Of a stretch of DNA of 64,000 bases, positions 1-64,000 are shown one piece after another (within the stretch, counting starts at the first letter, position 1; every line of letters begins with the position of its first letter). The DNA comes from Glandiceps talaboti (Eukaryota; Hemichordata; Enteropneusta; Spengelidae): contig NC_135555.1 in the NCBI RefSeq assembly GCF_964340395.1, positions 8,027,431 through 8,091,430 on the forward strand, written 5' to 3'. The notes beneath the pieces were generated by a model. That model was not told the DNA's origin. It saw only the letters and a list, made by a program, of their open reading frames with translations, and did not search any database. The position numbers and the translations under genes were made by a program.

Positions 1-1585
1 AACATCACTCAAAATTTCAAACTACCTTCTAAGTTAAAGTCGAGGTATACCTATAAGCATATGATGAAAGTAGCATACTTTCCTCCCTACGCGAGTTCTG
101 AGTGTGTTCTATCTGAGCCAGAAGTAGAAGCTGTAGTTGAATAGGTGTAGTCATCAATGGTGTATATAAATACTCATAAAACACTCTTAAAGTTGCAAAA
201 GAACTCCTTTGAAATGTGAGACATATGTAATTATGTTTGTAGACTCTGTATGACACATAGAAGTGGAGGTATACAATAGTATACAATAGGACGGCTCATT
301 CATCTCAATTTGTTAAACCACATGCCATGACAAATGGTATGACACATGGCATGACATGTCTAACAAATGTGACTAGAATATAATCTACAAATATGACACA
401 AAGCAAATATTTTGTGTGAATTAGGAGATTGTACATGACCTCACTTTTGTCCTTCAGGTTCCAAAAAAAATATCACCTGTGCCACAACAAGTGTTATATA
501 CTCCATAGGAGCTATCCAAACATGAGCTAACAGACAGATAACAGATTGTTTTGCAGCATAGTAAAAACATGACAATCATAACATTTGGAGTCAGTCTGAC
601 TGATTTATTGTTTTTGATATGAATGTAAGTTGTGATTTGAAAAATAATTTTCCTTTCTGAGTTGGTTAGCGGTAATCAAAACTAAAAGTTCAACTTCTGG
701 CCTTTCTACATTATGCTTGGAGATTCCTGGATGATGATAAATTAATTTCTTTCTTTTTCAAAATTTAAGATGTTTTAACTGCAATAATGGTGTGCTTGTG
801 AAACCCTATATTGCAATACATGTAACATCCAATAGACACACAACTCTATTCTATGAACATCTCTCCTCTTTCCATACATACAAGATCAATGTATTTTGTT
901 GCAGGTGGTAACTTTGTAAAATCTACTTGAATTTCCAAGGCATTTTACCAAGGTTTCCCACCCAAATTATGGTACCTAGGTATGGAAGTCTATCCTAGCT
1001 TTACCTCGGATCGGAGACTTACCCATCTCTGTTACCAGGGAACACAAAGTACTAACAAAAACATGTATAATATTCCATAAATATTCTGTGAAAAATGTTC
1101 CTTACCTGATACAAAAGTTTGGACATACAATGTTCACCTCACTGTGTACAACAGACTTTACTTGCAGTGTGAATAACTTATACTGGGCCACATGCAGAAT
1201 TTATATAACTGATGGTGACCTTCGACATTTTGATATGTAGATATTATTGACATTCAGATTTATGTAAATGAAGCAGGCCAAGAGAATGGAACAAGATTAA
1301 TCTGTATGTACACTTCCTTTCATCAATCACAAATCTTGCAGTTTACCTTATCAGCATTTTGAATAACCAAAGCATTTTGACTTGAAGTTGAATATAATAC
1401 CTTATTTTGAACTCACTGTGTGATATACATGAGGTATGTTAACATTCTCACGACCTGTAACTATTCTCTCCTTGACCCTCTCCACTATTAAAGTGTCTTC
1501 ATACTATTTGACCACGGACTGACAGCCAAATTATATCCCTGTGATTCTCGGCAGAAAAGTTGCCACAGGCAACCCTGTTCATATG

Positions 1586-1790
1586 CTGAGGGATGTGTAG
1601 ATAAGGGCCAGTAGGTGACAAAAACAACCAGCTACTCAAACAATTTCTTGCCAGCTACTGAGCTACTTTTTCAGATATTCTTTTTCAACAACTACACATC
1701 CATTTATAGGGAGATTCATTGCTCTTCCTCATAGGTATTACTGCCTACTTTTCCTATTTTACATTTCACTTTTAAAATAATCTACATCCC
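1586..1790. repeat. MITE-like element, CAGGGATGTAG family, copy 1
   Basis: The segment opens with a GAGGGATGTGTAGATAAGG-like end and closes with ATCTACATCCCTGA, so its ends are inverted repeats. Between them are the phrases 'GCCAGCTACTG' and 'CCTAGATATTACTGCC'-like blocks that recur in the copies at 38455-38690 and 46286-46472. Non-coding; probably a non-autonomous DNA transposon. Confidence 0.6.
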
Positions 1791-2448
1791 TGACATTGAT
1801 TGTGATCGATCATCACTTGAGGCTGGACCTTTGAGGCACTAATAAGACTAATATCATCAAAGTACTGAAGGTGAACAATCATATCATACATAGCATAATA
1901 CCCCCATTTACACCTAATTATACCCAACTAGACATACCATAGATTTGAGAGTGATGAGTGTGAACGAACCATAGGTCTACCATCTCTCTGTTACACTTTA
2001 CACACTTCAGTACCACTGTACCAGACAAACCGACATTTAATTTTTAAATTGAAAAAAAAAATTGTCTATGAAATTCTGATTTTCAAAAAGAATTTTATGA
2101 TCATACATAACTATGGATGATGTGTATCATTTTAGTTTAGGATAAGTTTGATTTTACCAAGTAAATACTAGTCAGAAGTCTAGACCCATTCAAGGACAGT
2201 AAACTTTTAGATCAGAACAGCACAGGTTCCAGGCTGAACAACTGTACAGCCACGTGAGGGTTCTTGGTACAGGGAGGTTCTAATCAGAAGATGATGACAA
2301 TATTTGGGCTTTCAATGTAGTACAGATAACAGTGTACTATGACCAAACATAAACAAGTATATGACCTTCCAGTTAAATATCACATGATCACTGTTTTTGC
2401 TAAAGTTTGGGATCCCTAGTAACAGAAATGGGAAATATGGTAAATATT

Positions 2449-2679
<231 letters not shown>

Positions 2680-3130
2680 TGGCTATCAACGATATGCTAT
2701 TGAGGTAAGTTGTGAAATATATTCATGAGCAATATCCTTCACATAGTAATGACATTAATATGCAGCCAATGGGTTGGCTATAGACACTGGTCCCAGTTGA
2801 TGTTGGATAGAGTGACTGGCATTTGCAAGGTACGCCTTCTACACAGGCACAGGGTGGACTTACACGATCATAGAAACAAGTGTAATTTACCCTTTCATAT
2901 ATAGTTGGCTAAATATGTCAGCATTATCGATATTATCGACATTTTATTGTATTCCGGGAAACAGGTGCCTGTGGCCTAGTACAAGCATGTATGGTGTAGT
3001 TATGGTTTTTATCCAATAAAGATTGATTTTGTAATATATACATATGCATATTTTCTCTCATATTTCATTTTTAACACCGTTATCATGGGTTAAATAATAA
3101 CGAAGTTGACCTCTACAGTCTTAGGTTGAG

Positions 3131-3213
3131 TAGTCCTGCTTGCAGACGGTGCACGGGTCTAGATTACTGACATGACATAGAAGGGACTACTTATTCCGTT
3201 TGCAAGCAGGACT
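3131..3213. repeat. Palindromic element, TAGTCCTGCTTGCAGAC family, copy A
   Basis: Left end TAGTCCTGCTTGCAGACGG is mirrored by CCGTTTGCAAGCAGGACT at the right end. The interior (CACGGGTCTAGATTACTGACAT) is nearly the same as the reverse complement of the copy at 51007-51107. Four other members lie in the window. No coding capacity; a very short MITE is the best description. Confidence 0.8.
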
Positions 3214-3317
3214 GTGTCAGGAGAAGCGGAAACTGACATAGGGGCGTGTAATAGTTGTTTTCCTGGTCTACAGACTAACAACCTTTTGACTATATATTCC
3301 TACCTGTAAGGAAATAT

Positions 3318-3385
3318 TTCTACTAACTACTAGCATGGATGTATTAGTATTATAGTATTAATACATCCATGGTACTAGTAGTATA
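3318..3385. repeat. Hairpin around a GGATGTATTA..TAATACATCC inverted repeat
   Basis: ACTACTAGCATGGATGTATTAGTATTA is followed at once by its near-complement, giving a stem of more than 20 bp with a tiny loop centred near 3350. A related but shorter inverted repeat is at 31335-31360. Confidence 0.6.
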
Positions 3386-3500
3386 GAGATTGATACATTT
3401 GTAGCAGCAGGATTCGTACGATATTTTCTAAGAAAACGGCAATCCAGGACGGCAATCTAAGCAATAATACGTGCCCCTGTGCAGTGGGAACTCATACAAA
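3385..3500. repeat. Dispersed repeat shared with 31118-31240
   Basis: The stretch containing 'TTGATACATTTGTAGCAG' , 'AGGATTCGTACGATATTTTC' and 'GCAATAATACGTG' occurs again in the same orientation at 31118-31240. On the minus strand both copies contain an open piece with a Thr-Tyr-Tyr-Cys-x-Asp-Cys motif, so this could be a decayed coding repeat, but I cannot name it. Confidence 0.5.
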
Positions 3501-4050
3501 TGTAATTTGATTATGTACGTGGGTGAAGGATGTATGACGTAACGAGTACTTTGTCGTGTTGTGCGAGACTGGACCACCATCTTTGTCATGCACGATATAA
3601 ACGAATTACTAACGTGTAAAGGGAGTGTTTGGATCATACGTGATACTTACCAATAACTAAATGACATTTATCTGATCAGGATGAAGCGAATGGAGAACGA
3701 CGTGTCAAATGAGAGGACAATCGAGTAGCGTATGCACTGGCTGCCGGCTGCTCACTCGCGATCGGCGAGCAGGTTGTCACGCATTTGGTGAGAGTCTAGA
3801 AAAGGAGAAAATGAGGTTACACGTTGTATTCTTTCGACGAACTTGGGGAGTCTATCATTAATAAAAAGGCAATAAAAATGCATGGAATTTTATCAAAGTA
3901 TTAATTCTGACTAAAAATCAGGTCAATTGAGATTTTCACTATATATTATGGAATTATTGTCAAGAATCCAAGAAATCGCACCTTACATGCAAATTGGCGA
4001 TACAAATAATCAATAACTTACGTGTGCTAGATCACCTTCGAAAGTTTAGA

Positions 4051-5687
4051 ATGGCGGCGCGCAAACGGAGAGCCGCAAATGTGAACCAAACTTTGGCAAC
4101 TAGTGACATTGCCAAGAAGGTCAAAGTTTCCACATATAGTTTTATAGACTGGCGTGTTACTGATGTGTGTGATTTCTTGGTGTTGAGAGGGTTCAAAGAT
4201 GTAGCTCCTGTTTTCCGTCGTAAGTACAAGTACACCCAGCGACTCTAGCTCTTGGCCCCTGGTGTTTGCAGTTCTTTGTTTTGTCACAAATCATAACCTC
4301 GATAAAACCAGACACACCGTCACTTACATCAGCTTATTTCAGATTCCGACACATTTAATACATGCCATGGCTGCTATATCATAGAAATCACTGGTCTCCC
4401 GGGTCGTGAACAGAGTGGATACCGTTCACTACGTACATGTACTGAACATGGCCCAACGCGCTAACGCCCAACAATTATGTGTTCCTACCTCCATGGCCCA
4501 AGTTCATTCCGTGATAACTTACATGTTCAAGTTCAGACAGACCTAGACCATAACAATAGGCTGATTCCGACTATAGCTGCATTTGACCATCTGTCTCAAT
4601 CAATAATCTACAAACAATTTCAGGATTTTAGCATTTGGTTTCAACTTTTATTCCAATATTCTGGCAGTGTCTGGTTGAAAATTTGGTTTGTTGTTGGTCT
4701 TGATAAGATATGCAGTGTATATTATCAGTGTAGGTACCCACTATTTCACATATCTTCAAAGAAGTACAACCCCCCCCCCCCTGTCTAATCTGTTTTGAGG
4801 CATATGAACACTGAAGCTAACAAACTTGGTGCAATTGGACTGAGTGATTGCTGGATTGATTGAGTACCGAGGGTAATCCTTCTTATACAGAGTAACTTTT
4901 CATCGCCACGTACACATCACCACAGATCTTCAACAGACAGACAACACTTTAAAAAAAAATATGAATTGAAATTACAAAATAAAATTTATAACTTTTACAT
5001 AAAAGATGGATAAGTAAGTTGAGTTGATAGCTAGTAGTCTGGACGCTATCCAGGACCAGTTTTCTCCAATCTCTCTCCCTATAAGCCCATATAGCTTCTT
5101 GACTAAAAAAACCCAGTAGCTGACATCTCAACAAAAAAGCATCATCGAACTTTCAACATGCTATGTGTCAGTAATTTCCATGTCCTGTTATTACTTCTCA
5201 GGTCAAGAAATAGTGGGATCAGTCCTTCCTGAATTAACAGAAGAAAGACTTGAAAAAATGGGAGTTGAGTGAGTAATACTAAGACTATAACTTTGAATGT
5301 CACTTTACATAGTGTAATAGTGATCTGATGATGACAAATGATGACAGATCATGTATACTTTACCATCAGACAGTAAGTAGACAGACGGTATAAAATACTT
5401 TTCATCTTGTTTATTGGTCCTTGTCAGGCTGTTTAGCTACTGTACTGTATGTAGTGGAAAGAGTACTGTGAGATTGACAAGTGAGTTGATACATTCACAA
5501 GGTACATGTATATATACTGGTAGTAACTCGTAAATAAAGGCAATTTGTATGAACCAATTGAAAGTGGACCTTATGTTTTTCGTCCTTATTTCAAAAGGAA
5601 AATGGGTACAAGACTCCAGTTGCTTCAGTTATTCCAAGAGATATTTCAACATAATTCAAACCTAAAGGTAAGTTTTACAATGCTCTC

Positions 5688-5748
<61 letters not shown>

Positions 5749-8700
5749 GCGTGCGTGCATGTGTGCATGTGTGCGCACACTTTGTGTACATGTGTCTGTG
5801 TGTAAATTCTCATTCTGTAGTTGTATAATGTAGATCAAGCATTCATTGGCATTGGTAATTTGTGTATATTTATATTGCTAATTGCACAATTTCTGACTAA
5901 CTAATTCAGCCCAGTAATTAACCCTCTTGTAAAAACCTGCAAACCAACCTTCATCTATAAACCAACCCGTTACCATCCTTCTGTTTGCCAACCCAGATAT
6001 TCCACAACCATTCTCCTTACATGTACTATCCAAACATACACCATAGACCCTCCACCTTTTTTTTTGGTGGAGGGTCTATGCATACCATCTTCATCAACAT
6101 ATAGTCTTATTTCCATACACTGGATTAGTGCCCCCCACCCTTACACACACACACAATCCTCAACCCCACTCACATCCCACACATACTTCCCTACATTATT
6201 GTCATGCTGACCTCATATATGTACAGAATGCAACAGTAAAACCATACCTCTTGACTTCAGTACATTTGAATCAAGTGGCAAGATGACTTTCACAAGAATA
6301 AATATGACATCACATCTTGTGTATTTGTATTTACAGGTGTTCAATGACCCAATTCATGGTCACATTGAGTTCCATCCACTCTGTGTCAAGATTATAGACA
6401 CGCCACAATTCCAGAGACTCAGGGACATCAAACAGCTTGGCGCTTGTTACTTTGTCTTTCCTGGTGCTTCACACAACAGATTTGAACATTCCTTAGGGTA
6501 AGAATGACAATCATTTGAAATAATAATGGTGGTTTTATATAGCACTTTCCCACTTTGTAATCAAATCGCTTTACAATTATTACCCCAGGCATGGATCAAT
6601 GGCAGTACAACAACCCTTTATCTTTCCTCAACTCCCTTGGGAACATACAATCCATTGCAGCCTTTATAAGCACATAGGATTAAACATTCACAGTGCAACC
6701 TCTATCCTACCAGGTCCCCAAATATACAGCGAGTTCACTGAAATATTCTCTCAGTGATTTAAAAAACTAAAGTTATTGCCTATGAAGTGAGGTTATTCCA
6801 TTGAAGTAATATCAGTTGTAGTTTGGAATATAACTTTCTTATTGTGAAGAGGGGTTTTGGACATTACTAGCGGTTAGGGCATAGCGACACGATATACCCT
6901 ACAGTCTAACTCTAATGCAGCCAGTCAGACTGGCATATTTATTGACCTTAGTAAGAGACATTGGGTAATCTAGTCAGATTTAGCAGCTTTCTATGTGCTA
7001 TTCTCTAACTTTGGTTAGTATCCTTACAAAAAGCTGAGTATTAAACTCAGGTAAAGTCTTCCTACTTTTAAGTATATCAACCATAAGAAAATACTGAAAC
7101 AATTCTACTGTGTTTTGCAGTAATTTCTTTTGGCCTTCAGCTGTAGTCAATCCATTGTTTTGTCTTTTCCAGTGTCTGTTACTTGGCAGGGCAGTTGGCC
7201 AGAAGACTACAAGACAGGCAGCCTGAACTGCAAATAACAGAAGTAGATATACTATGTGTACAAATAGCTGGTCTATGTCATGATCTTGGTAAGTGACAAG
7301 TACAAATAACAGAAGTAGATAGAAATCTTTGTCTGTTATGATGGTTAGGATGACCCACCTACCTGCCATGGCTATGATGATAACCCACCCACCTACCTGC
7401 CATGGCTATGATGATGACCCACCTACCTACCATTTATCATATCACAACCTAATATTCTTTATTAATTACACATTTTAATTTTGTATCTACATGGTTCAAC
7501 ATGTGAGAATACATGCTAATAATTTTCACTCGCTTTGCTTTTTACAGGTCATGGTCCATTTTCACATATGTTTGATCATTGGTTTATTCCTTTTGTTCGA
7601 CCAGACATCCAGTGGAGGGTAGGCATTATCTACAATTACTTCTTATTGACGATCTTCTTAAATTAGATGTAATGTTGAACCCTTTACACTGATGATTCAT
7701 CCTCATTCTCCCAACTTGTACTTAGCTGTGTGCACACAATTACCCCCTAGGGAGAAAGAGGAATTAAAAATGGTTGAAGGTGCTGGCCTGTATTCTGTAC
7801 ATTGCTAGTTCAATCCTTACTGCTGATTGGCTCAAGTCTGTGGCAAGATTTGGCCTATCACTGTAGCTTCTTATGCCAGCTGTATAAATAGGAACTGGTA
7901 GGATATCAATTCGTATGTGAAGGATTTAAAAGTCTTTGTCAAGATTTGAACCACTGTTTTGCCTTACTCAAGTCAGCTGAATACTATTAAATGGGAACCT
8001 GGTAGAACAGGATTCTTAAGTGAAGGATTTAATCCTGTGAGTTTACATTGGCAACATGGCTTTATGCTCCCCAGTGAGTTTTAATAGGAAGGACCAATAC
8101 ATGTATCATTATGGGTTTGAGCTGGGGAAAATAACTGCAGAAGTTTTGAGCACTATTTCAATAACGAAAATACACTGTATAAAAATATGCATCATTATGA
8201 TCATCATTTATCTTTACAGCATGAGAAGGCTTCAGTAGATATGTTTGATTACATGATACAAGACAATAATCTATTTCCCATCTTTGAAGAGTACAGCATG
8301 TCAAAACAAGATATCACATTTATTAAAGAGCAGATCGCTGGACCTCTAGACAGAAGAGATAACAAGGTGATTAGTAGACTATAAGATACGTCGTGACGTT
8401 TCGCCCTCACCGGCCTCCTCTCACAGGTGTTAGGGGTTGGCCGATGTTTGAGGGCACCCCGTCACGGCGTATCTTTCAGACTAGGTGATTAGAAGATCTT
8501 TGAGTTTCATTCACCATTAGTGTTGTAGAGTAATATGTAATATGTATTTATCTTAGTTCAGTGCTCATAGTCGAATCGTATAGATGACTTTTATTTTGTA
8601 TCATCCACACACTGGGAACAAAGAAGAAGTGATATTGTAAACAACTCCAATATTGTTATTCTTTAAAATCATCAGAGCTAAATCTTGATGAAGTATAGCT

Positions 8701-11700
8701 TACCTGTAGTTTTGAAGGACTAACCCTACCTACACTACTCCAACTATTCTAACTGCCCATTTTGATTTTCTAATTTTTGCTCGTCCTCCAACGAAAATTT
8801 AAAAAAAAAAAATTGCCAGTTAGGATAGCTGAACTAGTGTAGTCCTTCAAGGCTACAATTAGGCTAGATGACTTACCAATGCTTGTATAAAATGAAAAAC
8901 GTATAAAACTGAGAAAGACTTCTTGCATTATTGCTTAGCAGAAATAATTTTACAGCAGTATAACTGTGAAAATAAATTGGAGAAATATCACTTTACCAAT
9001 GACAGGTTTTCCATTCTGTAATTGATTTATCTGTTTTAGCATAAACACATAATGGGAGGGAGATTGCTCATGGCTTATATTAGTAAAGAGGAGACATTGA
9101 TTGGTTGAGTGTAAAGATACTTGACCAAATACTCTAAGTATGGATTTGATTGGTACAGAAAAAGTCATGACTTTTTATCCTTCAAAAAAGTCTAAATATG
9201 TTTTGTCTTGTCTTCATTTTGTACAGGATGAGTGGCCATACCATGGAAGGCAAAGAGAGAAAGGTTTCTTGTATGAAATAGTGGCTAATAAACGTAACGG
9301 TATTGATGTAGATAAGTGGGATTACTTTGCTAGGGATTGTCATAACCTAGGAATCCCTAATAACTTTGATCATCACAGATTTCAACAATTTGCTAAGGTT
9401 ATCAAAGTAGATGGTGAATTACAGATCTGCTGTAGAGAAAAGGTAATGTCAAACACATTATTTGCCACATTGGTCCCTGATTGTATTCATTTTGTATATG
9501 TGTATCATATCTTTCTTTGAAAGTGTAGTGTTTATCGGGTGATTCATTCATTCATTCATTCATTCATTCATTCATTCATTCATTCTTTCATTCATTCATT
9601 CATTCATTCATTCTTTCATAAAGTACACCATTGGTGCTAGATTTATGTATGTCTGCTGTTTTTATCCAAAAAGTGCAGATAGTCGTACTTAATTTACAGT
9701 GTACATTACAACAAACGACAGTAGAATATTAGGAAGATATTCAAGAGAATCCAATTATTACTTTTCCTAATCCAACACACTAATATACCTATTATGAAGT
9801 ATTGCATTTGTAGCTCAGTTTGTTTATTATTATATTGCTCGAATTGCAATGTGGAACCAACCAAATAGACCACTGAAATATGTAAATAATATGTTTTCAA
9901 GAGTCATATGAACATTTCACTAGAAATTTACCCCCCCCCCAAAAAAAAAAAAATCAAAAAAAAAATCAAAAAAAAAAAATCATATAAAGGTGAAAAGTCC
10001 CCTACTTTATTCCAATCTATTTCTCTGATCATGTGAATAATTAAAATTCTCTACACATTCAGTTCATTGGATCTGTAAACAATGTGTTCTCATTATAGAC
10101 ACACACACTGACTTATAGACTTATTTATATTTGTATGTGTACAGTACATAAGGCTGTTCAATAATTAGATGTGTTCCCCCTATATTTTTGTAAGGAAAAT
10201 AGGAGTAACCTAAGGGGCCTTGTCACTAAGAGTTGCTGGACAAGTAGTGTCAAATCCTTATGTCTCAAGTATTTTCCAGCTGAATAAAAAAAAATATTGG
10301 GGAACAATGTAATTATACATTGTACCTCCTCAAGCATAATTTATGCAAAAGTGAGAAAAAAAAAAGTCAAATGGAATGTTTTAACATATTTCGAGCACCA
10401 GTCCACTGAACCAGTGATGTAGACACTGGTTGTTATGACATAGAACAACTAGGATATATAATCCATATTTTCTGTTCAAAGACAATAACTTGGCTTGTGC
10501 ATTGTATAATGTATGATACTGTATGGTTTCAGGTTCATAATATATTGTCTATTTCACTTATACCACCAGGAAGTCAGTAACTTGTATGACATGTTTCATA
10601 CAAGAAATACACTACATAGAAGAGCTTACCAGCACAAAGTTGTCAAGATTATAGAGTCAATGTAAGGAGCATGAACAATTGTTTGATATGGGTTGTTCTG
10701 GTTATTATCTTTTTGGTTTCTTTCTTGAAGCTCACTAGCTGCTTGTGCACGTCTGTTTCCTGAAGTAACCGGGCAGAGATTAACTTTTCCACATCTTTCT
10801 GTACTTCCTGAGTTTGTTTGTGCCTTTTGAAACAATGATGTAAAATCAGAATAGGTGTGATAGTAACTTTCTAAACATGTCTATTTCAGGGTAGTAGAGG
10901 CCTTAGTCAAAGCAGATGATCATATCAAGCTTACTGGCAAAGATGGGTAAGTGAATTACTTTCAAATAATCAGCTAAAATATTGTTTTGGAAAAATGGTA
11001 CATTTAAGTTTTTTTAGAGGACACCAGTGAGGCTTAGTTGCATTTTGTATTCTTAGTAAATAAAGAAATGTCATTGTAACCAACTCTGCATTGCTTAGCC
11101 TCTCTTAAATAGAGCTATGAAACTATCATATCTGGATCAGCAGAGGCCTGCTGTACAGTTGGGTGAGGCATCATGGGAAGTAGACACAGTTAGGGGCTTC
11201 ACACCTTGAACCCTTGTCCAAAGCAATGATGAGGCATTGTTATTTCATGTATGTGCAAAATACAGTTAGCATGTCATGTTCACTCTGCTAAAAGTTGCTG
11301 ATAGTTTGTAAAACCAAGTAGTTTCTATTCTATTTGTCGAAAAAGAGTGCAACATTTCTATTTTTATCTTTTCACAGGAAAGAGTGCAAGATTTCAGAGA
11401 GTATCGATGACATGGTAGCATACTGTAAATTAACAGACTACATAATACAACAGATTAAACATAGTACAGATCCAGAGTTAGAAGAGTCACGTAGTATACT
11501 GCATAAAATTCACAGCAGACGGTTGTATAAATGTATTGGACAAACTAGACCACCAAGTGGAGAAGTTGTAGAACAGGTTTGGAATCTTAAATCAGTTTGC
11601 TAGGGGTTTTTATTTTGTGATGGTGTACACTTGTACTTGGGAGGGTCTTTACCATAACACCAAAGTAAAGCATTTTCTGTATCTACCACAATTGTTTATG

Positions 11701-14700
11701 GCATCTGTATCAGTAAAAGTATACTCTTTCATTTGCTAACTGTCCACATTACAAAGGCCACATGCTAGGCTTGTAAATAAAACAATTGAAACAGTATACT
11801 TTTACACTTGATATGGATGCTATAAACGAGTGTAGCACTCGGAGAAAGTGCTTCACTTCAGTGTTACTAGTTGTAATATGAATGCTATAAATGAGTGTAG
11901 CACTCAGAGAAAGTGCTTCACTTCAGTGTTACTCTTTGTATTTCAATCTAAGATTATAAACTTATTCTTTGTTACCCTGTTAGAGTCCTCACCCAACATC
12001 ACATGGAATAATACTCAGTTCCTGTAATAGTATTTTACCTTATGTTCGAGTCAAAATATAACAAGAAGATCAACTTATCCTCATACATACATTGTATCTA
12101 TAGTAATGAGTGTAGGAACAGAAGTCATAGTGTCGACCCAGAAATTGAATGATTTTAAATCTTATAACATTCCTCGGTTGTAAGATTCTATTTTAGGTGA
12201 TGAGAATCCAAATAGCACACACATTATTAGGTGCTTTTGCAATTTATAAATTTCCATAGTAACTATACTTGTAGAAAAAGATGTTTCAAATTATATCATG
12301 TCTATTTTTAGGATATTAAGATTGTTGATAAACTTCTAGTCTCAGTCAACAGTACTGTATGCTACATTTGTAAATCACAATTGCTGATCAAACAAAGTGA
12401 TAAAAATATTACATGTTAAAAGTCTCCAAATTATGAAATTCAAATCAGATAACAAACTATTGTAAACAAATGCGGGTTACCGGTAGATGCACTCACTTTT
12501 GATATTGAGTACACCTAACAAATGGGAGGACTCTTGAACAAATCAGGCTATGTGGACCAGCTGTTGAACACATCCCTGAAGCATCACTTAGCAAGGTCTT
12601 TGGAAGCCACCTCCATGAAGCAAATGATACTGAAACATTACACATGTATGTTGTATGTTCCCCGTTATCATAATCATACAATTTCACAGACATTTTTCTG
12701 GTACATCTGTAGGATAAAATTCCTGGCATACAGAAGGAGATAGCTGAGATACTAGGAGAAGAGGATATAACTGAAGATCATATTACACCAGAAATGCTGG
12801 TTGTACATGTAAGTTGTAAACTTGTCGGTAGATTTTATTATCATTATACATTGTACAATTGTGATTGATGTATGTATTTGTTACGTACATACATTTGTCT
12901 TTTTTGTTGGAAATTTTTTCTCAGAGTCTTAAAATCCAATGGATTGCTAGTAATGGATGCAGGTCTTCATGTATTTGTACTCACATTTTCCATACAAGAA
13001 GAGACTGGAATCAGTAAATACAGCTAATTTTTAGCATATTGGTGGAATTGTTATTTTCTCTTTCTTCAGTCGTCTATTACATTGAAGTTAAAATATAACA
13101 TGGTGCTTCTTTGTAGTGGGTCATATACTGTTGTTTGTAATGAAAGATGGAAAATTCATATGGTCACAGACACAGTCAAAGAAACAGTTGATACTGGTAC
13201 TAAAAATTAAGTGAATTTATTTACCATATTAGAACATGTATCCTAATTGTAACTTCTTATTTCCAGGTTATAAATTTAAATTATGGAATGGGAGATGAGA
13301 ATCCCATAGATCATGTCAGGTTTTATTCCAAGGATAATCCAGATCAAGCTATGAAAGTCAGGAAGAATGAGGTAAGGATTAAATTACAGAATGGGAGATG
13401 AGAATCCCATAGATCATGTCAGACTTTATTCCAAGGATAATCCAGATCAAGCTTTGAAAGTGGGGAAGAATGAGGTACATCACCAATGGAAATAGAAAAG
13501 TTATGACATCCTCAAATAGTTTGTGTGCCTTTACAGATGAAATTGACATCAGCCTTGTACATCCTTTGTCCTTAATTCCCACTACTGTACGCCGATCCTT
13601 TAAATGCCTTCAGCTCCTTTTAACTTGGTGAGAGGGTAGAGGTTTGGCAAGAAGGTAAAATCATCTAAATTTTTACCCTCAAAACTATGGTACAAGAGAT
13701 CTGTGTAACTTGTACCAGGTGGCCACCCCGACTCCACACCCCAAACAATGTTACCATTGTTCACAAACCACTTTTCATAGCTGTTGATAGCTGATTCACC
13801 TTGTCAAAACTGATGAACCTGATGTCAGTTCCAAGATGCATTGCATGCCTCCCATTACAATGCCATGTTGTTGGTACATGCAGAGGATTGTGGGATATTA
13901 CTATCATTTAATGAAAGTGGTAACCAGTGACGTATCATGTACTGCATATTGAAAGTGGAAAATTGATTGTTGGACTTTATGCACAGTGTGTACACTTCTA
14001 TATTTGTTGTTGTTATACAGGTTTCTCAGATGCTTCCTGAAAAGTTTGCAGAGCAGCATATCAGAGTCTACTGTAAAGATAACGATTCTAAGAAAATGGA
14101 ACTAGCTAAACTATGTTTTACAGAATGGTGCCAAAAGAGAGGATTTTCAACACCTAAGGTGAAAAAAAAAAAAAAAAGATTCACAAATTTGGACAAAAAT
14201 AGATTATTTTAATGTCATCAATGTTAACTTTGTCAGGCTATCATCCACACATAATATGCTGTGGTAGTATGAATGGTATCTGAAATTATGAATATATTAA
14301 CTTATGGACTCAGTACTATTGTCAGTATTATTATTCCATGCTAAAATACACAGGTTTAGGGGCCTGCCTTCCACAGTCTATGTTTGAACACGCCAATTTT
14401 ATGAAATGAAAATTCAGACTACCCCAACACCCACTAGAAGAGATAGAGAAAACCGCTCATCTAAAATCAAACCGTTATCTTTTTAACTGCAACAACTTGT
14501 ATGTGACCAGTGCAATAGAAGTATGTTTGTAGCTATAATAATTTACCATACTTACTGTATCTGTGTATGACCCTGTACTTGTTTATAAGCCCAGCCCCCT
14601 AACTTTTGCCTGTTTTTACCTACTTTTAACAGTTCAATGATCCGTTTATATCACATATCAGAATGGACACATACAGGTAATAGTGGGCCGACAATAACAT

Positions 14701-14892
14701 AGATAACTGAAGACATAAAACAATGAAAATATGTACCTGAAAGTCAACCCTTGTGTGCAATTTTTGACTGTGTTCTTTCTCCGTTAGGCTGGCAATGCCA
14801 TACCAGAGATGACGCCATTGAAAGCCAAAGATGAGAGTGAAACCGACATTCCATCACAAACCGGGAAGAGTAAAGGAAGATTGTCATTTTAA
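4051..14892 (+). CDS. SAMHD1: SAMHD1: SAM and HD domain dNTP triphosphohydrolase, 15 exons
   Basis: Predicted 602-residue enzyme that would hydrolyse dNTPs to deoxynucleosides and triphosphate. Exons: 4051-4219, 5202-5268, 5598-5667, 6337-6497, 7173-7288, 7548-7618, 8220-8366, 9227-9442, 10570-10661, 10890-10946, 11378-11576, 12713-12808, 13267-13371, 14021-14158, 14788-14892; all borders are GT-AG and every phase agrees. N-terminus has a basic RKRR (residues 4-7) that may be a nuclear signal. SAM domain about 34-95 (exons 1-3). HD domain: His153, His192-Asp193 (in LCHDLGHGPFSH) and Asp296 match human H167, H206/D207 and D311; Tyr300 and Asp304 match Y315 and D319. Allosteric GTP-site residues Asp123, Gln128, Arg131 match human D137, Q142, R145. 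C-terminus is shorter than human (626 aa) but keeps a TPLK site at Thr577. Start chosen at 4051 because of the strong AGAATGG context; an in-frame ATG at 3994 is weaker. Identity is very secure. Confidence 0.95.
5686..5805. repeat. (GT)n microsatellite in SAMHD1 intron 3
   Basis: Interrupted GT/GTGC repeats begin about 20 bp after the exon 3 donor (5668). The short open frame running into it is the exon 3 frame continuing by chance. Confidence 0.9.
6042..6080. repeat. Perfect 15-bp hairpin with T9 loop
   Basis: CATAGACCCTCCACC at 6042-6056 is the exact complement of GGTGGAGGGTCTATG at 6066-6080, separated by nine T. It sits in SAMHD1 intron 3. Could be a collapsed inverted-repeat element; no other role is evident. 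Confidence 0.75.
6517..6745 (-). repeat. SINE-like repeat, 5'-truncated copy
   Basis: Contains AATAATAATGG at one end, then 'CAACTCCCT(T)GGGAACA', 'CACATAGGATTAAAC' and 'CAACCTCTATCCTACCAGGT', all of which recur in order at 38776-39000. The tail (ATT)n reads on the minus strand. Lies in SAMHD1 intron 4. Confidence 0.6.
7303..7322 (+). repeat. Copy of SAMHD1 exon 5 sequence inside intron 5
   Basis: CAAATAACAGAAGTAGATA of exon 5 (from 7231) recurs 72 bp downstream, starting 15 bp after the exon 5 donor at 7289. It is a partial local duplication of the exon end, without a second donor. Confidence 0.75.
7337..7440. repeat. About 35-bp minisatellite, three units
   Basis: The phrase 'GACCCACCTACCTGCCATGG' followed by CTATGATGAT repeats three times with small changes in SAMHD1 intron 5. 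Confidence 0.8.
8382..8476. repeat. Palindromic MITE, TAAGATACG family, copy 1
   Basis: Left end TAAGATACGTCGTGACG is mirrored by CGTCACGGCGTATCTTT; a second internal pair, GCCCTCA/TGAGGGC, lies further in. AGACTA flanks both sides and may be a target duplication. The element begins only 15 bp after the exon 7 donor of SAMHD1. Relatives lie at 17085-17152, 42225-42305 and 56362-56412. Confidence 0.7.
9541..9617. repeat. (CATT)n microsatellite
   Basis: Near-perfect CATT tetranucleotide run about 100 bp after the exon 8 donor of SAMHD1. Confidence 0.95.
10165..10520 (-). repeat. Interspersed repeat, AATATTGGGGAA family, copy 1
   Basis: Contains 'GGGGCCTTGTCACTA', 'AAATATTGGGGAACAATGTA' and the complement of 'ATTGTCTTTGAACAGAAAAT', in the order expected for the reverse orientation of the copies at 35855-36190 and 49110-49470. 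Sub-part 10170-10310 has inverted ends (TTCCCC..GGGGAA). Non-coding; intron 8 of SAMHD1. Confidence 0.7.
11705..11940. repeat. MITE-like repeat with AGTATACTTTTACACTT ends, copy 1, plus tandem tail
   Basis: A 100-bp unit with inverted ends (AAAAGTATACT / AGTATACTTTT) carries 'GGCCACATGCTAGGCTTGTA'. The same unit lies in the opposite orientation at 55668-55770. It is followed here by two tandem copies of a 60-bp block (GCTATAAACGAGTGTAGCAC ... CTTCAGTGTTACT), of which one copy follows at 55770. Confidence 0.75.
13378..13476 (+). pseudogene. Tandem duplicate of SAMHD1 exon 13 in intron 13
   Basis: Positions 13275-13377 (most of exon 13 and its donor) are repeated head-to-tail about 103 bp further on with only a handful of changes. 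The copy has gained an acceptor-like TTACAG at 13384-13389 and keeps a donor-like GAG|GTAC at 13474-13475. As an exon it would be 85 nt; joined to exon 12 it gives Asn-Gly-Arg-stop, so inclusion would be non-productive. Age looks recent. Confidence 0.9.
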
Positions 14893-15420
14893 GTTTTGGT
14901 GTATGCCCTTTACACCATGGACCAATGCCAACATCATTATATATGGCTTTTAGTCAGATGTACCACATTCAAACATAGCTCTTGGAACGAAGGTCTATGA
15001 TTGGAGTGGTACTCTATGATTCGAGGACCATCTTGGTAGTACTTGTTATTGTATCAATCTACTAGACTGCCTTGGCTACTTCGCTCAGTGCAGTATTATT
15101 ACAGACAGACAGACAGACAGACAGACAGAAGTATATGCAAAGAAATTATTCTACGATTTTCATTCCAAGAAAATTTTTGATCAACAAGATCAAAACACAA
15201 CATGATAGTATTTTATATTCATACTTATATTTTTAATTGAAATTGGAATTTTGTTTTTGCCTTTTTATTATTTTTGGAGATTCTGACTCAAGCAATTACA
15301 GCTATTTCAACAAAACTAGTTGTATGGTGTTAGATTAAGAGAAGTTGAATTACTCCTTTGAGGTTTACCTAAGGGCAATTTAAGTTCAACAACTACAATA
15401 AAGTGTGTTGTATTTTGGCA
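14893..15420 (+). other. SAMHD1 3' UTR
   Basis: Sequence after the stop carries no further exon. It includes an (ACAG)n run at about 15100-15128 preceded by 'CTTCGCTCAGTGCAGTA', which looks like a retroposon tail, and ends near the poly(A) signal at 15397. Confidence 0.6.
15397..15402 (+). terminator. Poly(A) signal of SAMHD1
   Basis: AATAAA followed directly by the GT-rich stretch GTGTGTTGTATTTTGG, 505 bp after the stop codon. Other AATAAA hexamers at about 15930 and 16507 are alternatives. Confidence 0.6.
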
Positions 15421-15473
15421 TTATAGAACTGTTTTATTCCTCCTCAAACGTTGACCCTATAACTTGTTACAAG

Positions 15474-15872
15474 TAAGGGACGATCACACAATGTCACACA
15501 AGCTCATATGAAGTTCATTCGTTTAGTGACGGGGAGGGGGTTCTGGCATCAATATGATTGCTGAACTTCATTTTCGCACGTCTAACCAAATTTCGAAAAC
15601 TTTCATGCCGTCAATGATAAACAGATTCTGTATTTACTATTGAGATGTTGATAAGTTGATTAAAATTTACTTCTAATGTGATATACAGTGCTTGGTTAGG
15701 ATTGTATTTTAATGTGTTTACCATATTTTTACTTGGCATCAATCGTAGTGGTGTGACTGCTACAATTTTCAGCACATTTTACATCATATATAAATGGGCA
15801 GGGGGAGGGGGTTTTGTCCTAAACGAACAAAGTCCATTAGTTGAGCCTGTGTAACGTTGTGATCGTCCCTTA
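15474..15872. mobile_element. Tc1/mariner-type MITE with 50-bp inverted ends
   Basis: Left end AGGGACGATCACACAATG and right end (read inward on the other strand) AGGGACGATCACAACGTT continue as imperfect inverted repeats for roughly 50-70 bp, including a shared GTTCGTTTAG and GGGGAGGGGG. TA flanks both ends (15474-15475, 15871-15872), the target duplication typical of Tc1/mariner-related elements. No transposase. It lies just past the SAMHD1 poly(A) signal. Confidence 0.75.
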
Positions 15873-16330
15873 GACACAACCCATGCTATGTGTGTTTGGA
15901 TGTCATCAACATAGTATTCATCTTGGAAATAAAACTCTTAAATTTAAACTGTTTCTCTGTTCAAGAATACTCCAAACCCCTTCTCAGTTAAAAATGTAGG
16001 GGTTGCCATACAAGTATCTAAAATGGACATCAAAATGAACTATTTTAGATTCAAATATGGCTGCCGAGTAGGAATACTGTTATTAACTCTATGGGGAAAT
16101 TAAAGATTGTCAATTCCTTTGAAAACACAATAGTGAATCCCATAATTTCTTTTAACATATCAGAAAATTTGTCTCTGAATCACTTTTTGCCTTAAAAGAT
16201 TTGTTGACAACAGTAATGTCTACATGTATCAAATGATACTTGGTGCTAGAGGTGTATTTCACCTCCTTATATCTACTGAAATCTATTGTAAATTGTTCTT
16301 GAATATATTCATCAGGTCAGTAAAGCATAG

Positions 16331-16388
16331 TATTATAACAGTTCTTATCTACTATGTTTTGGTCATGCAATAAGAACTGTTATAGTAC
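16331..16388. repeat. Hairpin with 15-bp stem
   Basis: TATAACAGTTCTTAT and its exact complement ATAAGAACTGTTATA are about 20 bp apart; flanking ATAGTATTA/AGTACTATT extends the stem imperfectly. Confidence 0.7.
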
Positions 16389-17084
16389 TATTGTTTAAAT
16401 TGTGTTTTGTGATGTATATGAAACATATACAAGAATTTCTACTTGTGAAGGGCATATGATTCAAGAAATATGCTAGTCCAAATAAAATTGTAATTACAGA
16501 TGTAACAAATAAAGTTTTTTAATGACTGGTTTTCATCGGATTTTTATTTTATTGGTAATAATACAGATCGACTTTTGGTATTATTGGTGGATGTTTTTCC
16601 CATGTTGAATTTGTGAAGTATTTTTGTTAGTGATCATGTCACATCAGTACCCTTAGAAAAGTTTTCAGAGAAACTACATTTACAATAGGATATTTAGACG
16701 TAAAAATCATAAGACAACTAAACATTATGTTTATCGGGTCTCTTTAAACATTTTTCTTATGGAATAATATGACAAAAAATTGTATGAAATTACAATATAA
16801 TGACTTTCAATACTGTAAATCTAGATATTTTTGCTACGTCAAATTTTTGTGATTTTACAGTCTTCAGCTAGTTCACAAAAACTGATTTTTACTAATTTGC
16901 GGACTGGTACATTGTGTTCATGTACAAGAAAGTATTTTAGTTTACTTAGTGTTTTTGGTTTGAAAAAAACCCTGCAAAATTAGTAAAAATTAGTTTTTAT
17001 TGAAAATTTCTGGGTTGACAGTATGTTTTTGTTTATCTTACAAAGATTTTCAAATATTTTTACTGATAGTCTGTAATGTTCGCT

Positions 17085-17152
17085 GTGACAGTGCGCCCTC
17101 AAGCATCAGTCAACCCCTCCTGAGGAGGGCAGAACAACATGATGTATCTTAG
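17085..17152. repeat. Palindromic MITE, TAAGATACG family, diverged copy 2
   Basis: GTGACAGTGCGCCCTCAAGC ... CAACCCC ... GAGGGCAG ... GATGTATCTTA follows the order of the element at 8382-8476 in reverse complement, with only one end well preserved. Confidence 0.5.
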
Positions 17153-17525
17153 TCTATGTTACTGACTGCCAATGATTGTTTTTATATAATCCAAGAATTA
17201 TGTAATTTGTTTATCAAGAACTGAAAACCTTGATAATGTAACAATTATTAACAAATAAAAATAATTTACTGATTATGTATCAAGAATGTTTGATAATGTG
17301 TCTGTTTCTTGAAGATTACACATATATTCAACCATTGAACATATGAACAAAAGACAAACTGAAATAAAAGATATTTTCAAAATTGTATGAAAAAAAATAC
17401 TAGTATAGAACAGTAATGCCTCTTCAAACATTGCTAATTATTAAAGTTAACAATATTCTCTGCATCTTCCTAGTTACCATGTTTCTATTTACATTGAAGT
17501 GTTCAACTCTATCAGTACTCATTTC

Positions 17526-17757
17526 TTAGACTGTTGACAGTCGTTTTGCTATGTTTTATCTAAAACTAGTCATTGCCTCGCTCCGATCCGGAGCAATATT
17601 ATAACCACATACTGATCAGCAAGTGCCAGAGGCACGTTCATGAATTCGGCAATCACAGTTCCTATCAGTACACATTATTCAGTGTTACGGAGTGAGGCGA
17701 CAACTTTGATTTTGATGAAACGTAGCAAAAAGGGCACGAATGACTGTTGACAGCCTA
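17526..17757. mobile_element. hAT-like MITE with ACTGTYGACAGTCG ends, copy 1
   Basis: Ends TTAGACTGTTGACAGTCG and CGAATGACTGTTGACAG are inverted repeats; further in, 'GCCTCGCTCCG' pairs with 'CGGAGTGAGGC'. TACTCATTTC stands on both sides (17516-17525, 17756-17765), giving an 8-10 bp target duplication. Non-coding, same family as 31760-31959. Confidence 0.8.
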
Positions 17758-17865
17758 CTCATTTCTCTGTACTTGAGTAACAGCAGTACTTCTAGGTCAG
17801 ATACACTGGGTAATGCCTTTGTGTTGGTACAGATGAACTTGAAAGAGACTTACGTGTTGAAAGCT

Positions 17866-18105
17866 GCCCTTTTCATCTTGTGTGGGAGTACATGAATAGC
17901 ATTCAAAACCACAGACAAGGGAGAAAATTCTTCCTTGTCTGTGTCGATGAATACATGTTTCTTTCTCTGTTTGGTGTCTGTATGGCAGTGATGCTAAAAG
18001 TTGCCCTTTTCATCTTGTGTGTCGAGTACATGAATAGCATTCAGAGTACACTGAATGAATACATGTTTCTTTCTCTGTTTGGTGTCTGTATGGCAGTGAA
18101 GGTCA
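17866..18105. repeat. Two-copy tandem repeat (~130 bp)
   Basis: 'GCCCTTTTCATCTTGTGTG', 'GAGTACATGAATAGCATTCA' and 'GAATACATGTTTCTTTCTCT' occur in the same order twice (from about 17868 and 18001). No coding signal. Confidence 0.8.
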
Positions 18106-19234
18106 TCCAGACTTATAGTATGGATAATTTGTGAGAAGTGTCTCACTACAGTTTGATAATATATCTGACCTTAATATGGAGATCTATGGATACTAAATTC
18201 TCAGTATAACGGGGATCTGTAGACTGTTAGATTAATTGTCAAGATTAAGCCAAGACAACAACTACCAATCTCTTTGCAATTTACAACTGTGTATTTTATA
18301 TCCTTGCTTATATTCCATTTATCTTCTGTTTTTCCATTTACTTCATTACATTGACAGTTAAGTTGCAAAGTTATCAATTTGAATGTGAAACATGTTTTTG
18401 AGAGTCTTTCTTTCTCCTTTGGCAAACATCAAACAATATGAAATTATAGTGATGGGACACTTCTTAAAATTCATTCAGGAGTGACATACTGTGGTTTGAC
18501 CTGATGATAGTTTCTAAGTATTAAGTGAACTCCTCTCACACACAAACCAGACCCCCTAAACAGCCTAAAAGATTTGCATTCATATGGGTCTTTATATTGG
18601 CATGTAGGTGTTTATTTTATTGTTGTACTATACCTTTTCTGCTCTATCACATTAATATATTGTCTACATAAGTTCAGAAATTTGTTATTATGATCGCAAC
18701 TGTGCAAGTGTTTTAGTGTTAACGAAGGTGCAAATGGGGAGCACCTGCAATGTACAATACGGTTAAACTGAACAACGCCCTTACATATACAGACCAGGTT
18801 ATTCCAAACCCCAGACTGCAATGGTACGAGGTGAATACACTATTGAACCACTCGGTCACTCAACTCAAACACTTTCCCATCACATTATCACAAAAGGTCC
18901 AATTTCACACAAAGGTTTCTACATCTTTAGTTTTATTTGTACACTGCAATAAATAGCAACAATACCACACAAAACACTGACCTATTTTACTTCACACTGT
19001 GACATACACACACACACACACACAAAATCCAATCTTTGGTATACACTAGGCATGCTGATGTACATGGTCTACATCATATAAATCTACAAACACACTGTGA
19101 CACACACATCAAGTATTTCAGTATAAAAAGATAATCTATAGATATTCAAATTAAGTACATGGAGGAAGTACTAGTATTATATGATATTGCTCCTAGTCAG
19201 ATTTGGTGATTTACGATATAATGTAACATTTTTT

Positions 19235-19531
19235 GTCCTGCTTGCAGACCAAGTAACAGAACTCAATTCTGATATTTGAAATGTCGAGTCACCTCCGTCT
19301 GCTAGCAGGACTACATAGTTGTAGTCCTGCTTGCAGACACAGTAACACTAACAGTTAGCAGTCAATGCTGATACCGTCACTTCTCTTCTGAAATTTTGAG
19401 TCGCCTCCATCTGCAAGCAGGACTATAAGATTTTAGTCTTGCTTGCAGATGAAGTCAGGACTTGAATATGACATTGTCCCTTCTCTTCTGAGAGGGACAA
19501 TGTTGAGTCATCTCTGTCTGCCAGCAGGACT
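19235..19531. repeat. Three adjacent palindromic elements, CCTGCTTGCAGAC family, copies B-D
   Basis: Elements at 19235-19313, 19322-19426 and 19434-19531 each begin with (TAGT)CYTGCTTGCAGA and end with TCTGCNAGCAGGACT. They share an interior with 'GAGTCRCCTC' that differs from copies A and E, so they form a subfamily and were probably amplified in tandem. Confidence 0.8.
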
Positions 19532-19797
19532 TAATTTGTATGGTTTAGGACAATTTGATACAAGTGTTTCAGTGTTCTCTCTGGAACTCTTTCACAAGAT
19601 ATGGCTCAGGGACCATGGGTATAGTTGCTGGTTGGTAATGAAGAAAGTGGTGTCCTCTCTTCAGGACATTGGTATGTAAAGATTGATAGTTCAATGACAA
19701 TGTAAAATGTTTTAACATCATTTAGCCACTGTTAAATGGTTGAAATGTGATTTGCACTTTATAAGTAAGAAGTTTCAAGAGGTTAAGCTCTCCTCAG

Positions 19798-19888
19798 TCT
19801 GGGTTCATTGCCCCTGTTACCATGATCAGGGGAGAACACAAACCGGGTTCATCGCCCCTGTTACCATGATCAGAGGAGAACACATACC
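19798..19888. repeat. Two-copy 46-bp tandem repeat
   Basis: 'GGGTTCATTGCCCCTGTTAC' followed by 'CATGATCAGGGGAGAACACA' is repeated once with few changes. Confidence 0.85.
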
Positions 19889-20374
19889 AAGTGTTGAGTG
19901 GTTCCTGAGTGCCCTTGATATCTTGATAGGGAGAACAAAGAAATTACAAGAAGGTGTTCTCCCTCTTTTAGCTTCAGAAAGATCACTATTGTTCACTATA
20001 TATCACACAAGAGACTGCCAAAAAAATTACATGACTGGCCATAAATTGATGTATCAAAATAATATTGAGTTGCATAAATCTAATTACCAATATTGCAATA
20101 TTGATAGCTTATAACAATTGGTGTACAATACAGCCTTTGTACTAGCTGCTAGCTATGTCAGTTCCTACAGCCATGGTTCAATGATAGTTTACGTCTAGAA
20201 TCCATGCTGCCCTGTACAGAAAGTTTAGAATCATGTGTGCAGTGGATTTCAGATTTGGATAGCATGGATTCCTTGCTACATAAAATACAATGTTAATATT
20301 TACAGGAAGTCACACAAATCATAACTATTCAAGTTTGGTCCACATGATGGCTGATTGCAAAAGTACTCATATCA

Positions 20375-21335
20375 ATGATCTAACTCCCCAGCGCAATGTC
20401 AATGATCCAACTCCCTAGCACTGATATCAATGATCCGACTCCCTAGCACAATGTCAATGATCCAACTCCCTAGCACAATGTCAATGTTCTGACTTCCTAG
20501 CTCTGATATCAATGATCCGACTCCCTAGCACTGATATCAATGATCCGACTCCCTAGCACAATGTCAATGTTCTGACTTCCTAGCACTGATATCCATGATC
20601 TGACTACTATCAAACTCAATGATCAACCTGCAACAATACTCATATTAATCATCTGACTTCCTAGCCCTCATATCCATGATCTAGTCTGACTCCTGTACAC
20701 TGGGTCAATTATCTGACTCCCCAGCATTCATGTTAATGATTTGACTCCCTAGCAATCATATCAATGATCTGACTCCCTTTAAACACTCATGTCTATGATC
20801 TGACTCCCTAGCACTGTCTATGATCTAACTCCCTAGCACTGTCTATGATCTGACTCCCTAGCACTCATGTCAATGATCTGACTCCATAGCACTGTCACTG
20901 ATATGACTCCCTAGGACCCATGTCACTGATATGACTCCCTAGCACTCATGTCGATGATCTGACTCTCAAGTAATAGTATCAATGATCTGACTCCCTAGCA
21001 CTGTCTATTATCTGACTCCCTAACACTCATGGCAATGATCTGACTCCATAGCACTGTCAATGATGTGACTCCCTAGGACCCATGTCAATGACCTGACTCC
21101 CTAGGACCCATGTCAATGATGTGACTATCTGACACCAAACCAATGATCTGACTCCCTAGCTACCATTCATGTCAATGATCTGACTCCCTAGGACCCATGT
21201 CAATGATGTGACTATCTGACACCAAATCAATGATCTGACTCCCTAGCTAGCACATGTGTCAATGACCTGACTCCCTAGGACCCATGTCAATGATGTGACT
21301 ATCTGACACCAAATCAATGATCTGATTCCAACCCA
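20375..21335. repeat. Minisatellite, 27-28 bp unit, about 30 copies
   Basis: Degenerate units of the type TCAATGATCTGACTCCCTAG followed by CACTCATG run for almost 1 kb, with a few compound or shortened units toward the right end. No reading frame stays open across it. Confidence 0.95.
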
Positions 21336-22124
21336 TAACATCATTCTATCATGCATATGACAATTCCTCCTCAACCTCAGTTTGGTAAGTAGGAAATACC
21401 ATGAGGAACAATGCAGTGCCATGAAGGCAGGACATGTTCCACACTAACATTGCACTGAACATTTTACTCATTTAATATTGCCAATATAAAAAGAAGAGTT
21501 TGAAGATTACTTTGTAAGACTGTGATTCTAACACTCTTGCAGAGAAAAACAAAATAATGGAATTACGAAAAGTATTCAAGCAATATAGGCTGGGAAATGA
21601 CAAAGTCTTGATGAATTCATTAAAAAGTGAATATACATGTGACAACATCACTTCAAATTAGCATGCAAATATAACTGACATTTCAACATTGGAATACCAC
21701 TTGATGCCATGGCAACTGACCTTTGACCTATTAAAACTACTTCTGAATCTGCAAATAAATGCGTGAAACAGGAATTCAATGTAAAATCATGGTATTAAAA
21801 TGAAATTCTGATAAATTTCTTATTTTCTAACAAACTATAATAGTTTTATTTGTTGTGTTTCATTTTACTCAGAATAGTTGTATACATACATAAGTAGCAA
21901 TTCAATATATGGAGAACGTCTTCAATGGAAGCCACACTCCTAAGACGGAATCACTATTACAATGGATGTGATAACTGATCAAGAATTACTTTCTGATTTG
22001 GCTAACATTAGGCTAGAAATGTACTAGCTCAGTACTTGCCCAAGGCTGGCACTACTAGTACTACACCTCACCGGTATGTGTTGGTAGCAACTGGGGGAGT
22101 TCAAAAATGGCTGCACTAGTCAAA

Positions 22125-22565
22125 TGATAACACATGGCTAGCTAGCCTGGTTTATCATCTGGCTATCACATGGCTAGCCTGGTTTATCATCTGGCTAAAA
22201 CATATCATGGCTAGCCTGGTTTATCATCTGGCTAACACTTGGCTAGCCTAGTTTATCATCTGGCTAACACTGGAATAGTGAATTGGAAAGGAATTCTTGA
22301 CCTTGATAGTACTAACAACAGACTAGCCTAGTACCAATTTTAACATCTGAATGACACTGGGTTAGCCAATCAGAAAGGTGATTTGTGAACTGTATTTTAA
22401 CACCAGGCTAACCTAGTACTAATGCTAACATCTGGCTGACACTGGATTAGCCAATCAGAAAGGTGATTTTTGAAATGTATTTTAACTCCAAGCTAGCATA
22501 GTACCAATTTTAACATCAGGTTGACACTGGGTTAGCAAATCACAATGGGACTCATGAGCTGCACT
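22125..22565. repeat. Two adjoining minisatellites built on CTGGCTAACAC
   Basis: From 22130 to 22265 a unit of about 30-35 bp (GGCTAGCCTGGTTTATCATC) repeats four to five times; from 22300 to 22560 a longer unit of about 85 bp (TTAACATCTGGCTGACACTG + AGCCAATCAGAAAGGTGATT) repeats three times. The two share the CTAGCC/CTGGCTAACA core, suggesting the long unit grew out of the short one. Confidence 0.85.
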
Positions 22566-22569
22566 TTTA

Positions 22570-25261
22570 ATATCAACTATTTCCAGTATTCTCTACAGAA
22601 TCATAGCATGGGAGTCTCAATATGACAATTTCATTTGGACAATAAATCTATGCTATGGAACTGACTAGAATACTGTACATGTATACCACTAACTTAATAT
22701 TAAAACTGCAGTCTCTGAGTAACAATAACATCACCATCCATTCAGTAACATATTGGTTTAAAGTAACATAGTATAAGTTATGTAAAGATATAGAAATTAT
22801 GAAAAACAGACTACAGAATTACATTGTACATACACACTGACTGGTCTAGTTGGTGAATATCAAAGAATAATTTGTTTATCTCACAAATCATTTCAGGTTT
22901 GTCTATTTCAAATTCAACATATAAATAGTCTATTTGCATAGCTACGATAGTATTGCATAATCATCAGTAGGAAATATAAGTAGAGATATATATGATATAG
23001 ATATATAGAAAAAAAAGTTACAATGTTTCTAATAAGTTAACATTTCTAATAAGTTAATGTACAAAGACGTATAGATACTGATGACACAATGTACTACCCT
23101 GTACAACAACACTTGCACAATTTGTCAGATATTTCACTGGCCACTTGAGTGTGGAAAATGTAGGCTCTGTGGTTCCACCCCAAGTCTCACACTGTAGCCT
23201 GGCTGAGGCACTCCGATCCCAAGTCTAAATCCCAACCCTATTAGCCTGACTCAGGCCCTAGCTCCCACCCTAGGCCCCAACCCAAAGCATTTGCTCATTA
23301 CCTAACCCCCTCCCACTTGGCTCCCCACCCCTAGACTGGCTCCAATACTTACTACAGTCAGAGCTTGTCATTTCTATGTGCCAAGGCAGCACAGAATATT
23401 CAGGCTATACCCCACCCTATGGACATGTGCATTTGGGTATTCAAGAGTCAAAGTTAAAAAAAAAATACCAGCATGGCTACAGACTGTAAAATACATTCAT
23501 TTGGCAGCACTCCATACTTTTCACTTCTAAAACAGTTGTATTTTACAGACTACAACAACTGGTACTATTAAAATCCATTTTGTTACATTCCAAACTTGCA
23601 ATAACAAAAGTCTGAAGTCCACAACATAAGTTACACAGCAAATATTGACTAACTGGGCTATCAAAAACAGCTACATGATAATAATACAAAAATGATTCAT
23701 AAACAACTTTTAAAACACCTGCTAACATCTGTGGATAAAAAAAATTATATCAGAACTAGATATAGTGTCAATTTTTGCAGCCTTGAACCATAGTATATGG
23801 TCAAATTGACATTTGGTCATTTTATCTAATCAAAAGTTTTTCATATATATTTTGCATTGCATCTTACATCCGTAATAAATTTGGCAAAAAAACATGTAAT
23901 ATTATAAATCTCTTAGTAAAGACTAATAATTATAGAAATGGAAATTATATAAGAGGAACTCTGAAAACATTACAGTGTAAGAAATATTGAGGAACTGTGG
24001 AAAAGTAGCTGCATATATATTGCCTACAAGGCATGTCATCTGAGGGAAGACTATAACACTGCACTTTCTCTATCACTACATTAAGTGTTCCACTCTGAAT
24101 GTGTGAACCAGACAATATACTTCATGAAAATAATTGCATTTTCTATAAAAAGCTTTTGTTACAGGGTGTGAATGGAAGAACTATTAAATCCTAACAAAAC
24201 ACTGACACACACTCACTGACATCGACATTGTTTGAAATTCAATACAGTGCTTTGAGTCATAACAATACAGAGAGTACCATTGCTTTATGCTTTGACAGTG
24301 TATTTGCTCTTAGGTCTCTCTCTCTCTTTCTCGCTCTCTCTCTCTCTCTTTTAATTTCCTACATCATTTTCAGATCCTTTCCGAACAGTTTATACTGAAT
24401 TTTCAAGTTACAGCTAAGTCTCATTGTAATATGGAAATATGGAAAAAGTGTAATCTTTCATTGCCTTCAAATTTTATCAAATATCCTAGAAAAAAAATGA
24501 GTTTGTAGTTAAAGAAGAGATTGGTGATGAAAGGGTTATAAAAATGTGTTGACCCTTAGTTATATATGATAGACATTGAGAATATGGTGCACTGCCAGAC
24601 ACCTCTTTTAGAAATGGTACAACCCTTAGAATAGCGGACATCCCCATTAGAAATAGTAAAATCAGTATTTGCAATAGTGTACTTGAAAGAGTAGGCTTGT
24701 ACCTAGAAATAGTGTACATTTCCTGTTATAAATGGTAAAACCCTTGTTTGCAGAAATGTACATGAAATGGTACACCCCCTCATAGAAAAAGTGGACACCC
24801 CTATAACAAATGGTACACCCAGATAAGGAATGGGACATACCCCTATTACAAATGGACAGACACCCTTGGGCCTTAGTCCAAATAAACAGTGATAAATATA
24901 GATCTTGCTTAGAGATGTTGAATATAGTTGTAGGAGAAAAGTACTGAAAATAAATATGTACTCACAGTAAATGGTGCTATGTGAGGTCAAATCTGTCCTC
25001 ATATAATAAAACTATAAATGATTGTCTTTCACAAGTCTGGGCTTTCTTTATAAAGATAGAGCTCTGCTTTAAAAAGTTTTCTTTTAAATCTTTTTTATAA
25101 CAACAAAATACAGTACTAAGATTTCAACCTATCATCGTTTTAAAGTTCTTTTTATAATGTGCTAGATTTATTTTGTCTTAAGTTCTATGGATGGAAGGGT
25201 GATTTTTTAAGTTTTATAAAATTCATACTATTCAGGAATGGCTTTCTAGGAACTGAAGAAA
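22570..25261. other. Gene-free stretch and 3' region of zinc-finger gene
   Basis: I see no coding exon. A degenerate repeat with the core AAATGGTACACCC (period about 20-25 bp) lies at 24600-24870. The right-hand part is presumably the 3' UTR of the minus-strand zinc-finger gene; TTTATT at about 25168 (AATAAA on the minus strand) is a candidate poly(A) signal. Confidence 0.5.
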
Positions 25262-28200
25262 TCAATTTGAAAGTAAGTTTTCTCTAAAAGCAGTGAATTT
25301 GCTAAGGTCGGTAAGACTTCTTTCCATGGCAGTTTCATCATTGCTATCGTCATTACTGGGACTGTTGTCGTCATTGGATGGAAGTAAGGGTAAACTGGCC
25401 TGATTCAGACTCTCCTGTCTGAGTTGCTGTTTGCTATGTACTCTGAGATGCTCTTTCAGGTTACTGGATTGTGAAAAGGCTTTACAACATATACTGCACT
25501 GATAGGGTCGCTCACCACTGTGGATACGTACATGGGCCCTCAACGTACTAGCTTGGGTGAATGCCTTACCACAGTGTTGACACTGGTAAGGCCGTTCTCC
25601 GCTGTGTGTACGCATGTGACTTTTCAGATGTTGAATCTGTACAAAAGATTTTGCACATATGTGACAACTGAATGGTTTCTCTCCAGTGTGAATTCTTTCA
25701 TGAGCCCTAAGGTTTCCTGATTGTGTAAAACCCTTCCCACATGTTTCACACTTAAAAGGCTTTTCCTGACTATGAATGCGTTTGTGCGTTTTCAAATTGC
25801 CAAGTAAACTAAAACCTTTACCACAAATCTCACAGTGAAAGCGACGTTCTATCTGATCACCTGCGATACCATTATCCAGCCCACCTTCTGTAAAATTACC
25901 AAAATTGTGAAAAGGAAAGCTTAAACTAGCTAATGATGACAATGTGGAGTTAGCATCTCCAAATGGTGCATATTTGAACTGTTTCATTTGTTGATCTAAT
26001 AATAGGTTATATGGGAGTAGACTTGATGCATCTCCCTGGTGAGCAAGTGGAGTTAGAGATTTAAATGGCATCGCAGTGGACATACCACTAATGCTGTCTA
26101 GCTTGGGAAGACAGCTCAGAAGGTTTTCGTGTTCTCTGTTTAGAGGAGTTGCAGTTGATGATGTAGTAGTTGTTATTGAAGTAGTTGCTGTGGAGACTGA
26201 GTTGTTTGAACTTGTAGTTGCTGCTGTTGGTGTTGTAGTTGTTGTTGTTGCTGTTGCTGATATTGATGTTGTTGTTGGTGTTGTTGTCTCTTCTTTTGTT
26301 TTTCCGTTAGTATCTGTTTTCTTCACCGACAAGTCCTTAGCTTTATTGCCAGGTTCATAATCCGGATCATTCTCTTCATCATCATCATAAAAATCATCAA
26401 CGTTCTCATCTATCAGATCTTCTTCATCGGCACTTGCTGTCTTTTGGGAATCTTCTTCATAAAATTTGTCACCGAATTCATCTGTGTCGCCATTTCCTGT
26501 ATTTTCCGACATATCCATGCTTTTCTGATTTGATATCATGGATAGTTTGTTGTTGTCATTGACAGTCCACATAAACATATTCCACGGCGGTTCAGCACAA
26601 ACATCAGCCATTGTGAGTGGCAGACCAGTTGAACCTGAGATAGCAACATCTTTACCTTCTGCCTTCAGTCCTTCTTCATTGTAATCTCGGATGTACTCAT
26701 ATGTACCGTAGTACTGGGACTCTCTCTGATCTGGGTCAGTCACTTTGATAAACACACCACATCCAGTCAAGTCAGCTAACTCATGGCACTACACAGAAAT
26801 AAAGAGGACAAAAAGGGTAAGCAAATTCAAATAAAATTTCATCTGAGTTTGTAAAGCTTCAGATGTATAGAAGTTAAACCTTTTGTTCTAGTACAGTGTT
26901 AATTTTCTACATGCATGTATTTGGAACAAACCTTTCTTTCTATGCAAAGAGAAAAACGTATTCATAAAGCAACTACACACATATGGGATAATTAGACAAA
27001 ACAAAGACATCAGAGCATTCAATTGTTTGGGGGATTCAAAGTATAACAAGTGAAACAATACCTTCTATATTCACACTTTTTAATCATGTAGGAATCCAAA
27101 ACAAAGTAAGGAATAAATGTATACAATTTTTACAATGAAACAAAAGAGCCTTTAGATGAGATTTTCCAATTATCCTAAAACTCTAGTCTTGTTTCACACT
27201 TGTGATTAAAAAATGTATTGAATTATGACGACATGGATATTTTGTGACTTTCAAATTAAACATTCTCAGACCAATATGACCTTTTAAGTATTTGATTCCC
27301 TTGCTTAATTTCAGTCTGCTCTCAGTAACAAAAGAAATAGGGGAAAAAATTTGAACAAATTGGCCACACAACTTTTCAGCATCAAACAGATGCATATCAC
27401 TATATAAATTAACAGTAAATACAGAAATCCATGATTTACTTTTTATATTACTTTTTCTTGATTTTAATACGGATTTATTCATTAGATAAAATAAATGATG
27501 AAAGTAAAGGTAGTTGGTAAGCTTTGCCAGCTTGAAAGTTCAAACAAAAGTTTGCTAATAATGTACATGTCCAAATATCACTGTTCAGTGTTATCGACAA
27601 TGACGTCAGTAAATTGCCATTGTTACTCCATGCTGACAATTTTCACCGGTGCAAATGTTCTAATAATCAATCTATATTTACTACATTGGTACAAAAATGA
27701 TTACAAGTTTGACTTTCTGCTTTGCTGAAACTATTTTTATGATAATATAGTATCTGTAGTCAACTTGTTGGCAAAGTAAAATTACTGGATAGTGAAATAT
27801 GCTTTCCCAAGAAAAAACACTAGGGCAGTCATAGTACACCAAAAATGATAAACCATGTGCAAAAAAATATTTTAGCGCTACATGAACTTAAAGATATGTT
27901 CCATTGATATACCCCAAAAAATTTGCTAATAACGTAAATAAAGTGAACCACAAAAAAATGCAATAATTTATAAATACATCACAAGCATGAGGTGAGCTTG
28001 GATTCATGAAATATATAAAAGAATTTTCTACATTTTGACTGTACGTCACTTGAAATAACCAAATGATATGTTTATTTGGTTTATTACATTTGTATTTGGT
28101 TTTCAAAATCAAATCACCCAGATTTGATTTGAATGAAGGAAGCCCTACAGACTACTAGAACAAGACTAGAAATGTGGGGGAAAAAACATGTTTACAAGTA

Positions 28201-28577
28201 GTTTTGAACACAATCAGTAATTTCAATCTGCTAACCTACCATCTCAATTACATACACACTAATATTGTATCATCTCAAAAAATATATATTTATGAAAAAA
28301 ATTAAGAACAAAATAGTTATTAGTTATCATTACATTTTTGAGACAGAAAATGAACTATTTTGTTATAGTCTTTGTCTTCCTTCAAAAAAGGTCAAGATTA
28401 CAAAGCAGACGTGTGAACAGATAAATTTACCTTTTGAAATATTGTTTTCCTGATTTCCTCTACAAATGCTGCCGATGTTTTTTCTGAACCGTTGCTGTCA
28501 TTGTTGTCATTATCAATTTCAGAGGAACGAGAACCGTCAGTGTTATCATTTTCATCAACTAAATATCCCCTTTCCAT
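25262..28577 (-). CDS. Five-finger C2H2 zinc-finger protein, 2 coding exons
   Basis: Predicted 557-residue nuclear DNA-binding protein. Coding exons: 28431-28577 (49 codons, MERGYLVDEN start) and 25262-26788 (508 codons plus stop), joined at phase 0 between ..IFQK and CHELADLTG... N-terminal region (about 37-130) is a compact block including ELADLTGCGVFIKV; then an acidic stretch (about 150-197), a Thr/Ser-rich low-complexity stretch (about 206-265), and five fingers (about 366-500) with TGEKP-type linkers and a short acidic tail. Base-contacting helix residues (-1,2,3,6) read L-G-N-T, Q-G-N-A, Q-Q-H-S, Q-S-T-A and Q-S-N-E, so three fingers are Q-x-N/H types expected to favour A-rich triplets. 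The true second exon starts upstream of any ATG in it, so single-frame calls would truncate the protein. No orthologue recognised. Confidence 0.9.
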
Positions 28578-28620
28578 GGTCCTGTCTCTGTCGTCCCCTT
28601 GCCTCCCTTTTCACAAAGCC
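28578..28620 (-). other. 5' UTR part of zinc-finger gene exon 2
   Basis: On the minus strand an acceptor TTTTGTTTTATAG precedes GGCTTTGTG at 28620, 43 nt upstream of the start codon. The leader is therefore interrupted by an intron reaching to the exon at 29287. Confidence 0.65.
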
Positions 28621-29286
28621 CTATAAAACAAAACGATGTCAATGCGGCAAATACAACAATACAAACATATGCAAATATCATACACATTATATATGCATAA
28701 CGAAATGACAGTGTCAAAAAAAAAACCTCGAGAAAATATCGATATTTCATATTTTTAACAAGTCTGCATGCACATTGATGGACAAAGAGAGTAAAATATC
28801 AGTGAAGGGTCTGTATTTATGGAGAATTTTGACCGTTTTACGCCGATTTTAAATACGTACTCATGGCGACCGCGCAGGTCTTTCCACCAACACAAAGAAA
28901 ATTGCCACAAATTATTCATATTCACGATTTGACAGGTTTCACATCATTAATAGCTTACACTACAAATTCCTACCGCTCTCTGTCTGCTTCGGGAAATGAG
29001 AAAATGCCGAACGGCCGATAACTTATGGATATTTGTCGGGATGATGAGCATGAATGGTACACTGTCTGTCCTTTTTAACAGATCTTTTCACAATGGCGAG
29101 CACAAAGAAATGTAAACAAATGACGACGTTGTCGTTGTTAAGTTTCACTCAAAGATGGAATTGACAATAAAAATTGAGTTATATTAAATCCGGATTCACA
29201 AAATTTTGATTACATTTTCAAATAACCAAATAAATACATATATATACTTCAAGGAAACGGCTAAATTAAGAACGTAATATACTCAC

Positions 29287-29370
29287 AGCCTTGCTGTTTA
29301 TTTTTCAAACAACAACAAACACTTTCAGAGGCTGTCTTGCTGGTCCGCCATCTTGGGTGACAGGTCAGAG
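29287..29370 (-). other. 5' non-coding first exon of zinc-finger gene
   Basis: Minus-strand donor GTGAGT (plus 29281-29286) follows AACAGCAAGGCT. The exon carries CCAAGATGGCGGACC, which fits the YY1 binding/initiator motif AANATGGCGGC. The transcription start is a guess; the 5' limit given is approximate. Confidence 0.55.
29325..29351 (-). other. Upstream ORF in zinc-finger gene leader
   Basis: ATG in strong context (AAGATGG) opens an 8-codon frame, MADQQDSL then TGA, in the first exon. If this exon is in the mRNA, ribosomes would meet it before the main start at 28577, which would tend to damp translation. Confidence 0.55.
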
Positions 29371-29920
29371 TTCAGGGGTCGTACAATGTATTAACATGTT
29401 TCTGTTTTGATAACCAACACGTTTCAAATTTCGAAGTCAAATATAAATCTCAGTGGTAAGGAAAGTTCACGTTCAAATCCAATGTTGGTGATTATTCAAG
29501 ACAGAATATCAATTTTCAAAAGGCCAAGGGCGATTAGAATTTATGACAGAAAACAAAATGTTTATAATGTTGACTTGAGCTGTTAATGTTATCCTGTTGA
29601 CAAAAACAAAAGCGCAATTATTGACCAAATAAATGAAACGCAAGGGACGAAATGAAACACTGCACTGTCCTTCTATCACAAATTAGAAGGGTGAAATCTA
29701 TAGTGCACATATGTAATATTCGATAAAAGAATATTTTGCAAAATATTTCGCCGTGACAGGGTAGTCTAACAATAATAATTTTTTACACAAAAAAGAGAAA
29801 ATCCACATAAAACCAACTTAGTTAGCTTTTGAAAATTTGGCCTAATTATTGAAAGTTTGTGATTGGCCTAATTAACGTCATGTAAAACAAATATGACATT
29901 TCAACTCTAATGTCCTTTGA

Positions 29921-29958
29921 TGACGTAATCACTCCCAAATTTGTCGTCATGACGTCAG
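29921..29958. promoter_or_regulatory. CRE-like cluster upstream of zinc-finger gene
   Basis: TGACGTAA (about 29920) and the palindrome TGACGTCA (29950-29957) lie about 600 bp upstream of the first exon; another TGACGTCA is at 27601-27608 inside the gene's intron. These match the CREB/ATF consensus, but motif matching alone does not show use. Confidence 0.35.
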
Positions 29959-31117
29959 AGATAAAAACATGGTTTCTGTAATCCCGACCCAAATTAAAGT
30001 CTTAGTGCACATAATATTATGTCATGGATAAAAAACATGTCTTAATCGAATTATTTGACGGGGGGGGGGGAGCTAAGTCGGACAAATCATAGACTTTCGT
30101 GTAGGGTTTATATGGATAAATCTAACTGAATTAAAAACCACTACATGTACATTACACTAAGTATAATCATATGTACATTGATAACAATAGTCAATACTTG
30201 TAAATTATAGACCTACTAAATTAAGAAATAAATCTAACTGGAGTTTTCAAACTATACGAATAATTACCACAAATGATTGGCAGGTTTACGTTCACGATGC
30301 ATATACTCATGAGGGTATATATACCATGAATGTATATCTCCTATTACATCCATGGTATTACCAAATTTGATTATTGAATACAGCTTATTTATATTTTCTT
30401 TATTTATGTCTATTTCCTTCCTTTCGTGTCGTTGATTTTCTTGTTCCAAGAGTGCCTTTCTCGTCAAGCCAGGGAACCTTTTTTTCCACTGCGATGCGAT
30501 GCGATGAAAAGTAATACGCGAGTTACCATAAAGAGAATATTACAGTGGATCAGGTTTCTGACGATGTGCTTTCTTATTTTGACCGTTTGTCCTACAAAAT
30601 GGGCATCTTAGCCAATAATGAATATTACATCTACCACTGGTACCAAGTGGAAGATGGATATTGCAGTTAAATAAATGTGGCTAGTACCGAAAATTGAACG
30701 AGTTGTCTCTAAATTTTATTCATTATAATAATTAATTATAAAACGACTCGTGGTACGTCAAGAACTTTGGAACTTACGGATACTATTCTTTCTGGGAATT
30801 CTTATCCTTCGTACTTTAACATGTATTAAGTAGTGCTCAAGCCTAAATGATGTAAGTAGGATTTACATGAGAAGTGTGGCTACATCACTGAAAATAGCTG
30901 TACTCTGATCCCCTGCTCTGATCGAAACTTTTCAGTAAGTCCACTACGCGAATAGTCCTTTCCATTGGAAATGTCCGGATCCGTTGCTGAGGTGTCGATG
31001 GCAGAGACGAACGCAATCAGATGCATAGGGACGTATAACATTTCTTCGATTGTGTTTTCAATGTCTATAGGTTGTTTTGACGTGGAATATATTTCCCTAC
31101 CTTTATGGAAAGAGCAC

Positions 31118-31240
31118 TTCTCTTCTAGTATAGAGCGTATATTGATACATTTGTAGTAGCAGGATTCGTGTGATATTTTCCATGAACAATCTATGCAATA
31201 ATACGTGTCCCTATGATCAGATGCACGTTGAAACTTTAAA
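31118..31240. repeat. Dispersed repeat shared with 3385-3500
   Basis: Second copy of the 'TTGATACATTTGTAG..CAGGATTCG' repeat. The minus-strand open frame 30880-31245 (121 codons) overlaps it and contains Tyr-Tyr-Cys-Ile-Asp-Cys, but it has no recognisable domain and I do not call it a gene. Confidence 0.5.
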
Positions 31241-31759
31241 TGCATAAAACATCGACAAGCTTGTAACTTGTCGATGTCACAACCAGAGCTAAGCTTGAAC
31301 CATTACTTTTACTACACCGATGACGTAAGCATTGAGGTATTAGTAATACTTCCATGATGTAGATTAGATTAGATTAGATATAACTTTATTACAATCGTAT
31401 AGAAAATTGACAATTTTATTTGGATAGGTAAGTGTAATAAAGATATAAGAAAATGGTGTGAGCAACTCTAGATGTCACATTTGATAGAAAGTATTCTAAA
31501 GGTTTATGCCACGCAAGAGTCGTACTTTTGGGAATGAATTTCTTCTTAATAAACACTGGTGGCGCACTCATAGTTTGCAAAATTCACGTCACAAAATTAT
31601 GTCACTTTATAGACCTCACATACACATTATTGGACAATAAATCAAAGCAAAACGTCTGGGAAAAGCGTTTATTCAAGCAACAATGTATAATAATTAAATT
31701 GTGTGGGCATGTTCTTGATAACTTGGTGGAATAGTGGTTGCAAGACGTACAAGTATTAC

Positions 31760-31959
31760 TTGGACTGTCGACAGTCGTTCGTGCCTTTTTTGCTACGTTT
31801 CATCTAAAACAAAGTCGTCGCCTCGCTCCGTAGCACTGAATACTAATGCCTACTGATATATGAACGGCACTCGTTGATCAGTACGCGCTAATAATACCAT
31901 TGTTCCGGATCGGAGCGGGAAAACGTAGCAAAAAAGGGACGAACGACTGTCGACAGTCT
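31760..31959. mobile_element. hAT-like MITE with ACTGTYGACAGTCG ends, copy 2
   Basis: Ends TTGGACTGTCGACAGTCG and CGACTGTCGACAGTCT are inverted repeats with a second internal pair (CTCGCTCCG / CGGAGCGGG) and GCTACGTTT/AAACGTAGC. AGTATTAC flanks both sides (31752-31759, 31960-31967), an 8-bp target duplication as made by hAT transposases. Better preserved than the copy at 17526. Confidence 0.85.
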
Positions 31960-32554
31960 AGTATTACAGTACTATACATGGTTTAGAGACAGGCTAGTAC
32001 AAGTGATATACAATAAATTTTCACATTATTGATCGGAAATTTGATGTTTTCGTGAAATTTTATCAAATGAGATGCAATTTTGTGACTTTTGATAGACCAT
32101 GTAAGGCCTAATAAAAACAAATTATCTGACACCACCTAGTTTTTCACGCCGACCCTGAACATTTTTTTTAAGTATTCGAAAAAAAAATCATAAAATCAAG
32201 AAAATTGTGAAGTCTTGCAAGAAATGGTGGATGCGCAAACTGACACCAAATTAAAAAGGCAACATAAAACTGTTCTTCCCATCTGTAATGAATGTACATC
32301 TGATGAGAAGAAACCAATAACACAGAGACCATATGGAAAACAATGGAAAATGTAACTACCTGAACTAGACACTCACATATGAAAAAAAAATCTACCTACC
32401 CCACCTATTCTAAAAATGAGCGAAGTCGGAACCACACAATTTTTTTGTTAGGCCTAAGTACCCTGTTTTTGAAGGTTGTGAACACTGACCTCTATGTATA
32501 GTTTTACCCTACACAGTCAGTATATATATCAACGGCAGTTATATTACTCTTGAA

Positions 32555-33215
32555 CCTCTAATTAACATGAATATTGCATGCACAACTACCATTAGAACAC
32601 ATATTGGGTCTAATTAACATCAATATTGCATGCACAACTAATATTAGAACATATATTTGGTCTAATTAACATGACTATTGCATGCACAACATATATTAGA
32701 ACACATATTGGGTCTAATTAACATGAATATTGCATGCACAACTTATATTAGAACACATATTGGGTCTAATTAACATGAATATTGCATGCACAACTAATAT
32801 TAGAACATATATTTGATCTAATTAACAGGAATATTGCAAGCACAACTATTAGAACACATATTGGGTCTAACTAACATGAAAATTGCATGCACAACTACCA
32901 TTAGAACACATATTTGGTCTAATTAACATGAATATTGCATGCACAACTACCATTAGAACACATATTTGGTCTAATTAACATGAATATTGCATGCACAACT
33001 AATATTAGAACACATATTGGGTCTAATTAACATGAATATTGCATGCACAACTAATATTATAACATATACTTGATCTAATTAACACGAATATTGCATTGCA
33101 CAGCTAGCATTAGAACACACATTTTGTCTAATTAGCATATATATTGCATGCACAAATAGTAATATTAGAACACATATCTGGTCTAATTAGCATATATATT
33201 GCATACACAACTACT
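32555..33215. repeat. Minisatellite, about 51-bp unit, ~12-13 copies
   Basis: Units of TCTAATTAACATGAATATTG + CATGCACAACTAATATTAGA + ACACATATTGGG repeat with few changes, becoming more diverged at the right end. Each unit carries the self-complementary TGCATGCA-like core (ATTGCATGCACAA) and TTAATTA-like AT palindromes. Confidence 0.95.
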
Positions 33216-34976
33216 AAAAACTAAGTTTTAACATGCACATACTTGGGAACTATACAAAGCAAATTTATTAAACATAAAATATATTTATACTAATTTATCA
33301 TTAAAAATGCACAAAATATAATATTGTGCAAAATGTTATCGACTACTTGTTCCTGTGAAATATCAAATACCTTATAATGGACGACAACAAGGGAAAAAAT
33401 TGACTGGCATTACTACTTTTTTGTTATTGTGTTCTTCTGTTGTTTTTGGTAGCCCTTTTTTCAGTTGTACTTTAGTCATTTGCAAACCTGCTTCTTGCAT
33501 TTTTATCTGTTTATACATGATTGGTCAGACATTTTTAGATTTACATCTTTTCTATCTAATTTGTAATGAAATATTGTTTCAGTACTTTTTTATTATGATA
33601 TTTATGTTTACAAACATCACACATTAATTAGGTATTAATTTACCACAGAGAAAAAGATTTCTAAAATTTTGATACCAAACTTTATAAAGGTAGCAAAAGT
33701 AACAAAAATTTAACAAAATTATGAATGTTATTTTGGGTCTAATATTTTGGGTTATTTTTTGTTGCTCAGAAATTTCTCCACCTCGTATCATTACGGTCAG
33801 TCATCAACAGATCTACTGTAGGAACAAAGTTTATGCTATGTCTTAGTCATTATTTTTTGAGATTACAAAATATTTTGGTGTTACAACAATTGAAGTACTC
33901 TTGATGGAAAAACAATGACACTTTTAAGTTAATGTATTTCCTGAGAAATTAAAAAAGGAAATATATACACTTTCCATACAAGTTCCAGGTTTTCACTGGA
34001 TCTTTGCCATACAGACTATTTTATTTTAACGTTAGTTATGCAGCAGAAACACTTCTTATACAAAAAAGGTATCTGAATATTTCTTAAATGGGTAAATCAC
34101 AATAAGTACACTGAAAGACTAGTAATACACTTTACACATAAAAAAATATGGAAAGACATATATTCACATTTCTACCAAAATTACTTGTAAAATATACCCA
34201 TTTATGTCAAAAAGTTGGCATAAATTGTGATACCATAATTGTATGTATAACTCAAGTCAACATTAAATGTGAGATTTGTCAATAAATTTTGAAAATTAAG
34301 AATTTTGTGCAAAGAATTTGGCGGGAAAATACATAGTAAGTGATGAGGTAGATGTGGTAATGAAGAGGTTAAAGGTCAGTATTGGAAGGCAGAAAAAAGA
34401 GAAAAAAATGAATTGTTTCTGGTCAGGACAGGTTGTCCAAAATGATGCGATGATGCAATTTTTTTTTATAATTCGCAACAAACCTGTCACTCAGTCTACT
34501 ATTTATGGCAGTTACTGTTCTTTTTATCTAGTACTTTAGAGTAAGAGTGTATGTGGTCTTCACTGAAGTATGGGGGGTTATTTTTTGTTTCCCTCAGATC
34601 TGCAGACTGCATGGGCAACACGAAAAAAAAACCACACACAAAAAAAGACTGACGCGAGGGTACATGTATTTAAATGATGCACGCGCTGACCAGAATAATT
34701 TCTTTCTCTTTTTTTGGCCAAAGTAGTGAACGATATGTTATATGATTATAAAATGATATGTTCTTCTGCTTACGTTGATTAAACCCCGTAATCAATCATT
34801 CTTAACTATCAACTTTAGTGTAAAGTTTTGAAATTTTCAAAGATTATTATATCATTAATTAAAACGGAAAAGATTAGCATATTTAACCCTAACCCCTATA
34901 TTAAAATACAATAAAATTATTAGAGTAATATAACTAGAAGACAAATAAAAAAAGTCAGATGCCAAGTATTGGACAT

Positions 34977-37900
34977 TTAATAGTCAGGTTGATACTTCCA
35001 AAGTGAAAACCAGCAGTAGAGGAAAACTCCAGATGCCAGGATGACTACCAGACCAATATTTAGAAGACGCTTGATTTGAGGATTCTGTTTTAATGATGTG
35101 ATGCGAACCAAGTGTTCATAGTGGTCTTGGAGTTTCATCTTGTCTTCATCCGTAGAGGCAAAACCACAGAACCAATTCCAACCCTTAAGCCAAATAGACT
35201 GTTTCTCTGCAAAGTGAAAAATTGAAAAAAATATTGAAATCAAAACAGTATCATATGCAAGGTCTGAAAATACAATGACTGTATGCCTTAGTCTGGTTAT
35301 CAGAAAAACAAAAGATTGCATAATTTGGCCACTTGGGGTGCTGTTTGCAATCAGCTAGCCAATCTATTTGCAATCAACTTTTGGACCAGACCTGAGGGCA
35401 ATGATTGTTGAGTGCTTTAGTTTCCTTTGAAAAAAAAATCATTTCCATGTATTCTATGAAAAAAGTTGTGTTTTTGTGGCATTCTTGGTCAAAATTACTG
35501 CTAACTTTGGTTTAGCTAGAACAATTTTTTCAAACTCGAGGAATTGTTTTAGTCTCATTTTGTTGATTGCTGCAGCTTCATGTACTGCTATAAAGTGATT
35601 TAGCTGGCCCTAATATTTCCTCAACTGGGACACCCTTTGTGAAATCTACATGTATTTGAAATGAATCCAAGGTGGGTAACTCAAATGTTATTTAATCTTC
35701 AAGAATTATGCCACAAGCCTGTAGAAATGTAATTTTTGTGGTCAACTATTTCTGTACGCTTTTCAACTGTATACTTGTACCATATGCAGTACTTGTCACA
35801 GTCCTAAACCACATCATTTTAATTTCAACTCACTTCTGCTTTTATCATAATTCTCTACTTTTTAAAGTTTATCTTTTATACCATGCACAAGCAAAGATAT
35901 TGTCTTTGAACAGAAAATACGGATAGTTGTTCTATGTCATAACAACCCTCATCTATGTCACTGGTTCTGCAGTATTCAAAATATGAGGCAAAACATTCCA
36001 AATCATCATTATTTTTCCCCATAAATTATGCTTGATGAGGTATAATTATATCATTTTCCAATATTTTTCTTCATTCGGCCACAAAATACTCATGGCAAAA
36101 GGGTTTTGTCACTACTTGTCTCATGACTCATAGTGACAAGGCCCCTTAGGTGACACATTTTCCTTGGCTGAACGAAGTAAAATATTGGGAATGATATATA
36201 ATTATTCAGTGCCTTTGTTTCCATATTTTCTTATTGTTTCTATCTATACATGACATGTAAGATATCTCACCATCCTGCTTGTTTCCATCCTTGACTACAT
36301 AGTCTTCTTGTCGATTTCCCTTGGATCTCAGCTTGGGAGAAGTCTGAACAGTTTCATCAACACTGTCTCTACTTCCTACCTCCTGCTTAGTTCCATCAAT
36401 CTCTTCATCATCTTCCACTGTCTGCATACCAGTCTCCTTCACTATGGCTGTATGAGTTGTGTCGTCATGGACACCATTCTCAGCAGCAACTGGACCGAGT
36501 TTATCTCCAAACTCTCCATCCACCATTGGTACATTGGACATGTCTTTGTCAAAACGAGTCCAGAATGTGGTACGATGAATCTATACAGTTTGGAAATTGA
36601 AAATAACGTCTTTGTCAAAATGGGTTCATAATAAAGTATATATATTGGATCTATTCAAAGTTTACACAGTAATAAATAACACTGTTGTCAAATTAAACCA
36701 ACAACAGTCAGTGGATACAGTAGCTTACCCTGGATGGCTTAGGTGGTACAGTGAAGAGAGACAGCAGTGGTGACCACTGTGGCTATATACTACTCTGCTT
36801 ACCTTTGTTTCTTAGGTTGTGGAGTAGAGAGAGACGCCATAATGCTGACCACTGTGGATAGCTTACCTTGGATGGTTCAGGTGGCAGAGTACAGAGAGAC
36901 ACAATTGTGGATTATAAGCTTACCTTGGATGGCTCGGGTGGCGGAGTATAGAGATGCAATAATGGTGACTACTGTGGATAGCTTACCTTGGATGGTTCAG
37001 GTGGCGGAGTAGAGATCGAGAGACACAATAATGACCACTGTGGATTATAAGCTTACCTTGGATGGCTCGGGTGGTGGAGTAAAGAGAGACACAATAATGG
37101 TGACTACTGTGGTTAGCCAGAAGAGTAAGATAGCAAAGTACATGTAATGGACTCTGGCTAGGATTGGTGGACGAGTGTCCACTTCACCGCATTCATGGGC
37201 TGGTCTGTATACAAAGATCAAGATCAGACGGACAACACCAGCAACAAATCCTGCCATTAGTCCCCAGAAAGCACCCTGTGAGACAAGATAACAGTTCACA
37301 GAATATAAAAACATGGCATCAATCCCATAGTTATCACTAAACCCCAAACATATTATTTTAACATCCCATCAAGTGTACTTTGGCAGAGTATGTTTTAGGC
37401 TGTATTAAAAATTCATGTGTTTCCAATTACTTACCTTTAATTCTCTACTTAGAAAGCTTTATGAAAAATCAAGTCTGTCAGCACACTGTATGTAATTGTT
37501 GACTGCCCTCACTAGGTCAAATTGTGCAATTTTGCCCCTATGGAACATGTTCTGTCAACAAACATTATGACATAACTCATCTGTGTGTCAATTAAATCAA
37601 AACTTTTCATTTCATGCCCAACTATATTTTACCTTTTCATTACAGCGTTTCCAAAGAATGGCAATAAGGAACGTAGCTGCCACTGGGGGTGCAAAGTAGT
37701 CAGTGATTTCTTGAATGTATATGAACACCTGACCGCCTTGTGTTTCCTTGACAACTGGTACCCATGCTATACCAACTACCACCATGACACACACAAACAA
37801 TCTAGGAAGAGAAAATCCAAATGGTCATTAGTATGCAAGCCAACCAATTCAAATTCAAACTGCTCAATATGGCAGCTATGCTAATTTGCTCATTAGTATG

Positions 37901-40900
37901 TAAGTCAATCATTAACTTTGTGAATAAAGTTAGCACTGTTGAAGATCAAATCAAAACTGCTCAATATAACAACTATGCTAATTTACTCTTTAGTATGCAA
38001 GCCAACCACTTCTATAAGTAAGAAGCTGAAGTCAAATAAATTATATTCATTGCAATAGTTATGCCAATTCACTTATCAGTATGCAAATAAACTATTAAAT
38101 TTACTAAATTTTTTGCTAGAACAACAAGTGTGTGTTTATGTATTACATTTTTGTAATTTCCTTTTTAGGGATATATTATTACCTTCCAACTATCATAAGT
38201 TCTTTGACTGATGCCTTCTGACGGATTCTCTTATAGATATCAATAGTGAATAAAGTACTGGCACTGTTGAATATAGAATCCAAATCACTCATCAGAGCGG
38301 CAATCATGACAGCCATCATCAAACCACGAGCACCTACATCACCAAACATTACGAAAGTGCATTTAATTAGTGGTGTGTACTTATGCCTCCTAGATAAAAT
38401 ATTTATTTAAATCCAAGAGAATTGTAAATATGATTTAAAGGAGAAGTGAGGTGTAGCTGGACCAGTCATAAATACACTTTAAGGGATGTAGATAAGGGAT
38501 GGTGGCCAGCAAAAACAGTCGGTTATTTTGCAATATTTTGCAGACTACATTTTCAGGAATTTGGTTTTAAAAAATTTGTTTCAACTAATAAATTTCCATC
38601 ACTGCATAATTTTATGAGTGTCATTCCTAGATATTACTGCCACATTTTGCTGGCTATAGTAAAATTAGCTGCTGCATCCCTGCATTATAAACAATAACAA
38701 ATTAGATCTCTGCAGAGACATCATATGATGTTACATAATTTACCAAACGAAGGCACATAAAATGTTTTATACTATAATAATAATAATAATAATGGTACAC
38801 ATTTTTAAGTGTCTTCCACTGAAGTCATGATCATAGCAACTATCCCTTTATCCTTGGCACAGACCTATATTGGCACACCAGACCGACATATCTTCATCAA
38901 CTCCCTGAAGAACACACAATCCATTTCAGCCACTGTAAATACATAGGATTAAATCCTTCACATTACAACCTCTATCCTACCAGGTCCTCAATTATACAAT
39001 ATGGTTGACTGTGGCAAGGTGGTTCAAATCTTGCCCAAGGACTTCAGTCATTCAGAACAAATGACAATGGGGAAGCTCAAACCGTCAACTTGCAGATTCC
39101 AAGATGGCCACTCTAACCATTTGGTCATTATGATTCTGCTGTTTCATAGATCAAGACACAAAAATGGTATCTTACCGTTAGGCATTAGTCTAAGAACCAG
39201 TCTGGGATATGCAATGTTGGTACAACCAGCACGACTCTGACAAATTGAATAGCAAACATCGGGATCTACACAAGCAACAGCCTCTGAAAATTAAAGCAGC
39301 AAAATTATCAGAAATATGAATTGCTACACAGATTCACTAAAATTCATACATAATATTCACTTGAACAACGTATACAAATGTCACAAAACACTTTTTTTAA
39401 CTTCAGTACAGAATCTGTCCATCATGATAAACAGATACATTTAGACACAATAAACATCACCAAATTCAAACTTTAAGACAGATTTTTAAATATTAAAACA
39501 ACACCAAATATTTAAATGACATTGAATTTTTCCCACTCTGATAAACTGACCATAAGAGTCTTGCATCTCTCTTCAGTGTTGTTTCTCTAGACCTACATCA
39601 GACCATACAGTGGTTGCCTTGGTTGCGTGTTGTCTGCATCTGTCACAACCTACTTCAGTCAGCCTCGATCACAACTCACATCAATCAGACTATAACACAC
39701 TCACATGTATACACAGACACAGAGAGATAGTGTGATACCATATACACATTCAACCACACAGACACACGCACATACAGTCACATACAAAAGTAATAAATAA
39801 TGCATTGAAAAAATAAGTGATTTAAATGGCATGATATGGCAAAGAAATGTGAAGCAATGTTAATTACTAGTATTTATGACAGTTAATTGGCATAGCAAGC
39901 ATAATATATCACATTCTAAGAACTCCAACACCTTCTGACTTATCTGTCATCCAATGTACAAAATTTCAACTTAGTAATTCATATTCATATTGTCATTATT
40001 GCAAAGGTCATGAAACAAAGTAATGTGCATATGTGAACTATTTATCTGACATTTGTGCCAAGTTTGGTTGAAATCTGCCCATGCACATAAGAGTTGCGTA
40101 TGTGAACTATGATGGTTATTAGCCATTTGAACTTCAAGGTCAAAAGTCAAACCCTCATTAGAAAGCTCACTATGGATATCGTGGTTGTGTTAATTAAAAG
40201 GTCTCCATTAGGAATCTCTTCAGCTTCCAGAGTTAGAGCACAAAATGTGAATTTTTACTTGGTCTGTTTGGCAGGTAAATAAATCTGTGAAATCCATGAA
40301 TGTTTATTATAGGTATTAGTTGGAGCAGCAGACACCCAGCATTATGAGGTATCTACTTGTGAGTAGTATGATATGCCACCTTAATATTGTATGAGCTCAC
40401 CATTATACAAGTTGCATGGAATACACAGAAGTATGTTACAACCACAAACAGAAATGCATTCAGCCATGATTATAGCAATAAGCTGCAATACAAACTACAA
40501 AATAAAATAGTAAAGAGATAGAGTCATATATGAAGGACAAGATAAGTGCAAATTAAATACTGAGATAACCTCCTACTACAGTAAGCAATATGATGAATTT
40601 TCACCAAAAGATTACAAGTCCATAAAGATGATGTCCAAAGGAAATGAATGATGAACTTTTAGAAAAAAAAATTTTTTGACTGTAACATATATACCATACT
40701 TTAAAGAGCTGTGTTTCAATCCTGGGTCATTGCATTAGTTACTAAGGAATCCTATCGGTAATCTCAAATGGATCTTTAACACAGCTGTTAAGTGATTTTA
40801 AGTGTACTGATTGATATACCTGGTTCCAGGATGCGACTTATCATTCCTGGCATAACCATGATAAACAGAGGTAGAATCTTGATAAAGCCAGCCATCAAAG

Positions 40901-43900
40901 TTGCACCTTGGGCATGTGATAAACTCTTGGCAGCTAATGCTCTTTGTACAATTACCTATGGAGAAGAAAAATCAAACAGGTTTTCAAAAAAATATGCAGT
41001 GATCAAGTGTTTTTAAGGGTTTGTAAATAAGGAAGTCTCGGTCACTACTTTCCCATTTATTTTCTTTAAATGTTGATAAGTTCCTCAATTGCTAAATGGA
41101 ATATAGTGTCTGACCAAAGTAGTCAAATCAGTAAAGAAATTTATCAGAATTTATTGGCATTGTTTATTCAGTTTATCATATACTACATATCAAATGGTGG
41201 CTAGCAGAACTTGATACCAATTGGCCATTATCCTGTCTGTTTTTTTACACCTGATCCACATCCAAGATGGAAATTGGTGTTCATTATTTTAATACTGCTA
41301 TTTAGTAGCCTGATCTATACACAAGTAACAGCTGGAGTCTACTATTTGGTGGTCAAACAGGAATCCACGTAATGACCATATCTGGATCTAAAACTCACCT
41401 GATCAGCATACCAGTACCAAATGGAGGCTGGTATTTGGCAAAACAAGAAACCAGGTTATATGGTATATCTGGATTGATCATAACACTGCTATGACGGTTT
41501 CACTTGAGAGGCACACTAATGCAAAATAGAACTTGGTGTCTATAGCCTTCAAAACCAATCCACGGCATATCGAAATCATAATACCAGTTAACCTATTATT
41601 ATGGGGACTTACCTGATCGGCACACCAGTACCAAATGGAACCTGGTGTCTGACCGAACAAGAAACCAGGCCATGGCATATCAGGATCACTTGGTTGTCGT
41701 AACATAGTAAATGAATGTTTTGATGTTTCATGACATGTAGTATTAGGTACAGTCTCATTTGTCACAGCACCAGGATACTTTCTTACCAAGCCATCATATC
41801 CACCAATTTCGATAAATCCTGCAAATCAGAAAAGAAATTTATTTCACAGCCCACTGGGATTTTCACATGGAGTTTAAATTGTGACAAACCAATTATAATT
41901 AAATGCCTACAGAGTCATGTTATTTTTTTCATTTTTACATGAGATTTTGTATTCTACTTCAGAATTTTGAGGATATTTGTCACTGTATGTGATGAGACAC
42001 CAAATTGCGTCTAAAAAACTTGGTTTTTACCAAATTATTCACCTTACTTTTAAGCCCTTTACTCATCATTTAATGACAAAGTGAAACTCCTTTTTTAGTA
42101 GTTGGACAGATCTAACAAAAAATGTTATTATCATAAAGACCGGCAATCATAACAGAATTGTATTATTTCATCACAACATTTATAGTCACCATTTTTTCTT
42201 TCTTGTATGATGATAAAAGGTTTCCTGCTCTGTAAGGTGTGCCATGATGGGACACCCTCAGCCGTCGGTCAACCCAGGCAGGTGAGGGCAGAGTGATATG
42301 ATGAGACCCCCCCCCCCCTTGCTAAACAAACGTTATGTAAAAACTCACTAAAACACTAAAATATTAACCAAAAATATTAGGGAATAATATCTAATTATCT
42401 AGAAGTCATGTGTGTTACATACCCATGATCATCAAGGCTATAGCTCCAAATATCATAAGAAAAGCCTGTAGAGTGTCTGTATATATGACAGCTGCTAGAC
42501 CACCTTAAACATAACAAAAATTATATAAACTAAAGGTTAATACAAAGTGCACTAAATTGACCAGCACTGAATTTAAGGTCCTGGCTGCTTTAATAGATGA
42601 TGAAAACTAAAAGTTAATTGATAAATAGGTATGTTGTCATATATATGTAAACCCATGCTCCAAATAAATATGTATATGTTAGCTTTCCTTGCAAAGTACT
42701 GTGACAGAACTCCATGGCGTGCGAATGCAAATGTGGCGTACTCAGGGTATTTGTGCAAGTGCTTGCAGTGTTCTCTGCAGCAGAAAACACTGCAAGCACT
42801 TGTACAAATACCCCTGAGGTACCCACACTGGCACTTATGCGACATGGGGTTCTGTTATTATATGTTTATGCGAAACAACAAATTTCAATAAAAAATGACA
42901 CTGTGTGATCACACGCTTTTGTGTACAGCAAACGATCGTATCTTCATTTGCATATCATTTGCATGCATGTATGTAAATACTGTTTTTGGTATGCACTGCA
43001 TTGCAAATACAACTAATATGCACACACACCGGTGCAAGTAATCTCTGGTACATAATGTTATACACTGTAAATGAGAAATAATGAGTTTAGTGAGATAATC
43101 ATTATGTCTCTACATTGTGCACAGAACTGAAATGCCCGATTCAAAAGGTATTTCTTTAAAGGTAAAGTTCCATAAAACGGCTGATGGCAATATGTTATTT
43201 GCAGCATACAAACCTTGATATTTGGACACATACATATAAATTTTGTATATATCATGTACAATATTTCAATATTTATATGGCAATATGTAAACAAATTGTA
43301 CTGTCCAGAAAATGTAAAATTTTACTAACATCATCTTTGTTCGTAAGTGTAATAAGCTTGATTTATGCTGTAAAAAATGACAAAAAAAAACCCAACTGAA
43401 TATCACATCTGATGTTACATCTCTGATATAGATGTGTGATCATCCAAAGGAATAATAGTGACTGAATATAGTGGTGAGTCTTCTGTACCTGTGATGGTCA
43501 ATATAGCGACTATGAGAATAAGGACTATTATCGAGAGATACAAGTCCCAGCCAAGTGACTGCTGAATAAATAAGGCACCAGTGTACAAATCCACCTAGGA
43601 CAAATGGAAGTAACAAAAGTAAGTGAGACTGATAACACTGCAGCAACTTCAGTATTCATGTTCAGATGACAATGAGTACCCAGCTCAGTGGCTTACTACA
43701 GCGACTACATACTGCAGCAACTTCACAACTAAAGGCAACAGCTTTGTAACTAATTGCAGCAACTTTGTAATGGTAACAACTTTGCAATGCAATGCAAAAC
43801 AATGTTGCAACTTACTGCAACATCTTTACATTCACGGCATTAACTTAACTTGCTGCAACAACTTTGCAACTAACTTACTGTGATAACTTGCAGCTTACTG

Positions 43901-46900
43901 CATTGTCACACCTTACTGCATCATCTTTACAACCTATCGCAAAGATTGTGCAACTTCCTGCAAACTATTTTATATTGTGAATGTATACTGTTGGATGAAG
44001 ATGTTAATGTTCTATGATTTTATGTTAATAATGATTTACACTATACATACAAAAATGTCATTTACGTAAATGCCAAGCTGAGTCTCATGCAAACTTTCTA
44101 TGAATTCAAGTATGTTCACCATATCATTCTATACACAGATAACAACTTCTTTATGAGTAAATACATTCTGTCAGGCATTTTTTAATCAAAATATACACTC
44201 TGCCCTCTATCAATGAATTTTTACACGGTAATAATCCCCCAAATTTTTCCTTGATGACAAAAGTGAAGTTAAAAATTTGTAAAAATGTGCAGGAAAGTCT
44301 TGCATTAGTTAAAATTCTAAAGCATTTCTATAACTACCAATAAAAACTTTTCCAAACTTATCAATTATTATGTAAAGAATATGATTGTGACAATTTATAC
44401 ATAATTTTAACAACAATTCTGAATTCATTATTGAATAACAAATACTTACCGATAACTTTGTAAATAAGTACAGAATCAAAGACAAACAAGCAAAATATAC
44501 ACGAAGTCTTTGTCCACCAAAACGTTTAGACAGGTATTGCGGCATAGTAAAAATCTGAAAACAAAAACATACAATTATCACTTTTACTGTCAATTAACAT
44601 TTGCATCGTTATTTGTTCATTCTATAATCATTTTCAATCTGGGAACATAACCCACTGACAAGTAGAACTTAACTAACCAGTAGATTTCTCAGTAACGGTA
44701 CCCAAAACAAAATTAAAAGATAAGAAAATATTTTCCTATATTTCCTATTTACCTACCCCACATGCAATGTAGACTGGTAGAAAGACCCATCCTAACAACT
44801 GCAGTAGCAGGATTGCATTGAACTCCCAGGCTCCTACACCTATCCCACCAGCAGCTCCTGATCCAGCCAATCCAATGAAATGCTCACTTCCTATATTACT
44901 GACAAACAGTGATGCTCCAACCTAGTGAAAAAAATCATATTTGATAACTGTGAAGAATTCAGGAAAGTGAAAGTTTCACTTTGTCTAATAGTGCTTCAGA
45001 AAACTTGCGATGCACATACTAAATAGCCCAAACACTAACAGTCATGAGTACAGCGATGCTAAAAAGCGCCCTCGGTGGTCACGAATTTCATTTTGAAGTT
45101 TTTGAGGTATGCGTAACAAGTAACATTTGAATATTAATATTTCGAGGAATCAAAATTCTTCACCTGTTAGTCTTCATCCTTTTTGAGGCATGAATGGTTT
45201 CTGACATTACACTGCGCACTATATTTTATTTTCAACCAATTCAAAGCAAAGAATTCAAAACTGCTCACCATCTTGAGTCAATGACCTTTTCTTTGCAGTT
45301 GAACACATGAAAGTGCTATGTAAACTACAGACTGGTATGAATATGTAAAAACAATCAATGTGCAAACACTACATATTCTCTGACAATTTTAGGACTTTTT
45401 TGTAACAGCTCAGTGCAGAGCTGTAGTTTTCAAAATATAATCAAAAAGTGTCACCCGATTGTCATTATTAAACCGGTCAAAGTACTCAATAGACAAGTGC
45501 CTTGTGTAATATAAAGATGTATACTATTCTACAAGAACCTTCCCTCTATGTGGAATAAGTCAATTTGACAACAGCTGTCTCACTCTGACTGTTCAAGAGA
45601 TGTAGATTTTGTTCCACAGCAGATAAAAACCAACCATTTTTCCAGGTGCAATGCACCATCTCTGTTCTCAACATTATTCTTATCTCTTTCAGTGTATGGG
45701 TACACATACGGGTACACATACGGTAAACTAAACTATTCAGATATTTTTCTTCTTGCTTTTGAGTTTTATCTGAGTGGAATTGCATCTTATTGAAAATTGA
45801 TGTTGCTTTGAAATTATTCATTAACTGACAGAAGTTATCAATCCAACGTAGTACATATTTTCAATCATGCTACCGGTACTATTAATGGTGGGACTACGTG
45901 TTCATATTTCACTTACCATCCAGAATGGCATGGTCCTTCCTGCCAAAAAGTAGCCACTAACAGTACCTCTGTTAGACCGGCACATTGCCTGCAATAAAAT
46001 ACATAAATCCCGAAACTTTACACTAGCTTTAACCATACAAACACAGAAGGTTTATTACATAAACACATGCATGTACACAAATGTACGAAAGTGAGGAGAA
46101 AATTCAAAACATAATTATCATTCCTTAACACAACAAAAATAGAGCAAATTTTATTGTCATTATTTTAAAACTAAAGTCTTTAACACACTCTTTCTCAAAT
46201 TCATTTATTTTATTTCTCTTATTTTCAGTTACAGTATTTCAGTATTACTTCTATAATGTATGTAATTATTCAGAAAGAACCAGCAGGGATGAAGATAATT
46301 ACGACCAGTGGCCAAAAAAATGGCTAATATTTTGCCAGCTACTGTTTCAGGAATTTGTTTCAAAATTCTTTGTTTCAATCTGTATATTTCATAAGGCAGA
46401 TTTATGAGTCTTGTTCCTAGATATCTTTGCCCACTTTTCTCACTTTACCAGTTACTAGCTACATCCCTGACAAGCAAGTTCCAATCATTTTTGACAGCTG
46501 TATGTCTTTGTATGATACAGCAGATAAAATGTGCATAATATTTCAGTTAACTTGACCACTAATTTATCCTGTAAAATTAGTGTTAATGATGAAACATCTG
46601 GGACATTGTCTGAATACATCCTTTATAATTCAATTTATTGCGTTAGGCCTCTTGACTAATGAGCACATTGTTAAATAACAATATAAAATGACGTAACAAC
46701 AGAGCAACTATACAACAGCATGTTTAAATGATGAAATAATTTGACACAAAACCCCCAACAAGGTTGGAGAAGGTACAAATGACAATTAAATGAATGAATA
46801 AGATAAATAAATATATGACATCACAGTCAAAACACTGGATGTCTGGGAAAATAAATTTTACCAAACTTTTAACCCTTTCTCAGTGGTAGTATAGGTTGTT

Positions 46901-49900
46901 TTTTTTTTTTTAATTTAATGTACAGACCACACCTGAATTATATCACACATACAGTTATCAGTGAACCCATACAACTACCTGCACTAAATCAGATGGCAAA
47001 AGACAACAAAACTTGTTCATTTGACTACTAATAACATGAACTGTATTCCTAAAATAAAACATGGACATGTAGAAATAAAAAACAGGGTTGGTAGAGCTGG
47101 CCATTCACCTAATAAATTATGAAAATAGTAGAGTTTATTTATTCAAACACACATAACCTTGTCGCCTTTTTCGCAAATAATTTAAACATTTTTATGAAAT
47201 AGCAGGGTTGATATATTGCTTGTAATTTGAACCATACAGTACAGCATAGGAAATTGGTAAACTCTTTATAAACAATTAAATGAAGTCATTAAAACAAAAT
47301 TACAGCTGACCTTGACTGTCTCTCCATGCAGCAATGCTCAAAGACTACAATAATGAATAGAATAGATCATACTGTATAATTCATATTTTCTTTTCCATAA
47401 ATTTAAAACAAAACAAAAATTCTCATTTTTTAAAAAGAGAACCATGCATGTCCAACTAGTTTCTCTGTTGCTGGACCGTGAGTGTCGTTCACTCAGTAAC
47501 AATTTATATGCTTCATCGATTTCTGTTTCCTATGAATATATTTTCCATCATTTACCACAACTATGTTTTCATCATTTACAACAACTATGGTACCTTGTAC
47601 CTCCATTATACAACTTGCAGTTCTCAGTGAACCCAAACATATATAGTATGCACTAAATCAGTCATTTTGTGACAATTGGTAAACGAGTCAAATGCGTTCA
47701 ACTTACTTTTCAAATTATTCTCCAAAATTATGAACATACAAATATTTCACATTAATTATAATACCATATTTTTATCCTTTGTATACAAATTCTGAAAACT
47801 TTTTCTTTTGGTGAAAGTACTGATAATTTTTACTTTCATAATTATCGTTTCAAGCATGAATTGTGAACTGAAGAGTTTACATTGTTGTTTCACTATGGAT
47901 ACACACTTTGTTGATACCAGACTCTGGTTGATACTATAGAGTGTATGGATAGTGAGTAATACTTGAAATCTCTATTCCTATACACACAGCACAGCATGAA
48001 ATCTTGGTTGACACCTGATGATCAAGTGAAGGAGCATGACCAACTTAAACACTGACTTGTCCCTCATAACTTCACTCACATGTCATTCAATTCAATGTCC
48101 AAGTCACAAAAGTAAACACACTAATCCTGGAAGTTTAAACAGCTAATCAGAACAGTTTTACTTTAACTGACAAAGTGTTGTTGATTTTAGGTCAAAGTGT
48201 GCCGAAACAATAAGTTTAAAATTACAAGATGAACTGACAAAGTTTTCTACACTTTTTCAAAGTATGCTGAAACTTAGTCAAAAGTATGCTGAAACTCTAG
48301 CATTTCACTATACTCTCAACAATACTGTTCCATGCAATTTTCACCTTGTACCTTTTTTATGCAGAAAGTGTAGGTATAAGTCAGACTGCTATATGCATTG
48401 TATCAAGTCAATCTGCTTTAGTTGGAACTTAAAGTAGCTATGTAAAAATTTTATTGAAGTTCCAAAAATCATTTTACAAACTCTCAATTTAAGGTATATA
48501 AAACAGGAGGAAAAATTATTTTTTTCTAGTTCACCCAAATATGGTAGGTGTACTGGAAACTGTTTATTTTACCAACATTAATATTCCCACTGTCACAAGG
48601 TTAAAACATTTGCAATATTACACTAAAGTATCTACAAAATTAAACGGTCAATTCTACCAGACCACAACCCCTCCCCTTTGACTTTTCAGTAATTTTTTTC
48701 ATTATTTTACTAGGAAGTTTCTAACTCTTTGTCTCTTTATTACAATAGGAACTTGGCAAAACACAATTATAGTGGAAAATATCTGGAAACTATTATGTTT
48801 ATGTTCTTAGAGTCAATTCAATCAGATATGTCCTAGTTTGGTTATATTGCTTGAACCTGTCCTACATATATGAATAAACCTGTCAATCTTATCAGAACAA
48901 CTTTGACAGATCCACACTTTATGTTGAAATATCTTAAAATAAATCAATTCATTCAGACATAGTTGTCATTGCAGTCTGACAGACACATTAGCTCTTTTGA
49001 CCTCTGATTTTCAACAGTCCCTAATCCTATAATGTCATTCTGGAGGCTCCTTACCTAAGAATTCAAGTTTCCTAGTAACGATATTTTTGTTCATAAATAA
49101 ACATTATTATACCATACTCAAGCCAAGTTATTGTCTTTGAACAGAAAATACGGACTGTATACCATGGTCATTGTACATCATGGCAACCTGTATCTACCCA
49201 GGTTTTGTGGTGCTCGAAATATGAGTTTTTTCCCAAAATCACCATTATTTTTCCTGATTTTTCATGTGTTATGCTAGAAGAAGTAAAATTACATTATTCC
49301 CCAATATCTTCATTCAGTCGGAAAGTACTCGTGACGTAAGGGTTTGTCACTACTTGTCTATCAACTCACAGTGAAAGGCCCTGCCCCATCCCCCTACCCG
49401 CACCTCCCCTTTAGGTCACTCATATTTTCCTTCACTGAACGAATAAAAATATTGGGGGGGGGGGGGATTATATTGACAGTTTGACCACCATGTCATGAAC
49501 AAACTTTTAATGTTAATATACATATCCCTATGTACATCCCTACAATTTTCAGGTCAATCTGCCAGGTAGTTTTGGAGTCTAAGGCTTTTACCAAAAATCC
49601 TACTTTTTGACCCAAAACACACATCTTGAATGTGATCACTTTCACTTTCACTGAACAATTTTCCATCTACAAGCTTAAAAATGAAACAAAAATACAAAAA
49701 CCAGATTTAAACTGAATGCCTCCCGTAAGGGAATCACTAATTATGTAACTAAATTAAACTAAAAAACTATGGTAACAGGCTTTGTTTTTTGGACAAGCGT
49801 GCTTTCTTAGGTTAATGTATGTCATTTAGTCTATGATACTGCTTAATTACTAAATATCATTCATTATTCAAAATACTCATTAAAGGAAAAAGTTGTAGCA

Positions 49901-51670
49901 ACAAACTTCATAGGACAGGTGCGTATTATTATGATGTACGTATCACATTATACGAAATTTGAAGCTTGCAGTTTTAAGATACGATCTAGTTACCTAAAAT
50001 CATTAAATATGCAAATTTTTCATTAAAACTAAGCTATGTAAAAGATTTTATAGGACATATCCACTTTGTTATGGTTAACGTATGTACTAAATCGTATTGA
50101 AATTGAAGTATGCAGTCTTAAGATATAGCCTAATTACCTAAAATCATTAATTATGCAAATTATTCATTAACACTGTAAGGTACATCAACTAACTTTATAT
50201 GACATACACAATTTGTTATGGTTAATGTATGTACTGAATTATATTGGAATTAAAGTATGTATTCTTAAGATATAGCCTAATTACTGAAAATCATTAATTA
50301 TGCAAATTATTCATTAACACCATACGGTGCATCAACAAACTTGATAGGACGTATGTTGTTTCTTATGGTTAACGTATGTACTAAATTATGTTGAATTTGA
50401 AGTATGTATTCTTAAGATATAGCCTAATTACCAAAAATAATTAATTATGCAAATTATTCATTAACGCCATAAGATACATCAACGAATTTTATAGGACAAA
50501 TGTATGTTGTTATGTTGAACGAATATACTAAATTATATTGAAATTGATGTATGCAGTCTTAAGATATTGCGTAATTAGTTGATTTCATTAATATGCAAAT
50601 TTCTCTAATTAAACATTAACAGATCTGGCTCAAAACCTAATCAGGTCTAGCTATTACCCTAAAGATTATATATCCCAAATTTCATTACAATTGAGCAAGC
50701 CGATTTCTAGAAAATGATGACACAGACACACAGACAGACAGACAGACAGACAGACACACACACACACACAGACACACCTTCCCCTTTTAATACCTCCCGT
50801 ACCCTTACGGGAGGTAATAACACAAAGTCATGTGCAACGAAACAGCTACTGTATGAAGTACTAGTCTTTCGTTGTGTGAAGTCAGCAACTAAAAGAGATG
50901 GTAAAATCGACACTATAAAATGACTCAATGAGAGTATGGGGTTAATTTTTGCTAAATACTTTCCAACTGATATTAAACCAACATCATGACCACTTGTGTG
51001 CTACTCGTCCTGCTTGCATAGCGCATACGGAGTAAGTCGTCCCTTCCTTCTCGGTGTTGAGGGTCATGTCAGTATCTAGACCCGTGCACCGTCTGCAAGC
51101 AGGACTAGTTTGCTACCAATATATCAAAACGAAAAGTCAGTTAATTCATGCAGTATTTCAATACATACCGCCTTACAATATTTCAAAGACACATTCCCCG
51201 ATCTGACAAACTAAAGAACCCCAGGCTAGGCACGCCCTGAGGTGACCCGTGCCAGTTACATGTAGATTAGCCACAACAAGTACAAGAAGATCCCGGGACA
51301 AGATCACAGACACAAATTTACATTACGGCCAAGATAAACAACGTTTCCATTCACTTTTGAAGACAACTTGAATTTAACTTGCAGTAAAATGCAGAAATGG
51401 CATACAAGCAAAGTATAACTCTTACATGTAAAGAGTAGCCTCCAAAGAAAAATTGTAAACAACACACCAAGGTAAAGGAGGTGTGCCCACGTCCACGGAC
51501 AGATCGTACGCGGTGTTCACCCGTTACAGTACTTCCCTACTCCTAGTCCTAGTGTGCTATTGCTAGATGCATATTGTTTTACTCACATAGAATCCAACAC
51601 ATAGAATGCAGACGAAATATGCAACAACAACGCCAATGTCGGCTCCACTTAGCCTTCTTTCGAGGGCCAT
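34977..51670 (-). CDS. SLC5A3: Sodium/myo-inositol cotransporter (SMIT1-like), 14 exons
   Basis: Predicted 713-residue plasma-membrane Na+-coupled solute carrier of the SLC5 family. Exons in transcript order: 51587-51670, 45917-45988, 44757-44921, 44450-44554, 43489-43594, 42423-42503, 41613-41818, 40820-40955, 39176-39283, 38183-38333, 37633-37801, 37057-37275, 36271-36580, 34977-35206; all GT-AG, phases agree. Family marks: [34 protein letters not shown] (TM1), [50 protein letters not shown] (TM8, sodium site), [12 protein letters not shown] and the C-terminal WFCGF...NIGL hydrophobic helix. SDLDS, WKRCNE, PPPEPSK..RTTFW and WFCGF are features I know from SMIT1 rather than glucose carriers SGLT1/2; SLC5A11 is the alternative. 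Length is close to human SMIT1 (718). Vertebrate SLC5A3 coding sequence is uninterrupted, whereas this copy has 13 introns. Symbol is by similarity. Confidence 0.92.
35855..36190 (+). repeat. Interspersed repeat, AATATTGGGGAA family, copy 2
   Basis: 'ATTGTCTTTGAACAGAAAAT', 'TTTTGTCACTACTTGTCT' and 'TAAAATATTGGGAATGATAT' occur in the same order as in 49110-49470 and in reverse at 10165-10520. It lies in transporter intron 13. Confidence 0.7.
36722..37056 (-). repeat. Array of exon 12 3'-end copies with donors, transporter intron 12
   Basis: Directly downstream (transcript sense) of exon 12 are about five diverged copies, 55-75 bp each, of the last ~50 nt of that exon plus its 5' splice site. 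On the plus strand each begins near AGCTTACC (36722, 36797, 36861, 36920, 36980; real one 37049). Copies keep CCATCCAAG|GTAAGC or close variants, so there are six candidate donors in 330 bp. Reading past the real donor meets a stop within a few codons. Confidence 0.9.
37821..38100. repeat. Degenerate ~125-bp repeat in transporter intron 10
   Basis: Blocks such as 'ACTGCTCAATAT', 'CTATGCTAATTT', 'TTAGTATGCAAGCCAACCA' occur about three times between 37830 and 38100. Confidence 0.6.
38455..38695. repeat. MITE-like element, CAGGGATGTAG family, copy 2
   Basis: Begins AAGGGATGTAGATAAGGGAT and ends GCTGCATCCCTGCAT; interior shares 'TTTCAGGAATTTG', 'TTATGAGTGTCATTCCTAGA' with copy 3. Confidence 0.65.
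38776..39130 (-). repeat. tRNA-derived SINE, transporter intron 9
   Basis: Read on the minus strand, a tRNA-like head shows an A-box-like TGGTTAGAGTGG (complement of plus 39108-39119) and a B-box-like GGTTTGAGCTTCC (plus 39071-39083), followed by a body and an (ATT)n tail (plus AATAATAATAAT at about 38778). This is the layout of a Pol III SINE. A 5'-truncated relative is at 6517-6745. Confidence 0.65.
41190..41612 (-). repeat. Array of exon 7 3'-end copies, transporter intron 7
   Basis: The last ~75 nt of exon 7 (WYWCADQ region) and its donor recur with a period of about 107 bp in the following intron. The best copy (plus 41399-41478) keeps GTACTGGTATGCTGATCAG|GTGAGT; a more decayed copy lies near 41506-41585, and older ones near 41309-41389 and 41255-41300. 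Frames are broken, so they are non-coding, but at least one donor is intact. Confidence 0.8.
42225..42305. repeat. Palindromic MITE, TAAGATACG family, diverged copy 3
   Basis: TAAGGTGTGCCATGATGGG, ACACCCTCAGCCGTCGGTCA and GGTGAGGGCAGAG follow the same layout as 8382-8476 reverse-complemented; a C10 run follows. Lies in transporter intron 6. Confidence 0.5.
42703..42855. repeat. Long hairpin with ~70-bp arms
   Basis: CAGAACTCCATGGCGTGCG at the left is mirrored by CATGGGGTTCTG at the right, and GGTATTTGTGCAAGTGCTTG / CAAGCACTTGTACAAATACC near the centre pair almost perfectly around TGCAGCAG. The innermost ~60 bp on each arm have very few mismatches, indicating a recent origin. Transcribed as part of the transporter's intron 6 it would fold into a single long stem. 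Confidence 0.9.
43630..43970. repeat. Degenerate minisatellite, CTGCAACAACTTTGCAAC core
   Basis: Many variants of 'ACTGCAGCAACTTCACAACT' and 'TGCAACTTACTGCAACATCTT' follow one another with irregular spacing (about 25-35 bp), directly upstream of transporter exon 5. Confidence 0.75.
46286..46475. repeat. MITE-like element, CAGGGATGTAG family, copy 3
   Basis: Starts CAGGGATGAAGATAATTACG and ends TAGCTACATCCCTGACA. Interior matches copies 1 and 2 ('TTGCCAGCTACTGTTTCAGG', 'CTTGTTCCTAGATATCTTTG'). It lies in transporter intron 1. Confidence 0.7.
49110..49475 (+). repeat. Interspersed repeat, AATATTGGGGAA family, copy 3
   Basis: Same block order as 35855-36190, ending in AAAATATTGGGGGGGGGGG followed by ATTATATTGAC. 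The internal part 49285-49470 has inverted ends (ATTATTCCCCAATAT...AATATTGGGG..). Confidence 0.7.
49880..50800. repeat. ~120-125-bp tandem repeat ending in a (CAGA)n retroposon-like tail
   Basis: Five or so units of 'GTTATGGTTAACGTATGTAC' + 'TCTTAAGATATAGCCTAATT' + 'AATTATGCAAATTATTCATT' lead into 'CCAAATTTCATTACAATTGA', 'GCAAGCCGATTTCTAGAAAA' and a CAGA/CACA microsatellite. The final part resembles the conserved 3' end of many LINE/SINE retroposons; the tandem units are fused to it. Confidence 0.7.
51007..51107. repeat. Palindromic element, TAGTCCTGCTTGCAGAC family, copy E
   Basis: GTCCTGCTTGCATAGCGC at the left and CACCGTCTGCAAGCAGGAC at the right; in reverse complement it matches copy A (3131-3213) including GGTGCACGGGTCTAGA. 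Confidence 0.8.
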
Positions 51671-52049
51671 CTTTTCGACACTTAAACTTCACTAGGACAA
51701 CTTCTAAACGAGTCAGGGACGAAAGCTAGCAATACGTGTATGACTAGTTAGCTTTGCGTCCACTCAACAGTTTCTAGCATGCGCAGTGAAAGCGAAAGAT
51801 TTGCATACTGTTTATCAGTGGGGGTGCCAGCAACCCAATTGATTAAAATCCGATGTGGTGAAAGCGGCTAGATGTCCTTATTTACCTCTATTCATCGTGT
51901 TGTGACGTTTGTTTTGTTCGGAGTGATCGCCGCTTCCCACGTGGGAAGGCGACGATTACTCGGTACGAAAACAAACGACACAACACGATGGAAATAGAGG
52001 TAAAAACCATTTCGACGCTTTCGCCACATCGAGGGTACACATGGTCAGG
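51671..52049 (-). promoter_or_regulatory. 5' flank / putative promoter of the transporter, occupied by transposable elements
   Basis: The start codon at 51670 sits in AAGATGG. Only about 180 bp upstream of it begins the palindromic element 51852-52031, and 380 bp upstream begins the fold-back element. No TATA box is evident. The nearest TGGAAANNYNY match (osmotic-response element consensus) is TGGAAAGCCAC at 52052-52062, inside the fold-back terminal repeat. Confidence 0.4.
51852..52031. mobile_element. Palindromic MITE beside the transporter promoter
   Basis: CGATGTGGTGAAAGCGG at the left end mirrors CGCTTTCGCCACATCG at the right; TTTACCTCTATTCATCGTGT, GTTTGTTTTGTTCGGAGTGA and TTCCCACGTGGGAA pair with their partners down to the central CACGTG. 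The whole 180 bp is one imperfect hairpin. No coding capacity. Confidence 0.85.
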
Positions 52050-52677
52050 TATGGAAAGCCACAACTGACTTAAGTGTGCAATTACTATTATTGTATGTGC
52101 AAATACTATGTTATTATGTGCATTCAATAGTTTATTATGTGCTTACCTTAAATTATTATGTGCATACTGTATTATTCTATGTACAGTTACTATTACTATA
52201 TGTGCAAACACTATGTTATTATGTGCATTAAATAGTTTATTATGTACAGTTACTATTATTGTATGTGCAAACACTATGTTAGTATGTGCATTTAATAGTT
52301 TATTATGTACAGTTACTATTATTGTATGTGCAAACACTATGTTAGTATGTGCATTTAATAGTTTATTATGTACAGTTATTATTATTGTATGTGCAAACAC
52401 TATGTTATTATGTGCATTGAATAGTTTATGTACAGTTAGTGTTATTGTATGTGCAAACACTATGTTATTATGTGCATTAAATAGTTTATTATGTGCAAAT
52501 CTTAAGTTATTATGTGCATACTGTATTATTATATGTACAGTTACTATTATTATATGCGGTAACACTACGTCGTTATGTGCATACAGTAGTTTATTAAGGG
52601 CTTTCGTTAAGATCCCCCGCTAGAGGGCACACTTTCTCGCCGATTCAAACACGCACGCGCAGACTCGAGTTGCTGTT

Positions 52678-52878
52678 GTGTTATCCTTTTGTGAGCACGT
52701 CCCGTCGTCGTCTAGTCTGTCATGGAGTCCCACGTCTGTTCTGTCAGATTTAGGTCTGTCAGCTTTCACAGCACGTTTCTTGACAGAGGGAGTCACTTTC
52801 TCTCATGTGCTCGACATGACTGAGGAAAATTTAATAAGTTTTGGTGTCAGAAGATTGGGTATGACCGACTTGATTTAA
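52678..52878 (+). pseudogene. SAM-domain coding fragment in left arm and centre of fold-back element
   Basis: Open frame with a SAM-domain pattern: Trp, then VLSDLGLSAFTARFLTEG, VTFSHVLDMTEENLISFGV, RRLGMTDLI, stop. The conserved hydrophobic spacing and the Leu-Gly-Leu, (L/I)-(T/D)-x-(T)-E-E-x-L and G-(V/I) positions fit SAM domains; the last helix is cut by TAA at 52876. No ATG is in frame close upstream in a good context (an ATG at 52722 is in another frame). It looks like an exon captured from a host gene; GC content and codon use are unlike the AT-rich surroundings. Confidence 0.7.
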
Positions 52879-53635
52879 GAAGTCGGTGCCGGGAAGCTTT
52901 GGGGCGGGCCGGGCCTGGGAGCTGACAGGGGGTCCAACTCGTGCGGCAACTAGATCGCCTCAGGGCGTGACGTCTAGATCGAGATCTACCGTAACTAAGG
53001 GGAGAACCGTTTGATTTCTGGGGGGGGGGGGTATGGAGGAAGTAGGTATGGGAGCAAATTTTTTTTCCAGTCAGTGACAGCAATTTTTTTTTCTACTGTC
53101 AGTCCTGCATCAATTTTTTTTTCAAATGGAGTAGCAGTGCAATTTTTTTTTAAATTAATCATTAAGTTTGAATGCGTTGTTCATACTTACACCACGTCAC
53201 AATGGTTCACAACTGTACCTCTAAATAACTTGTTCTGTGCAAGTAGAAGAATTAGCAGTTAGTATGAAAGACGTCTGTCTACGTTAAATTACAACTTTAA
53301 ATTATAGAACAGTTCCAAAATCAACTCTGATCAGTACTAAACTTGCTTTTCTTTGAATCAGTCAATTCCTGTAAGTTCTCAGGGAAGATATTATTTTTTG
53401 TATTTCGTTATATTTGTTGTTCCTCAATTTTCATTCTCAACTTGAGAAAGATTTATTTGTACATCTTTATAAGAGATTTATATTGAAAGAAAAACACTAG
53501 ATTTTAACACTAGTCTATTGACTCCTGTCTTGTTTTTTAAATTGTCTTAATTTACAGAAACCAAATAGTCCCCTTCAGATATTGACTGTGTCATTGAGAT
53601 ATTGCAACAAAAATCCTGAAATATGTTTTCTTGGG

Positions 53636-53818
53636 TCAGAAAAGGAAAGGAAAACTTATTAAATTTTCCTCAGTCATGTCGAGCACATGAGAGAAAGTGA
53701 CTCCCTTTGTCAAGAAACGTGCTGTGAAAGCTGACAGACCTAAATCTGACAGAACAGACGTGGGACTCCATGACAGACGACGACGGGACGTGCTCACAAA
53801 AGGATAACACAACAGCAA
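53636..53818 (-). pseudogene. Truncated SAM-domain fragment in right arm of fold-back element
   Basis: Mirror copy of 52678-52842. It stays identical in protein terms except Glu to Lys (FLTEG to FLTKG) and loses homology right after NLISF at the arm boundary (53651), so it lacks the GVRRLGMTDLI end. This shows the arm boundary cuts the domain. Confidence 0.75.
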
Positions 53819-55667
53819 CTCGAGTCTGCGCGTGCGTGTTTGAATCGGCGAGAAAGTGTGCCCTCTAGCGGGGGATCTTAACGAAAGCCCTTAATAAACT
53901 ACTGTATGCACATAACGACGTAGTGTTACCGCATATAATAATAGTAACTGTACATATAATAATACAGTATGCACATAATAACTTAAGATTTGCACATAAT
54001 AACATAGTGTTAGCGCATATAATAATAGTAACTGTACATATAATAATACAGTATGCACATAATAACTTAAGATTTGCACATAATAAAATATTTAATGCAC
54101 ATAATAACATAGTGTTAGCGCATATAATAATAGTAACTGTACATATAATAATACAGTATGCACATAATAAAATATTTAATGCACATAATAACATAACGAC
54201 GTAGTGTTACCGCATATAATAATAGTAACTGTACATATAATAATACAGTATGCACATAATAACTTAAGATTTGCACATAATAACATAGTGTTAGCGCATA
54301 TAATAATAGTAACTGTACATATAATAATACAGTATGCACATAATAACTTAAGATTTGCACATAATAAAATATTTAATGCACATAATAACATAGTGATAGC
54401 GCATATAATAATAGTAACTGTACATAGAATAATACAGTATGCACATAATAACTTAAGATTTGCACATAATAAAATATTTAATGCACATAATAACATAGTG
54501 TTAGCGCATATAATAATAGTAACTGTACATATAATAATACAGTATGCACATAATAAAATATTTAATGCACATAATAACATAGTGTTAGCGCATATAATAA
54601 TAGTAACTGTACATATAATAATACATTATGCACATAATAAACTATTAAATGCACATAATAACATAGTGTTAGCGCATATAATAATAGTAACTGTACATAT
54701 AATAATACAGTATGCACATAATAACTTAATATTTGCACATAATAAAATATTTAATGCACATAATAACATAGTGTTAGCGCATATAATAATAGTAACTGTA
54801 CATAGAATAATACAGTATGCACATAATAACTTAAGATTTGCACATAATAAAATATTTAATGCACATAATAACATAGTGTTAGCGCATATAATAATAGTAA
54901 CTGTACATAGAATAATACAGTATGCACATAATAACTTAAGATTTGCACATAATAAAATATTTAATGCACATAATAACATAGTATTTGCTCATACAATAAT
55001 AGTAATTGCACACTTAAGTCAGCTGTGGCTTTCCATAGTCAGGGGTAATTTATTCTGGCGATCGCCTTACGCGGGTTTCTCGGGAGTCAAATGATTCCTG
55101 AATGAGCTAGTTTGTCACTTATTTCAAAGTTCATCGATGTAATTTACAACCAGCTATTACATTTTAGAGGAGAATAAATCTAGTTGACAAAGAATAAAAA
55201 TCTGGAAAATACATACACCATATGGTAATTTATGGTCCTCGAGATATATCAATTATCAGTGTCACTATTTTAATTTTCATCTGAAAGTATTTCCCCAAAC
55301 CAATAAAAATCTGTAGTCACGTGACATTATCATAGATATAAAAAGCTTATGCACGAATGAAACATATGGGTTGCAAGTGTCAGATACATGATATTGTATA
55401 CATATTTTTAATCCGATATACATGTACATAACTAGACGATATACTAAACCTCCGGGTACGCAGTTATATCACACTCGTCAAGGTCATGAAATTTGCTAAC
55501 AGTGACATACAAACAAAGTTTGGCACATGCTTTTTTTAATAATTTTCTTGAAATGCTACCAATGCAATACAACTCACGTGACACTAACTGTTTACAACAA
55601 CAAGTCAACAAGTAACACTGAAGTAAAACACTTTCTCTATGTGCTACACTTGTATAGAATTCATATC

Positions 55668-55830
55668 AAGTGTCAAAGTATACTGTTTCAATTGGTTTAT
55701 TTACAAGCCTAGCATGTGGCCTTTGTAATGAGGTCAATTAGCAAATGAAACAGTATACTTTTACACTTGATATGGATGCTATAAACGAGTGTAGCACACA
55801 GAGAAAGTGCTTTACTTCAGCGTTACTCGT
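55668..55830. repeat. MITE-like repeat with AGTATACTTTTACACTT ends, copy 2
   Basis: AAGTGTCAAAGTATACTGTTTC at the left mirrors GAAACAGTATACTTTTACAC at the right, 100 bp apart, with 'TACAAGCCTAGCATGTGGCC' inside (reverse of copy 1). The 60-bp tail block GCTATAAACGAGTGTAGCAC follows once. Confidence 0.75.
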
Positions 55831-56361
55831 ATCGTGTACCCAGGGAGCCCAGGATCATTCACTGTCATAAAGAGAAGAAAACTTAAGATGAAACTAATAA
55901 TAGTAATATAATGGTTGTGTTAGGACCAGTATTTCAATCCTAATTATATCGATAATTTCAGCTCGTCTCTAAATTCTAGCCACTAGCCATGTCACAAGTA
56001 GTTTCAACCGTGGCCTCGATCGGTTTACTGACGGAGAAAACTAGGCATTGAGACATAGGTGAGAATAAATTAATCTCATTACCTTGCCCCTAAGTAGATT
56101 AATGAAAGCATATGAACTTAGTGTTTATGCGCGTGTTTACAATACATGACGGTGTTGTCTTGGAAACGATTGTCCGAAATGGTCTGAAAAGCCTAAAAAT
56201 TGCTAGTGCTTGGGGAGGGGGGGGGCAACCTGTTTTGTGTGATCAGAGACTTTTTGTCTGCATGATGTAAAAAATCAACCTACTCACCCCAGGCCGAAGA
56301 AATGACCAGTTTTAGACTCAAGTCTGAACAGAACATACTATAGTATTATGCCTAGTCTGTA

Positions 56362-56412
56362 AGGTACGACGTGTGAGTGGACTGTTGAGGGTGGAGCAAC
56401 ACGGCATATCTT
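56362..56412. repeat. Palindromic MITE, TAAGATACG family, diverged copy 4
   Basis: GTAAGGTACGACGTGTGAG ... GAGGGTGGAGCAACACGGCA + TATCTTACC has the family's ends and an internal GAGGGT block but has lost part of the interior. Confidence 0.5.
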
Positions 56413-56899
56413 ACCGTTTCTTGGGCACAAAATAAAATAAAATGTTGGTTTCCGATAACATGACTGCAGCAAATAAGGTAGGTAGCGATTTTTTTTTAAT
56501 TATGCTGTTTCGTTCGTCTTCTGACTCAACATAACCTTCTAACCCTGGATATGCCATAAGCTTTATGACCCAGAGTAATATTCTCACCACATACATATTT
56601 TATTTTTACGACGTAATTTGTCTTGCACACTACAATTATGATAGGTATACAATGCAGTGTCCGTTGGAGGCTAAAATGACAAAGGCTGACTTATTTCAGG
56701 AGCAATGTACCATATAGGTGAATTCAATACAACAACCATGTAGAGCCCTTTGTTAGTCTAGTTATCCTAGGTCTTCTGTAGTTATGTTCGATTTTTCATA
56801 TCAGAGGTGCTTGCCATCAAATTTGCCTCAAACAAGCATATTTTTCTATTTTAAAGTATCATCTGAACCCTGCCATCTTGTCATGATAAAATGTATACA

Positions 56900-56905
56900 T
56901 TTAAT
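56900..56905 (-). terminator. Candidate poly(A) signal of the tentative gene
   Basis: ATTAAA on the minus strand (TTTAAT on plus), about 55 nt past the proposed stop at 56958. A common variant signal, but short motifs like this are frequent in AT-rich DNA. Confidence 0.3.
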
Positions 56906-56957
56906 CTGTATTTCACTGCAATGACAAAGGGTGGGGGGTTTACCTTTGAACCTCACA

Positions 56958-59900
56958 TTACTGTGCTAAATTCAGAGTTTCTAATTTGTTGTGCAACAAT
57001 GTGTTCCTATACAGTACGAAATTAGTCAGACAAAGACTATTCTCTGGTCTTCTAACATTTTTTGCTTGCACAGAAACTGCACACATACACACACCATCCA
57101 AGCACTGACCACATTTACAATCACAGTTCACAACATCAAACTGACTATATCCACTTTGTAAATTAAACAAAACTTTATTTCAAAGCACCTCCATACAAAT
57201 CAAGCAACAAGAATAACTCAAAACTGAAGCTTTTCATTTCTTCTCATTTTGAACCATCATTCTATGCATCTTGAGAGAAGGCATTTACCGGTATCTTCAT
57301 ATATCTGACGGCATAAGAACCAGAGAATGTACATTAGAATCATATACCACAAGGTTACAAGTGGACACACAATCATGGCCTTACAAAGTTTCTCAGTCCA
57401 ACCAATCAACACTGCTTTTCAGCCTGGGGCGGTAAAGACTATCATCATAGACACTTTGTCAACAAGTATCAATTCAATTCAATTCAATAACTTTATTTAT
57501 CCCAAATGGGCAATTCATGGTTTCTGGATTATCAGAGAAGAGGTCACAAGGTGGGAAAATAAAATGTCATGCAAATGAGCAGATTTAGAAATTAATGACC
57601 AAATAGTCTTATGTATTGTATTCTTTTCAGATAAGGTCTCTCATAAATTAGAAGCACCGAGGCTTTGCAAATTTATATCACTTTATCACAAATATTTATG
57701 TGAAGACTTTGACCACTTCATTGCTTCTTGTTTCCTAAAAATATGTCTACAACATGCATTTCATTTCAGTTCATGACAACTGAAGTGCTGTAGTGATACT
57801 ATGGTGAACACATTGGACTGTAAATGTTTACCTCGAGAAGTGGTTAGAACAGATCCCTGAAACAGGAGTAACGTCACTCAACATCAGATTTGCAAGGTCT
57901 TACTTCTGGTGTATTCTTCTCTTGTGATCTGTATCTACATCCACAGTAATGTGAAAGTCTGAAGTTAAAGAAAAAATACTATAGTATTAGTGATTATGTG
58001 AAGACATTGTAGGGAGTTAATCCTGTTTGGTTCAACGTTTTGTACCGCACGCACACACAGACACACACACACACACACCACCACCACCACCACGGTAGGA
58101 AGAGGATTAACTTGGTAACAGAAATCATGGGCAAGCTTGTCACAATCAGGAGAACACAAGTCTTCACAGAAATCAGAACAGGTCTGTGAGTGTATGGATC
58201 TCATCATACTGTGACAAAGTCAACATATTACAGCTTTAGAAACACTTAGGAGAGGTTCCTTGCTTTCCTTCAAAAATGCATGTTTAGTCATTTGTATTGC
58301 ACTCATCATGGCCTCAAAACAGTTCCAAGAACATCACAGATTTAAACAGTGTTTTATTTAAGGGCGGTAAGTAGGTAAAATCTACCGGGGTTCCCCACCT
58401 AAACTATGATACATTGCATGGGAAGCACTACCAGTTTTACCTCTTTCCCCCTTTCTGTTACCGGGGTTCCCAAACCTTAGCAAAAACACTGTTAAAATAT
58501 CTTTTGTAATCACCTGTTTGCACTTGGAGCCCCTTCCATATTATCACCACAGTTCAGCTACCTGTAACATAATATATAAATATTATCAATACTTGTGACA
58601 ATTAAAATCTCTCAATTGAAGGATAGTTCTTGTATGATATGCTGCATGAGCTCAGAAGCTAATACATTGTGGTAATCAAAAGCTGATATTGCATCGCATC
58701 ATACGAACGAGACATTATATCATCACTGCTCATCACTTAAGTTGAAACTTAACAACAATGGTAAGACAAGAAGGTCAGATCCATGCTAGGGCAGGGTTGA
58801 AATTAATACAGACAGGCCATGAAAGGAAAGTATGATACATTCAACAACTGTGGCTCCTGAGGAGATGGCATGTATAGTATTACACTAAGCAAGCTTCAAT
58901 GACACCAAAATACCAAGCATTTAATACTGAACAGTCTGGTTTAACATGGACGTGACATTGAACAAAATGTATTCCAATGGCTCTTAGATTATTCTGTCGC
59001 AGGAATAAATATGTACCAAAGAATTGTGGAATGCTGGATGTGAATGACTTCTTGTAGCAACAATGTGGTAAAGACCCCCCCAACTCCTCCACTCTCAATT
59101 GATTTATCTTATGCTCACAAGAGGGGGTGGTGGACAACTTTACAGAGGTTGAAGACTGAATGTTTTCATCTTCCGTCCTCCAGTTGTTCAAGGAATTACA
59201 CATCAAGGCATGACATGTGTTATTTCACTTACAATGTTATCCATGGTATGTCTAAAGAATCACACACGTGCCTGTGTAACTAGAAGTAGGACCTTGTATG
59301 TACAGATGAACTACTTCTTCCTCAATGTTGCAACCTTGAATAAACCCTGGGAATATAGAAATAGATTAGCCATGCTATATAAAGAGTGCACACTGCTCAT
59401 TTAATGAAAATAGTGTTCAGTAACATTGTATTGTATTACCTCATACATTTTCTGAACTTGCACTTGTTTCAAACTTTTCTCAAAGTTTGGTAGCTATGAA
59501 GAACTTGTGTTTGTACAAGTAAATCACATCAGGGGTCAAGAATTTTGGTCAAATTGTTTAAATATTTGTCATAAATTCTCAGCCTGGTCCTTTCTCTCTC
59601 AATTTCTGGTATTACATCCTGTAGTATGGCAGATAAGGTTATCCTACCCTTGAGAACTAGAATGCAGCACTGGATATTGCATAGTGGTAAATAACTGGGT
59701 TACACAGTTCAGAGTCAAATTTATACTTGTACAAAACTACTCCCCTGTGTGAAATACAGTTGCATATTAGGCCACGCAACACTTCATAAATGCTAGATTG
59801 CTGTATCACAGTATACCGTTTGTTGGCACATTAAATAGGGCGACCTATGAATGACCTCGTCACACAATGAATGGCAAGAATCTCCAAGACCTATTCTATA

Positions 59901-62900
59901 GGAAGGTGACTGAACATGAAAAAGCCTATACTAAAGAAAATCCTTCAAAACAGCCTTCTTACCTTGATTGACTCAGTGGATCAAATGCTGACTTAGTAGT
60001 AGACACTATTCACACGTCACATTCCAGTGAATACATGGAAGCAATCTTGAATGGTGCTGAGGTCAACAAAATACAGAAAGCTAGACACTTCAGGGCAAAG
60101 CTTTTCTTCTAGCAGTTTCTTGATATGCTAACCAGTCAGATTGGCGACTCTGAAAACCTTTGTGGGAAGGAACAAGAGAAAGCCCAAGGTTAAGATTAAT
60201 TATACAACTTGCCAAGAAAGGGAGAACACACTTTCTCTTTTTCAATGGACATTTCTTAGAGTTTCAGCATGTATGGATGAAATGATTACGTTGGATAGCT
60301 GAAACAAAATTTCACAAATCTACAAAATAATAAAGTAATACTGGTCTCAGAATCATACTTAGGTCAGCAATGTATTTCAGACATATGCTTATCTCAATGA
60401 AGTACAATCATCATAGACCAACCAACCACAAGTTTTCTCAAACCCAATCTCGTAGTTACGAGTAGCCAATCAGAATCTGTCTTACTATACTCAGCATGAT
60501 TTCTTTCTAGCGCTTACGTTTACGGCCATTTTTCTTTTGTGACACCCACTACTTACATCTGACACAAGACCACAAGTTTTCTCAACCCCAATCTCATACT
60601 TTATGAGTAGCCAATCAGAATCTCCCTTACAATATAACACTCGATGTTTGAAAGTGAAAGAAAGAGAACCACCAAACCATAATGATAACATCATTGTCTG
60701 CACTCTGTGCTCAAGCACTTTTTTGAACAGAACGCTCTGAAGCACTGTACCCATAATGTTTTAGTGCATTACACATTTTCATTCATTGAGTAAATTCACT
60801 GTGTTCTCGTGAGCCTCAAGAAAACCTATGGTATTGTGTCAGATGTAGGTAACGGGCACTCACATATGAAGATAAATGTAAGTGCTAGGAAGAAATTGCA
60901 CCCAGTACACTACATCAGATTTGGATCAACCCAGCTCTTTCAGTGTTTCTGAACAGAACACAGTGGCTTAAAATTGAAAATCGATTTTCATTGACTGATA
61001 AAAGGCATGTTTTATAGAAACATAATGCGAAGACACCCAATTTCCATAATCTGGCTTGTAACACTACACAATTTTCAGCAAGTTAGAGAACCCAAATGTT
61101 GAGAACAAATCTTCAACTTACAGCTTCTTTTAAATGATACCGAGGGTTCTAGTAGATTTTATCTATGTGCTACTTATAACATAAGTAACTCGTGGGGAAA
61201 AAAAAGATGCAACTACCTGATGGAGATGTGTCATCCTCTTGATAATCTTGTGAATGTCCAGTCTGTAACCTGGTTGATAGGGAAGAATGAAAGCATAATC
61301 AGATTTCTGACAAGATATAACTATATGCCAGGATTCAGTAGGGAGAACACACTGAGATGGTACCACTCAGGCAAATCTAACAGGAACAAGTTTTCATCTT
61401 CGTTCATGAGAACTCGAAGCGAGCTAGGGTTATATTGTCATCATCGTGGATAGTAATTCACTGAGAAATCCTATTATATCTTAGTGTATTTTGTCACATG
61501 TTACAAAAGTGCTTCCTAAGTTTCCACAAAGTTTAAGAATCATGATTTACAGAACAATTCCAGTACAGCATTGATATATCAAAATTTTGTGAAATTTCAA
61601 AATTCAATGCCTTGTGTTAATTCAGGGATGTCACCTACCTGATTAAAGCATGTGATTCTTTCAAAGTCTTCATCTGTTAAATGAGAAAAGAAAATGAAAA
61701 CACATTACCTTCTGGCAAGGTATAAGACTAAATATATGTTGGCAGAAAGTTAACACTGAGATGGTACCACTCAGGCAAATCTAACAGGAACAAGTTTTCA
61801 TCTTCGTTCACGTGAACTCGAAGCGAGCTAGGATTATATTGTCATCACCGTGGTTACCACTCAGGTGTAATTCATTTTAACTAATGATTACTCAGTATTG
61901 CTTTTGCATCTTGAAAGCAGGTCTGAAGGGTGAAGTGGATTTTGAAATTGAGAGTAAAACTTGACAAGAGTACATGCTGAGAAAAATGAAATACGCAATT
62001 TGGGATTTTCTTATACATACATACACACACACACTTGACTTGGTTTGGTTAATTAGGATTTACAGTGAATATCTGACCAACTTTCCATCAGATTGTTTTA
62101 AATTTCAAATATATTTGCTCACTAGCTTTGCTGCAGTGATTGGTCGATAAAACCACTCCAGTGGCTATACAATTCTATCTAATTGTATTGTGTTAGAGGG
62201 TCTAATCCAATCCACTGCAGGGTTCTCCACAATTTAGAAAAATACAGGGGCGCCCTAATTTGCATATGTATTTGCATATCATTAGCATATTTCCAGATCA
62301 TAATATTAGGAAGTGAAAAAAGTTTCCAAAATCAAAAACTCCTATTTTATTCATTCAGCAAACTAAAATGTACTGAAATGTATTGTAATCACCAATTTCC
62401 AAACCTTTCACATAATACACAATGTAAAAATTTCAGGAAGGAGGTTGACAGTTACACAAACGATGTTATAGTAATGTTGGCAAGCATGTTTTACACACAG
62501 GAGTGACAACACATGGCATTGTTGATGTACATGTATGCACCTCTAGGCTAGCTATCACTTAGTTTTGAGTTGTTGGTTTCACCTTGTAAATGTGCATGTC
62601 ATTCATAAAAATTAATTGAAAACAATTCATTTTCCTTTATTTCTCTAAAATTTGATACCCTTTTAATTTTCATGAATGGAAAATGATTTTTCATCCAAAT
62701 TTGCCGGAAATACGTACATTTTTAATGTGACAAATTTGGGCTAAGAATAACCGAATACGTTCAGTGCAAATGTACAGTAACAAACATGGCTGCCACATCG
62801 GAGCTACCTCGTGGTACTACGATCGCGATTCACATCCAAACGTGATCATTTAGGACATAAATTTTACCATGGAACCGTACCGGAGTAGTTATTTCTAAAG

Positions 62901-63531
62901 AACATGTATAAATTTTAGGATTTTGTTCGTATTTATCGATACAATACGAAAATTGCCGTGACATCGTACATCGTATGCGTACTGTATTACGTATACGGGA
63001 AGGCTTGGAAATTACCGGCTTGATATACCCGGCCATAGAAACTACCAACGTACCGTCTTCTACTTTACGACGGTACTACATTTACTGTTTTTGTTTCGGC
63101 TACCATTGTTATAATCAAGGCGATAAATAAGTTCATAAATGATGATAGACGCAGTGTCGCTGTTCACTTCCTTCATTAACGGCATTGAATAGAATCTCTT
63201 GAAGACGTTCACACCAAAACAAAGGGGCGCTGAACGCAAACAGAGGGGCGGTTCTGTAAACAGAGGGGCGGTGCGCCCCTCAAAAACCCCTCGTGGAGAA
63301 CACTGCACTGCTCCCCAGCTTGATTAGAATTGTTCAACTGGTCCAGCAAACTGTCACACTGGATATGCAGATTACAATGCAGTGCCAAGTTGAGAATCTA
63401 TCAGCCACTGATGGGCCAAGTACTTGAATTACAAACTTCATCATCTTTATTACATACCTTGGTATAATTAACCTTGGTTCCAGGAATTCTTCTCACTTCC
63501 CAATATTCCATTACCTCCATGGAATTCCACC
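56958..63531 (-). CDS. Tentative partial gene, unidentified cysteine-rich protein
   Basis: I cannot name this gene. On the minus strand, seven short segments have GT-AG borders (one donor unsettled) and open frames: 63458-63531 (GWNSMEVMEYWEVRRIPGTK..), 61639-61673 (MKTLKESHALIR), 61217-61269 (LQTGHSQDYQEDDTSPS), 59963-60005 (STTKSAFDPLSQS), 58514-58557 (NCGDNMEGAPSAN), ~58094-58208 (SQTCSDFCEDLCSPDC, DKLAHDFCYQ), 57904-57958 (FHITVDVDTDHKRRIHQ) and a terminal 56958-57153 (NCDCKCGQCLDGVCMC) ending TAA. Phases agree for the first four in a row and for the 58514/58208 and 57904/57153 junctions; two links are missing or have a weak donor, so at least one exon is undetected and the 5' end lies beyond the window or is unseen. 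Clustered cysteines suggest a secreted or extracellular domain near the C-terminus. Some exons could be chance. Confidence 0.4.
57470..57525. repeat. AATTC repeat with retroposon-tail look
   Basis: (AATTC)n followed by 'ATAACTTTATTTATCCCAAA' and 'TGGGCAATTCATGG' looks like the 3' end of a LINE/SINE; a similar unit with AGATT repeats lies at 31364-31400. Confidence 0.5.
60424..60645. repeat. Two-copy direct repeat, ~145-bp spacing
   Basis: 'CCACAAGTTTTCTCAAMCCC', 'AATCTC' and 'GAGTAGCCAATCAGAATCT' occur at about 60424 and again at about 60570. Confidence 0.75.
61340..61860. repeat. Direct repeat of ~100 bp, 400 bp apart
   Basis: 'CACTGAGATGGTACCACTCA', 'GGCAAATCTAACAGGAACAA', 'GTTTTCATCTTCGTTCA' and 'GAACTCGAAGCGAGCTAGG' are at 61350-61450 and again at 61755-61855 with about 5 differences. 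CTCGAAGCGAG itself is a small palindrome. The pair surrounds the proposed exon at 61639-61673. Confidence 0.85.
62213..63309. mobile_element. ~1.1-kb element with CACTGCAGGGTTCTCCAC inverted ends
   Basis: Left end CACTGCAGGGTTCTCCACAA and right end (inward on the other strand) CAGTGCAGTGTTCTCCACGA are inverted repeats of about 18 bp with two mismatches, followed on both sides by AGGGGCGC-type sequence. The right end has three copies of 'ACAGAGGGGCG'. CAGNG..TTCTCC ends suggest a hAT relative, but no clean 8-bp target duplication is seen and there is no transposase. It lies inside an intron of the tentative gene. Confidence 0.6.
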
Positions 63532-64000
63532 CTGTCATACCAAATTGTGAAGGTTACAATATAGTAAGTAAAAGTAGGAATGTGCGTGCCTGCATATGTG
63601 TGTGTGTGTGTGTGCAGGAGGGGGGGGGGGGGAACAATGTTTTTCTGACCATTCTAGAATTGTTTCGTCTGTTTTAGTTATGGCATGTTTTGAGCGTTGC
63701 TGGGTGGTTTTTTTTTGTTTTTTGTTTTTTGTTTGGGGGGGGGGGGGGTTTAAAAAATAAAACGTAATAAAATATATAATCAGGTAAACCTGTTAGTACA
63801 TCTGGTACCACCTGGCATCCCTCAACCTCCTTTAAATTTTGTCATGCCAAGTTTTCTGACACTCTTCATTACCAAGGCACACACATTGAAATAAAGGAAT
63901 GCTTGGTTAGATTTATTGATAACTGATGCAATAGTCTGGATGCCAATGTGGTATATGAATAATCTCTAACCCAAAAGAGATATTTTTATTAGATTTAGGA
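63532..64000. other. Right end of window
   Basis: Nothing supportable beyond simple repeats. The 5' part of the tentative minus-strand gene would lie here or outside. Confidence 0.4.
63594..63630. repeat. (GT)n-(G)n microsatellite
   Basis: GT repeats followed by a G run of about 11, then a further T8/G11 cluster at 63710-63750. Confidence 0.9.

What the first reader, a model, noticed from the sequence alone, without database searches (positions are those of the whole stretch)
52050..55037. Fold-back transposon with 6-bp target duplication and SAM-domain cargo
Clear GTCAGG duplication, ~3 kb, very long arms that would form a cruciform, and a GC-rich captured gene piece in both arms. I do not recognise a described family with this combination. 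The cargo being symmetrical means the host fragment was captured before, or together with, the arm duplication.
Basis: partly seen in the sequence, partly recalled or inferred. Interest (0 to 1): 0.85.

Follow-up and report, generated by a model that had tools for sequence, protein, structure and literature searches.

The report
Fold-back derivative of an IS3EU transposon
This is a gutted jumping gene with long mirror-image arms, one of a young family in its host genome that a complete relative probably moves, and its relatives show how the mirror-image form was probably born from a botched DNA repair.

Summary
In detail: 52050-55037 is flanked by GTCAGG, has long inverted arms, and carries a GC-rich SAM-coding piece in both arms. 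It is a real mobile element. Its tip pattern occurs at 86 places in the host genome; of 34 paired elements, 30 have an exact 6-bp duplication, against 1 of 1122 mismatched pairings. It is best filed as IS3EU: TA..TA ends (TATGG..CCATA), 6-bp duplications, and a 13,986-bp relative with an intact IS3/IS481-type integrase. The "SAM cargo" matches exon 1 of that relative's own second gene, a SAM/HECT ubiquitin-ligase gene. Of 60 SAM matches in the genome, 58 lie within 10 kb of a family tip and one of the other two has the family's middle; one 240-bp tipless locus stays unresolved. Three one-sided relatives carry the SAM piece in one arm only. The fold-back form (20 junctions) joins that piece in reverse at a 7-bp microhomology, and its arms are chimeric, as expected from abortive gap repair. 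Galileo shows the same kind of arm extension, so this is a new variant of a known kind. The most novel point is the HECT gene, which recurs in a second, divergent family here; no paper in the library names both IS3EU and HECT.

The parts
52044..52049 (.). target site duplication GTCAGG, left
52050..52470 (+). outer left arm: 21-bp tandem array of M type (like the non-SAM end of one-sided relatives); boundary approximate
   Evidence: 14-mer painting; end identities; TRF
52470..52593 (+). inner left arm: 21-bp array of S type (like the SAM-side end of one-sided relatives); boundary approximate
52594..52995 (+). 5' region and exon-1 fragment of the SAM/HECT gene, frame disrupted by a 7-bp insertion; SAM-like frame 52723-52875
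52996..53650 (+). truncated copy of an unrelated dispersed repeat (start TAAGGGGAGAACC); 330 first-look candidates in the genome for 53041-53640, 40 scored
53651..53657. AAAACTT, 7-bp microhomology at the fold-back junction (partner AAGTTTT at 52836-52842, read off)
53651..53894 (-). inverted second copy of the SAM exon-1 and 5' region
53895..55037 (-). right arm: 21-bp tandem array, S type apart from one mixed stretch, ending CCATA
55038..55043 (.). target site duplication GTCAGG, right

Best explanation
A non-autonomous IS3EU DNA transposon in fold-back form. Shown: shared tips and 6-bp duplications across the family; a relative in the same genome with matching ends and an intact integrase frame; a SAM piece homologous to that relative's own gene; one-sided relatives; a 7-bp microhomology junction; chimeric arms. 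Inferred: (1) an internal deletion of an autonomous element left the two long arrays plus SAM exon 1; (2) an unrelated repeat inserted inside; (3) after excision, gap repair from the M-side flank copied the M array, slipped into the S array, and ran through SAM into the nested repeat, while repair from the S-side flank copied the S array and SAM; (4) the two nascent ends annealed at AAAACTT/AAGTTTT, giving mirror-image arms; (5) the founder spread, mobilised in trans by the autonomous integrase acting on the tips and perhaps the 21-bp repeats. The SAM piece is passenger DNA without a usable frame.
For: Tips: 86 places, control 0; 34 pairs and 18 unpaired tips. TSDs: 30 of 34 exact, control 1 of 1122. 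C12 copy: 13,986 bp, 96% identical TIRs of about 1.18 kb, TSD TAAAGT, integrase rva_4 E 2.9e-79, IS481 E 9.8e-14 and IS3 E 2.4e-9, D206/D263/E298. C18 copy: 16,690 bp, TSD CAAACC, transposase differing at 3 of 460 codons. SAM source: about 80% DNA identity to C12 exon 1; 88 of 88 candidates scored, 60 SAM-part matches, 58 within 10 kb of a family tip. Junction: 20 places, 18 exact, control 0; 7 bp or more of microhomology arises in 0.05% of random joins. One-sided L026-L028. SAM_L arm with M outside and S inside in 11 of 12 fold-backs; the twelfth (L018) is the mirror case. A 7-bp insertion is in both arms of 12 of 12 fold-backs and in 0 of 3 one-sided copies. Fold-backs differ by 0.46% on average in the 600-bp middle (12 copies).
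Against: Transposition in trans and transposase expression are not shown. C12 exon 1 is only about 80% identical to the fold-back's and no match to the nested repeat was found in C12, so the direct parent is a lost or unread one-sided copy; the three one-sided copies read lack the fold-back's 7-bp insertion. One locus, C15:20083211, carries the SAM exon and its 5' region (93% to one-sided copies) without the array and without a tip within 10 kb: a truncated fragment or a host exon. No phylogeny with reference IS3EU transposases could be run. M and S types were defined from the same three one-sided copies. L023 shows a second M stretch inside its SAM_L arm, and S arms hold isolated mixed stretches. 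Conversion of one end by the other plus a later exchange could give the same product. Four of 34 pairs lack an exact 6-bp duplication.
Confidence: 0.8

Rival explanations
1. The arms were extended by homologous conversion: a break in the M-side end was repaired using the S-side end as template, copying past the TIR into SAM (the TIR1-F1-F1-TIR2 route proposed for Galileo), with a later exchange of tips.
For: The same product is described for Galileo (PMC3573991 passages); the arms are similar arrays that seem to recombine, as L018 shows by its flipped interior.
Against: It predicts that the tip beside the new SAM copy stays M type; 11 of 12 fold-backs have an S tip there and an M tip on the other side, so a second exchange is needed. 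None of the 15 copies painted (12 fold-back, 3 one-sided) shows one exchange without the other. It also still needs a microhomology join to the interior.
Confidence: 0.2
2. Host-gene capture (Pack-type): a fragment of a host SAM gene was picked up by the element.
For: The piece is GC-rich against the arms and has SAM character. One tipless locus, C15:20083211, has the SAM exon and 5' region in a 96-aa open frame, 93% identical to one-sided copies.
Against: The C12 element carries this exon in an open 369-aa frame next to its TIR, followed by HECT exons; 58 of 60 SAM matches lie near family tips, and the other one besides C15 (C1:35418145) sits beside the family's middle sequence. C15 holds no more than the piece the short copies hold.
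Confidence: 0.07
3. A one-off inverted duplication rather than a transposon.
For: None beyond the symmetry itself.
Against: 20 copies of the junction, 86 tips, 30 of 34 exact 6-bp duplications.
Confidence: 0.01
4. A member of another 6-bp-duplication group or a Foldback/MuDR-type element.
For: Long repetitive TIRs resemble Tm1; Polintons also give 6-bp duplications (PMC10045372).
Against: The partner's transposase matches IS3/IS481-type integrases, tips are TATGG..CCATA, and Tm1 has 9-bp duplications (abstract).
Confidence: 0.05

Closest known systems
IS3EU (IS3EU/GingerRoot) DNA transposons
   Same: TA..TA ends, usually 6-bp TSD (PMC10045372); fungal members end TAYGG..CCRTA and carry a further gene opposite the transposase (PMC12730594 passages); IS3/IS481-like DDE integrase.
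   Different: Here the second gene is a SAM/HECT ubiquitin-ligase gene, not the alpha-kinase or TET/JBP genes described in fungi; subterminal 21-22-bp arrays; a fold-back derivative.
Galileo (P superfamily, Drosophila)
   Same: Long internally repetitive TIRs; internal element sequence recruited into the arm as an inverted copy, TIR1-F1-F1-TIR2 (PMC3573991 passages).
   Different: P-type transposase (paper); here an IS3/IS481-type integrase and 6-bp TSD.
Tm1 Mutator/Foldback family (root-knot nematodes)
   Same: Composite TIRs of variable length, MITE-like and transposase-bearing forms (abstract).
   Different: 9-bp TSD and a Phantom/Mutator-like transposase.

Membership tests
IS3EU | 6-bp target site duplication | tested here: met
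   30 of 34 paired elements exact, control 1 of 1122
IS3EU | TA..TA termini, TAYGG..CCRTA in fungal members | tested here: met
   TATGG..CCATA in the window element and both C12 ends; one copy, L019, has a C at the first base
IS3EU | IS3/IS481-like DDE integrase in the autonomous partner | tested here: met
   rva_4 E 2.9e-79; IS481 E 9.8e-14, IS3 E 2.4e-9, both far below those models' own cut-offs; DDE residues located
IS3EU | placement in the IS3EU/GingerRoot clade by phylogeny | not testable with these tools
   no reference IS3EU protein sequences held
IS3EU | mobilised by the IS3EU transposase | not testable with these tools
   needs an assay
Foldback/MuDR-type (Tm1) | 9-bp target site duplication | tested here: not met
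   6 bp; Tm1 value from abstract
Galileo | P-superfamily transposase in the autonomous copy | tested here: not met
   integrase-type transposase
Pack-type element (host-gene capture) | carried fragment derives from a host gene | tested here: inconclusive
   fragment matches exon 1 of the C12 element's gene; 58 of 60 SAM matches lie near family tips, but one tipless locus could not be read far enough

The most novel reading that the evidence does not exclude
A branch of animal-type IS3EU transposons carries a HECT ubiquitin ligase as a standard second gene opposite the transposase, fused to SAM in one family, with the ligase acting in transposition or against host control; fold-back derivatives arise from these elements by abortive gap repair and spread as their parasites. 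Here two divergent families show the pair (transposase 40%, HECT 45% identical between them), and a third locus (C13) has ligase-gene and transposase pieces about 9 kb apart in the C12 orientation.
Probability: 0.55. Interest if true: 0.68.

Novelty: new variant of a known kind. Interest (0 to 1): 0.5.

Why it matters
Fold-back transposons are mostly seen as finished products. Here ancestor-like and derived forms coexist, so the two joins that made the mirror-image arms can be read directly and the repair model can be tested. The apparently autonomous partner is an integrase-type transposon carrying a ubiquitin-ligase gene, which raises the question of what a transposon does with one.

Tried and rejected
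Rejected: a one-off duplication. Rejected: my own idea that the nested repeat is a second IS3EU-like MITE because it shows TATGGAGGA..TCCTCCATA; the 5' ends of four solo copies and the 3' ends of two of them show that its ends run further out (TAAGGGGAGAACC..). Led nowhere: an empty site for the window insertion (one search returned the site's two flanks and a dispersed palindromic repeat); relatives of the transposase in viral contigs (none confirmed); paper searches on SAM and transposase, HECT and transposon, and IS3EU/GingerRoot/HECT with two of four terms (590 papers, uninformative); HECT, transposase and DNA transposons (14 papers listed, one opened by passages, not relevant). The SAM-like N-terminus of the transposase stays weak (SAM_2 E 0.015 on the isolated segment; SHANK3 SAM E 0.34). 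Left out of the 15-copy comparisons: C12, C18, and four fetched stretches with one tip only (L017, L022, L024, L025).

Full report
Observation. The stretch 52050-55037 (2988 bp) is bounded by GTCAGG on both sides, directly outside tips that begin TATGGAAAGCCACA[A/G]CTGAC. The arms are mostly a 21-bp tandem array with higher-order units and pair as inverted repeats. Inside each arm lies a copy of one GC-rich piece, about 97.6% identical between arms. The left copy, which reaches further inward, holds a SAM-like frame at 52723-52875 (SAM_1 E 1.7e-4, just under the cut-off).

It is a transposon family. The window lies in a 590-Mb assembly, taken as animal-like from its genes by memory, not by a call. 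The tip pattern occurs at 86 places with 0 in the control. Pairing facing tips gives 34 elements of 611 to 16,690 bp and 18 unpaired tips. Flanks were read for all 34: 30 have an exact 6-bp duplication, 2 have one mismatch (C17:22162519, C7:6334210), and 2 (L019, L028) have 5-bp matches. Pairing left flanks with right flanks of other elements gives 1 exact match and 9 with one mismatch in 1122. One exact case, L013, lies in a simple repeat.

The apparently autonomous partner. C12:21543644-21557629 (13,986 bp, TSD TAAAGT) has 96% identical TIRs of about 1.18 kb. On one strand it has a gene with a SAM-like domain (SAM_1 E 2e-4, under the cut-off), a weak C2HC match (E 0.014) and HECT-type exons (HECT E 5.3e-11 on exon peptides that I chained by eye; splicing unverified). 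On the other strand it has a 467-aa open frame for an integrase-type transposase (rva_4 E 2.9e-79; IS481 E 9.8e-14 and IS3 E 2.4e-9; D206, D263, E298). A second copy at C18:5472081-5488770 has TSD CAAACC and a transposase differing at 3 of 460 codons. Its ligase exon 1 lacks the SAM part in frame and its exon 4 is broken.

The SAM piece is most likely the element's own. It is about 80% identical in DNA to C12 exon 1. A genome-wide search with the C12 exon-1 protein scored 88 of 88 candidates and gave 65 matches. Of these, 60 cover the SAM part; 58 lie within 10 kb of a family tip. Of the other two, C1:35418145 sits beside the family's middle sequence. C15:20083211 was read over 501 bases: it holds the SAM exon and its 5' region, 93% identical to one-sided copies, but stops where the array should begin, and has no tip within 10 kb. 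It may be a truncated fragment or a host exon; this is the one result that keeps capture open. The five remaining matches cover later parts of the protein (two C18, C13, C11, C7). In fold-back copies the frame is disrupted by a 7-bp insertion, present in both arms of 12 of 12 fold-backs read and in 0 of 3 one-sided copies.

How the fold-back arose. Three copies read in full (L026, L027, L028) have the SAM piece in one arm only. After the shared middle they continue in the nested repeat, where fold-backs continue into inverted SAM. At the switch point the two sequences share AAAACTT; random joins of these sequences give 7 bp or more in 0.05% of 200,000 trials. The junction occurs at 20 places, 18 of them exact, control 0; by comparing by hand, 19 of the 34 paired elements hold it. 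In one search, 20 short reverse SAM copies (residues 3-38) match these 20 junctions one for one. One-sided copies have two end types, S beside SAM and M at the other end. In 11 of 12 fold-backs the SAM_L arm is M outside and S inside and the other arm is S with isolated mixed stretches; L018 is the mirror case, and L023 has a second M stretch in its SAM_L arm. One aborted gap repair, with a slip between arrays and annealing at AAAACTT, explains both joins. The conversion model given for Galileo needs a further tip exchange.

Age. The 600-bp middle differs by 0.46% on average among 12 fold-backs and by 1.8% between them and 3 one-sided copies. Fourteen copies, the window's included, are listed as 100% identical over the first 151 bp. 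No calendar date is claimed.

A second family. C5:9737237-9745110 (7,874 bp) has tips TATGGGGGCCCGTTCTGGTC (89 places, control 0), TSD CTATTC, a 22-bp subterminal array, a transposase 40% identical and, on the opposite strand, a HECT frame of 664 aa, 45% identical. At C13, transposase pieces (two of them 69% and 57% identical) and a ligase-gene piece (51%) lie about 9 kb apart in the C12 orientation. So HECT and IS3EU-type transposase travel together here more than once. Not every HECT match shows this: those at C23, C24, C10 and C1 were not examined for a transposase.

Literature. PMC10045372 (parts 1 to 3 of 5 read): complete IS3EU families have TA..TA ends and usually 6-bp TSDs. PMC12730594 (passages): fungal IS3EU end TAYGG..CCRTA, with transposase and alpha-kinase genes in opposite orientations and a TET/JBP gene between. 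PMC3573991 (passages): Galileo arm extension. PMC3169594 (abstract and outline): Tm1. PMC8268682 (passages) lists IS3EU-annotated satellites in oyster and cites a foldback paper. PMC2837046 (passages) has no word beginning 'transpos'. PMC8195603 (passages) was not relevant. No paper held both IS3EU and HECT; the one holding IS3EU and foldback is PMC8268682. Absence is limited to that library.

Verdict. A non-autonomous IS3EU-type transposon in fold-back form, with a readable birth history. New variant of a known kind. Membership rests on TSD, termini and integrase type; phylogenetic placement and mobility were not tested.

Noticed in passing
L031, G000:C8:13741890-13743299: 490-aa open frame 51% identical to the IS3EU transposase, with all three catalytic acidic residues replaced; rva_4 still matches (E 1.3e-42). 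Possibly an inactive or domesticated transposase.
   Followed up: partly
G000:C5:9734148-9745110: A second IS3EU-type family with its own tips and a HECT frame; its left part appears twice beside a run of N, perhaps an assembly duplication.
   Followed up: partly
L095, G000:C15:20083100-20083600: A tipless copy of the SAM exon and its 5' region in a 96-aa open frame, 93% identical to one-sided elements; fragment or host exon.
   Followed up: partly
window 51832-52031: Palindromic repeat of about 200 bp just left of the element, dispersed in the genome (1332 first-look candidates, 40 scored).
   Followed up: partly
L018, G000:C12:20275692-20278075: A fold-back copy whose interior is inverted relative to its end types, as expected from recombination between the arms.
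   Followed up: partly
G000:C18:5472081-5488770: Near-complete copy whose ligase exon 1 lacks the SAM part in frame and which carries an insert of about 2.4 kb.
   Followed up: partly
G000:C20:4458021-4458631: A 611-bp copy with two G-type tips and TSD CATTAA, the shortest paired element.
   Followed up: no
window about 3931-11600, + strand: Exon-like frames that I take from memory to resemble a SAMHD1-type gene; Pfam gave no support on the two pieces scanned.
   Followed up: partly
window 25265-26788, - strand: 508-aa open frame with a run of C2H2-like zinc-finger motifs, judged by eye.
   Followed up: no
window 20369-21341 and 32481-33199: Tandem arrays with periods of about 28 and 52 bp.
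   Followed up: no
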